Under the pieces are notes generated by a model that saw only the letters and a list, made by a program, of their open reading frames with translations, did no database searches and was not told the DNA's origin. The position numbers and the translations under genes are program-made. Positions 1 through 64,000 of a stretch of 64,000 bases of DNA are shown here, piece after piece; within the stretch, counting starts at the first letter, position 1; every line of letters starts with the position of its first letter. This DNA is from Halichondria panicea (Eukaryota; Porifera; Demospongiae; Suberitida; Halichondriidae): assembly GCF_963675165.1 (NCBI RefSeq), contig NC_087393.1, positions 3,043,502 through 3,107,501 of the forward strand, given 5' to 3'.

Positions 1-237
1 TCACAGAACCCTAGGATTTGTGTAACTCAGTTACCGTCCATGCTCAGAATTAACATAATTGGATTAGCAGAAGGAATTACCAGAAGGAATTACGAGGAAA
101 TTATTTTTTGGTTGCTTTCCATCTCTTTGAAAAATGCGACCGAGGGGCAACATAATTTCTGAAAGTGAAATTGATATTTTAGGTAAGTATTTACACTGAG
201 TGTACTCTACTTCTATAACTCTACTTTCCTACAGAGC

Positions 238-494
238 AAGATATCAGAGCCTTTGTGTCCTTTGTGTCCTTCTACAAGACACAGTTTCCCACGGCTTTCC
301 CAAACTGCACATACTAGAGAAACATACCGCTGCGTAGATGGCTTTGGGAGAGCAAGGTGCAGAATCCACCCACCGGTGGTTTACGAGTGTACGCAGATGG
401 AGTTGAGCAACTTGGCTGCATAATGAAAGAGCACTTCATTCACGTGGCTCCTACCAATCTGGCTCTTGAACCAAGGAAGAAAATTAAGAACTGA
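238..494 (+). pseudogene. RAG1-like transposase, C-terminal fragment
   Basis: This is the 3' end of a gene related to the element at 10061-14365. Reading + strand, a stretch ending in PKLHILEKH is followed by LGEQGAES and then, in another frame, by MKEHFIHVAP and a TGA stop at 492-494. The spacing of H-x4-H followed by an acidic E in GEQGAE matches the C-terminal end of RAG1-family catalytic cores, where the two His bind zinc and the Glu is the third catalytic acid. One in-frame TAG and one frameshift separate the blocks, so it is not functional. The upstream part lies outside the window. The short segment AAACTAAGTGGTG near 890 matches the subterminal sequence of the 14.3-kb right end, so this copy may have ended near 900. 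Family assignment is fairly sure; an exact subfamily is not. Confidence 0.6.
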
Positions 495-890
495 CGATAC
501 GCACACATAGATCTATACACTTACGTACGTGTACGTATACACACACCTGATACAAACACAAGCTAAGCAGCTACTACTTGATTCAGATTCTATATCAGTG
601 ATAAAAGTTATTGCTTTTACAAATGTACATATCTCCTTTTAAAAAAATAAAAAATTATTCTTTTTCACTAAGAATTGTTACACTGGAGGGTGGGGGTTGT
701 GTAGCTGAACAAGCTACAACTTGGCTGTGGCTGGAACAATTTTTTTGTTTGCCCTTGAATTGCGTTTTTGGAAAGCCCCCCAGGCGTAAGTATGGCTTGA
801 AATAGCATGACTTTCTTCCTGTGAAAGGCGTGGCCTAAGAATTGAAAAATGTTACATCTGTAGCCACTTCCTGTAGCCACTTCCTGTCAA
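495..890. other. No gene; tail of RAG1-like element copy
   Basis: No coding potential is seen. The stretch probably is the untranslated tail of the truncated RAG1-like element. It contains a 13-bp tandem duplication at 861-886. Confidence 0.4.
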
Positions 891-899
891 AACTAAGTG

Positions 900-1175
900 G
901 TGCGATTTCATGCTAACGAAACGTTGCAAAAGGCAAAAGTGTGAGGGTTGCAAAAGGAATGAAGATGGTGCTAGAGGAGCGTGGAATTTCCACTGGGAAA
1001 AATGAAGAATGGATGAAGCAACGACTCTCAGCATCAAGATTTCAAATTTGAAAAATCCGAAATCGAAAAGTTTCTACTTAGAAATTCCTCCCCAAGTTTC
1101 ACCCCGAGCTGAATCCTATTGAAAAGAGTATGGGCCCAGATGAAAAGATTCTCTCGATTTGTGCTATAAACTTTT
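900..1175 (+). pseudogene. IS630/Tc1-type DDE transposase, C-terminal part
   Basis: The + strand reads, with frame changes, a block beginning MVLEERGISTGK, then FLPKFHPELNPIEK, then VWAQMKRFSR. The last two blocks are the third-acid region of IS630/Tc1-type transposases (the E of LNPIE). A one-base shift after the E and a stop in the next block show decay. The block stops where the minus-strand fragment of the same protein begins, so the two halves now lie head to head. Family assignment is good because the E motif and its flanks are both present; no termini were identified. Confidence 0.6.
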
Positions 1176-1560
1176 TCATTGTCCAATAGCCCTCTAGGAA
1201 TTCTGTCGCATATTTTTTAATGTTGGGGTTGTTTTTTTTTGCGTCTTCGTACTTACCATCGTTCAAGGCAAGAAAGCGAAGTCTGATACCATAATACCAG
1301 CTCCTCTGCTTTTCTTTTTCATGATCTTCTCTCAAATTTTGGTCATCGTTGGAATTAAAAGTACTTTCATCACGAAAGAAAAAAACTGTTTTATTGCGCC
1401 TAGCAGCATCCGGTGGTTCAAGGGTATTGCCGAGGTAGAGATGTAAGAATCCTAGTTTAACCATTTTTCGTAAGAAAGAAGAAAGAAGTGCGAGCTTCAA
1501 CAACTCATGACCGTCACCTTTCCTTGCACAAAGCCATCTGCGGGATGTTGACACAGACAC
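1150..1560 (-). pseudogene. IS630/Tc1-type DDE transposase, middle part, inverted
   Basis: A minus-strand open frame carries DESTFNSNDDQ, the first-Asp motif of this family, followed downstream by a block around LALNDGKYEDAKKNNPNIKKYA and EGYWTMKKFIAQI, which lies before the second Asp in relatives. The frame then runs into the reverse complement of the LNPIE region and loses similarity. The normal order would be first Asp, second Asp, then Glu on one strand; here first Asp and Glu are on opposite strands and the second-Asp region is missing. It is therefore a rearranged, inactive remnant. Confidence 0.6.
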
Positions 1561-1621
1561 CTTCCGAGGAAACCCCGGTTCTAATGTCAGAAGGGTGGAG
1601 TTAACCCAACGACAGAAGTCA

Positions 1622-1768
1622 TGCGCAACTATATCTATTTAAACGAATGTGTAATCTACAAAAAAACGGAATTGGAGGCCAATACCACATTGATATGCTC
1701 GACTTCGACTTCACATTCCTCATATAATCCAGAATAGCTGGCGCCCACTTCGTGGGCTGAGCCATTAT
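1622..1768. repeat. DIRS-end fragment with joined ends
   Basis: The first half (about 1622-1697, GCGCAACTATATC...TTGATATG) is nearly identical to 50646-50730, the right outer end of the DIRS element. The second half (CTCGACTTC...GAGCCATT) is nearly identical to 39836-39895, the left outer end of the same element. Here the two are contiguous, in the order a circle junction would give. It may be a remnant of a DIRS internal complementary region or of a recombined element. Confidence 0.6.
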
Positions 1769-1769
1769 A

Positions 1770-2530
1770 CGCCATGACGTAACGTTGTGGGGACACCCCC
1801 ACAGCCACAAAAAATGCACAAAATTTATTAGTCCGTAGGTAACTCGAAAGCGCTTCGACTTTTGATAGTACAAGTTAGGCTAGGAAGATATACCAGTCAA
1901 AGATCTACAAGATGATGCCTGAATCGCTTACTATCTCGAAGGATTGGCTGTGATCTGCTTCTGTCAAGCGGTAAGTAGTAGTTGCGTATAATACTGCTTT
2001 GTTACATGGCTCTTTAGATTCGCTAGAAGCTTTATACAGTCTAATACTCATTGTAGTAAGTATATAGGACGTAGCTGTAGAGTTTGAACAGTGGCAATGA
2101 CAGGAAGGTGAGCCAAGAGTCAGTAGCACTATAGACAACGCTGTGCAGCAACTTCCCAAATTTATATGTTAACTCTACTGAATGTTTAGAGGCCCTGTAT
2201 CACTTTGATTATGCCTATAAAGTACGCATAATTATAGTAATAAGCCATTGATAGTTGTGTACAGTACTTTGCTAAGAGTCTTTTTAGATTCACTAGAAGT
2301 TATAAGTTTGGTACTTACTGTACATGGTAGATATTAGTTGGATCTAGAATTTATAATGATGAGAAGGCTCTACTACTATAATGATAATTATGCAGCGGCA
2401 GCACAAGGTGAGCCTGTATGTTGACGTGACTCTACTGAGCCTAGCCAATAATTATGTCACCTATTACGTACTTAGATGAGTTTATACCCTAGCAACATAG
2501 TGATAGCAAATAAATACGGGTACACAAGTA
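1770..2530. other. No gene recognised
   Basis: AT-rich sequence without supported coding or RNA features. Confidence 0.4.
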
Positions 2531-2534
2531 AGTA

Positions 2535-2835
2535 CGACTACTGTTCTCTGTAGGAAAAAGCAGTCTTTCGTTGGGTTGCCATTATGGCAGAGCCACACTC
2601 CACATTCTTGGCAAAACCGTGTCGTGTCAGTTCGGTGTCCGCTGTGATCACAGTGCGCACATCTTCCTCTCCTTATGTATCGACGGACATGGACCACTCG
2701 AATCTTTTACGGGGAAGTGTTGGAGTTGGAGAGGAACAATCGCACCACCATATAACGACCTGCCCGACGCCGACTGCAGTATGATCCGATGAGATTCTGG
2801 GCCAATTGAAGGCGGAACTCCTTGATGTTCTTCAA
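2535..2835 (-). pseudogene. piggyBac-type transposase, C-terminal fragment
   Basis: On the minus strand one frame gives a block with FRLQLAQNLIGSYCSRRR, typical of the region just before the cysteine-rich tail of piggyBac transposases. A second frame then gives RCAHCDHSGHRTDTTRFC, QECGVWLC and DCF, the Cys-rich zinc-ribbon tail. A frameshift separates the two. The DDD catalytic region is absent, so this is a 3' remnant only. The identification rests on the ordered cysteine spacing and the preceding LAQNLI block. Confidence 0.6.
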
Positions 2836-3099
2836 TTTCGGGTTAGTGTTTTATAACCATAATGGCTACATCAAACAAAAAGAAAAAAATGTACTTATAA
2901 AACACAGTAGCCCCTGAGCTGGTCACCCCTGTCAACTCCACCCATGTGCTGGTTGTACGACATAATGGCCTCTGGGCATGGCACATTAATTCTGACTCCT
3001 ATAGCTGTGACTCCTATAGCTGTGTTGTCGTGGAGAGGATCCTGTTAGCGGTTGCTGTCACGGGGCCCTTCTGGACTGTGTTAAAGGTAACGTAGCATT

Positions 3100-3232
3100 A
3101 TTAGTGGTTGTGTGAGTGTGCATGTTGCATGGGTGTGTGTGTGAGTGTTGCGTGTATGAGTGTTGCGTGGGTGTGTGTAGGGTGTTGCGTGGGTGAGTGT
3201 GTGTGTATGAGTGTTGCGTGGGTGTGTGTGTA
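3100..3232. repeat. GTGTG/GTTGCGTGG minisatellite
   Basis: Irregular tandem units of GAGTGTTGCGTGGGTGTGTGTG and variants. The ORFs across it on the minus strand, rich in His and Thr, are low-complexity and are not believed. Confidence 0.8.
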
Positions 3233-3239
3233 ATTATTT

Positions 3240-3553
3240 TGTACCTCTGTTTTAGTAGGGCAGCTTTCTTCAATGCAGGAGGAAAACCTTTCCTGTCTCT
3301 GCAAGCAGTCCCACAACCATAGATAACGTCCTCCTCGAGCAGTTTGATTCAACCCGCTTGTCAATTTCTTCACGAGGGTGGTTGAGAGGGGGGTTGGGGT
3401 GGTGGGTCTAGGCCTGAGTCACTCATATCATCTAAATAATAAGAACAGTGTTCATATGATTGTATCAATTATGTATTTACCATATTCGTCGTCGTCCGAC
3501 TCAAGGTCTGAAAATTCATAATCGCTACCTTCCTGCATTGGTTCTTCTGGGTC
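3240..3553. other. No gene recognised
   Basis: A minus-strand stretch at about 3245-3365 is open for some 35 codons and could be an exon fragment, but I do not recognise it. The rest is AT-rich up to the BEL insertion. Confidence 0.3.
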
Positions 3554-3558
3554 CTCCT

Positions 3559-3743
3559 TGTTGGACAATTTCATTGGCTATAAATAGTTTACTGTCATTA
3601 CGTAATGTTATGTATGCCATGTGCGTTGAGAAGTATCTCACTGTGAAAATCGAAATAAGTGTTAACGTTTGAACTATCTAATATAATCCTAGTCAGCAGT
3701 AGCACCTCAGTGCATGGAATAGCTCTCTCTCCGAAATATTACA
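3559..3743 (+). repeat. 5' LTR of BEL/Pao copy 1
   Basis: 185-bp repeat starting TG and ending CA, matching the LTRs at 41167-41345 and 46962-47141. It contains the CTCTCTCTCCGAAA segment that is shortened in the 5' LTR of copy 2. Confidence 0.9.
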
Positions 3744-3930
3744 TGGTCCTTCGAGCCGGATAGAGCTACTACGCTGTGAAGAGCCGTTTAGAGAAACTTC
3801 CATAATTGAAGAACGTGACCTCCAATGGCGGAAGAACTAACGCGGAAGAGGAGAGTGAGAGGCGGCCACAAGGCGTCCGCCACTAGGATAATGACGAGAG
3901 TAGAGGAGATGCTGTGAACCACAACGAGCT

Positions 3931-6810
3931 GTGTTGAACCAGTTAAGCATGAGCCTCAAGGAGAAGCTGGAGGAGATTAAGCTACTGGATGCTGAGATTC
4001 TGACGCTTGTGGGAGATGATGAACTGGAGGATGAGATTGGGCGAGCTGACAACTACAAGGAGCGTGTCTACGCCAGCCTGATCGAGATTGAGGCTCCAGT
4101 GACATCTCGGGTCCCTGCAAGGACTACACCCGCAATGGCTATGCCAGCAGTAAGGTCAGACTACCTAAATTATTGATTAAGCCTTTCAATGGGATTTTAA
4201 CTCAATGGACTCCCTTTTGGGACTCGTATAAGTGTGCAATTCATGAGAACCCCGAGCTTTCAAAGGTTGATAAGTTTAATTATTTGAGGTCTATGGTGTC
4301 TAATACGGCCCTCGAGGCAATATCTGGTTTGACCCTCACAGATGCTAATTATGACGAAGCGATCGATCTATTGCAAAAGCGATTTGGTAATAAACAACTT
4401 ATCATAAATAAACACATGGAGCAATTGCTACATGTCGATGGGGTGGCCTCCCAGAATGATACCAAAGGGATCAGACAATTATACGATGTGATTGAATCGA
4501 ACGTACGAAGCCTCAAATCGTTAGGGGTCAGTGCCGAGTCGTATGGATCGTTGTTATCATCTGTTTTAATGAGTAAGCTACCGTCCGAATTGAGATTAAT
4601 CGCTAGTCGAAAGTTTGGAGACAGTGAAAGTTGGGATTTTACAGAGCTATTGGGTGTAATTGAAGAGGAGGTTCAGGCTCGAGAACGGTCGACAACACGG
4701 GCGAATTCTGAACCCACACGGGGAACTGAAACCCGTCGACCAAAGGAACACCCGACTGGAGCGGCACTATTTACCGAGACCACCACACTCAAATGCTGCT
4801 TTTGTGAACGAGAGCATGCTTCGCAAGATTGTCGAACGGTTGCAAGCATTGAGTCTCGTCGCGAGGTTATCAGAAGAACTGGTAGATGCTACATATGTCT
4901 TGGAAAGGGGCATGTGTCCCGGAACTGCCGCAGCCGAATCAAGTGTCGTAGTTACAAAGGAAGGCATCATGTCGCGATATGTTCAGGCCAACCTAGGCGA
5001 AAGGCACCAGAAAACAAACAACAGGAATCACCTCGTACAGGAGGGCTCGACCCTGAAGCCCCCCCTTTCCAGCTACCAAAAACGGGATTATTATGGACGT
5101 ATTCTAGTAAACCTGTACTTCTTCAAACAGCAAGAGCCACTGCATACAATCCAGACTGTCCGTCAACCTCTTTGAGTGTTCGAATGGTGATGGATACTGG
5201 CAGCCAGAGATCATACATTACAAACAGTGCGAGGAGCCGACTCGAGTTGACCGCTGCAGGAGAACAACGTATGACTATCATGACATTTGGGTCCGCCCAG
5301 AATGGTGACAGTGTCTGTGAATATGTAAAACTAGGGCTCAAGCTGAAGAATGGGGAGACGCAAAATCTCTCACTGTTCACTGTACCTACGATCTGTGAGC
5401 CGTTAAAGCCTCATCCCCTCGTTGACTATAGAAGGACATATCCACACTTGAGTGGATTAGAGTTTGCTGACGATCCGGAAGACGCTGAGACAATCCATGT
5501 GGATATGCTAGTTGGGTCTGATCACTATTGGGACCTCGTAACCGGAGCACTGCAGAGAGGAACAAACGGGCCAGTTGCCATCGAAACGAGACTCGGATGG
5601 GTTCTCTCTGGTCCTATTTCCACTCCGAGTATGGATTCTCACGGTTTAATAACACATTCGCTGCACATCACTTGTGAAGGATTTGAGGAAAAGATGCTGA
5701 ATGACACGATGAGATCGTTTTGGGAACTGGAATCCTTTGGAATCCCAAACACAGATCGATCACTGTACGATAAACTTCGTGACACAATAGAGTTTCGTGA
5801 AGGAAGGTACGAAGTTCAACTTCCATGGAAGGCACCGAGACTGGACCTTCCCAACAACTACGCGCTTAGTTTGAAGAGATTGAAGGGGTTGCTTCGACGC
5901 CTCCGACACGACCCAGATGTACTACGCGAGTATGACATGGTGATCAAGACGCAGTTTGAGCAGGGGATCGTTGAATTAGTAGAGGATTTGGCAAACAGGC
6001 CCGATGTACACTATTTACCTCATCATCCAGTAATCCGAAAGGATAAAACGACCACGAAAGTGCGAGTGGTCTACGATGCCTCGGCCAAAACGACAAGGAC
6101 CGAAATTCGATCAAAAAATCCTTGACATTCTTTGTCGGTTTAGAACCCATCGAGTTGCTGTAACAGCCGATATCGAAAAGGCGTTTCTTATGATATCTGT
6201 GGCAGCTAAGGATCGAGATTTCTTGCGGTTCTTGTGGGTGGACGATGCAGTTAAGGACGAGCCGAGAATTGTTGTGTATCGGTTCGCTAGAGTGGTATTT
6301 GGGGTGAATGCCAGCCCCTTCTTGTTGAACGCCACCATCCGACACCATCTTGAAATACACGCGGACACACACCGTGAAATTGTTTCCAAGGTGATACGGT
6401 CGATCTATGTCGATGATATTGTAACAGGTTCACAATCGGAAGAGCAAGCTTATCAGTTGTACAGTGAAGCTAAAACCTTGCTGAAGACGGGTGCATTCAA
6501 CTTGCGAAAGTTTTACACTAATGCAACGAGATTGCAAGCTAAGGTGGACCTCGAGGAGTCGGCACAGCATCAAGATGAGCCTAAGCCAATGGAAACATAT
6601 TCACAGTCCACACTGAGTGGCAATGGAGAACTTTGCGATGCTGAGCAAAGAATTCTTGGATTGAAGTGGAATATCACCTCAGATCAGATTATCTTCTCAT
6701 TAGCCGATTTGGCTGAACAAGCCCGAAGACTGGAGCCCACCAAAAGGAACGTCATCAGCCTTATCGGGAGGGTGTATGACCCATTAGGATTCTTGGCCCC
6801 AATTGTAGTG
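3931..6810 (+). pseudogene. BEL/Pao gag-pol, frameshifted and 3' truncated
   Basis: Order of domains: an N-terminal acidic coiled-coil region (about 3931-4130), a Pao-type gag region (DUF1759-like, about 4170-4780), two zinc-knuckle-like Cys/His clusters (about 4790-4985, CYICLGKGHVSRNC), an aspartic protease with MVMDTGSQRSY (about 5185), and the reverse transcriptase from about 5800. The main 650-codon frame (4173-6125) breaks at about 6095, where copy 2 has some 30 extra bases; a different frame then carries the RT palm with SIYVDDI (about 6400). A further break lies near 4170 between the N-terminal and gag parts. RNase H and integrase are deleted. It encodes no complete polyprotein and could only be mobilised in trans. 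Confidence 0.9.
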
Positions 6811-6884
6811 AGATACTTCTCAACGCACATGGCATACATAACATTACGTAATGTTATGTATGCCATGTGCGTTGAGAAGTATCT
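6811..6884. repeat. Perfect 74-bp palindrome at the pol/3' LTR join
   Basis: The sequence from AGATACTTCTCAACGC to its mirror GCGTTGAGAAGTATCT is a perfect inverted repeat with no loop, centred between 6847 and 6848. The right arm is normal LTR sequence. The left arm is the same LTR piece inverted and fused to pol at AGATAC, a six-base match present at both pol and inverted LTR. Confidence 0.95.
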
Positions 6885-6989
6885 CACTGTGAAAATCGAA
6901 ATAAGTGTTAACGTTTGAACTATCTAATATAATCCTAGTCAGCAGTAGCACCTCAGTGCATGGAATAGCTCTCTCTCCGAAATATTACA
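6848..6989 (+). repeat. 3' LTR of BEL/Pao copy 1, 5'-truncated
   Basis: The last 142 bp of the LTR, ending ATATTACA just before the CTCCT target duplication. The first ~45 bp of the LTR are missing and replaced by the palindrome arm. Confidence 0.9.
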
Positions 6990-6994
6990 CTCCT

Positions 6995-8320
6995 CATCAT
7001 CGGACAAGATATCGCCAAGTACCCCCCACAGGGCCAGAAGTGGTAGTTTACTGTTTGTAAACTATGTTTGTACTTGCGAGTGTACATTGAATTTTAGTTC
7101 ATCTACAATAGGTACAACGTTGTATACTACTGTAAATGAACTCTTTTAGCCCTGTGTCCTCCACAGTGAAGTGCTGTCTCTTGGTCATTCTTCAAGTTAA
7201 TTTTCATGTATTTTATTTTATGTGACCCCCATGCAATGCTAGCGCTCGGCCGTTTGCAGTGCTCTAGCAAGCAGTAGGTCGTCCTCCTCGATCTTGCTCC
7301 TCGATCTTGCAAAAAGAAGACGTTCAACTGCAGCTGCCGCAAAAATACGTCTATGGCGTGATAGCGACATGCGTCTGCGGCGTATAATCGGTTATACGTT
7401 ACTGATACCTGTGATGCTCTTAACAGACATAACATCATCGGAAGTAGATCTAGTCTCGTCAAGAGTAGCTGGAAAATTGGATACATAAACACAATTAACA
7501 CGAAATGGGACTGTATGGGCAATGAACTATAACCTTTGACTTCTACCGTCTTGGGCGCTGGAGTAAAACAAGGCTATAGTCTAGTGCAAAGTGCAAAGTG
7601 CACGTGCAATAACTATTTTTAGACATAAGCATCCGCCTATTTATAATACGATAGATTGTAGTTGCATGCCCTTTGCAGACATAGTACTTGTATAATTATA
7701 AGGGTAGTCATTAAACAAACCTTTGACCTTGAGCATTGCTTTACACCTTCTTCTTATCGTCTTCTTGTAAGACGTTTATGCCACATAATAATGTACACGA
7801 TAATACAAATTAATTTCGGATTAAGATACCTGTGATGACGTAGCAACATCGGAGGTAGATTTAATCTCGATCGTCAACAGCTACTAGCTGCATGGATACA
7901 TATAAAACACAACACGGAATGGGCACGGAATGGGACTGGGCAAAAAACTACAACCCAGAGTACGTACTGTAACAATGGTTTACCTGCTGAAAATTCCGTG
8001 TGCTTGGTAGAGTTGGAACGGTGATCACGTGACCTTGCTCCAGATATTCGAAAGTGCAAGTCGATCATCCGAGCCGATTTTGCTATTGTTTTACATTGTG
8101 TCCGGAACATTGTGTCCTGATTATTATTAAAATGTTTTGTATACTCTATAAAATAATGATGCATGAGCGCCAGCAAGTTGTGGATTCTACCTTGTCAAGT
8201 GAGTACATGATCTAAACTAGATCAATACTACCTGTATGCTCATAGGCAACCGCACCATGAATACTAGATATACAAGTAACTTACCAAAGAGAAATGGTTC
8301 AAAAGTGGCCTTTGTACGGT
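6995..8320. other. No gene recognised
   Basis: Several short ORFs on both strands resemble nothing I know. Tandem microduplications occur, for example at about 7283-7308 (CTCCTCGATCTTG twice). Confidence 0.4.
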
Positions 8321-8584
8321 TAATTGATCATAACCGCAATGTCCGATTTATTGATCGAGATACCTGTTCCGCTGGAGTCCTTACTGGTGAGAATATCAGC
8401 ACTTACGTTGTTTTTGTCCGACAATCGCTACCACCGGACAGTTCAGCTATAAAACTTTCAGCTATAAAACAAACAATTTGGAGAATAGATAGCATAAGAC
8501 ATTAGCTTTAAAATGGTCTTTGAATCGTGTCTGTATCTTTTGTAGTTTTGAGGATATCGGTGTCCGGCATATGATGACGTCCCT
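8321..8584 (+). repeat. Dispersed repeat, copy 1 (pair at 53661-54016)
   Basis: From TTGATCATAACCGC to CATATGATGACGTCC this matches 53661-54016 in the same orientation, with about 110 bp extra in the second copy. Both copies abut sequence of the GTAACTGACATGTGGG minisatellite, so they belong to one larger repeat. Confidence 0.75.
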
Positions 8585-9535
8585 ACTATAATAATACACA
8601 ATACACAGTCCCACAGATGAAGTCAAGTAGCCTTTCAGCAAGTAACTGACATGTGGGTACATACAGGGAAAAGCACACACACGGACAGTTCCCACAGACG
8701 AACCTAGTACCTCAACTACGTATAGCGCGAAATTTTCGAGGGGCTTAATTTTCGCGGATTTCGTGGGTTAGAATCCACAAAAAGTGTTCTTTAATTAGAA
8801 TTACCTGCTATCATGCAAGGCGTGGCTTCCGGTAAGCAGTCATTCCGCGAACATTGTGCAACGAAATGGTGTTTTTAGAGGCCAATCCACGAAATATAAG
8901 TGCCTCGAAAATTTCGCGCTATACGGTAACTGACATGTGGGTACACACAGGATACACACAGGAAAAAGCACACACGAACAGTTCCCACAGACGAAGTCAA
9001 CTAGCAAGATGGCCACTATAATAATACACAGGGAAAAGCACACACACACGGACAGACAAAGTCAACTAGCCTTTCAGCAAGTAACTGACATGTGGGTAGC
9101 TACTATAATACACAGGGAAAAGTACGCAAACGGACAGTTCCCACAGACGAAGTCAACTAGCCTTTCAGCAAGTAACTGACATGTGGGTACATAAGCCACT
9201 AGGGTACATAAGCCACTATAAGCCACTATAATAATACACAGGTAAAAGCACACACACGGACAGTTCCCACAGACTAGCCTTTCAGCAAGTAACTGACATG
9301 TGGGTACAAACACACACACGAACAGTTCCCACACCCACAGACGAAGTCAACTAGCAAGTAACTGACATGTGGGTACATAAGCTACTATATTAATACACAG
9401 GGAAAAAGCACACGGACAGACGAAGTCAACTAGCCTTTCAGCAAGTAACTGACATGTGGGTACATAAGCCTAATTACATAAGCCTAATTATAGCACACAC
9501 ACACAGATGAGCAAGAAACAGACATGTGGGTGACT
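8584..9535. repeat. Minisatellite, ~95-bp unit
   Basis: The unit runs roughly GTAACTGACATGTGGGTAC, ATAAGCCACTATAATAATACAC, AGGGAAAAGCACACAC, GGACAGTTCCCACAGACG, AAGTCAACTAGCCTTTCAGC. About eight irregular copies follow one another, many shortened. The cysteine-rich minus-strand ORFs here are by-products. A short inverted fragment of the unit lies at about 54043-54090. Confidence 0.85.
8720..8934. mobile_element. MITE with GTATAGCGCGAAATTTTCG inverted ends
   Basis: A 22-bp terminal inverted repeat (GTATAGCGCGAAATTTTCGA at the left, its reverse complement ending at 8934) bounds about 215 bp without coding capacity. It interrupts the minisatellite. No clear target duplication could be read because the ends are palindromic with the flanks. 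Confidence 0.7.
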
Positions 9536-10060
9536 GAAGGCACTACAATAACATGCAGGGACAGGAACTGACATGTAGCTTAGGTATACATTACGGTGTA
9601 CTTTAACATACAATTAATGGGGCGCATATTAATTAGTACACAAGGTGAAGAGGTTCTATTTTGTATGCAGACACACAGTATACACACTTAACTTATCTTA
9701 GCTTCTTAGCTTCCTAGGCAGGCCCAAGGTGAGCAGATATTTTCTTTCCAGAAGAGCACATGTCCAGATCACGTGAGGTAGTTTATTCTATTTGAAGCAC
9801 CTCTATTTGAAGCACCACTGACACAATTTAATTTTGTGATGCTAGCATGCAATGGGAAGAACCTCTCTTACTAAGAGAAAGCTAAGGTCAAGACAAAAGA
9901 GCAAAAGGAGAGAAAGAAAAAAGTCTTCCTTGATCATGCCAAATGGCTTACGTCAACCTGGTGAGCTGCCAGTTGTGCTCGGCCTGGCTTTCTCTAAAAG
10001 GAAAAAGGCCTGCAAAGGAGGCTCTAGTTCTATACTGTAGCTAGCTAGATGATAGTATTA
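9536..10060. other. No gene recognised
   Basis: A short Lys/Arg-rich + strand ORF (9852-10040) is present but unsupported. Otherwise AT-rich. Confidence 0.35.
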
Positions 10061-10520
10061 CACCGCTGTTTCAAGGCTCCACTTAGTTTGTAATTAGAAC
10101 ATTCTGCTATTCAATGAAAAATTGAAAAAATGGGTGTGGTTTTTGAACAATTGTATTTCCTGTGGTATGTCTTTCCTGTGGTATGTCATACTTATACCCA
10201 TAGCAACTCATTTGTTATTCATTGAAGTCACATGAAAGCTTGTTGACTGTCTGAATGACACCAAATGCGCATAGCAACAAGCTTTTTGCTGCGCGTGCGC
10301 ACCAAGAAACTACACTGCACTCAATTAGTGTACTACTGTCTGGAGATAAGTGGATGTTTTTACAACTCTCTAACCACTAACAAGAATAGTGAAAGAGGAA
10401 GTGTTCTAGTACTACTGCACAATAAAAGGTAATGGGCTGATTTTTGTGCAAAAATAAAATTAGGTTTGAAACTTGACAAAATAATTATAACTACGACTAC
10501 ATAATAATTAGTATACATAC

Positions 10521-13500
10521 ATGCAGAAACAACATTCAGGAATGAGTGAGGAGCACATTGCTGTACTCTCCCAGCACTGCCGGGTGTGCGGATCTCATTT
10601 TAAAAACAAGAAGAGAGTCGATCTCTTAGAGGTTTTTGGGATCGATGTCAATGAAGACCAGGATGAAATTCATATTGCCACCCTTGATGTATCATACCAA
10701 AGCAGCAGAAAAAGACAAAACGGAATACAACCCCAGGAAAGTCATTGCAACATGGTCGGCACACACTGAAAATTGCTTAGTATGCTCGAGTGATAGCGTT
10801 CACAGTGTTGGTGGGAGACCCAGTATACAAACCTGGTAGACCAGTCCTTTCTGTCAGCCATCAAACAGCAATAGCTCCCCTCAGTTTTTGTCAGAAGAAA
10901 ACAGTTTTTCAAATGCCCCCTGTGTTTAGAGATTCTAGATAGAGTGTGATACACTCGTCTGTGCCGATTGCTTGTGTACACGGTTGCAAGGGTACACGGT
11001 TGCAGAGCACATCGTGTCCTTGCTGCCATACAGAGCACCTCAGCGATTTGGACACAATCCAACCTCCGTCCAAGATTACTCTCAGGGCATTAGAAACCAT
11101 TGAGGTTACGTGCAGTGAGTGTGCAAAACGAGGGTACCTAAAACATCACAAGGCCCACGTTGATAGCACGTTGATAGCACAGAGCACTTCAACCCTGTAC
11201 CAATAGAACTCGACCCATCTGACCTTTTGAACAACTGTCACCGTTCGAGGAGAAACTACAATCGAGGCTGATCAAACGCAGTATGCACAGAGGAAGGTGA
11301 GGGAAATAATTATTACCAAAGGATTATAATCTAATTCGTACCATGTAATACATGTATTTTTTACAGCCACTGACTTTTGTACAAGTAAGCTCACCTCGAG
11401 TATCCAGTGGCAGTGCCAGCCAAACCACTCTCAAACGGCGTAGTACTGAGTAGTACTGAGCTGTTGGAAGTACGCAAAAGCGTGAGCGATGTACAGCACG
11501 AAAGGAAGACCGGGAGAAGTTGGTTGACGGACTGGGAATTCAATCGGTCTTGATGATTCCGTTTTACAAGCTACGAATCATGAAGAAGTAATACATGTAC
11601 AATAATTATAACATCTCTCTTACCTCAAGCAATTTTCGCACTTTAACCCTGTACCAATAGAACTCTACCCATCTGACCTTTTGAACTTTTGAAGAACTGT
11701 CACCGTTCGAGGAGAAACTACAATCGAGGCTGATCAAACGCAGTAGCTGAAAGTGAAGACAGGAGGAACGGTGAGGGAAATATTACCAAGGGATTATAAT
11801 CTAATTCGTACCATGTAATACATGTATTTTTTACAGCCACTGACTTTTGTGCAAGTAAGCTCACCTTGAGTATCCGGTGGCAGTGCCCAGCCAAACCACT
11901 CTCAAACGGCGTAGTACTGAGCTGTTGGAAGTACGCAAGAGGGTGAGCGGTGGTGAGGATGTACTGCAGTTGAGCAATGAGGTGGACTGGGAGAAGTTGG
12001 TTGAGGAGCTCAAGAAAACTACGGACTGCTTAGCTTGGGAATTCAATCGGTCTTGATGATTCCGTTTTACAAGCTACGAATAAGTAATACATGTACAATA
12101 ATTATCTTACCTCAAGCTCTATACAGGAAGATGCGAGCAGAAGGCAATTCACCTCAAGTCTGAGCTGGTTCCTTTCACCTTCCCACTCAGAGATGGTAGA
12201 CACACGGTAGAAATACCTATGTGCTACACTCCAAATCTGTGGGAGTACGATGACGCTGAGAGGAGGTGTAATTTCATGTAACCATACAGATACTGTGTAA
12301 CACTTTTCATCTATTTAGAGTGCACCGACTGACGTGGCACAATGGCAGGATCCCAGAGAGTGAGATATGGGTCAAGCTGGGAGGCGACAAGGGAGGAGGG
12401 AGTTCAAGGGAGGAGGGAGTTTTAAGATGAATTTTCAAATCTACAACGTCGATCACCCCAACTCCCCTGTCAATACCTGTGCGTTTTGTGTGTCCTCAGA
12501 ATAGCGTTACAGAGGTTCCAGGACGAGGTCGACAGCATGCACACCAGACATACTACCTATAACATAATTATTACAATTATAGAGGAAAGAGTATCAGGGT
12601 GTACTAGTTTCTGTCAGGTGCTTCAGGTAAATGTACACAAATATTTCATACTTCGCATATCATATTTCGCATAATTGTGATAGGGTGCCTGATAATTTCG
12701 GATCAGCTGAGGACACCACCCACAACAGAACAGTGGAGAGTAGAAGTACTGACAGCATCGTGCGGGACAACCAAAGATTTATGGCAGCAGGAGGGACAAA
12801 GCAGGAGGGACAAAGTGAAGAGCTACTTGCGTCAGGGAACCGTTTTTTAAGCAGTCAAGTAGAAAATATATTTTATTTAACACCCACCTTAACACCCACC
12901 TTTTTCTGAAATGCAGGTCTGCCCTCCAGGTCTGCATATTGGTTTGGGACCGTCTGTTCCAATTAATGGAGGATCAGTGTCATCAGTTAGAAGTTGACAG
13001 TCGTGAGAAGGGCGGTCCGTCATACATGGATGAAGCCAGAACCCGAGCTAGACATCCCTACAGAAACTTGTGTAGGGCAAATGAGCTCACCTGAATGATC
13101 TTGTGGGCAGTGTTCGGACAGGGTGAGGAAGGTGAGGATCCTGAGCTGCAAGCCCTCCGCTCCGAGCTCGAGGAGAAAGCCCTGCATGTGAACAAACTGG
13201 TAAGTGCTACATGTAATTACTACACTATAGTGTGTATGTATCATATACACACAATTTTCAGGACACTGAGTGGGCCAAACTAGACGCACTTACGAGTGCG
13301 GGTTTCAAGCGAGCCCCTTTGTTAAAGCCATAGACACTGCAGGTACTATAGTGGAACATTTGTTGGGAATCATGTCGACCGAACGCTAATTTAATTACCA
13401 AGTATTTATAATTATTGTGATGGGTTGTTTTTACAGCCAAAGAGTTTTTACAGCCAAAGAACATAGTGGAGCTTTGTAACGCAGTGGTGCTGGCAGCAGG

Positions 13501-13966
13501 TAACTACCAACCTGCTATTATGGAGAAGGCAGAGAAGATCCAGAGGACATTTTCGGTTGTATTTGATCTTTTTAGCAAGTGTCACAACATCTACAGTGAG
13601 TGTATATGCTTCCCTAGGTATAGGTAAATTATTTGTCTAAAGAAATGCCACAAATTACCTTGTAATTCCATCCAAAGATTGCACATCAAATCATTCATGA
13701 CGTACTACCGAGAGTCGTGATACCAAAAATGCATATGCTGGAGAAGCACGTAGTTGACTGGCTCAACGAGTGGAAGGTAGGATTAGGACAGATGGGCGAG
13801 CAAGGGGCAGAGTGATTCAAGCCTACTTTACTTTACTTTACTTTAATAATCTCAAGGGATCGTATCGGAACATTGCAAATGGAGTCGATAGGCTGAGATG
13901 TATGATGAGGACACACTTTATCCATGTTGCACCATGTTGCACCGTCTACCATAACGTGCCGACCTT
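10521..13966 (+). pseudogene. RAG1-like transposase, multiple frameshifts
   Basis: Reading + strand in order: (1) HCRVCGSHFK, then VFGIDVNED and IHP, then WSAHTENCLVC (10577-10800), matching the Cys/His zinc module at the RAG1 N-terminus; (2) a RING-like cluster CPLCLEIL ... LVCADCL ... TSCPCC (about 10910-11035); (3) a C2H2-like segment VTCSECAKRGYLKHHKAH (about 11104-11160); (4) a linker region, tandemly duplicated; (5) the core start WHNGRIPESEIWVKLGGDKG (from 12328), whose Asp is the candidate first catalytic acid, and IYNVDHPNSPVNT; (6) RFQDEVDSMH (about 12510), DNQRFMAAGG, CPPGLHIGLG (about 12920); (7) MHMLEKH (about 13731), the H-x4-H zinc pair, and GQMGEQGAE (13782-13808) with the candidate catalytic Glu; (8) MMRTHFIHVAP. 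The segment expected to hold the second Asp and the CxxC zinc pair is not visible. Introns are plausible (GTGAG near 11295, TTTTTTACAG near 11366). At least five frame breaks and some in-frame stops make it inactive. Confidence 0.7.
11160..12090 (+). repeat. Tandem segmental duplication inside the RAG1-like gene
   Basis: About 420-450 bp, from TTCAACCCTGTACCAATAGAACTC to GGTCTTGATGATTCCGTTTTACAAG, occurs twice (about 11180-11600 and 11641-12085). Each copy contains the end of one exon, an intron with TTTTTTACAG, and the next exon (PLTFVQVSSP...LKRRSTELLEVRK). The second copy keeps about 70 coding bases that are lost in the first. It is a partial exon duplication specific to this copy. Confidence 0.85.
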
Positions 13967-14439
13967 CTGTGAAGAGGAACCTTCTTTAGCATGCATGATA
14001 ATTTTACATGCATGATATTTTACACAGTATCAATACTTACCTGAAAGCTTCCTTTATAGTATACTGCTTGTTACTAGTCTTGGAAAACGCGTTTGTGGAC
14101 AGAAGCGCTTCTTTGCTGCAGACACCATTCATGTTGGCCACAACATGTACTTGTACAAGCAGCTACAACTAAAGCTGTGTTCGCGTGATTTTTATGAAAC
14201 GGGAAGTACAGAATTTACACATACTTAGGAACTCCCCTTCCCATGGGGATACTCCTAAGACCAGACCCATTTCCACTGGCTTGTGGTTTTTGGAATGATG
14301 TCATAATCATGTACTACATCCTGATAAACTAAGTGGTGAATTTTCATTGTTGTGAAACAGCGGTGATTAGTATAGTATCATGACTGTGTTATCTAGATCA
14401 ACGGTGCGTGTCATTCCTTAGCAACTTCTGATTGTGACT

Positions 14440-14722
14440 CTCAGAAGAAAAGAGTGCACGTGTTGACGTTTCTTCTGTGGAAACTGATGCTGTTGAACAG
14501 AGAAAGCGTATTAAGAAATATGAAGTATCTTTGCAACAATACCAACTGAGAGAACACAAACTAAGTAAAAGAACTTGAGACAAACTTGAAGGCAGTAAAG
14601 AATGAGGCAAGAAGAAAAGTTGTCAGTGTAAGAACATTTTGGAAAGATGATCAACGTAGTAGAAGTGGTATAATTCTTAAGAAAGCGATGCAGACTAGTA
14701 ATTCACAAGCAGTCATTTATTT
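14440..14722 (+). pseudogene. Unrecognised coiled-coil-like ORF fragments
   Basis: Two open stretches in different frames: one with VETDAVEQRKRIKKYEVSLQQ, charged and helix-like, ending in a stop at about 14578; the second with VVSVRTFWKDDQRSRSGIIL. A one- or two-base shift would separate them. I do not recognise the family. They lie just outside the right end of the RAG1-like element and could belong to another repeat. Confidence 0.3.
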
Positions 14723-14810
14723 GTGCTCTAGCTGTCAATGCAGTCCTGTATATGTACGTGACTAATAATTATGACTATTACCATTTGTAATGATTAAATA
14801 ATACATGTAA

Positions 14811-16760
14811 TCAATTCAGAATTGGAATAGAAAACAGTACATTCTCAGTGTTTCTAAGGTGATCAGTAGAAACTATTACAATACTTGAAATGTTCTCTAC
14901 AGGGATAATTGAATTCACATTAGAAGGAAGCCAAAGTTCAACTGGTTTTCCGACTATGAAACAATCAGGGTGGATCATCGGCCAATTTACACATGCAAAC
15001 ACGTGTGACTTCAAAGTGTGACTTCAAATTGTTTCCAGGTAGAGTTATTGAAGAGTTATTGAGTGGGTAAGAAAAAATTCCATAATCGGGGATCTCCTTC
15101 ATAAATACTTGGGGGAGCATTATTTGTAGAAAAGGTGAAAACTGGACCTGCTAGTACATACGGATTTTGAGAGAAATGATGATTACAGGACTTAAGTCTG
15201 TGACCATTCCATGAGAATTTTCTATAAGTGGTAGAAGTCACTTAAAAGCAGGTCAGAGTGTTCTGGATATAGGTTTTGGTACAAATTTTTTAGGACAAGG
15301 AGAAGATCTGATGATAAGGACAAAATAATGGATTTGCAACCGACTTCTACAAAGGTCTTTGAACTTGTAATATCTTGATCACACGAGAGAGTTAAAGGCC
15401 TTCATTCGCATTAATTGCAGTTCAATTGATCTATTGTTGTTGGGTTGTCTAGTCTACCCAGCACTTCATTGTATCGCTCAAAAGGATACAACCAGTACGA
15501 ACGAAACGGTCCAAAATCGTTGATGAAGAAGTAAGGTGGAGATGCAAATGAATATTAGGTGTAAGCTGGCACATCGCAAAAGGAGAGCATCAGCTATACG
15601 AAGGTCATCATGTGTGGGGTGTACTTTACACAGCTTGCTAATACAAAATGTCTCCAGCATTCATTCCGTAAGCAATAGATAGAAAAATACTTTGTCCAAT
15701 TCATTCAGTAAAAGTTCCAATATCAATCTTGGTCTTGGTAGGGATTCTGCCTAGGCCAGTTGGAACCTGTTTCAGTCTCTGTTGTTTCAGTCTCTGTTCA
15801 ATCATCGTCACATCACTCTTGGTCAGTATTCCTCGTCCTATCAATATATCCAATGCCAGGTGTTTAGCAGTTCCAAGGTACAAGTTATGCATAGGATCTA
15901 TTAGGTGCATACGTACAGGATCAAAATAGAGAATATCGACATCCTGCTTTGACTTTGCTATCTTTTTCACATCGGCACGATGTCCTGACTCCTGACTCAT
16001 TTCGCAGTTTCCATGTTTGCTTATTAAGCCTTCACTAAATTCGACCAAGCTCGAACAACCTAAATTGGCACAGTGTCCCAAAAATCCACAAACCTTCCGA
16101 CAAGCTGGAAGATCACAAGCTACTCCAATAAGAGCACCTCTATCGCTAGTCTCTCCAGGTACATGAAACAATACACCATCCCATAAAGTTTTGAGTTCAG
16201 ATACAATCGTACAATCGGAGCAAGATAGGAGTTTATATTCAAAGGAGGGCCAGGTAATAGCAACACATTTTCTCGCTTAAATCGAACTGCCCTAGGGATG
16301 ACAACACACCGACAGAGTACGTTATATGCTGAAACGGAATCTACATTAAGAAGAAATGCATAATTATTTGGGGATGACAAAAAATCAGTCCCGAGTATGT
16401 ACGAAATTCTTTGCTCCGTCGTAAAAAGCTGGTTGATTCACACAACCGAACAAAATCAGGTCTCATGACAAATGCTTGGAGCAATGAAATAATACTTGAA
16501 CAACAGTACATAGAAAAAGGATATAGCCGGTTACTTCCTGTTCTGACACAATTCTCTGCTTATAGGTGCATGTCTTGACGTCTCGTCTACTACCACATTC
16601 ATTCACCGATTGAGCTATGACAACCATTACAAACACTAAACTTCTTGAAATCGTCATTTCTACCAGATATCTGAGAGAAAGCTTGTTAGCGGCAAGTTTT
16701 TTGCAACATGCTCGGCTTCCTTTGAATTTTTTCCAACGACTTTCACTTCTTGTGGAGGTA
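14811..16760 (-). pseudogene. EnSpm/CACTA-type TNP2-like transposase remnant
   Basis: On the minus strand, in order: an acidic N-terminal piece (about 16800-16720); a block around INSYLAPIV and LWDGVLFHVPGE (about 16260-16150); IGVACDLPACRKVCGFLGH (about 16130), then YFDPVRMHLIDPMHNLYLGT (about 15930-15870), the hallmark of TNP2/Transposase_21 proteins; DFGPFRSYW and PFERYNEVLG (about 15510-15450); and finally HVFACVNWPMIHPD, GKPVELW, IPVENI (about 15005-14880). These are the conserved blocks of EnSpm/CACTA transposases in the correct order, but frames change several times. No CACTA ends were found. It is a decayed, nearly full-length transposase. Confidence 0.75.
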
Positions 16761-16959
16761 GCGTATCAATATCTTCATCAATTTCTGAATCATCCTCTTC
16801 CCAGATTTCACACTACACATTTGTTGTACAAATACTCACCTTCGGCGGCTTCACTCTGTATTTCACGTGGAGTGGAGTGGGGTCAGCAATGCCTTTGGGT
16901 GATAAATCAAATAGTTCCCAGTCACTTTCTGATAAATGTGACAGGCTTTGGAGCAGACT

Positions 16960-17300
16960 ACAATTGTTGAGATTTAAATACCAGATGATAGAGCAAAGAA
17001 TTGCCTATGCATTGATATGCTTAGTTTGCACATACCTTTTTTCATACCTGAGTTATGCGCGTTGGAAACTCAATTCTGAAATAGCGGTATTGAGAAACGC
17101 CCACTTAAAGATTGCTAAATTGGGAAAAGTAAGGTAATGGTGGCTGCTTAGACAAAGCGCTTCGGTGGAACGCGTTGGATTCAGAGCATCAGTAGAAAGA
17201 CTGTAGATGACTATAAGCTAAGAAAAATTATTATGAGATTATACACTGCCATTGCTCAATACCAATATCTGCTCCAATATGGCCTTTTTCCCACAAATCA
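16960..17300. repeat. EnSpm upstream segment, inverted match to 23085-23330
   Basis: Segments such as AGCAAAGAATTGCCTATGCA, CTGCTTAGACAAAGCGC and CCTTTTTCCCA occur here and, as reverse complement in the same order, at 23085-23330. The two are diverged copies in opposite orientation. Confidence 0.7.
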
Positions 17301-17760
17301 TCAGAACATATCACATTTTCACTAAAATCACTCATATCAACAGCCCAGACTTTCGTACTATCGTTGTAGAAGAAACTCTTCTGATCCATGTTGTTTGTTT
17401 ATTATTATAGCTGAGGTTTTTCTAAATAAACCCCAGCTAAATTACAATATATTTCTCCAATAAAACGAATTGTTTTTGGCGGCTCTGCTTAATTATTAGC
17501 TAGCTAGCTAGTCTGCCTGGAGTCTGACTGTAGCTGTTCTGCCTCGCCATGAGTCAGCTGAATATGAGTGGGGATTTGTTTAGTAGGAGTGTTTAGTAGG
17601 AGTGAACAATCCTCCAAGTCCTTACACCAACAAGGCGACCATTGTCAGAGCATTCGTCAGGTGCCCACCATCGGCAAGAGAGCCTGGCAGATGTGAGTAA
17701 TAGCTCTTGAGTGAACTGCAGAAAACTAATGCCCGCTTAGAAGAGTTTGGAAACACTTTG
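17300..17760. other. No gene recognised
   Basis: AT-rich, with a short TTATAGCTGAGGTTTTTCTAA / CCAGCTAAATTA region but no supported feature. Confidence 0.35.
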
Positions 17761-17762
17761 AA

Positions 17763-17872
17763 GTCGATGGAGCAACGACTTGAATCTATTGAGTCAATCG
17801 ATATCACCAGTAGCTCAGTCGATGGAGCAATGACTTGAATCTATTGAGTCAATCGATATCACCAGTAGCTCC
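17763..17872. repeat. 55-bp direct tandem duplication
   Basis: GTCGATGGAGCAACGACTTG...CACCAGTAGCTCA occurs twice back to back (17763-17817, 17818-17872) with a single difference in the first 20 bases. Confidence 0.95.
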
Positions 17873-18430
17873 TTTAAAAAGAGAAAGAAAGTTGTTCCTG
17901 TCAAAGCTTTACATGTATATACTCAGCCATAATGACAACGATCACATTGAATCTTGTAGGGTTGTGTGCGGGACGTATACAAAACCCTATTGGAAGATGT
18001 CTATTGGAAGATAATGAAAACAATTTTGAAGGATTTGTCCTCACGTAAGTGTAGAATATTAAGATGCAGAAAATCAGAATGTAGTGAAGAGGGTGATTCA
18101 AGAGGTGAAGAGTATTGAGGCAAATTATTGGTAAGTCGCCTCGGTGTGCATGCGCAAGCGAGCTGTCTGTGTAGACTGTGGAAGTAAAACTTCTGCAAAA
18201 TAATGTAAAACTTCTGCTAAATACAATCTCTACTGAAAATTTTAGACTTGGACTATTTGGCATCGATCGTTTTTAATAATAATCATTCACATTACCCACT
18301 CCCTGTGATTATGCCTGCAATATAAGTAGCTTAATGTTATGTAGCTCTGGCACCGCACATCAGCATCCACAATGCTTTGTTGCGTTGGTAATGTTTTTTG
18401 TGGTGAATTCGTTCAAACTTTTAGTACTGT
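17873..18430. other. No gene recognised
   Basis: Short ORFs only; none has recognisable motifs. Confidence 0.35.
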
Positions 18431-18438
18431 TGTACACC

Positions 18439-19182
18439 CAGGGGCGTTTCTAGAGATTGAAGCAGGAGAGATTGAAGCAGGAGGGTGCTCAAAAGTACAG
18501 AAAAAAAAATGGAGCCGCGCGCGCGATTTTACGCCCCCGCATTTATTGCGGCGTATCTTTCATACATCCAGGTCCTCCCCCATGCAGCCTTGCAGCAAAA
18601 AAGTACAGCACACTGCCCAAGAAAAGAGCGGCTCCTACTATTCTCCTCTAGAGCTTCTCTCTTCCTAGCTACAATAATTTTTCTGTGTATCTTCTTGTAA
18701 ATGACAATAAAATAATTATAATGTATAATGTTGTAGTTTGAGTAATCTATAGTACCGGTACTATAGCTCATACTTCCCTGCTAAATACACTCAAATGGGA
18801 TCTAATACATGCATAGCGTGATAATAAGACATAATTATGAGTCAGTCATCTCCATGCACTATTCTTCTGGGGTACATCCTAGCAAACTGGTCAATCACAA
18901 TGGGGATGTCCAGTCATTCTAGTGTTAGTCATTGCTTCTCAGTATCTCTCAGTGGAGCAAGAGGTGACTGGGATAGTGCAGAGGATCTATTATGCATGCA
19001 ATTAACAACATTGGAATGGCAATACTGATTGCACATGTGATGACTTGTAATCGTTTTGTAATCGTTGTGTCAATGAGATAGAGCTGCACAGTTAGCTAGC
19101 TAGCTACTGAGTGATACGATTAGTTTCATGGTTGTCTGGGAGGACAGGGGGGTGCTCAAGCCCCCCATTGTACACGCCACTG
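18439..19182. mobile_element. Possible hAT-like non-autonomous element
   Basis: The left end CAGGGGCGT (18441) and the right end ACGCCACTG (19174-19182) are near-complementary and of the CAGxGGCGT form typical of hAT elements. I could not read a convincing 8-bp duplication, and the interior has no transposase. It is listed as a candidate only. Confidence 0.35.
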
Positions 19183-19309
19183 TAACACCAATCAAAACTT
19201 GATAAAGACTCTCTTAAGGAAGAGTCTTAAGGAGAAAGGAGCCAATCAAAGGCGTCTTAATAGAGTCAAAAGGGTAGGTTATAATAATAATTAGTGAGCT
19301 ATACGACAT

Positions 19310-19640
19310 CGTATCTTTCCCCCTGCAGAAATTGGAATTGAGGAAGGCTTCTCAGCAACATCAGTTTCCGAAGAACAAAAGAGTAAAATCCTTGTGAATG
19401 ACTTTGTGTCAAGTGAAGAAAGTACCGTGGAAAGCTCTGGTGGGACTGTTCTTAAAGTTAAACCACTTCCATGGCGATGTGAAAAGATCAATCGTTTCTT
19501 TAAAAAACTACAGAACTAAAGCTAAGAGAAAACCATCAAGGCAATCCACCCAACAGACACTTGCGGGTGACACGTCAAGCAGACCAAAGCCTATCAACTT
19601 TCCAAGTGATTTTTGGGGATTTGAACTCAACTGAAAACGA
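19310..19640 (+). pseudogene. Unrecognised ORF fragment with KPLPWRC motif
   Basis: One frame reads EEGFSATSVSEEQKSK, then VKPLPWRCEKINRFFKKL and a stop; a second frame carries on with RPKPINFPSDFWGFELN (ends 19634). A Ser/Glu-rich N-terminal part followed by a basic PLPWR block and an RPxPxNxP ending looks like the small ORFs seen in repeats of marine invertebrates, but I cannot name the family. Confidence 0.35.
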
Positions 19641-21760
19641 ACCCGAAGAAAACTCATCTCAATTATACTGTGATGATTTATTAAACTCATTCTGAATAAC
19701 TTTCCAATGAAGAAAACCACATTTAATGATTATTTTTCATTTCCAGCACAGATATTTCCAATAAGGATTCCTTAGTAAATAAATATGCCCATTCATAGTT
19801 GGGTTCCATGAGTGTTTCCATTACAGTGTTTCCATTAGATTTCTATTTGCATTTCCAGTGTATTAATTATGATATTTCCAATAATGATTCCTTTGTTGAG
19901 AAATATGCTAAGTTTCTGGATGCTTTATAATTAATTGATGATTCTCTTTAACTTAAATCCATACGAATTTCCATATTGTTTACAGATTTTAGTAAGAATT
20001 CCTGTGTATGTCGTCGTCATGATTATGTTTCCTTTAGCCTGCTATGAGTGTTGCATTCAACGTACTGTGCGATTGCCGCTTGGTTGGTTGTTCTAAAGAA
20101 AGTCGTTCAACCTACCTGTCCACTGTTAGCTAAAGTATGGATTTGTACGGATTTGTACAAGGACACTTACAAAAAAAAAAAAAAAAGTTTAAAACAAGTT
20201 GGTAGACCATTTAAGCAGCAAGCCATTTGCGTACACAGGTACTTCGACATAAGCTCTACAAGCTCTACAATAGTTGCTAAGCAGCTTTTTGACCAGAGTG
20301 CAGCCTTTTAAAGGCCACACATACTTCCAGCCGTTGACATCTCCATAGCAACTTCATTGGGGGCGGAGATAACTAATTTGGTGGGTTTAATGCAAACTAA
20401 AGTGATAGAACTGTTGTAACTGTTGTCGAGATTGTGTGCGGCATTCAAGAATCACGGTCTGGGAAACTATGTCAGCGATCTTGAGGATAACTGCAGCGAC
20501 TGTCAGATATTTCAGGTAACTGGCACTACACCAAAATTTAAATTTCAACGAAACCTGCTGAAACCTCACTGACATACTAGTTGCCTGCCATATTTTTGTG
20601 TACAAGAGAACATGAAACAATGCTAGCTATTATTGTAGCTAAAAGTCTTGTAATCCAATGAAGTGGTCTGAGGTCAGCTGGAAAAAACTGAGTATTTTGT
20701 CGTCAAATTTTGTTGGCTGCATAGCTTCTAGGTGACCAGTATTCGATGCCTAAAGACTTACTGGAGGGCGAGTCGAAGAGATCTTGTTCATAGAGACCTT
20801 ACAGCAAAAAATATATCCCTCTACAGTCGCCATATTAGCAGCTAGAAATGGCCGTAACTTTGTTTCAACTTACTCTCTTGGGAAAAACTCTTCGAGTCGC
20901 CTTATTATACAAACAGCAGACTATACGGTAAGGAGGGGTTTCCTGATGCTTAGAATTGACGACAAGTGATGACAAGTGACCATTGCCAGATGAGAGCCAC
21001 GCAAATTTGAGCGTGGGTGGGAACTGTATACCGTAACCTTAAACACATATTCTGAACGCCACGGTAATCGGTGAACAATCATAGAGTCCACATTCGTCAT
21101 CACGGTCAGCCAGTTTTTCTTTTTCTTTTGGTCTTCAGTAAGTTCTTTCAGTAAGTTCTTTCAGGAGTAGTTTCGAATAAATTGATATTGTCATCATCAG
21201 TGTTTAGTATGTACAGTATGTACGCTCCGGAGACAATTTTTGTCGCTTTGCCCCGGTCAGTCATTTTTATAGGAGTCGTTTTCCACGTCCCAGCGTGGAT
21301 ACTGCAAACATAGTTACCAAACCACCCTTTATTGCACTTTTTCTGCAGTTGGCCCTGCAGAACCCAGAATAGCTCCATAAAAAAATCTTACTTTGACTAG
21401 TGCTTCCACTTGATATCTTCTAGCTCCTGCAGCATTTCTTTCACCACTTTGTAGCTGAGATTTCAATATTTCGTTTACTTAGCAGAGGCTGCAAAAACGC
21501 ATTGATTTTACATTGATCATGCTAGACAGGAAGTAATTAGTGGGCGAAAGCAAACGAATAGGACTATTCTTTCATCTGGAAGAAAACCGGCAGAAAACCA
21601 GGGTCACCAGACAGCTCACTGTAAGCTCACTGTAATTAATTTATTCAATTTACATCATCTACAGAACTTGGTCGCAGCCGCTAGGATTTTTTAGTGTTCT
21701 ATCAAGAGTGCTGTTCTATCAAGAGTGCGAACGTAGGCATACTGTATATCAGATGTATGT
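19641..21760. other. No gene recognised
   Basis: AT-rich sequence with a poly-A stretch at 20171-20186 and several microduplications. Nothing coding is supported. Confidence 0.4.
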
Positions 21761-21940
21761 GGAGAGTAACGTGATTTCCTGTATCTGTCACAAGCTTGGA
21801 ATTTGCACACTGACCAATCCGCACACTGACCAATCCAAGCGTGGGTGATGTAATCTATTAACTAATCTACTTTCTTGATAGGATTGGTCAGTGTGCAAAT
21901 TCCAAGCTTGTGACAGATACAGGAAGTCACGTTACTCTCC
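21761..21940. repeat. Hairpin MITE, ~62-bp arms
   Basis: GGAGAGTAACGTGATTTCCTG to GACCAATCC is repeated inverted from GGATTGGTCAGTGTGC to GTTACTCTCC with a loop of about 60 bp. The arms differ by one short tandem duplication (GCACACTGACCAATCC twice) and isolated bases. No coding content. Confidence 0.85.
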
Positions 21941-22740
21941 GCATCATAAACTCTTGGTTCTATTTAACCATACTTTATTTAGTTCCTTGTCAGCGTCATC
22001 TCCAAGGATCAAGTTAAACGAAGTATTTATTTAATCACATGCCATGTACTGTACAGATGCAGTTCAGCGGATCTCTAAGAAAACAGTGCAGAAAAACTCT
22101 GCAGAAAAACTCACCTGCCATGTCTGATGTTGCATAGTAGTTTTGTACACGCTTAAAATGTTTGGAGGTCATGTGACCTTCAGCGATGGCGTTACAGTGT
22201 GATTAGCGTTACAGGAAGATAAAAAAGGAGGATTAAACAAATGTAGCCACACCCCCAAAATTGTGTTTGTGGTGCCGATGCGTATCATTTACAGGTGCTA
22301 ATTAAATATGCGTATTTCAATTTTCCGCATCATATCCGGGCGCCATAAATATGGTAGTGAGTTGCACTTCATAAATGCACTTTCTTCATAAAAAAAGTTG
22401 GGTGTGGCTGCACTTGTATGTATTCCAGAAATTGTAAAGTTGTATATTTCACTGTAGCTCCACCCCTGAAAGTCACATGACTTTAAAAACACATTCAACA
22501 TGTTCCTTAGACTACAAAGTTAAACTTTATATGTAACCATACAAAAGATATACTCACGTATACAAGAAATCCACAATATATCCCAATAATTAAGTGAGGC
22601 CAAAGCTAAACGAAATGTGTCTGTGTCTGTGTCTTGCTCAAGAGTAAGTTCTTCGAGTAAGTACTATAATTATAGTATCTTATCAAAACCGTTGCAGCCA
22701 GCTGAGTGATGAGTATAAATTACTATTTTGTTCTACATGT
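21941..22740. other. No gene recognised
   Basis: Short ORFs only. The segment TGTAGCCACACCCCCA is repeated imperfectly and inverted near 22402 and 22455, suggesting a small unclassified repeat. Confidence 0.3.
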
Positions 22741-22746
22741 AGTTTA

Positions 22747-23223
22747 ATGATACACCTCAAAATCAAGAAACCGGGACAAAGTCCTTGCCCTGAAAAATGG
22801 CTTGTTGATTCTGGGCTGGTAAGAATTATAATCACAGAAATAAGACATGTTCTATATGTACTACCTCCAGGTGGCAATCTTTCATGTATGGAAAATCAAT
22901 TGCTAATTGAAATTTTAAAATACAAAAATACAATTATCTTTGGTTACCTAAACCAGAAGTTTTCAACCAGTTCATGTTTATGCCAGGTTGAGTACTGCTT
23001 GGTAATTGTGTTCAACAAGAATGGATTCTTTCTCAGTAAAAACATATTTGTGAAGCTGGCTGATAGTTGTGTTGGCCCCGAATGGCCAAATACAGCACAC
23101 TTCCTAGCAGCAACTAAGTTCAGCTTGAAAACTCCCTTGTTTACTAACATATGTGACAGGCTCTGGGAAAAAGACCAGATTTATTATCTACTACCTCTCT
23201 GTAAAATAAATCCAACGCGTTAG
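22747..23223 (+). CDS. Unrecognised 158-codon ORF
   Basis: An uninterrupted frame starts at ATG 22747 and ends at TAG 23221-23223. The N-terminal half includes IKKPGQSPCPEKWLVDSG and the C-terminal half LADSCVGPEWPNTAHFLAA. I do not recognise a domain, signal peptide or membrane segment. Its 3' part overlaps the inverted match to the EnSpm upstream region, so it is more likely repeat-derived than a host gene. Codon-level evidence is weak. Confidence 0.25.
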   Translation: MIHLKIKKPGQSPCPEKWLVDSGLVRIIITEIRHVLYVLPPGGNLSCMENQLLIEILKYKNTIIFGYLNQKFSTSSCLCQVEYCLVIVFNKNGFFLSKNIFVKLADSCVGPEWPNTAHFLAATKFSLKTPLFTNICDRLWEKDQIYYLLPLCKINPTR

Positions 23224-23330
23224 CGCTTTGTCTAAGCAGCCCAATTTAGTGAAAAGAGGTATGTGCGCATATCAATGCATAGGCAATTCTTTGCTAAATC
23301 TCTGGTATCCATGCTACTGAGCGAACACTC
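23085..23330. repeat. Inverted partial copy of 16960-17300
   Basis: See the entry at 16960. Here the shared blocks are AAGAATTGCC reversed (AGGCAATTCTTTGCT) and GCGCTTTGTCTAAGCAG. Confidence 0.7.
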
Positions 23331-23339
23331 CTTCTGGAG

Positions 23340-25090
23340 TCGACTCCAGACTGCTTGTTGTTTAAGTGTTGTTTAAGCGCCTGTACCGTCGCACCTCTCC
23401 TCGCCAGTGCTCTGTAATGAAGTGCAACTGGTAGTAGGTGAAGTCATCGTCGCCACCAGTTTCAAGAAATACGACCACCTTAGGATGACGTTGTATGTTA
23501 AGGAACAATCAGAGTTAAGGAACAATCAGACACTCTTGGTGTCATCTTTGACGAGAAAGAGCTGTGATACACCCAGCGGGTCTGTCCCTGCAGAGACAAT
23601 GGTATCTGTACGACGGGTAGGTTACAGTGGAGCTTTTGGCTTCTACTTCCTGGGGACCAAATATTATCTAACTTTTTATGACCAACAGTAAGCGTCATAT
23701 AAAATCCCAGAGTCAAGATGGATTATGTATCAAGATGGATTATGTATCAGTTTTCTGTGCTAATCTCCTTCGAAGAAAGAAAGTTGCCTGTAATAACAAA
23801 CCTGGTTGTCTCATTATCCTGGTTGTCTCATTATAATAATTAATAATAAGCACCTGATGTCCAATGTATCTTGTACCATGAGCTTGGCGAACGAGGCCAT
23901 GGAAGTACATTGTCGGTGCTGGTACATTGCTCAGGTCCTATTGGAAAAAGTATAACTAGGGCATACGTATACATATACGCAGGCGCCTCGCGGGAAGCTC
24001 TGATTGAAATGAATTGATTACAATATTGAAAGTGGAACAAAATTGAATGAAAGCAACAAGTTTGGCTTTGGCTATGTGCTCTTCTGAAAAGGTAAGCAAA
24101 ACTAGCATTATTAGCATTATTTTGGAAAATCAAGACACACAAACACACTAACACACTACGTATTAGCAAGCAACCAAACCTACCCAACCTTGCTTTCCTC
24201 CTGTCTCGTCGAAGGTTCCATGGTGCTCTTGGTTCCATGGTGCTCTTGCTGCCTTCCAATTACCGAAAGACGCGCATCGCAACTGTTGCTATAAGACTCA
24301 GGCGCTAGGCAACAGAGCAACCCCTCCCCCTTTTACTACAACTTCGATATGCAATCACTATACACAAATGCCAAGGCCAAACACTGCAAAAGGCATCGGG
24401 AAATCTGAGCTTGCTGCCGGTTGCACATTTGTAGCAATTTCACGTATTCATCCAATGCTATTTCAAAGACTGAAAGCTATATCTAGTGGTAAAAACTTCA
24501 CCATTCGCCTACAAGAACAAGAGAGACTAAACACATTGCAATCAACCACTATTACTTTTGACATTTTCATGATGATAATTATTGTTTGCAGTAAAGGTCA
24601 TTTCACGCATGCGCACTTCCCACGTGTACTTCCCACGTGTAAAGCCAAGCCACGTGTAAAGCCAAGCCATCTTGACAAGTGAGTGAACTCCTCTATCTGC
24701 TTCCATCCCTGCCTAAAGACTGAAGAATAACCATGGCATCCCGGAAAAGACTCTTCGAAGAATATGACAGCCTGGCTACGGTTAAATCACCAGTCAAAGC
24801 AGCGAAACTCCATGGCATCTCATGATCGATCATTACCTGAGTTTGCATGCAGCAAAATAACTTATAGCTTTGGCATCTGGCCGCAGGTGCAATTATACTC
24901 CAACTCCAATTATATCCATGGATCCCGACCTGAGTGTGCTAGCACACTCAAAGGAAAACTATACAAGTTATAGTCGTGTCCTCAGGTAAGACAAAATAAA
25001 ATGATGTTTGAAAAAATGTCATGCTATAACGTTAGCTTTGATGAAGTGAAATGTCTACTATCGGGTTTCCAGAGCCTAGCAACCATATAC
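23340..25090. other. No gene recognised
   Basis: ORFs of 60-140 codons on either strand lack recognisable motifs. Tandem CACGTGTAAAGCCAAGCC units at about 24648-24670. Confidence 0.35.
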
Positions 25091-25945
25091 CAATAGAATG
25101 CCCATACAACAAGGAGTGTTGCCATAACAACCACGGTTATTACTAGACTGGCGGTGACAGCCGCCCGAGCGTGTAGCGCGAGCGACTGGCAAACTGCCTA
25201 TCAGTCACTCGTCTCAGCGGAAGTGTAATAGATCGTATGACACTACTAAACATGAATATCGTTATAGATAATGTGGTTAAATTTTGCTATGAGATTCAGC
25301 TACTATGGAATGCACTGAATCCCCTGAAGTGTAAGTGCGGTTACAATTACAGGGCTAATATGACGTTGAGCAATCTGATAGGCTGCAATGCTCGTTGCAG
25401 CTGAGACGAGTGACTGATAGACAGTTTGCCAGTCCCTCGCGGTACACGAGGGGCTGTCGCCGCCAGTCTAGGTTATTACGCTCACCCGTTTTTATCATTT
25501 TAAATGCTCGGCCAGCGGTGAGACAAAATTTTTTTTTTATGGATCAGTCTATCATATTATGGTATAAAGGCTTGACTAAGCTTGATTTTCACATCATATG
25601 AATGTAACAGTGCCAAGATAATTATATCAATTTGAAGTACAATACCTACATGTATTACTATATCGGTGAACGATCTATGAAATTTACAAGCAGACTGTTC
25701 ATTACTGCTAATTTAGCTATACTATACTTACACTACTGATATTCTAGCTATACTATACTACTTGCCAGAGTCACACAGTGAGCCGGTCTTTCACCGTCCT
25801 GGTCCATAGCGCTAGCGTCTAGGTCCATGTCATGCATGTCCTCAGTCCCAGACATAAAGCTGGTAGCCTTTGGGAGGTATCCTACTATCCCCTCTCCTTT
25901 GTCATCACCATCGCCATTGCTGTCCTCAAGCTGTTCAAGCATAAG
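25091..25945. repeat. Dispersed repeat shared with 55060-55740
   Basis: The part flanking the MITE (25091-25143 and 25480-25590, ending near GGCTTGACTAAG) matches 55590-55740 as reverse complement. The part 25665-25900 (GGTGAACGATCTATGAAATT ... TTTGGGAGGTATCCTAC) matches 55203-55444 in direct orientation. A minus-strand acidic ORF (25748-25942, with SGTEDMHDMDLD) is shared in part and may be the N-terminus of a transposon protein. Confidence 0.7.
25144..25470. mobile_element. MITE with TAGACTGGCGG ends and 9-bp TSD
   Basis: Inverted repeats of about 75 bp begin TAGACTGGCGGTGACAG and end CTGTCGCCGCCAGTCTA. GGTTATTAC is repeated on both sides (25135-25143 and 25471-25479). The uninterrupted sequence with a single GGTTATTAC is present in inverted orientation at about 55690-55705, which serves as an empty site. 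A 9-bp duplication points to Mutator-like mobilisation. Confidence 0.92.
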
Positions 25946-25949
25946 TAAA

Positions 25950-27190
25950 CAACCTAGCCATAGCTATAAACTTCGTGCGGTAAGATGCTAATGACATTTT
26001 AACATAGCAACGTGGCTTGGAACTAAATTGCACGTGAGCTCTTCCTCTATACAGGTAGTTTGAGCTACTTCCTAAGTATCGCAGAATTAGAATTTCGCAA
26101 AAAAAGTCACTATTGCGGGCGGCCCGTGGCGGTTAAAGGGTTAAAAACTTGTGTTTTAAGTTTTAAAGAGACGTTGGAAAACAGGTAAATTGCATGCATG
26201 CATGCAGCAATTGTCACCACCGAAAGAACGTGCCAGAACATTGTTGTTAGAAGATAGTTCAGGTGGTGAGCGATAACATGCACGTCATGACATTGAAATG
26301 TAAACCCACACCAACGCCCATTGTTGATATAATTATATAGGGTCTGTTAACCGTAACGGCCACTCTAGTGGTCATAGTCAATTTCAAAAATTCATTGTGC
26401 CCACTGTGTTGGAGCTATGCACACGCTGTAGGTACCAGCGCGTTGTATCTTTAATATGCTGCCTCGAGGTACGCTTTGTACAGTAATGTTTGATAATGTT
26501 TCAAGATCTTCGTAGTACAATCTCAGTGAGATTCTGAAGTAGCTAGACAGTGAGAATATCGATGCCTTGTTGAGTGAGAGGACTGTGACTGCTAGACTAT
26601 ACAGCTGAGGAAGAAGCTCTTGCGATGGAACAATCTGGTAAGTCTAGAGTAGCTGTATTTAGGTACAGCAGTGAGTACAGCAGTGGACATCATGAGCCAC
26701 CATTGAACTTGTAACCTGTGTGTAGGTGAAGAAATGTAGGTGAAGAAAACATTTCCCGGTACGAGATTGAACCACGTCACCGTGAGAACATTGTCTTTAG
26801 CCACTCTACTCTGTGCCTTCATACAATTTTATTTGTGTATATAGTTGTGAATGTTTGTAAACAATGCTAATTAGTAGGGGTGGTCAGTTGCTAAGGTAAC
26901 GAAGATGGTGTCAAGATCAATGTAGGTTAAAAAAAAAAAGAAAATTTTTATTTATTTATTATTCTGTTTTAATTAATTAAAACAACGGGGAATCGCTCCT
27001 TCGTTTTGGAGTTGGAGCCATACCATCCACCAGCTTGTTTCCTCCTCCTCCGTCCTCATCGTCACTCGCGTCTACGCAACTGTCAACACAGAAAACCAAA
27101 AAATGTTAAACTACAATGTCTGATTCTATTCAGATCAAGGCTAGCGGGATCAAGGCTAGCGGCCATGTCTCTGCCCGGATCCGTCCAGAT
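25950..27190. other. No gene recognised
   Basis: AT-rich. Contains GCATGCATGCATGCA (26192) and A/T tracts near 26930. Confidence 0.4.
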
Positions 27191-27192
27191 TT

Positions 27193-27330
27193 CAATACCA
27201 ACAAAATTTACAAAATTTACACTATGTTCATGCTGCTGTTCATACTTTTCTTTTTCTTATTAAATTATGCTAATTACGACTAATTAGTCCCATAGTCCCT
27301 GTGATGACGTCATGCCACTTTCGAAGAAGG
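27193..27330. mobile_element. TIR element fragment (2-bp-TSD family)
   Basis: AAATTTACACTATGTTCATG, AATTATGCTAATTA, TTAGTCCCAT and TGATGACGTCATGCCAC match the internal left part of the elements at 32.7, 36.4, 47.3 and 51.1 kb. Both outer ends are missing. Confidence 0.7.
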
Positions 27331-27990
27331 TACTAGGTACTAGTATAAAATACATAATCATGGCTATGGTACAACTAGAGCACTGAAGTATGTATGACTG
27401 AGCTGTGTGGCTATACAGAACTGAATAAAATGTTGACTCAGGAGGAGTTGTAGTGGTACATGAGATGGAGTGTGGCAGTAATCTATAATTCATCAGTTCA
27501 TTGACAATGACACTATAACCAAGGGAAGATCTAGAAGAGAGGGAGCAGAGTTGGCGGATGGCAGATGATTAACGTTTGAACTCTGCTAGCTACGTGTACT
27601 GCCCTCTCCTCTCTTTTCTCTCTTTCTTGCTATAACGAGAAATTTAATACGTAGATCTGATCCTCAGCAATTTACTTAACTCTTCTATCTAACACTGGCA
27701 ATGTAGTACAGATGAGTAACCTAACTACTGTATACTTCGGCACAAAAATAAAAGCCGCAATAGTTATGGGTCACTCATTACGTCACTCATTACGCAAAAT
27801 TACTGTAGTAATTAAAAAGCGGGCTCAGGTTGGTGTTGACCCGTAAGCCAGAACAAGAGTCAACACGGTAATAATTATTATTACACAAGTATGTTATATA
27901 GCCAGCCTCTCTGCAATCTATATTAAAGTCTGACCTCTCAGGCTAGACTAGCAATACACAATTGACACATCGACACCTGTATGTCTATAG
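27331..27990. other. No gene recognised
   Basis: AT-rich with short ORFs only. Confidence 0.35.
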
Positions 27991-27991
27991 C

Positions 27992-28262
27992 TAGCCTCCC
28001 TTCATAGAAAAGAAGGCCTGCTATCGAGTGCTTGTGCATACAGAGAAAAAGTCATACACAGAGTAAAATGCAGTAGTATATCAGTAGCAGTAGTATAACA
28101 TGTTAAATCGGCGTGGCCTGTCCATATGTCATATGTCATCCACACTGTTGCAGGCTGTGATTCCTTCAATCCACTTCCTTTTGTGATGTCATAGATGTTA
28201 TCCAAAGCTCCCCAGATACCGGGGGCGCATGCGTAAGCAGTCGATACCATGCCCACTTCCGC
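27992..28262. mobile_element. 9-bp-TSD MITE (TAGCCTC family), truncated
   Basis: It starts TAGCCTCCCTTCATAG and shares AAGGCCTGCTATCGA, GGCGTGGCCTGTCCATAT, TCCACACTGTTGCAGGCTGTGA and GCGCATGCG with the full copies at 33038-33609 and 51465-52097. The right end fades near 28262, so no duplication can be read. Confidence 0.75.
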
Positions 28263-28264
28263 AG

Positions 28265-29440
28265 CCTGCTTCTCACAAACATGTCATTATGAACCATTAA
28301 TGAGCAGTAGGTGTAACCAGTAGGTGTGCCCCAAGGTGCGTGGAATACTGTGTTTTGCACTGTTAGTCATTACTCATAACTTTCTTTATGTCTCTACCAG
28401 CTCCCATACGGAGGTATAGCAAGTCAATAATATATACACTAATATATACACTAACAGCTGAGCTAGCAAATTAATTTTTTTTTTTGCTGAATAGACACAC
28501 TACAGAACCGCTACAGAACCGCGACAAGCAACTTGCAAAACTCTCGGATACTCCAGGATACTCCAGGTTACAAATCCTGCTAGGGTACATTCATACACTA
28601 GCCTAAAGCACAGACTATGATAGCAGCTTTGTGGAACTTGAACATAGCACCATTGGTTGCGGGTGTCACTCTTCTCTGGGCAGTGAAACTATTACGATCT
28701 GTAGAACTTGATTTGCTTATACACTCTCACTTATACACTCTCACAAATTCGCGTCAGTAACAAGAAGATATAGAAGTTTTTTAATAGCATTCCTGTCCGA
28801 ACCAGGTTAGTGGCACACGAATGCATGGCAACGTTAAGCAACTTCCTCGAGAGTTTCATCAAAAACTACGCACGTGCTCATGGTGCTGGTGCTCGTGGTC
28901 TACAGCCGTGTGGCAGGACACAGGGACAAGGATCTCACGAAAGGCTGCGAGGGAGCAAGTCTCCGCTCCAGGTATGGCGTGCACGTGCACGTGCATTTTA
29001 CATTGTGATAATATTTTGCAGGCACTAAAATTCCCTCAAGATCATGGTTAAGGTTAAGTCTCCAATTTTGGCCCAAAAGTGCTCATGCTAAATCAAAATT
29101 TCACTACACTGGACACTTCAATGTGGTCCAAGCCCGTCAGTTCCGAAAATCGTATGAAGATGCCGCTGCTGTGTTTCGATATCAGATGCTGTTTGTTACG
29201 GAGGTGATGCATCATAAACACCGAATCAAAGTTGGTGAACCCAAGTATCCTGCTGCTCCATGCTAGTGATGCACGAGACTGATAACGCACAAGTAGTTGA
29301 TTTGCTTTCCTGTACCATCATTACACACACCGCACACCGCATTTTCGAGGAGCCTTGAGGCAATAGTGAGCTATTCTTGGCTTCACATATTACACACACC
29401 GCATTTTCGAGGAGCCTTGAGGCAATAGTGAGCTATTCTT
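28265..29440. other. No gene recognised
   Basis: Includes a direct duplication of about 57 bp (CACACCGCATTTTCGAGGAG ... GGCTTCACAT at about 29335-29390 and 29395-29450). Confidence 0.4.
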
Positions 29441-29444
29441 GGCT

Positions 29445-29640
29445 TCACATCGTTCCTTCTTGCTGACTCAACGGCAACATCACAGAGACTTGTTCCAGAT
29501 GGTCTTGAGCTATTGTCAGTCTTCTTTGCCTCTCTTCCTCAGGAAAACAACTAGACTTTGGTTCCTGGCTTGCTACAGGGTTTTGCAGAATCTTTGCAAC
29601 AGCTTGTTTATTGACTTCCAAATAAGGCATCAACCACATT
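29445..29640 (-). pseudogene. Inverted fragment of the 29.7-31.3 kb ORF
   Basis: The minus strand reads VNKQAVAKILQNPVASQEPK. A 29-bp stretch of it is identical, as reverse complement, to about 31205-31233, where the + strand reads TVAKILQNPVTE. I do not know the protein. Confidence 0.4.
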
Positions 29641-29705
29641 TGTACCTAATTACAATCACGCGTTTGTGCATTAATTAGAATACTGTGCTACAGAGATCTA
29701 AAGCT

Positions 29706-30330
29706 AAAGCTAGTTATAGCAAGATGGACGCCTGGAAGACTGGCAGACTGGCATGCCTTGGCCCTCTCCTCTCCTGTATCAGCAAACTAGGCCTACAGCT
29801 CCCACAAACTACCTACAACAAATCCAGCACTTTCAAGGCACAAACAGCCCGCGTTTCACTCTCATGTCAGACAAAGAGCTAGAGGAAGGTTCAAGCAGTT
29901 ACAGTTATCTTGAGAAAATAATTAATCCCATAAAGAAGAGTGACTTCGTAGTTAGAATGTGGCATGGTATCTCTGAAACCTTCACATCTCCAGCTTTGTT
30001 GAAAGAGAAGCTACAAGAAGCTACAAGAAGCCTTCCCCCAGGAAATTTCTTTCACTGCTGATTGTCAGATGGGCTACTTTGTAAAAAGTAATACCAAACG
30101 ATGGATCGTAGAAAAAAAGGATTTAAGTGTCATGTACGATAATGGCTCAGATATCACTCTGTGGTGTGATGGAATTCGTGAGAGCGGTAATACTGGAGGT
30201 GAGCCACCTTCCAAAAAGAGAAAAACTGATGGCCAGGCCAGGCTGTTGTCTCAGACACAAAGCTGAGATTGTGGGCCAAACTTATCAGCAAAGGACGATA
30301 TGATGACGTCCCTCTACGTCCCTCCACTGC
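29706..30330 (+). pseudogene. Unrecognised transposon-type ORF, interrupted
   Basis: Consecutive + strand frames carry LMSDKELEEGSSSYSYLEKI, SDFVVRMWHGISETF, a block around YFVKSNTKRWIVEKKDLSV, then SGNTGGEPPSKKRKTDGQA (a nuclear-localisation-like KKRK), and KLISKGRYDD. Frame changes coincide with short tandem duplications (for example AAGCTACAAG twice at about 30009). The continuation TVAKILQNPVTE appears at about 31200 after a Tc1-type fragment, so the ORF seems split by that insertion. I do not recognise a domain; the repeats and breaks suggest a mobile-element protein. Confidence 0.4.
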
Positions 30331-30399
30331 AAGATTACTCTTATGATGTATCGAAGCATTATCTAATACAACACTATAACACTATGAGGATTGCTGCCA

Positions 30400-31077
30400 T
30401 TAAATGGCTTTAATTGTTGGAGCAAAGATTGGCGAACATAGTGCTGACACAGAAGTAGTATATGTGTAACAGTCCAGAAGGCCTTCCATAGATATAGCTG
30501 CAATAGCAGAAACTCTTTGCCCGCGCACAAGTAGCTTAGTTGATACAGCAGGTCTGCCCCTTATGCTGTATCCATATCTCCTCAAGCAAGCAGTTCCTTC
30601 TGTCTGCTCCAGTTTCATCTACAAAAACAAACATTTGAGGGTGGCCACGAAAAACTTGCATGTCAAGGAGGTACTCTGCCCTCAGTAATTCACTCCTCTG
30701 CTTTGCTACGAGTACCATCTTTTGCCGTGTGATGTTCAAGCTCTTCCAAATTGTGCTGGTGTCCACATTGGTTCCAATTAGAGTCTGCTGTATCTCACAT
30801 AGAAACACTGCTGGAGTCTCAGCAATTGTTTCCAAGATGATGATTTTGTCTATCTCTGTTAAACTAGCTGTTCCAGTGTTTGGAGGATATATTTTCTTTT
30901 CAACATTGCCAGAAGTATTGAACAAAGATACAGTTCTGCTCACTGTAGATAAGTCAACACAGAGATTTTGTGCTACAGTTCGACATGACTTTTTCAACCC
31001 TTCTACTTGGTAAACAATCCGCCATCTGAGGTCAGCTGAGTAAGCCTTAGTTCGCTTTGGCTCGCAAGACATTTTGA
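30400..31077 (-). pseudogene. Tc1/mariner-type transposase, 3' truncated and frameshifted
   Basis: The minus strand starts at ATG 31075 with a basic lead, then a helix-turn-helix pair (AYSADLRWRIVYQVEG ... LCVDLSTVSRTVSLF), a linker with GTASLTEID and DTSTIWKSL, and the first catalytic Asp in MFVFVDETGADRRN (about 30620). A frameshift near 30590 moves the reading to a frame carrying RRYGYSIRGRPAVS and RISAIAAI-like sequence to about 30470. The second Asp and the Glu are missing. It lies inside the ORF at 29706-31280, in opposite orientation. Confidence 0.7.
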
Positions 31078-31189
31078 ATTTCCCACTCAGGTCTACGGGA
31101 TTCGTTTTCAAGCCGCCCTCGAGGCCTGTAATCGAGGCTATTACCATAGTAAAATCTAATTATGGTTACTCATTAGTAACCACAGTGTA

Positions 31190-32300
31190 CATAGGCTTTC
31201 ACAACACTGTTGCAAAGATTCTGCAAAACCCTGTAACTGAGATAATATGTGGAAGCAATTGTACGCTTCTTTGTGAGTGACATCAGAGTGCCTTCGTTAT
31301 TCTGCAGCCAAGCCAACATCTTTGCGGAGATACTTCTCAGTTTCATCCCAAAGTGCCCAAAGTGCCCTCAATAACATCAGGGTCCTCCATGTCGGTCCTC
31401 CATGTCGAGAAATAACTGCACTCTGTCCTTTTCATCAAGAGTTGAAGCAGCAGATGCATCACCTAGTTGTAGCTCTTAAGAACAAGCAATGAAAAACCAT
31501 GCAAACACACATTAGCATACATGTAGGCTAAAGAAATTACTCACAGCTTCTGACGAAGAGCCTCCGCAACAAGCTGACAGTCCCAGATGACATGTCCCAA
31601 CACAGATATTATGTTTTTTTTGTCTAAATTGTTTTGTGTGTACCTAAGTTATTGCCATGAGCGTAGGTCACAAGCGCAGCAAGAAAAGGTAGTCCATGGT
31701 CTTTCAATGTTTTAAGGTAGTTGTACTTCCCGCTTGATGTTGTTGGCAAGAAGTTTCTACCGGCAGGTATTCGTAGTCATCACATTCTTCACAAAGTTCA
31801 TTGAGAAGTGGCTCAGGATTACTGCATTGTGGTATAAACTGAAAGGATATGTTTTCTGCTACTTTCCTAACAGGTGAAAGTCGTGACTGGTTGAGGCAAC
31901 TTTTCTTGGAGCTTCTTTGCAAGTATTCAGAATACTTGTGAATAGATTGAATGTAGACCAAGGTTCCAGTAGTGTGCCTGCAGGCAGTCAAAAAGGTGGC
32001 TACTGAGTTCACTCTGTGACATATTTTGTCCTTGTCTTTTTCGATGTTTCGATAATTCTGGTCGATTGTAATTCACAAATTGCTTGGAAAAACTGGGAAA
32101 AGGGAAGCCTTGATAAGCAAGGTGCCTAGTACCAGCTGTCCACTTGCATTCTTTTCCTCTTAAGACATCTGAGGTTTTTGGTTCGGCGATCAGGTCTGGC
32201 ATACAATTCTGGCTACTCAGCTCCCTCTGGGCTACATCCCTTACATTCACCTAGAGAGAAAGTACGTCAACAGTGTTCATTGAATTGTTAAATTTTGGTA
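31190..32300. other. Short unrecognised ORFs
   Basis: The minus strand has open stretches at 31704-32012 and 31927-32250 without known motifs, in overlapping frames. A fragment of the 29.7-kb ORF lies at 31195-31280. Nothing else is supported. Confidence 0.3.
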
Positions 32301-32700
32301 GCGCACCTGTGTTTGTGTTGCTTGTGGGAGCTCCACAGTGTACTTGACATGCCTCCCAAACATAGAAACTACATTGTCCACCAGATCCAAGGTTTCTTTG
32401 CTTGTTTCAACACATAATATTATAGTGGATCAAAGTAGTCACAGCCTACTACATGTCGATTGTAAAACGAAGGTGAGAGATGGAAGGGAACATTCAGCTA
32501 TCTTTTTTGATGCGGCACAATACAAAGAGTAATTTAGCAGACCCATTAGCTTTTTTTCTATAAATTGCAATCTAACTGCCATGTGTGTTGTCTTGTGATC
32601 TATCACATGATACACCCACAAGTAGGTGTGGCTAATGAAAATAATGGAGTGATGTCATAATAATGAGTTGAGGCAGTGAAATTTGATAACCAGACATTGA
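32300..32700. other. No gene recognised
   Basis: AT-rich, no supported feature. Confidence 0.35.
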
Positions 32701-32701
32701 T

Positions 32702-33814
32702 TAACATTGGCCTAAACTATGTTCAACACTATGTTCATACTGTATTATTTGCAATATACATGCTGCATCAAAGTGATCCAAAATGAATTCCAAAAAACTA
32801 ATTAGCTTAATTCAATTATGCTAATTAGTCCCATAAATGGTGATGACGTCATGCCACTTTCAGAAAGAGAAGTGCGCGCCAAGATCAAGCTTCAAAAAGA
32901 AGGCTAGATGAACATCTCATAGTATCCTACACAAATGGCTAGCATAGCTAAGAAAGTTTTGGACATTTTTACAAGGAAACATAATCATAACAACATACTC
33001 TATCTTTTGAGGGCAAACAGCTACTCTTACCTTGTTTTAGCCTCGATTCCAGGCCGCTAAGAGAGGGCCTGGTATCGACTGTTTGCGCATGCGCCACCTA
33101 TTACCCAGAAAGTGGGTAATTCGGATACCATTGTATTTTGCTCAGTAAAACAATGACGTCACAACGAACGGAAGTGGATTGAAGAAAGTGGATAGAAGTG
33201 TGATTGTAGCCCGTGTGATAGCATTCTAATAGCTACCCTTAGCCTACTATGTTAACAAAGGACTCACAGCCTGCAACAGTGTGGATAACAATCCTCTGAA
33301 CGGAGGGGAAGGCTGACAATAGCCTATATGATAGGCCACGCCCATCTGACATTAACCTTGGTGAAAGTCGACTCTATCAGAAAGAAATTGCTGCTGTAAC
33401 CAATACAGCTCTGTCTCTAACTAGCTAGCTATATAGCTCTGTGTCTGACTTTATGAACAGTATTCTTTGTCTGTATATGTTATTCAGGATATAATTCGGG
33501 TAAAAATTCAGTTTAATGGGAAACATTACGGGAATATTATCCAATAATTTTGCGCATGCGCAAGCAGTCAGTAGCAGGCCTAATTGTTTAGGCCTTGAGA
33601 AGGAGGCTAACCTTGTTTAAGTCCGCCGTATTTGTTGCCAAAGATAATCTAGCTAAGCAAATACATTATGAATAACCACATGCAATGAATAACATTAATA
33701 AGCATTATGAATCTCATTAACACTACATGATCTACATTACATGATCTACATAAAATGTTGGCATGTTGGCAATTAATCTTATCAGTGCCTGACCCAGGCC
33801 TTAACTGCGCAGAG
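32702..33814. mobile_element. TIR element (2-bp-TSD family) holding a MITE
   Basis: The left end is worn, but AATTAGCTTAATTCAATTATG, GATGACGTCATGCCACTTTC and the right end GACCCAGGCCTTAACTGCGCAGAG agree with the copies at 36.4, 40.8-47.5 and 51.1 kb. It is interrupted at 33038-33609 by a 9-bp-TSD MITE. No transposase is encoded. Confidence 0.85.
33038..33609. mobile_element. 9-bp-TSD MITE (TAGCCTC...GAGGCTA family), copy A
   Basis: The element begins TAGCCTCGATTCCAGGCC and ends AAGGAGGCTA. ACCTTGTTT is repeated at 33029-33037 and 33610-33618. The related TIR element at 40819 has this site once (reverse complement near 41036), proving the insertion. Subterminal TGCGCATGCGC palindromes lie near both ends. 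There is no ORF. Confidence 0.93.
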
Positions 33815-34145
33815 AAGTTTGCGTTCCATTTCGACCTGTTTGTGCACCAATAACAAAGTCACCTATGCGTAATGAGACTTAATTTTTGCATATAGTATGA
33901 ACACGTCATAAGATCCAGCAGGTGAATTCCTCTCACTTTTTTGAGATGATGTTAGTGCTGACTCCCGTACAACCATATAATTTTCTGAATTCATTTCAGT
34001 TCATTTGATGTTATCACACTATGAAGGTCACAATTAGCAGGTAGTGTATAGCTAGCTGTCCTGCAGCTGATAGTGCATGTTTTTTCACAGTTTTCCTGTC
34101 ACAATTAGCCAGTAACATTCTTCGTAGCACCTGAGGGTCTGGGTG
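33815..34145. other. Upstream region of the Crypton-type gene
   Basis: No coding content. Two copies of GTCACAATTAGC(A/C)AGTA occur at about 34027 and 34099. Confidence 0.35.
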
Positions 34146-34153
34146 TATAAAAG
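34146..34153 (+). promoter_or_regulatory. TATA box of the Crypton-type gene
   Basis: TATAAAAG lies 57 bp before the ATG at 34210, with an initiator-like TCAGTCT about 30 bp downstream (34176). The spacing fits a short 5' leader. Confidence 0.6.
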
Positions 34154-34209
34154 CCAGGTAGGGCAGTGCACTTTTCAGTCTACAAACCAGCAAGTTCTAC
34201 CCAGCAAGT

Positions 34210-36269
34210 ATGTCCAGCAGCATAAAGATCCGAATTCTCAACAAAACTCTCGACATCTCCTTCGATGAGGGAGATTGTGCGAAGGACATCTGTGCTAGTC
34301 TAAGCATCAAGGGCTACCCTGCGGACTTCCAGCTTGTCAGAGATGACAAGTTACCTCTGGACAAATGGGCACCTCTAGATCCCAAGCAAGTCTACAACTT
34401 CTTGCCCTCAACACCCAAGAAAACCACTGAACCAACTCAAGCCAGCCCAGCCATCCCTATCCAAGAACCAACTCAAGCCAGCCCAGCAACTCAAGCCAGC
34501 CCACCTCCTAACCCTGAACCCAGCCATCTCCAAGAAGCCAGCCAGCCCTATCCAAGAAACTCAAGCCCAAGTCGTGCCCAAAACTCCAGACAAACTGCGC
34601 ATCAGATACTCTTTCCTGGCCATATTGGTTAGCCCTGATACAAATGATTCCAGGGCTTCATAATGGTCATTCCACACCCTGGCACTTTGCATGTGAATCC
34701 TGGAAAATGACACTAACTATTGAACAAGAGTTAGAGTTAGACACCTACCTTTAAAAGTTTGCAGATGTAAGAGCATTACTGCTGTATTTCAAGTTGTGCA
34801 TACTTACACTACCTTACTTTTCACAGAGAGCCCAGTGAGAGCAGTGAACCCAGTGAGAGCAGTGAGAGCAGTGCAGCGTACCAGATCAACACAGTACGAA
34901 TATCAATTTTGATCGTTCCATTTGAAAGATCTCTTTCTAAGCTTTCAGAAAACCAGTAGGTAGACAAAGGTTTGGCTCTACCATGTGCTTGAAGAGCCAC
35001 CCGAAGGACCATCCCTTCATACTGCAGTTTTCAAGGTATATATGCTTGACTTCTTGTCTGTTCTTTTCATATCAGGCCTTTCTTTATCCATGCAGCTATC
35101 TTGGGAGTCTGTCAGGTGGCTCGAAGAGCATCAAGGTGCAGACAGAGGCCGCTGTGGATCTCGGCAAGTACCTGCACTTTGCCAACTCAGAGGTTGTGGA
35201 TCCGAACGAAATCGTCAACATGGTGCAAATAGAAAACTTTGTTAAGATGTTGGCTAAGTTGGGGATTGGGCCCAGTGGCCAGGTGTCAAAACTCAACATC
35301 ACATCTCAAGCCCAGACATTCTTGATTCACCGGTGAGTGTAGCTACATGTTGTGTACAAACAATGATATCTCATTTGCAGCTTGCCAAATGACCTCTCCA
35401 AAGCAGAGGAGACACTGATTGGAAGAGCCCATGTGTCCCAGACTAAGACGAACGGCCTGAAGAAGGGGCTGCGAAAGCAGCTGCTCCTTCTTTCCTCCAA
35501 GAAGAAGGAGTACGTGTCAAAACATCTAACCGCCCCAGACGACCTCATCAACTTCCTCCAGGCTGAGGGCACCCTGGAGGAAGTTTTGAAGGGAGGAGAC
35601 GAAGTCATGCTCAGATGGTAAGCCTTCTACATGTTAATAATTATGCATCTATCCAACCATAACAACCCAGGTTCCTAATATGCTACTTGGTATACACAAA
35701 TTTCCAGCGCCAGGGCGCAGTGACAAACATGACAATGGGGGAATTGAGAAGTGCAGAGGAGAAGAACAAGTTTCAGGTGGTGTCGGTGTGGGGGCACAAA
35801 ACGGCAACAGCCCATGGATCTGCTAGGATTGTGATGCCTGCAAAGGTATACGAGATCATCATGGAGCATTCACCACAAGGGGAGGATACGAACTTGGTAT
35901 TTACCACTGCCTCTGGGGGGAAGGTTACACACATGGCAGAAGAACTGACAAAGCTGGGGGACTCCTTTGGAAAGAAGTTTGATTTAAGAGTTGAACTAGT
36001 ACTTGTTTTAATCTGCTCTCACTTGCAACAAACTGCTGCAGATTACACCCACCCTGAATAGGAAGGCAATAGCAACACAAGTGGGCAGAGTGTGCAGTGA
36101 AGTGGAGGAAAGGCAAGTGGCCAAATTCATGACACACTCAGTGGATGTTGCCAGGGGAAGCTACCAACACCTGGCAACAACGGAGCAGGCAGTGTCCGTC
36201 TATACCTCACTCAACCAGACTGAAAAGGAACCACCAACAAAAAAGTTTCTTTTCTGCGGTAGGGTTTAG
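34210..36269 (+). CDS. Crypton-type tyrosine recombinase, spliced, 501 aa
   Basis: Six exons join in phase with GT-AG introns: 34210-34627, 34827-34893, 35096-35332, 35381-35617, 35671-35989, 36042-36269 (1506 nt including the stop). Residues 1-75 form a compact unknown domain; about 75-140 are Pro/Thr/Gln-rich. From about residue 160 a helical SAM-like region follows (GGSKSIKVQTEA ... KLNITSQAQ). The catalytic part has NFQRQGAV (Arg), WGHKTATAHG (Lys), PTLNRKAIAT (Arg of the HxxR-like box; the His position is not His), and MTHSVDVARGSYQHL (His and the candidate nucleophile Tyr). This is the layout of Crypton-type recombinases, which cut and join DNA through a Tyr. No frame break is seen, in contrast to neighbouring transposons. 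A TATA box lies upstream. It could be a recently active element or a domesticated copy. The joins of exons 1 to 3 are the least certain. Confidence 0.7.
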
Positions 36270-36377
36270 TGTCCCTTAAAAAGGCACACCATACATCGGG
36301 TCAACCCCCTAAGGTCAAAGGACGTCATGGTCCCTTCAAACACGAAAGATGTCCCTAAAAAGTAAAAAGGACATAAA
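36270..36377. repeat. 3' flank of the Crypton-type gene, repeated at 37500
   Basis: ACACCATACATCG, AAGGTCAAAGGA and CTTCAAACACGAAAG occur here and again at 37500-37590. The two are imperfect direct repeats now separated by two TIR elements. Similar degenerate units continue to about 37980 (CCCTGATGGTT...). Confidence 0.6.
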
Positions 36378-36943
36378 TGCACCTTAAGGCCCGGGTCAAA
36401 GTCTGAATTTAACACAATGTTTGCAACATACTATTTATGCTACATCAAGATGATTCAACATAAAGTTCAATGTTTTCTTTTTCCAAAAAAATAATTAGCT
36501 TAATTCAATTATGCTAATTAGCCCCATAAAATTAATGGTGATGACGTCATGCCACAAAAAGCGGCTATGAAGATGCTAAGATCAAGCAAGGCTAGATGAA
36601 CGCTAGGTACTGTATCAGGAGAGTAGCAGTTGGGGAGAGTAGCAGTTACTGTATTCTTGAGATACACAACATAGCCTACCTCTAGGGTGGCCAGTATAGC
36701 TAAGACAATTTTGCACATATTGACTCCCCACTTGGATCTTTTGAGGGCCTTGCTTAACCCAGCCGCTTTTGTTGCTAAAGATATTGTATAATAGTTCCAG
36801 CAGCTAGCTAGGCAAACACATTGACTCATGACGTCACATGCACTGATAAAGATTATGAATCTCATTAACACTACATAATCTACACAATCTAGGGTAATGA
36901 ATAAAATTAATGCTATCAGTACAAGGCCCAGGCCTTAAGTGCA
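36378..36943. mobile_element. TIR element (2-bp-TSD family), short intact interior
   Basis: It runs from TGCACCTTAAGGCCCGGGTC to GGCCCAGGCCTTAAGTGCA and has no MITE inside. It preserves GCTAAAGATATTGTATAATAG, the empty site for the MITE at 51465. It carries TGACGTCA twice (36541, 36831). Confidence 0.85.
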
Positions 36944-37490
36944 CTCAGGTATATTAAGGACTGGGACCTTCAATTATTGCTGAATCAGCTAAAACGCAGC
37001 CACGCCCACGATTTTTAATATGTTTTGTGTGTAAAAATTTTTTGCAGCTACTGATCTTTTTTAGTTCTAAAAACGGTGTTCTAAACCTTCCTTTTAGCTC
37101 TTAATTCTTAGTGTAGTAGGTAGTTCAAAGGCTTAAGCAGACATATCTGCTGGGAGAGAGCATCATGTTCTATTTAGAGTAAGTTATTAGCCTATAAAAA
37201 TAAAAATGTCACTTATTGTCAGCTGTAAGACTAAGTTTTGTGCAAAATCTCACCTTTGGCCAAAGAAGTGGCTCTCTCCCAGCAGATATGTCTGCTTAAG
37301 CCTTTGAACTACCTACTACACTAAGAATTAAGAGCTAAAAGGAAGGTTTAGAACACCGTTTTTAGAACTAAAAAAGATCAGTAGCTGCACAAAATTTTTA
37401 CACACAAAACATATTAAAAATCGTGGGCGTGGCTGCGTTTTAGCTGATTCAGCAATAATTGAAGGTCCCAGTCCTTAATATATACCTGAG
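36944..37490. mobile_element. 547-bp foldback TIR element
   Basis: It starts CTCAGGTATATTAAGGACTG and ends with its reverse complement. The arms are about 215 bp and nearly identical, separated by a loop of about 115 bp. CA precedes and follows it (36942-36943, 37491-37492). The outer 25 bp match the element at 48661-49324. No coding content. Confidence 0.9.
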
Positions 37491-37980
37491 CATGGAGACA
37501 CCATACATCGTGGCGAAGCAGAATACTCACTAGGTCAACCTCCAAAGGTCAAAGGATGTCATGGTCGCTTCAAACACGAAAGGGACCGAATGTCCCAATT
37601 CTAAACTAAGCCACGTACAGACAAGGTACAAAGTTCAAACGACTCCTGGGGTCTAACGGTCAGAGTTCCTTTAAACCAAAAACTGCTGAAAGAGCATTCC
37701 CTGATGGTTGTCAACAGCCAGGGTTGCGTCGACTTACAGACTTGTGACAAAACTCCATGTAATGGTTTTTAAGTGCTTTAACAAAAAAGGGACCCAAATC
37801 CAAAGCAAGAAGCTTCAGATCACTTCACCCTGATGGTTTTTAAAAAGGACATTCTAACCCTAGGGTGTCCCAAAACCAAACCAGGAACAAGACAAAGGGT
37901 TCAGGCCACTCACATAGATGTACCCTGAGGGTTTTCAGAAGCCAGGGTAACAAAAACGGGGCAGTAACCAAACTAAAGCC
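37491..37980. repeat. Degenerate tandem units
   Basis: Variants of CCCTGATGGTTTTTAAAA...CAGGGT and AACAAAAACGGG recur at about 37700, 37830 and 37930. They look like a worn minisatellite downstream of the Crypton-type gene. Confidence 0.45.
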
Positions 37981-37982
37981 CT

Positions 37983-38088
37983 GTTTACACGCAGCATCTA
38001 ATGCGCATTGTAAAGCGAAACCGGCGTACGTAAACCGCCTACCTGATGTGGTTTGAAGCCGGATCAATGCGGTAGTGTAAACAGCATT
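37983..38088. mobile_element. ~105-bp miniature TIR element
   Basis: CTGTTTACAC at the left and GTGTAAACAG at the right are perfectly complementary ends. The interior has no coding content. No clear target duplication is visible. Confidence 0.55.
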
Positions 38089-38570
38089 CATTTGTGGTAT
38101 AAGAAGTTGTATAGTTGTATAAGAGAGGAACAGAGGCTTGAGATAAAAACAGTAATAGCTATCTGGGGAATGTAGGGCTGGATTCAATGTAGGGTAAAAA
38201 TTAAGAACTTAAAAACAAACTAAACTTAAAAACAAACTACAAAAAGTAAAGGACGGTAACAAAAGGACGGTAACAATAAAACATGCAAGTTTTATGATAG
38301 GATTCTGGGGCACCGACCAGCCTCCGCTCACCAGCTCTGAGGTGAAGGAAGAGGTCGTGGACGGTTGGAGGATACAGACGGTACAAAGTTATAATTGATG
38401 CACTTAACTTTCTCCAAAATTGTATCTGTACAATTTGAGGCAGATTTCAAATTTGGTTTTAGAGTCGCCCACAAAAATTTACATTTTTTTGTGGCCGATG
38501 ACATCATCAATTACGCGCGGTGACGTCGTCGCCACGGTAACAAATAAATTTTTTGGTAGTGAAATTTCAA
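38089..38570. other. No gene recognised
   Basis: A/T-rich. Microduplications such as ACTTAAAAACAAACTAAACTTAAAAACAAACT (38209-38240). Confidence 0.35.
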
Positions 38571-38577
38571 GATTCTT

Positions 38578-38853
38578 TTGTCTGTGAACAGCATGCCTAG
38601 GAAAAGCAAGAGAGCTGGTGCCAAGAAGAGAAGACAATCTCTGGCTAGCTCCTCTCAAGACACCTCATTACTAGATACATCACTTGATAGAACAGCATCC
38701 CTGGATACATCACTTGATACCACACTTGATAGCTCAGCATTTCTTGAATCAGACATTTCAGATAGCTCAGGGTGTGAGGATGATAGCGAGGATGCCGCAC
38801 AATACTTCAAGACTTTAGCTACTTGTCGAAATGGTGTTTCTGCATGCAGTTAA
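38578..38853 (+). CDS. Ser/Thr/Asp-rich ORF, unrecognised
   Basis: A 91-codon frame with a basic start (MPRKSKRAGAKKRRQSL, nuclear-localisation-like) followed by repeats of the type LDTSLD and an acidic tail SDSSGCEDDSED. The frame ends in a stop, but another frame just after it is open for about 30 codons (EAAKLSAGESDRTMS). It could be the first exon of an unidentified gene or a transposon ORF; no domain is recognised. Confidence 0.3.
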   Translation: MSVNSMPRKSKRAGAKKRRQSLASSSQDTSLLDTSLDRTASLDTSLDTTLDSSAFLESDISDSSGCEDDSEDAAQYFKTLATCRNGVSACS

Positions 38854-39016
38854 CAGAAGCTGCCAAATTATCAGCAGGTGAAAGTGATAGAACCATGTCA
38901 TTAATTACAAAGGGAAGCTTGCACACACAAAGCAAGGTCGAAAGGGAATTTTGTGGAATTCGGAAATGAGCACATGGCCAGCGTGCTCATCAGTGAAAGG
39001 AAAGCCAAATATGAAA

Positions 39017-39095
39017 GTGCATCCTGCCCACGTTGTCCACGTGGTATTCACACTATAAAAGTCGCGCATCCCTCATAATCATCGGCCTTTTGAAA
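39017..39095 (+). repeat. Inverted copy of the DIRS 5' leader
   Basis: TCCTGCCCACGTTGTCCACG ... CTATAAAAGTCGCGCATCCC ... CATCGGCCTTTT is the reverse complement of 50561-50633, which precedes gag of the DIRS element. It contains a TATAAAAG box. It may be the other inverted terminal repeat of the element or a separate copy. Confidence 0.75.
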
Positions 39096-39119
39096 GCCTC
39101 GGCAATTAAGTTATAGTTA

Positions 39120-39222
39120 TTGACTGGTTGACTAGTAATTATGGCTTATAAACAACCAATGCCGAGGGCACAGCCCGAGGCTGAGGTTGTTTATAAACCA
39201 TAATTACTAGGCAACCAGTCAA
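39120..39222. repeat. Hairpin repeat, 38-bp arms
   Basis: TTGACTGGTTGACTAGTAAT ... AAACAACC is mirrored by GGTTGTTTATAAACC ... CCAGTCAA with a loop of about 27 bp. Arms differ at few bases. A MITE-like hairpin. Confidence 0.85.
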
Positions 39223-39832
39223 CTGATTTATTTACTGCAAAAACAGCAAAACAGTCATTTGAACATCAGTGGAGACAGTCAAACTTGCTCTCACAGCCTC
39301 AGAATTATGCAGTTAGAACAGTTACAGGCATAGAACTAGCAGTACTACTGTGGAGCTACATGAGCTAGCTAAGTTCAGCTAGCTGGAAGCCATGCATAAA
39401 CTTTGACCAGACCCGCCCACCACTAAATGCAGCTGCGAGGTTTGTACATGTAGCTAGCTAGCTAGCTAGCTACCTGTACTGTAGCTCTGAACTAGTCTGT
39501 TATTGTCAACAACACCACAGTCTACTTCTACTTCTGAGCCACAGCCTTGACTACTGAGAAAGCACAGAGCAAGAATTTGACTACAGGCTTCAGCTAGTTC
39601 AGTTCAATACTGTCAAGCTTACACAACATTTTTGAATTTTATTGTGTGCAATGTACCAAATTTTGTCAAGATGCATCATATCAATTCAAATCTGCTGAGG
39701 AAGTAGATTATAAGAATAGTGCCTGGGGGAAGTAATTATATAATATAATTACTGGACATCACCTAGGATACGGACTGAATCAGTAAATAATACTTATATA
39801 ATCATAGGGTGGCGTTGGGTGGGTGATTGATA
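39223..39832. other. No gene recognised
   Basis: Contains tandem GCTAG units (39452-39471). No coding evidence. Confidence 0.35.
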
Positions 39833-39904
39833 TGCTCGACTTCACATTCCTCATATAATCCAGAATAGCTGGCGCCCACTTCATGGGCTGAGCCATTCTG
39901 TAAT

Positions 39905-40818
39905 TATACTTCAGAATGCTCCGTCTCAATGTGGTTCTTTGTAGCTCATACCCTATTCTGTAGAGAGCACCGCAGTGCCAAAACTTACATCTCTGGAAGG
40001 TTTGTAATAGAACTTCTGGAAAATACCCTCTGAGCTCCAGTCTGCAGTCTGCAGCTTGTAGAATCTCTGCTACAGTGATACCCGCAGATACTGCCGCTGT
40101 GGCAGATGCTGCTCTTGTCGAATGCCCTTTAAATATAGAGATATTCACCCCTGATTTTTGCAGGGCCATCTTGAGCCATCGAGCGACTGAAGATGGAGCA
40201 ATCGGCTTATGTGGTTTTACTACGGCTAAAAGGAGTTTTTGCTCGCCGTCGGACGTCCTGACCCCACTTGTAGCAGCTTTAAGGGTTGTTACCGGACATA
40301 CAATGGATTTCTGGTCGAATTTTGGGAAGAAGAACTCTGTTCTTACTTTTCCTGGTCTGTCTTGCTTCGCAAGGCCACTTGATTGAAAACACACTCCCTC
40401 TGGGAGATAGCGACGAAAACAAAGGTCCAGTTGCGCCAGGTCACTAGAGCGCATTGGACATAGTAGCATGGTAACCTTTCAGATAGGTCCGCTATGGACA
40501 AAGAATCATTGGGACCCAGATTCTCCATCCATCTCCATCTCAACACCTGGGCTACATCCCATATGGTTTCATAGCGAGGTTTTGGGGGACGTGAGTTAAA
40601 CGCTCCTTTCAGGATACGACTAATCAAAGGGTGTTGGCCCACGCTGCATCCCTCTATTTCTGTATGGACTGAAGAGATTGCCGAGCAATATGCATTGAGG
40701 GATCGGTACTCGTATCCTTTCTGGAAAAGATCTGCTAGGAAGTTTGCCACTTCGCTTATAGGTCCTGAAATGGGATCAGTAGACCTTTGGTTACACCAGC
40801 AAACCCACTTGTTGAATA
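39905..40818 (-). pseudogene. DIRS tyrosine recombinase
   Basis: The N-terminal core-binding part lies at 40818-40500 (VANFLADLFQKGYEYRSLNA, ISSVH). The catalytic part begins near 40460 with CPMRSSDLAQLDL, whose Arg is the first catalytic Arg, and continues with a block ending FKGHSTRAASATAA (about 40110), the HxxR box, and AGITVAEILQAAD. The C-terminal Tyr region follows in another frame near 40020. At least two frameshifts (about 40470 and 40045) are present; the second coincides with a short duplication of CAGTCTG. The 5' end is cut by the TIR element inserted at 40818. Family assignment to DIRS-type YR is firm. Confidence 0.8.
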
Positions 40819-41166
40819 CTCTGTGCAGTTAAGGCCTGGGTCAGGCACTGATAAGATTAATTTTATTCATCGCCTACATTTTATGTAGATGGTGTAGATT
40901 ATGTAGTGTTAATGAGATTCATAATGTTTATTAATGTTATTCATTGCACATGACGTCATAAGGTCAATGTATTTGCTTAGCTAGCTGCTAGAACTATTAT
41001 AGATTATCTTTGGCAACAAATACGGCGGACTTAAACAAGGTAAGAGTAGCTGTTTAGGCCCTCAAAAGATAGAGTATGTTGTTATGATTATGTTTCCTTG
41101 ATGGGAAGTAAAAATGTCCAAAACTTTCTTAGCTATGCTAGCTTCTTTAGCTCTGACAGCCACCCT

Positions 41167-41345
41167 TGTTGGACAATTTCATTGGCTATCTATTTATAGT
41201 TTACTGTCAGTACGTAATGTTACGTATGCCATGTGCGTTGAGAAGTATCTCACTGTGAAAATCGAAATAAGTGTTAACGTTTGAACTATCTAATATAATC
41301 CTAGTCAGCAGTAGCACCTCAGTGCATGGAATAGCTCATATTACA
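41167..41345 (+). repeat. 5' LTR of BEL/Pao copy 2
   Basis: TGTTGGACAA ... ATATTACA. The CTCTCTCCGAA segment before the end is shortened relative to the other LTRs. Confidence 0.93.
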
Positions 41346-41361
41346 TGGTCCTTCGAGCCGG
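41346..41361 (+). other. Primer-binding site, tRNA-Tyr type
   Basis: TGGTCCTTCGAGCCGG starts directly after the 5' LTR. It is complementary to the 3' end of animal tRNA-Tyr including CCA (CCGGCTCGAAGGACCA). The same site follows the 5' LTR of copy 1 at 3744-3759. Confidence 0.75.
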
Positions 41362-41377
41362 ATCGAGCTACTAAGCT

Positions 41378-44300
41378 GTGAAGAGCCGTTTAGAGAAACT
41401 TCCAAAATTGAAGAACGTGACCTCCAATGGCGGAAGAACTAACACGCGGAAGAGGAGAGTGAGAGGCGGCCACAAGGCGTCCGCCACTAGGATAATGACG
41501 AGAGTAGAGGAGATGCTGAGCTCTGGAGATGAACCACAACGAGCTGTGTTGAACCAGTTAAGCATGAGCCTCAAGGAGAAGCTGGAGGAGATTAAGCTAC
41601 TGGATGCTGAGATTCTGACGCTTGTGACGCTTGTGGGAGATGATGAACTGGAGGATGAGATTGGGCGAGCTGACAACTACAAGGAGCGTGTCTACGCCAG
41701 CCTGATCGAGATTGAGGCTCCAGTGACATCTCGGGTCCCTGCAAGGACTACACCTGCAATGGGCTATGCCAGCAGTAAGGTCAGACTACCTAAATTATTG
41801 ATTAAGCCTTTCAATGGGATTTTAACTCAATGGACTCCCTTTTGGGACTCGTATCGTATAAGTGTGCAATTCATGAGAACCCCGAGCTTTCAAAGGTTGA
41901 TAAGTTTAATTATTTGAGGTCTATGGTGTCTAATACGGCCCTCGAGGCAATATCTGGTTTGACCCTCACAGATGCTAATTATGACGAAGTGATCGATCTA
42001 TTGCAAAAGCGATTTGGTAATAAACAACTTATCATAAATAAACACATGGAGCAATTGCTACATGTCGATGGGGTGGCCTCCCAGAATGATACCAAAGGGA
42101 TCAGACAATTATACGATGTGATCGAATCGAACGTACGAAGCCTCAAATCGTTAGGGGTCAGTGCCGAGTCGTATGGATCGTTGTTATCATCTGTTTTAAT
42201 GAGTAAGCTACCGTCCGAATTGAGATTAATCGCTAGTCGAAAGTTTGGAGACAGTGAAAGTTGGGATTTTACAGAGCTATTGGGTGTAATTGAAGAGGAG
42301 GTTCAGGCTCGAGAACAGTCGACAACACGGGCGAATTCTGAACCCACACGGGGAACTGAAACCCGTCGACCAAAGGAACACCCGACTGGAGCGGCACTAT
42401 TTACCGAGACCACCACACTCAAATGCTGCTTTTGTGAACGAGAGCATGCTTCGCAAGATTGTCGAACGGTTGCAAGCATTGAGTCTCGTCGCGAGGTTAT
42501 CAGAAGAACTGGTAGATGCTACATATGTCTTGGAAAGGGGCATGTGTCCCGGAACTGCCGCAGCCGAATCAAGTGTCGTAGTTACAAAGGAAGGCATCAT
42601 GTCGCGATATGTTCAGGCCAACCTAGGCGAAAGGCACCAGAAAACAAACAACAGGAATCACCTCGTACAGGAGGGCTCGACCCTGAAGCCCCCCCTTTCC
42701 AGCTACCAAAAACGGGATTATTATGGACGTATTCTAGTACACCTGTACTTCTTCGAACAGCAAGAGCCACTGCATACAATCCAGACTGTCCGTCAACCTC
42801 TTTGAGTGTTCGAATGGTGATGGATACTGGCAGCCAGAGATCATACATTACAAACAGTGCGAGGAGCCGACTCGAGTTGACCGCTGCAGGAGAACAACGT
42901 ATGACTATCATGACATTTGGGTCCGCCCAGAATGGTGACAGTGTCTGTGAATATGTAAAACTAGGGCTCAAGCTGAAGAATGGGGAGACGCAAAGTCTCT
43001 CACTGTTCACTGTACCTACGATCTGTGAGCCATTAAAGCCTCATCCCCTCGTTGACTATAGAAGGACATATCCACACTTGAGTGGATTAGAGTTTGCTGA
43101 CGATCCGGAAGACGCTGAGACAATCCATGTGGATATGCTAGTTGGGTCTGATCACTATTGGGACCTCGTAACCGGAGCACTGCAGAGAGGAACAAACGGG
43201 CCAGTTGCCATCGAAACGAGACTCGGATGGGTTCTCTCTGGTCCTATTTCCACTCCGAGTATGGATTCTCACGGTTTAATAACACATTCGCTGCACATCA
43301 CTTGTGAAGGATTTGAGGAAAAGATGCTGAATGACACGATGAGATCGTTTTGGGAACTGGAATCCCAAACACAGATCGATCACTGTACGATAAACTTCGT
43401 GACACAATAGTACGAAGTTCAACTTCCATGGAAGGCACCGAGACTGGACCTTCCCAACAACTACGCGCTTAGTTTGAAGAGATTGAAGGGGTTGCTTCGA
43501 CGCCTCCGACACGACCCAGATGTACTACGCGAGTATGACATGGTGATCAAGACGCAGTTTGAGCAGGGGATCGTTGAATTAGTAGAGGATTTGGCAAACA
43601 GGCCCGATGTACACTATTTACCTCATCATCCAGTAATCCGAAAGGATAAAACGACCACGAAAGTGCGAGTGGTCTACGATGCCTCGGCCAAAACGAGTGG
43701 GCCCTCTCTCAACGACTGTCTGGACCAAGGACCGAAATTCGATCAAAAAATCCTTGACATTCTTTGTCGGTTTAGAACCCATCGAGTTGCTGTAACAGCC
43801 GATATCGAAAAGGCGTTTCTTATGATATCTGTGGCAGCTAAGGATCGAGATTTCTTGCGGTTCTTGTGGGTGGACGATGCAGTTAAGGACGAGCCGAGAA
43901 TTGTTGTGTATCGGTTCGCTAGAGTGGTATTTGGGGTGAATGCCAGCCCCTTCTTGTTGAACGCCACCATCTGACACCATCTTGAAATACACGCGGACAC
44001 ACACCGTGAAATTGTTTCCAAGGTGATACGGTCGATCTATGTCGATGATATTGTAACAGGTTCACAATCGGAAGAGCAAGCTTATCAGTTGTACAGTGAA
44101 GCTAAAACCTTGCTGAAGACGGGTGCATTCAACTTGCGAAAGTTTTACACTAATGCAACGAGATTGCAAGCTAAGGTGGACCTCGAGGAGTCGGCACAGC
44201 ATCAAGATGAGCCTAAGCCAATGGAAACATATTCACAGTCCACACTGAGTGGCAATGGAGAACTTTGCAATGCTGAGCAAAGAATTCTTGGATTGAAGTG

Positions 44301-46866
44301 GAATATCACCTCAGATCAGATTATCTTCTCATTAGCCGATTTGGCTGAACAAGCCCGAAGACTGGAGCCCACCAAAAGGAACGTCATCAGCCTTATCGGG
44401 AGGGTGTATGACCCATTAGGATTCTTGGCCCCAATTGTAGTGAGATACAAGGTGTTCATGCAGTCTTTATGCAAGGCCAAGATTGGCTGGGACGAGAAAA
44501 TACCGGAGGCCTCGATAACGCAGTGGAGCAAACTCGTGTTGGCTTTGGAAGATGCGCAGCCTTTGACAATTCCTAGATGCTACCTGGAAGCTGTGCAAGG
44601 TGAAGTGCTTTCCTATCAGCTTTGCGGCTACTGTGATGCCTCACTGTCAGCGTACGCTGCAGTTATCTATTTGTTGATTGAGACCAAAGACAAGACTCAC
44701 ATGCGGTTTGTGGTTGCCAAAACGAGAGTGGCACCGTTGAAGAAACAAACTGTACCTAGACTTGAGCTTCTCTCAGCAGTATTGCTCGCAAGATTAATGA
44801 ACACGACAAAATTGAGTTTGAACCCAGAGATTGAGATATCCTCTTTTCACTGCTTCATTGACTCCCAAGTCGCTCTATGCTGGATAAGAAATATAGGAAA
44901 GTCATGGAAGCCGTTCGTGCAAAACAGAGTGTCAGAAATTCGAAACCTGTTCCCAGTTGAGTGTTGGAATCACATACCAGGCGTTGAAAATCCTGCTGAT
45001 GTGCCCTCAAGGGGAACTACACCTCTCGAATTATTGGTGAACAAATTGTGGCGAGATGGTCCTAGCATGCCATTTAGGTATTCTGACAAAGCAACCGATG
45101 ACGACCTTCCCTCGGAATGCCTCGAAGAGCTCCCGGCAAGCGAGAAACGAGCCGTACATGGTCTTTTGACAATCGAGGAGTCTTCTGTTACGAACCTCAT
45201 TCAGGTCAATAATTTTAGCGATATCAACAAACTTGTCAATGTTCTCACCTACGTATTGAAGTTTTCTTCCTATATGAAGAGACTCATATCTCCTACCACA
45301 GTTTGTAAAAATGAAAGAATGATTGCCGAAGTACTCCTAATAAAGGAAGCACAACTGTTGCTGAGAGATCACAAGAATTTCTTAATGTGGGAGAAGCAGT
45401 TGTTCCTTTTCGAAGATGAACATGGAGTTTTGAGAAGTCGAGGGAGAATTGCCAATGCAACTTTACCATACTCGACCAAGCACCCTATTATTTTGCCGAG
45501 TGACCATCCTCTGACAACAATGTATATCCGTCAATCTCATAGTCGAGTGCTACACAACGGTGTAAAGGAGACCCTCACCGAACTCAGGTCACGATTCTGG
45601 GTGATAAAGGGAAGAAGTGTAGTCAAGCAAGTTCTTCACAGTTGCAACACCTGCAGACGACACGAAGGAATGTCCTGCCGAGTACCACCACCCCCCCCAC
45701 CCCCCCCCACTGCCTACTTTTAGAGTTCAAGAAGCACCACCCTTTACGAGCACTGGTGTTGATTTTGCTGGACCATTGTACGTCAAGCATCCTGGTGGAG
45801 TGCAAACGAAGGTTTGGATAGTATTATACACTTGTTGTGTTACCAGAGCTATCCACCTGGACCTTGTGAGTGACATGTCGGCACCCACATTCATACGAAG
45901 TTTCAAAATGTTTAGCGCGAGGAGAGGCTTACCTGCAATGATGATATCTGATAATGGCAAAACTTTTGTAGCAGCAGACTTTTGTAGCAGCAGCCAAGAC
46001 CATCAAGAGGGTCGTATCCAGCCCAGAAGTACAGAACTATCTGGAAGGAACTGGTTGTGAATGGAGATTCAATGTCCCAAGGGCCCCATGGTGGGGAGGC
46101 TTGTTTGAACAACTTGTCAGATCGACTTAACGTTGCTTGAGGAAGGCTTTAGGTCAAGCCAAGTTTTCGTATGACGAATTGCTGACTGCCTTGGTAGAGA
46201 TTGAGATGGTGCTAAACTCTAGACCACTCACCTACATTTCTGCAGATGATTTGGATGAACCTCTCACACCTTCACACCTGCTTGTTGGCCGACGACTTAT
46301 GAGCTTTCCGGACCACCTATTTTGTGACGAGGATACTGATTGCGAAGTAGACAGTTACCAACTAAATGCTCGATTGAAACATCTTAATCACTCATTGGAT
46401 GCCCATTGGATGCCTTTTGGAAAAGATGGAGAAAAGAATATTTGGTGGAATTGCGTGAAGCGCACCGTCACTATCGCAGTAATGGAGAACCACAAATCAC
46501 TGAAGGTGACGTTGTTGTTGTTTACTCAGATGCCCAACCCTGTAGCTTTTGGAAGCTCGGAAGAATTGAACGACTACTAGTTGGAGCCGATGGCCAAATC
46601 AGGGCAGCTAGTGTTAGAATCAGTAACAAGGGACGCACATCAGTAATGAACAGGCCCATCCAGCATTTGTACCCACTTGAGGCGGCCCCACCAGCTGATC
46701 CTGTGTCGGACGATCCTGCATTGGAACCCACTGACGACAGCAAGAATCCCGACCAATCAACTAACGTTTCGCTGAGACCAAAGAGGTCTGCTGCTGCATT
46801 GGCTCGTGACCGTATTCTAGCACAGGCAGCCTCTGATATGGAATTCGACACTGATAATGGAATTTG
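41378..46866 (+). pseudogene. BEL/Pao gag-pol polyprotein, several frame breaks
   Basis: Domains in order: basic and coiled-coil N-terminus with gag (41378-41900, continuing 41860-42430); zinc knuckles (about 42420-42610); aspartic protease with DTGS (about 42825); RT from about 43430, with YVDD (about 44035); RNase H around 44630-44890; integrase zinc finger (HSRVLHNG ... HSCNTC, about 45535-45650) and DDE core from about 45760 (ISDNGKTF) to the Glu in LFEQLVRS; a C-terminal DUF5641-like part (about 46545-46680). Breaks seen: a 9-bp and a 5-bp tandem duplication (41618-41635, 41850-41859), stops at 43408 and 43972, a C-tract at 45693-45709 followed by a stop, a 16-bp duplication at 45962-45993, a stop near 46128, and an 11-bp duplication at 46393-46414. 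The product cannot be complete as written. Confidence 0.9.
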
Positions 46867-46961
46867 ACAAATAATGAATATGAACATGTGAACACAAAAC
46901 GTTTTAATTGTTAGCCTTTACACATTTTAGTTGACCACGTAGCGTGTCAAAGTGGGGAGTG

Positions 46962-47141
46962 TGTTGGACAATTTCATTGGCTATCTATTTATAGTTTACT
47001 GTCATTACGTAATGTCATGTGCGTTGAGAAGTATCTCACTGTGAAAATCGAAATAAGTGTTAACGTTTGAACTATCTAATATAATCCTAGTCAGCAGTAG
47101 CACCTCAGTGCATGGAATAGCTCTCTCTCCGAAATATTACA
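46962..47141 (+). repeat. 3' LTR of BEL/Pao copy 2
   Basis: 180 bp, TG...CA, preceded by a purine tract and followed by the ACCCT duplication. Confidence 0.93.
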
Positions 47142-47503
47142 ACCCTAGAGGTGGGCTATTTTGTGTATCTCAAGAATACAATAACTCTTACTCTTCCCAT
47201 CAAGGATACTAGTACCTAGCTATGAGATGTTCATCTAGCCTTGTTTTTGAAGCTTAATCTTGGCATCTTCAACGCCGTATTTGCAGTTCTCTTTCTGAAA
47301 GTGGCATGACGTCATCACCATTTATGGGACTAATTAGCATAATTGAATTAAGCTAATTAGTTTTTTGGAAAAAGAAAACATTGAGCTTCATTTTGGATCA
47401 TTTTGATGCAGCATACACTGTATATTGCAAATAATACAGCAGTATAAACATAGTGTAAATTTTGGTGTTGAAATCTGGACCCAGGCCTTAAGTGCGCAGA
47501 GTA

Positions 47504-48658
47504 GTGAGTCGTAAGACTTGGCTGACTTTTGTCTCCAAGATGCCAGCAGCAGACCCTCTTTAGAAATTTGTTGGTCAGAAAATCGTTTCCTGAGATAGAC
47601 CACACAGCTAGTTGAGGTTCTACCTTCGGTATCGTTTGTGGGGATGTTGGGTCCTGGCTCCGACTGATTAGATATGGGAAGTCTATCAGGTGGGATAGAA
47701 GTGGGATAGAAGTACTGGGTACCATGGTTCTGCTTTCCAGACAGGGGTCACAATTATCAGCGACACTGTATCGCTTTGCTCAGTGCCTTCCCTATCAGTG
47801 GCCATGGAGGGTTGGCATATAAGTGGCCCTGAATGGTACTCCAAATCTGAAAAAATGCATCGCAGGCTATTGCCTCTGGGTCCGGTCTCCAACTGAAGAA
47901 GTTCTGCAACTGTGTTGTCAGTCTCGATGCAAATAGATCGATGGACAGTGGACCCGTTCGTGCTTGGATAGTTTGGAGACTCTCTGGTCTAGCATCCAGT
48001 CGAACCTGTCTTTCATCACTCTGGATTCCTCGTCCGCTATTGTGTTTAGCACACCCGCTAGATGCTCCGCTTGGAGGTGAATGTCCCTCTGGAGACACCA
48101 CAGCCATAGTTCTTTGACTATCCTGTTCATATTGGGGGACACTGTCCCCCCCAGATTGTTGATGTAGGCGACTGATGTCATGTTGTCTATCTTCAGTAGG
48201 ATAGTGATTCCCTGCCTGTCCCTGGCAAAGGACTTGACCGCTAGGAACACTGCCCACGCCTCTAGGTGCCATGACCGTTCTTTCGTTGACAATGGCCCCC
48301 CCGTTCTCTGTCCCGAACAAACTGCCCCCCACCCTTTCTTTGACGGGTCTGACTCTATGGTCAGTGAGGGGCGATGGGTCATCATTGACTTGCCATTTCA
48401 CTCCTGGAGGTGGTGTTCCCACCATATCAGTTCTAACTGAATCTCCTCCGAGATTGTGAGGGTGGCATTGTAGTCCTGGTGAGAGTCTTCTAGACTCGCA
48501 TTGAGGGCTCTTTGGAGTCCCCTGTAAAATAGTTGGGCCAGGGGAATTGCCTTGGTGGCTGCTGTCAGTTTCCCTAGGAACTGAGATAGTTTTCTTGCAG
48601 TAGTATGCTGAAGACCCGACAGACCTCTGGCCTCTGATCGGATCTTCTTGAGCTTCGC
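47504..48658 (-). pseudogene. DIRS RT thumb, RNase H and C-terminal region
   Basis: From 48658 down: FLGKLTAATKAIPLAQLFYR (about 48570), the segment after the RT palm; then the RNase H with TIESDPSKKGWGAVC (first Asp, about 48365), KERSWHLEAWAVFLAVKSF (Glu), LKIDNMTSVAYIN (Asp) and LAGVLNTIADEESR (late His/Asp region replaced partly); then, in another frame, GPLSIDLFASRLTTQLQNFF and SWRPDPEAIACDAF (about 47910-47850), typical of the DIRS C-terminal part. A frameshift lies at about 47940. The RT palm with its YxDD box is absent: the sequence goes from the TIR element at 48661 directly into the thumb. Confidence 0.8.
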
Positions 48659-48660
48659 TA

Positions 48661-49324
48661 CTCAGGTGCATTAAGGACTGGGACCAACATAAAAAAGACA
48701 TTTATAAGAGGCACTTCAACCTGCTGCTGTTTACTGTGTATATTAATCTGTGTAAAACTTTTATGATGAAATGAAACACTGGCTTCCATTCTCTAGGAAA
48801 ATATTAAAATGAAGCCCCGCCCACTAATTGATCAGTGGGGGTGGTCCGTTTTGTCGAAGCACTATTTCACTTTTCTATTGAAAAATCGGCGTTTAAACAC
48901 TAAGGCTACTAGCTATTGCTGCTGCTCATTATACTTAGTTCTATCTAAGCTAACAACTCACTCTAGCGCTTAGCCCTCCTGGTCTTTGCAAGGGAGAAAT
49001 AACAGAAAGTTGTTTGATGTAGCAGTCTCATCTTGGATAGTAGGCTTCCCAGGGACACGGTCAACAATTTTTTGACAAAGTACAAGGATAAATCAGCTAA
49101 GGAAGGCTTATGGAAGTCATCTATTGCCTCGCAAGCTTTACTAGAGGGTGTTTTAAACGCCGACTAAATCACTTCTCTAAACTAGCTGAATTACTGCAAA
49201 ATGAAAAGGGAGTGGTACGTTGAAGTAATGAATGCGTGGGCGGAACCATGGGGACCGTGTGGGCGGGGCTTATAATTTGCAAATTCAGCAATAATTGAAG
49301 GTCCCAGTCCTTAATGCACCTGAG
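48661..49324. mobile_element. TIR element, 664 bp, in the DIRS RT
   Basis: The ends CTCAGGTGCATTAAGGACTG and its reverse complement bound it, with TA on each side (48659-48660, 49325-49326). The outer 25 bp agree with the foldback element at 36944. The interior is non-coding. Confidence 0.92.
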
Positions 49325-49326
49325 TA

Positions 49327-50619
49327 GGGGTAGACTGAGTTGGAGCTCTGGGGGTTGATGTTTGAATTGCCTGTTTTTCTTTCTATCATTGACTGTAGCT
49401 TGGTCTGCCATGGTTTGCGCCGACGTTGTCGGGGGTTGTGTTTGATAGGGTTGTCCCACGAAGGAGATTTTGAAACCCGCTACTGCTCCCAGAACCCAGC
49501 TGTCCTGGGTAATTGCCCGCCAATTCTTTATGGCATGTCATGCGGCAAGTTCTATTGCCATGCCCATGTTCCACATTTGGGATAACAAATTCTTTTTACG
49601 TGCATTGATAAACCTTCTGTTCTGGCCGCCCCCACGTTGGTAGTTCCCGTGGCAGCGGCTCCCTCAAAAAAATTGGCTGCTGCTGCCGCCAGAGTTTGTG
49701 GAGGATTTTCTGAGGCATCTTACTGCCTCCACATGGTTCTTGAGCTTCTGCTCAAACCCTTCTCCAAATAGCATTGGAGTTGCCTCTGTAAATATCTCAT
49801 TGTCCTCAGCCAGGGAGCTGGCATCTTTGTTGAGGCTACCCTTTCCTGCATTGTCCGAGAGCTGTTTTCACAGCATTAGCTGACGCCTCAGGTGTCAAAT
49901 TCCCGGTATTAACGCTCTCGAGGAGGTTTGAGAGTGGGGCTACTGCATCGAGGAATAGGGTCTGTGCCTTTGCCAGCATATTATCTCTGTCCTTAGTTTC
50001 CTTGGAGATGTTTCCCTTCAGGACTCTGTCCAGCTTAGGGCACTTTGTATGGTCCACTCTGGGAGCAGGGAAGGGTTTCCTGAGGCTCTGCCTCTCCTGG
50101 TTGGAAATTACTTTTCCGAAAACCTTCAGAAGTGCAGCAGTGTTCTCTGACACGTCCATTAGAGCTGCAGGTGGTTCTGGTTCGTCCCAGTATCCGTTGT
50201 AACGGTAGGACTCATCCTGGTAATTCATCTCTGATGAATCATTTGGGCGATCTGCCCATGAGGTTCCACTCACGATGGGGAGGGCTGGTGGAGAAGACTG
50301 TGATTCCTCGGTAGAGGGTCCAGTGTTCTCCAGGCGAGTAAGCCTCTGGCTCAGGCCCGTCACCATCTCAAGGACTCTGTGCGTTCTTGGAGCTCTGCTC
50401 CACTGTGCCAGCAGTCTTGGGGCTCTGCTCCATAGGATGATCGAGTATGGCGTCGATCTGTTGCTGGTCTATGCCGACGGAACGGAAGAGCTCTGCTGCC
50501 TCTTCTCTTGTTAGGATACTTGAAGGATGAAACTTAAAACTTGAAATGATCGAGCTTGAAAAAAGGCCGATGATTATGAGGGATGCGCGACTTTTATAGT
50601 GTGAGTACCACGTGGACAA
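49327..50619 (-). pseudogene. DIRS gag and first part of RT
   Basis: The gag start lies near 50525-50400 (ILTREEAAELFRSVGIDQQQ), followed by a second frame (50366-49836) with LTRLENTGPSTEE, SWADRPNDSSE and APRVDHTKCPKLDRVLKGN. Further down, frames carry Gly/Asn/Gln-rich sequence and then NWRAITQDSWVLGAV (about 49530-49490) and ISFVGQPYQTQPP, the conserved N-terminal RT motif of DIRS elements. Stops and shifts separate these pieces. The RT stops at the TIR element at 49324. Confidence 0.75.
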
Positions 50620-50633
50620 CGTGGGCAGGACGT
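50561..50633 (-). promoter_or_regulatory. DIRS leader with TATA-like box
   Basis: On the minus strand it reads CCACGTGGTACTCACACTATAAAAGTCGCGC, upstream of gag. It is the inverted counterpart of 39017-39095 (same TATAAAAG). Confidence 0.5.
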
Positions 50634-51051
50634 ACTTTCTATTTAGCGCAACTATATCTATTTAAACGAATGTGTAATCTACAAAAAAGCTGATTGAGCG
50701 GAATTGGAGACCAATACCACATTGATATGTGAGACGGAGCATTCTGAAGTGTAATCGGTTAATACACGTGGCACAAAAGTCTTAAATTTTTCAGAACCCA
50801 AGATGAAGAGAGGCTGTATAGGCGTCAAATGTTTGTTTATGTTGCTCAGTCACAGTACTTCTGACGAGACTACCACCAATGGTTCATGCAGATCTACGTC
50901 TGCAAAAGGTATCAAAGATATTAAACATGCCCATACGTATATATGTGGTATGAAAGTCATACAAGTCAAAAAGGACACTCAAAAGAGGGAGCGAACCAGA
51001 ACCCAAGGCTGAAGGCACTCTGGAAGTCAAAGGTTTCCAGTCACATGCAGT

Positions 51052-52251
51052 CTCTGGGTAGTTAAGGCCCGGGTCTAGCCTTAAATACCAAAATTTACAC
51101 TATGTTTGCAATATACGTGTATGCTGCATCAAAATGATGCAAATTGAAGCTCAATGTTTTCTTTTCCAAAAAACTATAGCTTAATTCAATTATGCTAATT
51201 AGTCCCATAAATGGTGATGACGTCATGGCAGTTTTGTAAGAAGAACTACAAATGTGGACATGAATTCAAAAACAAGGCTAGATGAGCTAATCTAGCTGGG
51301 GAAGAGTAGAAGTTACTGCATTCTTGAGATACACAGCATAGCCTACCTCTAGAGTGGCTATAGAAGCCAGCACACATATTAATTTCCCCAGCTAGAATGA
51401 CAACCTGCCTAAACAAGTACTCTTACCTCGTGTAAGCCAACCACATTTGTTGCTAAAGATATTGTAGCCTCCTTCACCGGCCTTTGAAAGAAGGCCTGCT
51501 ATCGACTGCTTGCGCATGCGCCAAATTATTGGATTTTTTTCCCGTAAATATTTTTATAATACTATAATATTGGATTTTCCCCCCGTAAATATTCCTATAA
51601 TACTGGATACATCAGAGAAAATATCCTAAAAGTCATACACAGAGCTATATAGCTGGCTAGCTAGCTAGAAACAGAGCTGTGTAGGTTTGTTGTACTGCTA
51701 TTTTCTTCTGATAGAATCAGTAGCAGTAGTATAAGTATAGTAGACTTTCACCAAAGTTAGTGTTAAATGGGCGTGGCCTGTCCATATAGGCTCTTATCAG
51801 CCGTCACTCCTTTCAGACGATCGTCATCCACACTGTTGCAGGCTGTGAGTCTTTTGTTAACATAGCAGGCTAAGGGTAGCTATCAGAGAATGCTATCCAA
51901 TGGGCTAGAAACCTTCAATCCAACTTTCTATCTACTTCCTTCAATCCACTTCCTTTCGTTGTGATGTCATAGTTTTACTGAGCATAAACGATGTTATCCA
52001 AAGCCCCCAGATACCGGGGGGGATATTAGCGCATGCGCAAGCAGTTGATACCAGGCCCAACTTCCCTAGCGGGAAGTGCGGCCTGGGATCGAGGCTAAAG
52101 ATATTGGAGAATAGTTCCAGCAGCAAGTACCTTGGACACGTGACTTCACTTGCAATGAATAACATTAATAAACATTATGAATCTACATTAAATGGTGGCA
52201 ATGAATAAAATTAATGTTGTCAGTCCTGACCCAGGCCTTAAGTATCCAGAG
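51052..52251. mobile_element. TIR element (2-bp-TSD family) holding a MITE
   Basis: Ends CTCTGGGTAGTTAAGGCC and GGCCTTAAGTATCCAGAG are inverted and flanked by GT on each side (51050-51051, 52252-52253). Interior as in the other copies, including TGACGTCA at 51218. Opened at 51465 by the MITE. Confidence 0.9.
51465..52097. mobile_element. 9-bp-TSD MITE (TAGCCTC...GAGGCTA family), copy B
   Basis: It begins TAGCCTCCTTCACCGGCC and ends GGGATCGAGGCTA. AAGATATTG is repeated at 51456-51464 and 52098-52106. The TIR element at 36378-36943 has the site once. GCGCATGCGC occurs near both ends (51512, 52029). Confidence 0.94.
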
Positions 52252-52499
52252 GTGTTGTGTTTTAATAATCTATTCTAGCTACTTCTGACGAGACTACCTC
52301 CATTGTCCAAGGCATCAAAGTTATTATTGAACGTGCTTATAATTATGTGGAATAAATTTTTCAGGGTTCAAAATGACACTCAGAAGAGGGCACTCTGGGA
52401 GTCAAAGGTTATAGTTTAATTCCCAGTCACAGTGTTGTGTTTTCATTTATATTCTAACGAGACTATACCTCCGCTGTCCACGGCATCAAAGGTGTGTGG

Positions 52500-53660
52500 C
52501 CAGAACATTTTCATTTTTCAGGGTATACAAAAAGACACTAAGACACTAATTTTTATTATGCACTCTGCTCTGTTCACAATACAAATTATGTAACTATAGA
52601 GACTTCGTATTATACAAAGTCATGCGAGCCAAAAAAAGTGTGGATGAGGTAAAAAAGTTATTCCTGTCAATGTGTGCAATTGTTTATTCTCAGCAACATT
52701 TCCAGTATGATATCTGAAAATATATGTTTTGTTTTTACAGTGTGGTTATCAGAGTAAAACGTAAAACAAAGAACATTGAACATTGTTTATCATGATTGAT
52801 GTATACGTTTTGTTGTATACGTTTTGTTTTATATAACCCTTTAATTAAAACAAGAATATATAATACAGAATATAATACAGAATAAATACATGTTTTTCTT
52901 TAAAAATCCATATCTTATGAACCATACATTGAAACCACTCGTACATTGAAACCACTCGTAACTATTTCCTACAGGTAGCCCAGACCCCGGGGGTACCATG
53001 ACATCATCATCGTTATCTAGCAACTGACCACCCCCAACTAATTAGCACAATTATGTACACAAACAATATTATACGAAGGCACAAAGTAACTATAGACACT
53101 AAGTAAGTGTTTTCAATGTTCTCACGGTCGATCAGGATCTGCTGAAACTTCTCTGCGAGGTCGTATCAGCAGACGCCCTTTTCCCGGGAAACGTTCTTCA
53201 CGTTCAATGGTGGCTCATGATATCCGTACTAACTAGTATGTTGTACAAATGCTACTCTGAAATCCTTCAGGCTCTTTATTTTTTAGCAGCTTCCTACCTA
53301 GCTACGATCCCAGTCACTGTCCTTTCACTCTACATCTCACTCTACAAGGCATCGATATCCTCACTGTCTAGCAGCTCTAGAACCCCACTGAGGTTGTTCA
53401 TCATCAAACGGTCACTTTTCTTTCGACGGTACTGCACGAAGCGTACCTCGAAGCAAGATGTTGAAAATACCACGTGAAAGAGCAGCTCAATGCGCATGTG
53501 CTGGTACCGCGCATAGCTCCAACACAGCCCGCACAGCAAATTTTTAAACATCTCAGTCCGCTGGACGACATATGTCGTCCAAGACCGGGAAAGGGTTAAT
53601 AGAGTCAGCAAGTTGTATAATATGCAAAGTCTGATAATCATTTTGAGCCCAGCAGCACTG
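52500..53660. other. No gene recognised
   Basis: Short ORFs on both strands near 53217-53641 without recognisable motifs; otherwise AT-rich. Confidence 0.35.
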
Positions 53661-54016
53661 TATTGATCATAACCGCAGCGATTTATTGATCGAGATACCT
53701 TACCAGTTCAACTGAGTGTAGTGCAGAGCCTGATAGGAGTTTGAGCTTCATTTTTGGTCTGCAGCTAGCTAAAGAGTTCCGCTATAGTGCTCAGTTCTTA
53801 CATTTTCGCAGGAGTCCTTACTGGTGAGAATATCAGCACTGTCCGAACTTACGTAACAATCGCTACCACCGCTGTAAAACAAACAATTTTCACAGTATAA
53901 CTACACAATTTGGGGAATAGATAGTATAATACATTAGCTTTAAAATGGTCTTTGAATCGTGTCTGTATCTTTTGTAGTTTTGATGATATCGGTGTCCGAC
54001 ATATGATGACGTCCGG
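53661..54016 (+). repeat. Dispersed repeat, copy 2 (pair at 8321-8584)
   Basis: Same orientation as copy 1; contains about 110 bp (TTACCAGTTCAACTGAG ... CATTTTCGCA) not present there. Confidence 0.75.
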
Positions 54017-54840
54017 TGATTGATACTTTACTCTAGCTTATGTACCCACATGTCAGTTACTTGTTGAAAGGCTTGTGTGCGTGCTGTATAATGTATAATG
54101 CCTGGATAGTTCCACTATCCGTCCACTAATCCTTAGATTTTCTTTTCCTCCTTTCGTCATTCACTTACTAAGTATTATATTATTTTGTTGTAGAAGAAAG
54201 CTTGGACCACGATGAACTTGCTGTATATTTTATTGAAATTAACTGCATGTATATTATAATTATACAGTTGTGATTGTAAGTGACCAAAAGCTTATAATTA
54301 TACCTCCAACAATCATTCAATGAGCTGAAGACACACGACGTAGCAAGCATAATATATAGTTATATAGTTACATAATACCTTCACAAACCTTTCTATTATG
54401 TGATCGATATCACCAGTGAATAATTATGTTGTGCAACCACTTGTACCGAGTGAAGTCAATCGCCTATAAGAAACAGTGCTGAAATAACACATTTCTGCAA
54501 TAATATACCACAATTCCGTTGCAAGAAATGGCTCTGAAACAACAAGTTTATGGAGCATTAAACTAAACTTTACACTACATACCAGAATTCTTCATATAAG
54601 AAATATCAACTGAAACAACATGTTTATGTACCACAAAACTACAATAAAACGTTGCAAGAAATGTCAGGATTCCAACTATACTGGAAACAATGCATCGTCA
54701 TATTTATTGAATACAAATTCTGAATTAAACTTGAATAGGCATTTCCAATAACATTTCCTGGCAGTAAATATTTTGGAAACACATGTTTTTTCCCTGTGAT
54801 ACATACTCTATCGCTACTTGTTTAAGTAAAAAAATTGACT
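54017..54840. other. No gene recognised
   Basis: AT-rich. A short inverted piece of the 8.6-9.5 kb minisatellite lies at about 54043-54090. Confidence 0.4.
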
Positions 54841-54847
54841 TTGTACA

Positions 54848-54999
54848 TATGCCATATTTGCAGTTCTCTTTCTGAAAGTGGCCATGGGCTAATTAGTTTA
54901 AAAACTTCATTTTGGATAGTATGAACATAACAGCAGTATGAACATAGTATGAACATAGTGTAAATTTTGGCATTGGAATGTGGCCTTAAGTGCGCAGAG
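54848..54999. mobile_element. TIR element fragment (2-bp-TSD family)
   Basis: CATATTTGCAGTTCTCTTTC, AAAACTTCATTTTGGAT, GTGTAAATTTTGG and the right end GGCCTTAAGTGCGCAGAG match 47276-47501. The left half is missing. Confidence 0.75.
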
Positions 55000-55059
55000 T
55001 CAGGATAGGACAGCAATGGCGATGTCTCACAGCTAGTGTGAGTGTGATACCAGGTATCT

Positions 55060-55740
55060 CGCAGTATGGTACCTTCACTGTCAGACATCAACAAACTTTC
55101 ATCGTCGCCGGACAGTCCATCACCCGATGACACACTTTTGTCATCAGGAAGTTCATCTCCGTCATCGTTGGACAGTGACACACTTCCATCAGACGGTCGG
55201 CTCGGTGAACGATCTATGAAATTTACAAGCTCACATAAAGACTGTTCATTACTGCTAATTCTATTTTAGCTATACTATACTTACACTACTGATATTCTAG
55301 CTATACTATACTACTCACACAGTGAGCCCTCTCCTGGTCTTTCACCGTCCTAGTCCATAGCACTAGGTCCATGTCATGCATGTCCTCAGTCCCAGACAGT
55401 TCACCAGCGTCTGGCATAAAGCCCTTTGGGAGGTATCCTACTCGCACTGTCATCACCAGAGAGTTCTAAAGAGATACCTGGTGACAATAGGGCTGATGGT
55501 TATACAATGTATACCAGAGGCGATGGTACACTTTATCAAAACAACCAAACGATACCCACGATGTATTGGGTGGTAATGGAAAGCATCGTTATAATAATAT
55601 AGTGCTTAGTCAAGCCATGATAGATGGGCTGATCAGGATTTTATCTCACCGCTGGCCGGGCATTTAAAATGATAAAAATGGGTGGGCGTAATAACCATGG
55701 TTGCTATGGCAACACATGTTGCACCATTTTTCCTTGTTGT
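55060..55740. repeat. Dispersed repeat shared with 25091-25945
   Basis: A minus-strand Ser/Asp-rich ORF (about 55055-55181) lies at one edge. 55590-55740 is the reverse complement of the sequence flanking the MITE at 25144 and has only one GGTTATTAC (as GTAATAACC), so it documents the empty site. Confidence 0.7.
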
Positions 55741-55814
55741 GGATGGGTGTGCACACACCGTTATCGGTGGTAGCACTTGCTAACCATTAGAGTTATTCCG
55801 TAGGACACAAGTGT

Positions 55815-56000
55815 ATGGTGTGTGTGTGTGTGTGTTGTGTGTGTGGGAGGGGGTGATCGCCGTGTGTGTGTGTATGTGTGGAGGGGGGTGTGCACATACA
55901 GAGTGTGTATGTGTGGAAGCCGTGTGTGGGGGGGTGTGCACGCCCTGTGTGTGTGGGTGTGCAGTGTGTGTGGGGGGTGGGGTGTGCATGCCGTGTGTGG
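55815..56000. repeat. GTGTG-rich low-complexity sequence
   Basis: Tandem TGTGTG and GGGGTGTGCA units up to the gap. Long ORFs across it and the gap are artefacts. Confidence 0.9.
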
Positions 56001-56200
56001 NNNNNNNNNNNNNNNNNNNNNNNNNNNNNNNNNNNNNNNNNNNNNNNNNNNNNNNNNNNNNNNNNNNNNNNNNNNNNNNNNNNNNNNNNNNNNNNNNNNN
56101 NNNNNNNNNNNNNNNNNNNNNNNNNNNNNNNNNNNNNNNNNNNNNNNNNNNNNNNNNNNNNNNNNNNNNNNNNNNNNNNNNNNNNNNNNNNNNNNNNNNN
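56001..56200. other. Assembly gap, 200 N
   Basis: Exactly 200 N, probably a placeholder next to simple repeats. Upstream PSME4 exons may be missing here. Confidence 0.98.
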
Positions 56201-56331
56201 CCTGGTATCCCTGGTCCCCCTAGTTGACTCAAGTGTTTCTGTTAACAGTGAAACTCTAAATATGAATGAGGTGAACAATTATCAGAAGTTCATTATAGTG
56301 AATTCTATCAGTACCCTATTACCTTTTCCAG

Positions 56332-59300
56332 GAGGAAAGAGAGCTCTCTTTGATGACAGCTCAGTTTGAAGACTTTGTCATACAGTTCTTGGATAGGTTT
56401 GTAATGTTTTATGTGTAATTCTAACGTGTGATTCTGATCATCTTTTTGCAGGTGTTTCGGAATAATTGATGACACTCGGTTAGAGCAGGTGGCACCTCTA
56501 GATAGACTGGTCTCCACCAGTCGAAGTTTTAACCATGAGGCCATCATGGGTCTTGGTCTGTCTGGCTCCATGCAGATTGTTCTCAATCAGTGCTCTCCCC
56601 AGATCTTTCAGGTACGTTGACTCATTGATGTTTATGTACACATACTATTTATGTCCTCCTGTTAGATATTCTCAGTGTTCTCACCAGAAATTGTTTAAGG
56701 CTAGGGGCTAAGTAAATAGTTAGACGGCGTGCTTCCACTCCGAGGTAGTATGCCGGCCTACTTCCTATACTTTTACATAATTATAATCACGTGAAAGCTA
56801 AATAGTACGTGTTTATAAGCATTTAATTTAGATCATACCACCTGCCAACGCTGCTATCATGCAGTATTTAGTCTCTACCATAAGTGAATTAAAATGATTT
56901 TTGCAACGTAGCCATGCAATATCAGCATGTATATTGGGCAAAAAATTTTGTGTTTCTACAATAATTAGTTTTCTTTATTTTCAGGTTGCTGTGGAAAAGA
57001 TTCACCGATACGCCACTGGACACGTGTTTGAGTCTGAGGTTGCTGGGAAAATGTGTGCGGACATGTGCTCAGCAGCAGCTAAAGTAGATCCCGTGTCAAC
57101 CCTCAAGCTGTTTCTGCCGTATTGCATCCAATCTATTGAGACTGTTCTATCTGGTACGTCAGGGTATGGTTCTAACTACAATATAGTATTGTTAGTGCTA
57201 CGTACAGCTAGGTTCTAATCAACATTGGGAAAACGTTTTTTGAAATTTTGCCATTTACTGGCTAAAAAGAGAGGAGGTACAACACGGTTGAAAGGTCATA
57301 ATTAGTCACGTGGGCTTAATCATCATTTACATGTGTATGTTTCCATGTTTTCCATCGTGTCCCTGGGTTTTTGCACTACCACTAACTTCATCTGCTCACA
57401 AGAGAAATGAACTGATCGAGCTATCACCCCCAGACACCATGTATATGTATACACTTATAATTCCTGCAGGAAATCAGAGCAGGGAATGTTGGGAAATGAT
57501 CAACCATGCTAAAAGGATGCCAAAAGCCATAATATGGCTGCAAGCTAAATGAGAAACGTTGTGGCTTTGCAGCTCTTTTCTCCCTCTTGCATGCAGCTAC
57601 CAGTGCAGATCTAGAACTATACTAAGTAGAATAGCTAAGTTATATCACTAGATTTTGCTACGCAAGATAGTCTCCAACAGCCTTCAAGGTATAAGGCAAA
57701 ATTAGCCATAACTCGCCATAGCTTAGCAAAACTTGCTTCCACAAATTGCAATCCAAAATGAAAGCGCTGATGCCTCGGTGGAGATATGCCAAAGCTACGT
57801 AACTAATAGCTTTTATATACACATTATAATTATCATAATGAACATTTTGCATTAACTGCAAGCAGGCACAATCCAGGGAAACTCAAGAGTGGGTAATGAA
57901 TGACCAAGATTGTTGTTAAAAACGATCGATGCCAAAAGTTAAAGTCTAAAATTAATAGCTGCACCAGCAGAGCCTCTTCTCACTCTTGCAGCTACCAATG
58001 CTAGCGTTTTAGTGCAGAGCTAGCTATACTAAAGTAGAGTAGCAACATTTGGTGAACAAGTTTTGCTACGTACTCTTCTGAAAAGGCTGCAATGGCATTC
58101 CAAGTAAGCAAAACTAGGCATAACTCGAGAACGAAGCATTATTTGCAAATCCACGAATTAATATCCAAGAAACATGACTAGAAGTCTATAGAAACTCTTA
58201 CTTGCACTTCATTGATCCTTGAGCAGTTGTAGCAGTCTACACACACACAGACACACAAACACACTACCGTATACCTCGCTTGCGCATTGATCATGCATGT
58301 CCATTATTTCTCTGTTTTGACATGCTAACAACAGATCCTGAACAGTTTGAAGCAGAACACCCTGACCACGATCTACTATGGAGTCTTCAACTCCTGTCCA
58401 AGGTAGTATATGAATTTTCCCCTTCAGTTCCCTGATCATGATGTTTTTCATGTGGAAGATTTTGCAGAATGTCGGGAGTGCCATGCTTCCTTTTGCTGAC
58501 TCTCTGATAGCATGCTTGCAGAAGTGTGTGCATCTCAAGTCCAAGAGTGGCTCCAGTGATGCAGCAAAAGTGAGCCATTAGATCATGTTTGCCATAAATA
58601 CTGCTATCTGATTGGTTAGAGGAAGTGTTCTATCCAACTTAGAAAATCATGTACTTACTTAGCCTTGATTCCAGGCCGCACCGAAGGCCTAATTATGAAG
58701 GAGGCTAGTACTTACTGAGACAATCATGTAGCAAAGAACATTCAAATCTGATTGGCTAGAAACTCATGGTTGCTATGATCTAAAATGCTTAGACACTTCA
58801 GAAAATTTCCACATGATTTAGAAGCCCTCAGGGCTAGTAGAACCCTCACTACGTTCGGGATACTACAACCAGCCCTTTGGCTGTAGAAATTTCCTAAACA
58901 GTGTCTATTATTTATGTGCCTGTATAGTATAATTATGTCTTAGAACTTAACTACATGTTTCTTCACTATGTAACTACATGTACATATAATAGTGTCTGCA
59001 TTACTACTTTATATAAGTATATACTGCAGTATAATTCATTATCTGCATGGTTTGTCAACACGTGTAATTGTCCACTTGACACCTAATGTACATGTAAAAT
59101 ACTCCGCCAGTCTCTCACCAATATGCTGGTGAGTCTGACCATGACGTACCCTGTTGAGTCTTGCAGCACCTGTGTTGGATTCTCAGTGTCCCCTGATGAC
59201 CACAACTATATCAAGGTTAGGGTTTTCCCTGTTAAGTGAACAACTTATATATTTGTACCAATTGTAAGGATTGGGCTGCTCCTGGAGACATTGATAATGT

Positions 59301-62300
59301 GAAAATGAAGTGGCATGTCCCCACTTTGCAAGAGCTACAGTTGGCAGACACACTCCTCCATGCTTTTCTCAAGCCTGAAATTGAGCGATTGAAGTCGTTT
59401 GTGGCTGGCCAACAAGATATGGACAGGTTTATTGCTGCTGGCTTTAGATGGTTCATTTAGTAATGATGTATGTATGTGATTGTATAGAGACACTCTCCAT
59501 CAGAGTTTACACTTTGTAGCAGCACTCATTAATGGGGTGACTGCTTATCTTCCGGGATGCGAGGGGCAACAAGTTGAGGGATGGTGAGACTCCACTACTA
59601 TAATTATTTTTATCACCAAGAGAATGTACAACATTGTGGGGCGAGTGTGCGCAAATTATGTATCTGGGTTATAGATCTATGATTTCAATGCTAGCTAGCG
59701 AATAAAAAAAAAACTGGGCGCACAGCAGCTAACAGGAGGAGCAAGGTTATCAAAAGAACTCTTGAACCAAGATAACCTTGATTTGGTGAACCCAAGTACA
59801 AGCAGAACAATAAATTATTGATGAAAAACCAACTTCTAGCAAGTCAGCTGCTAAAAGTGTGCCTGTGACCTTCTGAGTTCCCATCTGATGCAAACGTCTC
59901 TGTGTCCCGTCTGAGCTGATATAATGTTATGGACTCAGTATACAAGCAGAGAACAATTGTTGATGAAAAACAACATTCTAGTAAGTCAGATGCTGTGAGC
60001 TGTTACAGGTAGCCTATGTGACCTCACAAGTGTCCATCTGAGCTGCTTTGACCTGCTTCCAGCGTGCCTATGTCGTTAAGATCGAACTCTGTGTCCCAAT
60101 CTCTTCAAGAGCTCTCTGCATTGCCTGGTTGTTTAATCACGTAGAAGTTGGTAAAGGATTATGAGTATCAAAACCAAATTATCGTGCCGGTCCATGACAT
60201 ACATATATATATATATACAGACAATCAGACAGAATTGCAACGTTGAAGACTAGGTATATCGATAGGGACTCGCTTCGCTCGCCCCAATTAGCTAACTTGT
60301 GTGTGCTGTACTTAGGTCACATTAATTGTTGCATCGTTTCAGCCCTGTCAGTGTGGTCGAGTTAAAAGATCATCATTTTCGGACATCAGCTCTGAGTAAA
60401 TTAATTGATTTTGCAATTTTTGCATCATAATTATCACTACTTTTACCTCAGTTTTGGGTGTACATGTGATGTAAGCACTCATTGTAGTCCTAATCATGTA
60501 TAGGTAAAACTCCACCGGAAGAGTTTCAAAGAGAAAGGCTCTTGTCATTCATCCACAAGCTCTCCAGTAAGATTTCCATTTATGGGTTTTGTATAGTTGA
60601 CCATAAAAAGTGGTTAACGGGAGTAAAGGGGAAGAGTACTTGGTTTGGTATAGGCAGTGCTATATACTGATTGCAGGTACTGGTATATATATTGTTTTTG
60701 TTAGAAATCAATGTTCATGCTCCAATATGCCATGTGCTATGTGCTTATCCCAGTTGTTGATGCTCCCACTGCTCCGGTTTGCCTTTGCTTTTAAGCCATG
60801 CCCTCTTGTATGGTTTAATTAGGAAGTTATTAATTAGGCCCAAATTATTCGATCAGCGGTTATACACTCCTCTCCCCTCTATTGGCTAACGTTAATATTA
60901 ATTGTATCTCCTTGATCTCAACAGTTAATTGTAACCTTCTCAGGATATACATATACTTGTACGTGCTATTTACTTATTATTATTTTTCTTCTTTCTAGAT
61001 CATATTCTTTGTTTTTGTGATAACGACACAAAAAGCATGTTCACGCTCATCAAGGTGAGCCATTTTTGGTTGTTTATTGTACCCATAATCGAACTCGTCA
61101 TACTGGTAGGTTACTGGTACTTTGTTGTCCAACTTTGGAGTGATGAAAATTGAGTATGAGGGCAAGTAAGTAAATCACTTACTATCAGACGTGTGAACAT
61201 TTCATGATTTTTTCCACTCACACTAGATGTCATGCATTTGCATTGTCAAAATCATCCTTGATGGATCAGGTTGGTTGCATAAATAATTGTTAGACCCTAG
61301 TTTATAATATCTACATGGGGAAACATGGGAAAAGGTGCCTCAGAGGAGGTATTCTATTGGACTTAGTATACCTGCAACTTACTTAGTATCCCGTTGTCAA
61401 GCAAATAAACTTACAGACCCCCAGTGGGGTATATTTCTACATGTATCGGTCAAATCAGTTGAGAAAAAGCCATTTTGATCTAACACATGGTACGTACAGT
61501 TCAAAGGATGCTTTGGTGGATTATAACTACATCTATAAATTTACATTGGTGCAAAAAGTGGGTAAATGATCGATCATGATCGTTGCTAAAAAGCATAATA
61601 CACTTTATGTATTGATGTCAACACTTTCATAACTGCAGAAGCTTCAATTTTGTATTTTGTATTGTGTACAGCTGAGAGGGAGAAAAAATGGCCTGAGGAC
61701 CTTGATGATTGCCCGAGCACAGTTACAGCATGAGGTATAATAATTATTGTTATAATTATTGCAATTTCAAACATTAATTTTATCGATTGTACATGTAGCT
61801 TCGCCTGACAGAGCACACAATGAAAACCATGACTCTGACCCACCTAATTGCTCTCAGGGATCTGGTCAGATTCTCTGTATCTTCCTATGCTGAGGTACAG
61901 TGTGTACTAGCTATAAGCACTCTTCGCATATCTGCTATGTGTATAATGCTGTGTGCAAAATACTATGTGTAGGTCAGGATTAGAGCACAAAGGACGTTGT
62001 CAGAGAGTTTGGACACATATCTGTACTCTTCGAGATGCATCTTGCCTGACATTCTACCCATGCTCATTAAGAGTGACCAAGTTAGCCATGACCAATTTAA
62101 GGTTAGCTGTTATATACATGCATGTAATAGCTAGTGCACCACATACCACCGTAAGAGCTCACAGTCATGTCTAAGATCTCTCTCTTTTTATATGTTACAG
62201 TTGTCGATCCTCGTAATCATTGTTGTTCTGTAGGGTGCACTCCATGTTGTTATGCTACCATCCGTCATTGGTACCATCGTTCATGATTGGAAGATCCTCA

Positions 62301-62969
62301 GAGACACACTGCCAATCATTGTCAAGGTGTGTTAGTTAATACCCTCAATGTCATCAATAACTTGTGTAAATTCGTATGGTGTTTACCCTGTCGCAGGCGG
62401 ACCACTCCGAGAAACCATCTATTCTGAACTTGATGAGTACGCTTGTGAAGGCTTTAGTGCATGGATACGAGTACTTCACACTGAGTTTCCAGGTTTGCTA
62501 ATAGTATTTTGTATACATATGTGAATGTATATAAAAATAATAAAGATACCTGACGGTTGCCAAGAGAGAGCGGTAGCCTTGAGTGGGTCAGTTGTGTCTC
62601 TTGATGATAGACATTTGGGTCACCAAACAATGATTGCCACGTCTGCTCAGGCTATCAGGTGAACCAAACATCATAAAAAAAAATCATGTATGTTCGTTAT
62701 TACTGTACAGTATCTACAATGAGCTAATAGAAGAGCTCGTTCAACTCCAAAGTGAGAAATTGTGAGTCCATATATACTGTCACTTAACAACATTCAATGT
62801 GTGCAGTGGTTACAAGTATCATATCACTTTTCCATGTAGGCAATGGCGTCATTCTGAAATGGGTATTCGGTTCTTGGGCCTGCTGATTCGACATGATCAT
62901 CCTTTCCCAGTGTCAGGAGTGAAGCTTATCGTCAACTACCTAACTCATGACCTACTTTCTGTTCGAAAG
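56332..62969 (+). CDS. PSME4: PSME4/PA200 proteasome activator, 21 internal exons (partial)
   Basis: PSME4 is the large HEAT-like repeat protein that caps the 20S proteasome and promotes ubiquitin-independent degradation, in nuclei among other places. Exons: 56332-56396, 56452-56611, 56985-57153, 58335-58402, 58468-58569, 59111-59215, 59269-59426, 59488-59583, 60343-60395, 60504-60566, 60999-61054, 61110-61165, 61227-61269, 61672-61734, 61799-61894, 61973-62101, 62234-62326, 62397-62492, 62546-62658, 62711-62761, 62840-62969. All have GT-AG borders and compatible phases; they sum to 1965 nt, 655 codons, with no stop. Telling segments are AQFEDFVIQFLDRCFG, VAGKMCADMC, DWAAPGDIDNVKMKWHVP, NDTKSMFTLIK, HDQFKGALHVV and FLGLLIRHD, which match the vertebrate protein in the same order. 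Introns are mostly 50-300 nt. A 22-nt microexon at 56249-56270 would also fit in phase. The N-terminal third and the C-terminal quarter are not in the window. The only intronic insertion clearly datable is the 48-bp MITE at 58660. Confidence 0.93.
58660..58707. mobile_element. 48-bp minimal 9-bp-TSD MITE in a PSME4 intron
   Basis: TAGCCTTGATTCCAGGCCGC at the left and AAGGAGGCTA at the right are the ends of the family seen at 33038 and 51465, with only about 20 bp between them. GTACTTACT is repeated at 58651-58659 and 58708-58716. Confidence 0.9.
59770..60050. repeat. Diverged tandem duplication in a PSME4 intron
   Basis: ACAAGCAGA(G)AACAAT, TTGATGAAAAAC, CTAGCAAGTCAG(C/A)TGCT and CTGTGACC/TATGTGACC occur twice, about 140 bp apart. 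Confidence 0.6.
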
Positions 62970-63690
62970 GTCAGAAGAGCAATACTAGTACTATAATTAT
63001 ACTACAGATTTAAGGCCAAACCAAATTAATTGATTATGTGTTCACGAATCGATCTTCCCAGGTCTCAAATTTGCCTTCCAAAAATTTTAATTAAGTGAGT
63101 GGATGAGGCTCATTCTGAGCATGTGCATTAAAACATTAATCAGTGTGGGATTTGATATTTTATACTATAAAGTATTGTGGTTTGTACACGTGTGCTAAGA
63201 AGAAATATTGGAAACTAACTTTAGAGAACTCGTAACCGTCGTCGGTTTCATAGCTGTAGATGGGCGTGGCCCGGCTAGCGAAGCTGATAGCCTGTTTCTA
63301 CACACAGCGTAATTAACACAAGCAAATATGCTCAGTTTGTGCAACTCACTTATATTTAAAGGTCTATAACTATTGTAGCAGTTATCCAGCATGCTCGCCC
63401 ATTTTAGCAATAAAAGACTATAAATAGCACCCACAGTACGCTTATAACTTTACTAGTTTTACTGGGTGTGGTCAGTAGCAAGTACTACACGTGGCTCACA
63501 GATTGGGCATGTTAGAAATTGCTGAAAGAGATGATGTCTCGAAGAAACACAACTTTCTTATTTTGAGTGAGTTACCTGGCAAAATAGCCTCGTTTATAAG
63601 GCGTAACACAGATAATTAACCCGAGGCGCGTCAGCAGCCACGGGTTATAGTAGTTGTTTGGTTTGTTTGTTTGTGACAGGTGAATCTACT
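62970..63690. other. No exon recognised after the last PSME4 exon
   Basis: No + strand segment resembling the next part of PSME4 is seen up to the window end. The intron is therefore over 1 kb, or the gene is interrupted. Confidence 0.4.
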
Positions 63691-63693
63691 CAC

Positions 63694-63941
63694 CTGGATG
63701 CCACAGCACTGCGTTTACAGCATGGATAGCCTTCACACAACAAGTTATTAGTTTTAATAGTGGCAGAATTTGATGTTAAACCTTCATCGTCAAATAAAAA
63801 CTAGCAAAAGCTAAGAAGCTTATGACTGGGTCGATCTGCTTACCTGGATGCCTCTAGCACTGCGTTTACAGCATGGGTAGCTTCCACACAACAAGTTAGT
63901 ACTTTTAATAGTGGCAGCTTTCGGTGTTAAAGCTTCATTGT
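63694..63941 (-). CDS. Two tandem exon-like units on the minus strand
   Basis: Units 63844-63941 and 63694-63791 (98 nt each) are about 80 percent alike by eye and open in the same frame. They encode similar 32-residue segments ending CGSYPCCKRSARGIQ and CEGYPCCKRSAVAS. Both end at a GT donor (GTAAGC, GTGAGT). The first has an AG acceptor (TTTTATTAG); in the second the AG has become TG. They may belong to a minus-strand gene beyond the window, or be a tandem repeat that happens to be open. No domain is recognised. Confidence 0.3.
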
Positions 63942-64000
63942 CTAATAAAAGCAAGCAAAATGTAGCTTGAACAGAACTTGGCACATGCGTTATTTATCTG

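Follow-up and report, generated by a model that had tools for sequence, protein, structure and literature searches.

A decayed, very probably Chapaev-type transposon with a RAG1-type N-terminus and asymmetric bipartite ends in the sponge Halichondria panicea

Layout and state of the 4.3-kb element

The window analyzed here, a stretch of 64,000 nucleotides from Halichondria panicea (NC_087393.1, positions 3,043,502 to 3,107,501), holds a 4.3-kb unit that is very probably a dead copy of a multi-copy cut-and-paste DNA transposon of the Chapaev type (CMC). An earlier note on this DNA had described perfect 13-bp inverted ends, an inverted subterminal CCACTTAGTTT and ATTA on either side, all of which are found in place, the CCACTTAGTTT inside both tips. 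Between the ends lie the remnants of a transposase gene that comprises 11 exons in the relatives of this copy. The features, in positions of the window, are the following.

10057..10060, no strand: left target-site duplication ATTA, read in the flank
10061..10073, + strand: left terminal block CACCGCTGTTTCA, exact over 13 bp, 42 copies genome-wide
10074..10079, + strand: left spacer, 6 bp in the window copy (7 in most copies), from the end comparison
10080..10089, + strand: left inner block CACTTAGTTT, from the end comparison
10542..11288, + strand: decayed exon 1, RAG1-type N-terminus (Chapa zinc region, RING, ZFA-like), from tblastn with exon 1 of copy L015, borders approximate
11184..12117, + strand: internal tandem duplication, copies 11184-11630 and 11638-12117, 78% identical, from self-BLAST
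11367..11588, + strand: decayed exon 2, first copy (second copy 11889-12047), from tblastn, borders approximate
12150..12245, + strand: decayed exon 3
12320..12560, + strand: decayed exon 4, first catalytic Asp motif GGDKGGGS; the homologous exon of relatives matches DUF1280
12686..12851, + strand: decayed exon 6, region of the C(2)C motif
12912..13202, + strand: decayed exons 7 and 8
13332..13388, + strand: decayed exon 9, motif YYSGTFVGNHV
13448..13600, + strand: exon 10 remnant
13717..13977, + strand: decayed exon 11, H(4)H and catalytic Glu motif GEQGAE
14326..14335, - strand: right inner block CACTTAGTTT, from the end comparison
14336..14352, - strand: right spacer, 17 bp, from the end comparison
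14353..14365, - strand: right terminal block CACCGCTGTTTCA, exact over 13 bp
14366..14369, no strand: right target-site duplication ATTA, read in the flank

Stops or frameshifts interrupt the remnants of exons 1, 2, 4, 6, 8 and 11; that of exon 1 carries gaps as well as frameshifts, and the tandem duplication, with a unit of 450-480 bp, doubles the end of exon 1 together with exon 2. A tip search confined to the window and allowing 2 mismatches returned 3 matches against a chance mean of 1.59, which is weak evidence by itself. Genome-wide, the exact 13-mer tip occurs 42 times versus once for a reversed-pattern control. A search of the genome for COX1 gave a single nuclear fragment, sponge-like in appearance and containing 2 TGA, and no mitochondrial contig.

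Copies, target sites and movement

Collection of the copies and of the lengths of their target-site duplications (TSDs), as the earlier note had proposed, revealed perfect 4-bp TSDs in all nine convergent exact-tip pairs less than 7 kb apart in the genome, the window copy included (ACAA, AACC, AATG, AACT, ATGT, TCAT, CGAT, GTTA and ATTA), a tally that leaves out a convergent pair on C9 whose tips lie 15.9 kb from each other. A second family likewise has 4-bp TSDs (ATGG, CAGC) in the two copies with both flanks read, bringing the count to 11/11 intact-tip pairs over both families, or 11/12 if a pair with a mutated tip (L022), which has no perfect 4-bp TSD, is included. For a third copy resembling family 2 (C6) and for the copy on C10, no left end turned up in the sequence searched, most of which consists of GT repeats; at its right end, the C10 copy has lost spacer and inner block. 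Paralogous host sequence shows reciprocal empty sites: L010, a copy of 982 bp, and a family-2 copy are inserted there at points only 2 bp from each other. Family-2 copies at differing sites are 98.0-98.7% identical, and this family is seen, at the level of sequence, to have moved recently.

The RAG1-type N-terminus

The claim of a RAG1-like N-terminus is borne out in the relatives. A profile of eight exon-1 pieces, some of them partial, aligns continuously with RAG1 residues 101-378 (6oem, E=5.6e-15, a Cys-rich match carrying a 28.7-bit composition correction), and RAG1 6oem is the first of 25 PDB sequences in this search. All eight exon-1 proteins given match PF12560 (RAG1_imp_bd), the Chapa domain; zinc-ligand columns of the Chapa region are shared with RAG1. 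A RING follows the Chapa domain, as in the Chapa+RING subgroup, and is matched by RINGs in the PDB profile search; Pfam RING matches are weak, occur in some of the eight members and, where shown, never exceed the curated cut-off. In a single-sequence search the RING was closer to BRCA1 (1.6e-5) than to the RING of RAG1 (domain 0.068), so that the RING alone is not RAG1-specific. Its His-ligand position is taken by S, N, R or K in all six proteins covering it, and the ZFA-like segment that follows it in family 1 is absent from family 2; E3 activity is therefore doubtful.

Between families 1 and 2, identity is 38% in exon 1 and 53% in the core; such faster evolution of exon 1 would fit a captured piece of a host gene carried along as a mere passenger. 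Yet exon 1 occupies the same order in the six full-length family-1 copies read and in family 2, it retains the Chapa-region zinc-ligand columns of RAG1, and its dN/dS is 0.07-0.19 (8 of 10 family-1 pairs computable), which makes a passenger very improbable. The last exon has a dN/dS of 0.05-0.12 (6/6 pairs), and the substitution pattern indicates purifying selection on both the RAG1-like exon and the last exon.

The catalytic core and class assignment

The core, of DDE/RNase H type, was aligned from six models chosen from many copies, with gaps in three rows (L014 without exons 2-3, L016 without exon 2 and L015 without the start of exon 7). All six match DUF1280 (best 1.1e-15), the Chapaev family (PMC3985635); by profile the core does not belong with RAG1 or Transib. 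By eye, exons and alignment display the motif order D (GGDKGG), D (SGDYEF), C(2)C, LH, H(4)H and E, that is, a DDE triad with the C(2)C, LH and H(4)H of Chapaevs; L009 is exceptional in that Glu replaces the first Asp and R the second H. From the second D to the first Cys the spliced element counts 19 residues, as does mouse RAG1 (D708-C727), and from the second His to the Glu 21 residues versus 20 in mouse RAG1.

The hmmsearch of the core alignment against PDB yielded no RAG1 or Transib match at E<=10, HzTransib (6pqn) included, nor did single-sequence core searches of PDB, and hhalign of the core with mouse RAG1 gave a probability of 0.6% (E 0.09). Smith-Waterman alignment of exons 5-7 with RAG1 gave a modest signal, the real score being reached by 13, 50 and 48 of 2000 shuffles, and that of exon 11 no score signal (993, 996 and 999 of 2000). 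The best alignment of exon 11 lands on RAG1 H937, H942 and E962 in L013, and on E962 in 3/3 copies. The kinship of the core with RAG1 is a superfamily-level resemblance only, with no HMMER profile support here; this much stands of the RAG1-like core described earlier. PF12940 (RAG1 core) is absent from the families matched by members of the core alignment, and genome-wide profile searches with PF12940 and PF03089 (RAG2) gave no match, the control genomes being equally silent. No second gene was seen inside the element.

Given its RAG1-type exon 1 and a DUF1280 core without RAG1 or Transib profile match, the element is assigned to the Chapa+RING-type Chapaevs, not to RAGL or Transib. It has the CAC...GTG termini of Chapaev (CMC), and its 4-bp TSD falls in the 3-4 bp range (TWA in Chapaev3) of these elements, which have CAC termini (PMC4079192). 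Of the types offered by the earlier note, Chapaev is thus upheld by ends, TSD, DUF1280 and the C(2)C, LH and H(4)H motifs, and RAGL fails on a TSD of 4 rather than 5 bp. A RAGL/ProtoRAG- or TransibSU-type element, and with it a direct branch of RAG1-RAG2, would account for the RAG1-type N-terminus, the CAC termini and the bipartite, asymmetric organization of the ends, which ProtoRAG also has (PMC8289069); against it stand the 4-bp instead of 5-bp TSD in all intact-tip pairs, the lack of PF12940 and RAG2 family matches (controls silent too), a core without RAG1 by PDB profile and the single gene seen, and we hold it to be very improbable. The fusion of Chapa and RING in Chapaevs was published in 2015 by Kapitonov and Koonin (PMC4411706) and is by itself not new.

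Bipartite ends with fixed, asymmetric spacing

What is new here is the asymmetric, bipartite organization of the ends with its fixed spacing. With 5-35 bp allowed, 30/30 genome matches have either 7-8 bp (left ends) or 18-19 bp (right ends) between terminal 12-mer and inner block; 12 of the 42 exact tips have no exact inner block within range. The two spacers differ by 10-11 bp, about one helical turn, and the same difference between left and right recurs in two diverged families. A literature search for a Chapaev or sponge parallel, with Repbase outside its scope, found none. The earlier note saw the inner inverted CCACTTAGTTT and not the one-turn spacing difference between the ends.

Under looser limits, an unselected scan returned off-class spacings in 4 of 32 distinct ends with tip<=3 and block<=2 (control 5) and in 8 of 33 with tip<=4 and block<=1 (control 3). 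Several of these spacings stem from chance tips that lie upstream of a true end.

Fixed spacing could simply reflect common descent of copies too young for their spacers to have changed in length: many right ends are nearly identical across 60 bp, and both families have CAATGA on the tip side of the right spacer, so the spacers are not wholly free. The subfamilies are, however, diverged, with dS >1 in 17 of the 18 exon pairs for which it could be computed, and inner blocks are 0.95 (left) and 0.99 (right) identical between families 1 and 2, as opposed to 0.45 and 0.21 in the 7 bp before the block, which alone count as spacer here, and 0.41 and 0.30 in the sequence 20-40 bp beyond it. The block values lean upward, since the 9 left and 10 right ends compared were picked for a recognisable inner block. 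We consider common descent an unlikely explanation.

A possible reading of the asymmetry

In the mechanism that we propose, the transposase would cut exactly outside CAC and insert with a 4-bp stagger, each end being read through two contacts, one with the terminal CAC..GTTTC block and the other with the inner CACTTAGTTT block. From the start of one contact to that of the other would be about two helical turns at the left end and about three at the right, making the two ends non-equivalent. Judged from sequence, both blocks are probably contacts of the transposase; a pairing that needs one short and one long end is conceivable but rather unlikely. We put forward just as tentatively the proposal that the ends in this RING-bearing Chapaev lineage may form a 12/23-like pair, read by a transposase that already has a RAG1 front, with efficient synapsis needing one of each.

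Alternatively, the inner CACTTAGTTT may be a subterminal repeat of the tip motif, as in other CMC elements, its 10-11 bp offset having no 12/23-like meaning for synapsis. Tip and inner block are indeed alike (each reads CAC-N3/4-GTTT), L010 has its own TSD and lacks the right inner block, and subterminal repeats are known in CACTA elements. Within 320 nt, on the other hand, the exact pattern of the inner block is found once in 14 of 19 ends, twice in one and not at all in four (mutated block), so the ends carry no repeat array; moreover, four spacing values cover 30/30 matches in two families between which identity over the 7 bp preceding the block is only 0.45 (left) and 0.21 (right). We give this alternative a little less than an even chance. 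The account as a whole, namely a Chapaev transposon with a RAG1-type front, a DUF1280 core, asymmetric ends and the proposed two-contact reading, appears to us highly likely.

The element bears on the origin of the 12/23 rule in antibody-gene recombination: with a fixed one-turn asymmetry in a Chapaev whose transposase has the RAG1 N-terminus, a comparable arrangement of signals is seen on a distant branch of the superfamily, which opens the question to experiment. Were the 12/23-like reading true, the asymmetry would either be older than the divergence between Chapaev and Transib/RAG1 or have evolved more than once out of one geometry, and it would exist in an early animal lineage without RAG2. 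The families further supply a setting where the RAG1 front region is under purifying selection within a transposon.

Comparison with known systems

With the Chapa+RING Chapaevs (PMC4411706) the element shares a Chapa domain followed by a RING, a Chapaev core and, going by PMC4079192, CAC termini and a 4-bp TSD. It differs from them in belonging to new families in another host, in a RING without the His ligand, in a ZFA-like segment present in family 1 and not in family 2, and in bipartite asymmetric ends, for which the literature search found no description. N-RAG-TP of Aplysia is likewise a transposable element with sequence like that of the RAG1 N-terminus (PMC8355894), a likeness by description only.

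According to PMC8355894, 12/23 asymmetry outside V(D)J is confined to some Transibs and does not extend to invertebrate RAGL ends. Transibs with 12/23 ends resemble the element in their CAC tip, two blocks and 12/23-like end difference, and differ in a 5-bp TSD and the lack of a RAG1-type N-terminus (PMC8355894). Transib was rejected as an assignment on the TSD of 4 rather than 5 bp and the missing HzTransib match. ProtoRAG and RAGL elements share asymmetric bipartite ends (27/31 in ProtoRAG) and a RAG1-type N-terminus, and differ in spacer lengths, a 5-bp TSD and a RAG2L gene (PMC8289069, PMC7204232).

RAG1 itself is matched in its N-terminal 101-378 region, in core motif order and in near-identical motif spacing; unlike RAG1, the element has a core without RAG1 profile match, and no RAG2 was found (controls silent in that search too). 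Its ends depart from recombination signal sequences (RSSs) in a terminal block of 12-13 bp without CACAGTG heptamer (the tip reads CACCGCT or CACAGGT) and in an inner block that reads CCACTTAGTTT and holds no ACAAAAACC nonamer. Measured between the first 7 bp and CCACTTAGTTT, the separation of the two blocks is 12 and 22-23 bp, or 11 bp in two of the left ends, a figure that shifts with the block borders chosen. At the left end 20 nt precede CACTTAGTTT and at the right end 30-31 nt, compared with 19 and 30 for the nonamer of the 12- and 23-RSS. In its one-turn asymmetry, as read from the letters of the two ends, the element resembles the geometry of the 12/23 RSS pair.

Element ends and target-site duplications

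The ends of the element in the window are marked by the following features:

10061-14365, both ends: terminal 13-mers CACCGCTGTTTCA, inverted, two exact matches
10061-14365, either side: ATTA, a 4-bp flank
10061-14365, inside each tip (the terminal block at the element end): inner block CCACTTAGTTT

Exact 13-bp inverted ends, a subterminal inverted block and ATTA flanks had all been reported in an earlier note and are all present. The genome searched comprises 131 Mb in 39 contigs, and all counts come from this one genome. The exact 13-mer occurs 42 times in it, against once for the pattern read backwards as a control, and perfect 4-bp duplications flank all nine facing pairs of exact tips less than 7 kb apart. 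A diverged second family (family 2; the window element belongs to family 1) has tips reading CACAGGTGTTTC and 4-bp duplications, ATGG and CAGC, in both copies whose two flanks were read. The length of the target-site duplication (TSD), which the earlier note had proposed to read over many copies, is therefore 4 bp in 11 of the 12 pairs examined (nine family-1 pairs with exact tips and two of family 2), the exception being locus L022, a pair with a mutated tip whose flanks showed no clear duplication.

Family-2 copies on contigs C1 and C17 are 98.0-98.7% identical and lie at different sites with different TSDs, so family 2 has moved recently. Insertions of both families were also found in paralogous copies of one host sequence:

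C1:16024150-16025731: family-1 element L010, a 982-bp copy, at a site paralogous to that of L073/L076
C1:16928.9-16933.7 kb: family-2 element L073/L076, at the site paralogous to that of L010

Each of these shows the other's site without the insert, which fixes the element ends at CAC. That the two insertions lie only 2 bp apart may reflect either a hotspot or coincidence.

Gene content and classification

The copy in the window is dead: what is left of exons 1, 2, 4, 6, 8 and 11 contains stops or frameshifts, exon 1 is gapped, and there is an internal tandem duplication of 450-480 bp. Its relatives L009, L013, L014, L015 and L016, some of which also have lesions, show a gene of 11 exons that reads from left to right. 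Across the genome, the core exons gave 127 matches at E<=0.001 (exon matches, not copies), PF12560 gave 17 and DUF1280 gave 14.

All six core models matched DUF1280 (best 1.1e-15 over 199 residues) and present, in order, the motifs GGDKGG, SGDYEF, C(2)C, LH, H(4)H and GEQGAE. PMC4079192 gives this motif set as the hallmarks of Chapaev, and PMC3985635 assigns DUF1280 to Chapaev transposases and groups it with RAG1 in a single clade within the RNase H-like superfamily. In the spliced protein the distance from the second Asp to the first Cys is 19 residues, equal to D708-C727 in mouse RAG1, and that from the second His to the Glu is 21, compared with 20 in RAG1 (H942-E962). The identities of these mouse residues were checked against the sequence. 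Direct comparisons of the core with RAG1 and Transib were negative or weak, and its proposed kinship with them rests on the motifs and on published work.

According to Kapitonov and Koonin (2015, PMC4411706), Chapaevs have a Chapa domain (the RAG1-type N-terminal zinc region), followed in two subgroups by a RING. By its architecture the element thus belongs to a known kind, a Chapaev with Chapa and RING. The earlier note had proposed a Chapaev/N-RAG-TP or RAGL type; the Chapaev assignment is borne out by DUF1280 and the motifs. RAGL, like Transib, was rejected on the 4-bp TSD and on searches of the genome for PF12940 and RAG2 families, which gave no matches, neither search having a positive control.

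The RAG1-type N-terminus

The product of exon 1 is about 300 residues long. All eight exon-1 proteins in our alignment, some of them partial, matched PF12560 (RAG1_imp_bd; best 1.5e-15), and positions 4-248 of the profile built from them align continuously with RAG1 residues 101-378 (E=5.6e-15). Of the RAG1-like modules that the earlier note had placed at both the N-terminus and the catalytic core, the N-terminal one holds, and the catalytic one does so only as a resemblance at superfamily level. With this profile RAG1 outranks BRCA1 and other RING proteins; the match includes a 28.7-bit correction for composition. A single exon-1 sequence reached 4.1e-9 in total against RAG1, the Chapa part contributing most, while its RING part matched BRCA1 (1.6e-5) better than RAG1 (domain 0.068). 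Invariant columns include the H-P-x3-C-x2-C and W-x2-H-x4-C-x2-C ligands, present also in RAG1. Unlike in RAG1, the RING His-ligand position is S, N, R or K in all six proteins covering it, and the ZFA-like stretch after the RING is absent from family 2.

An AT-hook-like GGRP(K/R)K...GRP lies between the Chapa region and the RING in L013 exon 1 (4259-3365, minus strand) and its relatives. In RAG1, GGRPR opens the nonamer-binding domain, after the RING, so that the order differs if the motifs are homologous.

Among family-1 copies, dN/dS (Nei-Gojobori) could be computed for 8 of 10 exon-1 pairs (0.07-0.19), 4 of 6 exon-4 pairs (0.01-0.09) and 6 of 6 exon-11 pairs (0.05-0.12); dS is near saturation, leaving the direction alone firm. 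Pairs that included family 2 gave no computable value. The RAG1-like region looks to have been kept by selection, these low ratios disfavouring the alternative that it is a passenger.

Other features of the window and genome

4092-6915 and 41375-46864: a retroelement, presumably BEL/Pao-like, present twice, with matching translations; DUF1759 and DUF1758 in the first copy
30539-31159, minus strand: open frame of 207 aa with an HTH_23 domain, possibly another transposase
About 55.8-56.4 kb: masked N stretch adjoining a GT-rich repeat
C1:5280527-5280718 (L081, outside the window): mitochondrial COX1 fragment in nuclear DNA, with two in-frame TGA codons; it has a sponge-like appearance, and the host is probably a sponge

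Bipartite ends with unequal spacing

A search for the 13-mer followed within 2-32 bp by CACTTAGTT gave 30 genome matches (control 0), with gaps of 17 bp (21 matches), 7 bp (7) and 6 bp (2). A looser pattern, CACNNNTGTTTC and CACTTAGTTT separated by 5-35 bp, also gave 30 (controls 0), with gaps of 18 (19), 19 (2, both family 2), 8 (7, two of them family 2) and 7 (2). Scanning 81 genome loci, many overlapping, with identical ends counted once, up to 2 mismatches per block and 1-45 bp between blocks, yielded 26 distinct ends with gaps of 7 (2), 8 (10), 18 (12) and 19 (2), and no others (control 0); looser limits added scattered spacings at about the control rate or somewhat above. In all eight elements that carry the gene and had both ends read (six from family 1, two from family 2), the short gap precedes the gene and the long one follows it.

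Identity between families at the right end falls from 0.73 (tip) to 0.21 (the 7 bp leading up to the inner block), rises to 0.99 across the block and drops to 0.44 over the 10 bp that follow and to 0.30 at 20-40 bp beyond; the corresponding left-end values are 0.85, 0.45, 0.95, 0.80 and 0.41. On its tip side the right spacer holds a CAATGA common to both families, so that this spacer is not wholly free. In subfamily L011, L022 the right spacing is kept and the spacer sequence differs. Of the words that the left and right ends have in common inside the tips, the inner block is the longest in 7/7 elements tested, a length reached by 0-7 of 1000 shuffles. TGTGGTTTTTG also occurs near both ends, at 10135-10145 and 14282-14292, in the same orientation on the plus strand.

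For 12 of the 42 exact tips the range searched contains no exact inner block. Ten of these were read: in four (L010, L011, L016, L020) a mutated block stands at the distance usual for left ends, and the other six have either lost the block or are themselves rearranged. L010 has lost its right inner block and has its own TSD; the loss may pre- or postdate its move.

Comparison with RSS and other asymmetric ends

Measured from the tip, CACTTAGTTT begins after 20 nt at the left end (19 in two copies) and after 30 or 31 nt at the right end, compared with 19 and 30 nt for the nonamers of the RSS. If the two blocks are taken to be 7 bp and CCACTTAGTTT, the spacers are 12 and 22-23, a division into blocks of our own choosing. 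Whatever the division, left and right differ by a fixed 10-11 bp (at most 12), or about one helical turn. Conservation at the tip extends over 12-13 bp, compared with 7 bp for the RSS heptamer, and the inner block is unlike the nonamer and resembles the element's own tip (CAC-N3/4-GTTT). A literature search, with Repbase and most subscription papers outside its scope, found no account of such end asymmetry for Chapaev. PMC8355894 limits the other known cases of 12/23 asymmetry to V(D)J and some Transibs, and ProtoRAG ends are asymmetric at 27/31, an asymmetry that matters for activity according to PMC8289069.
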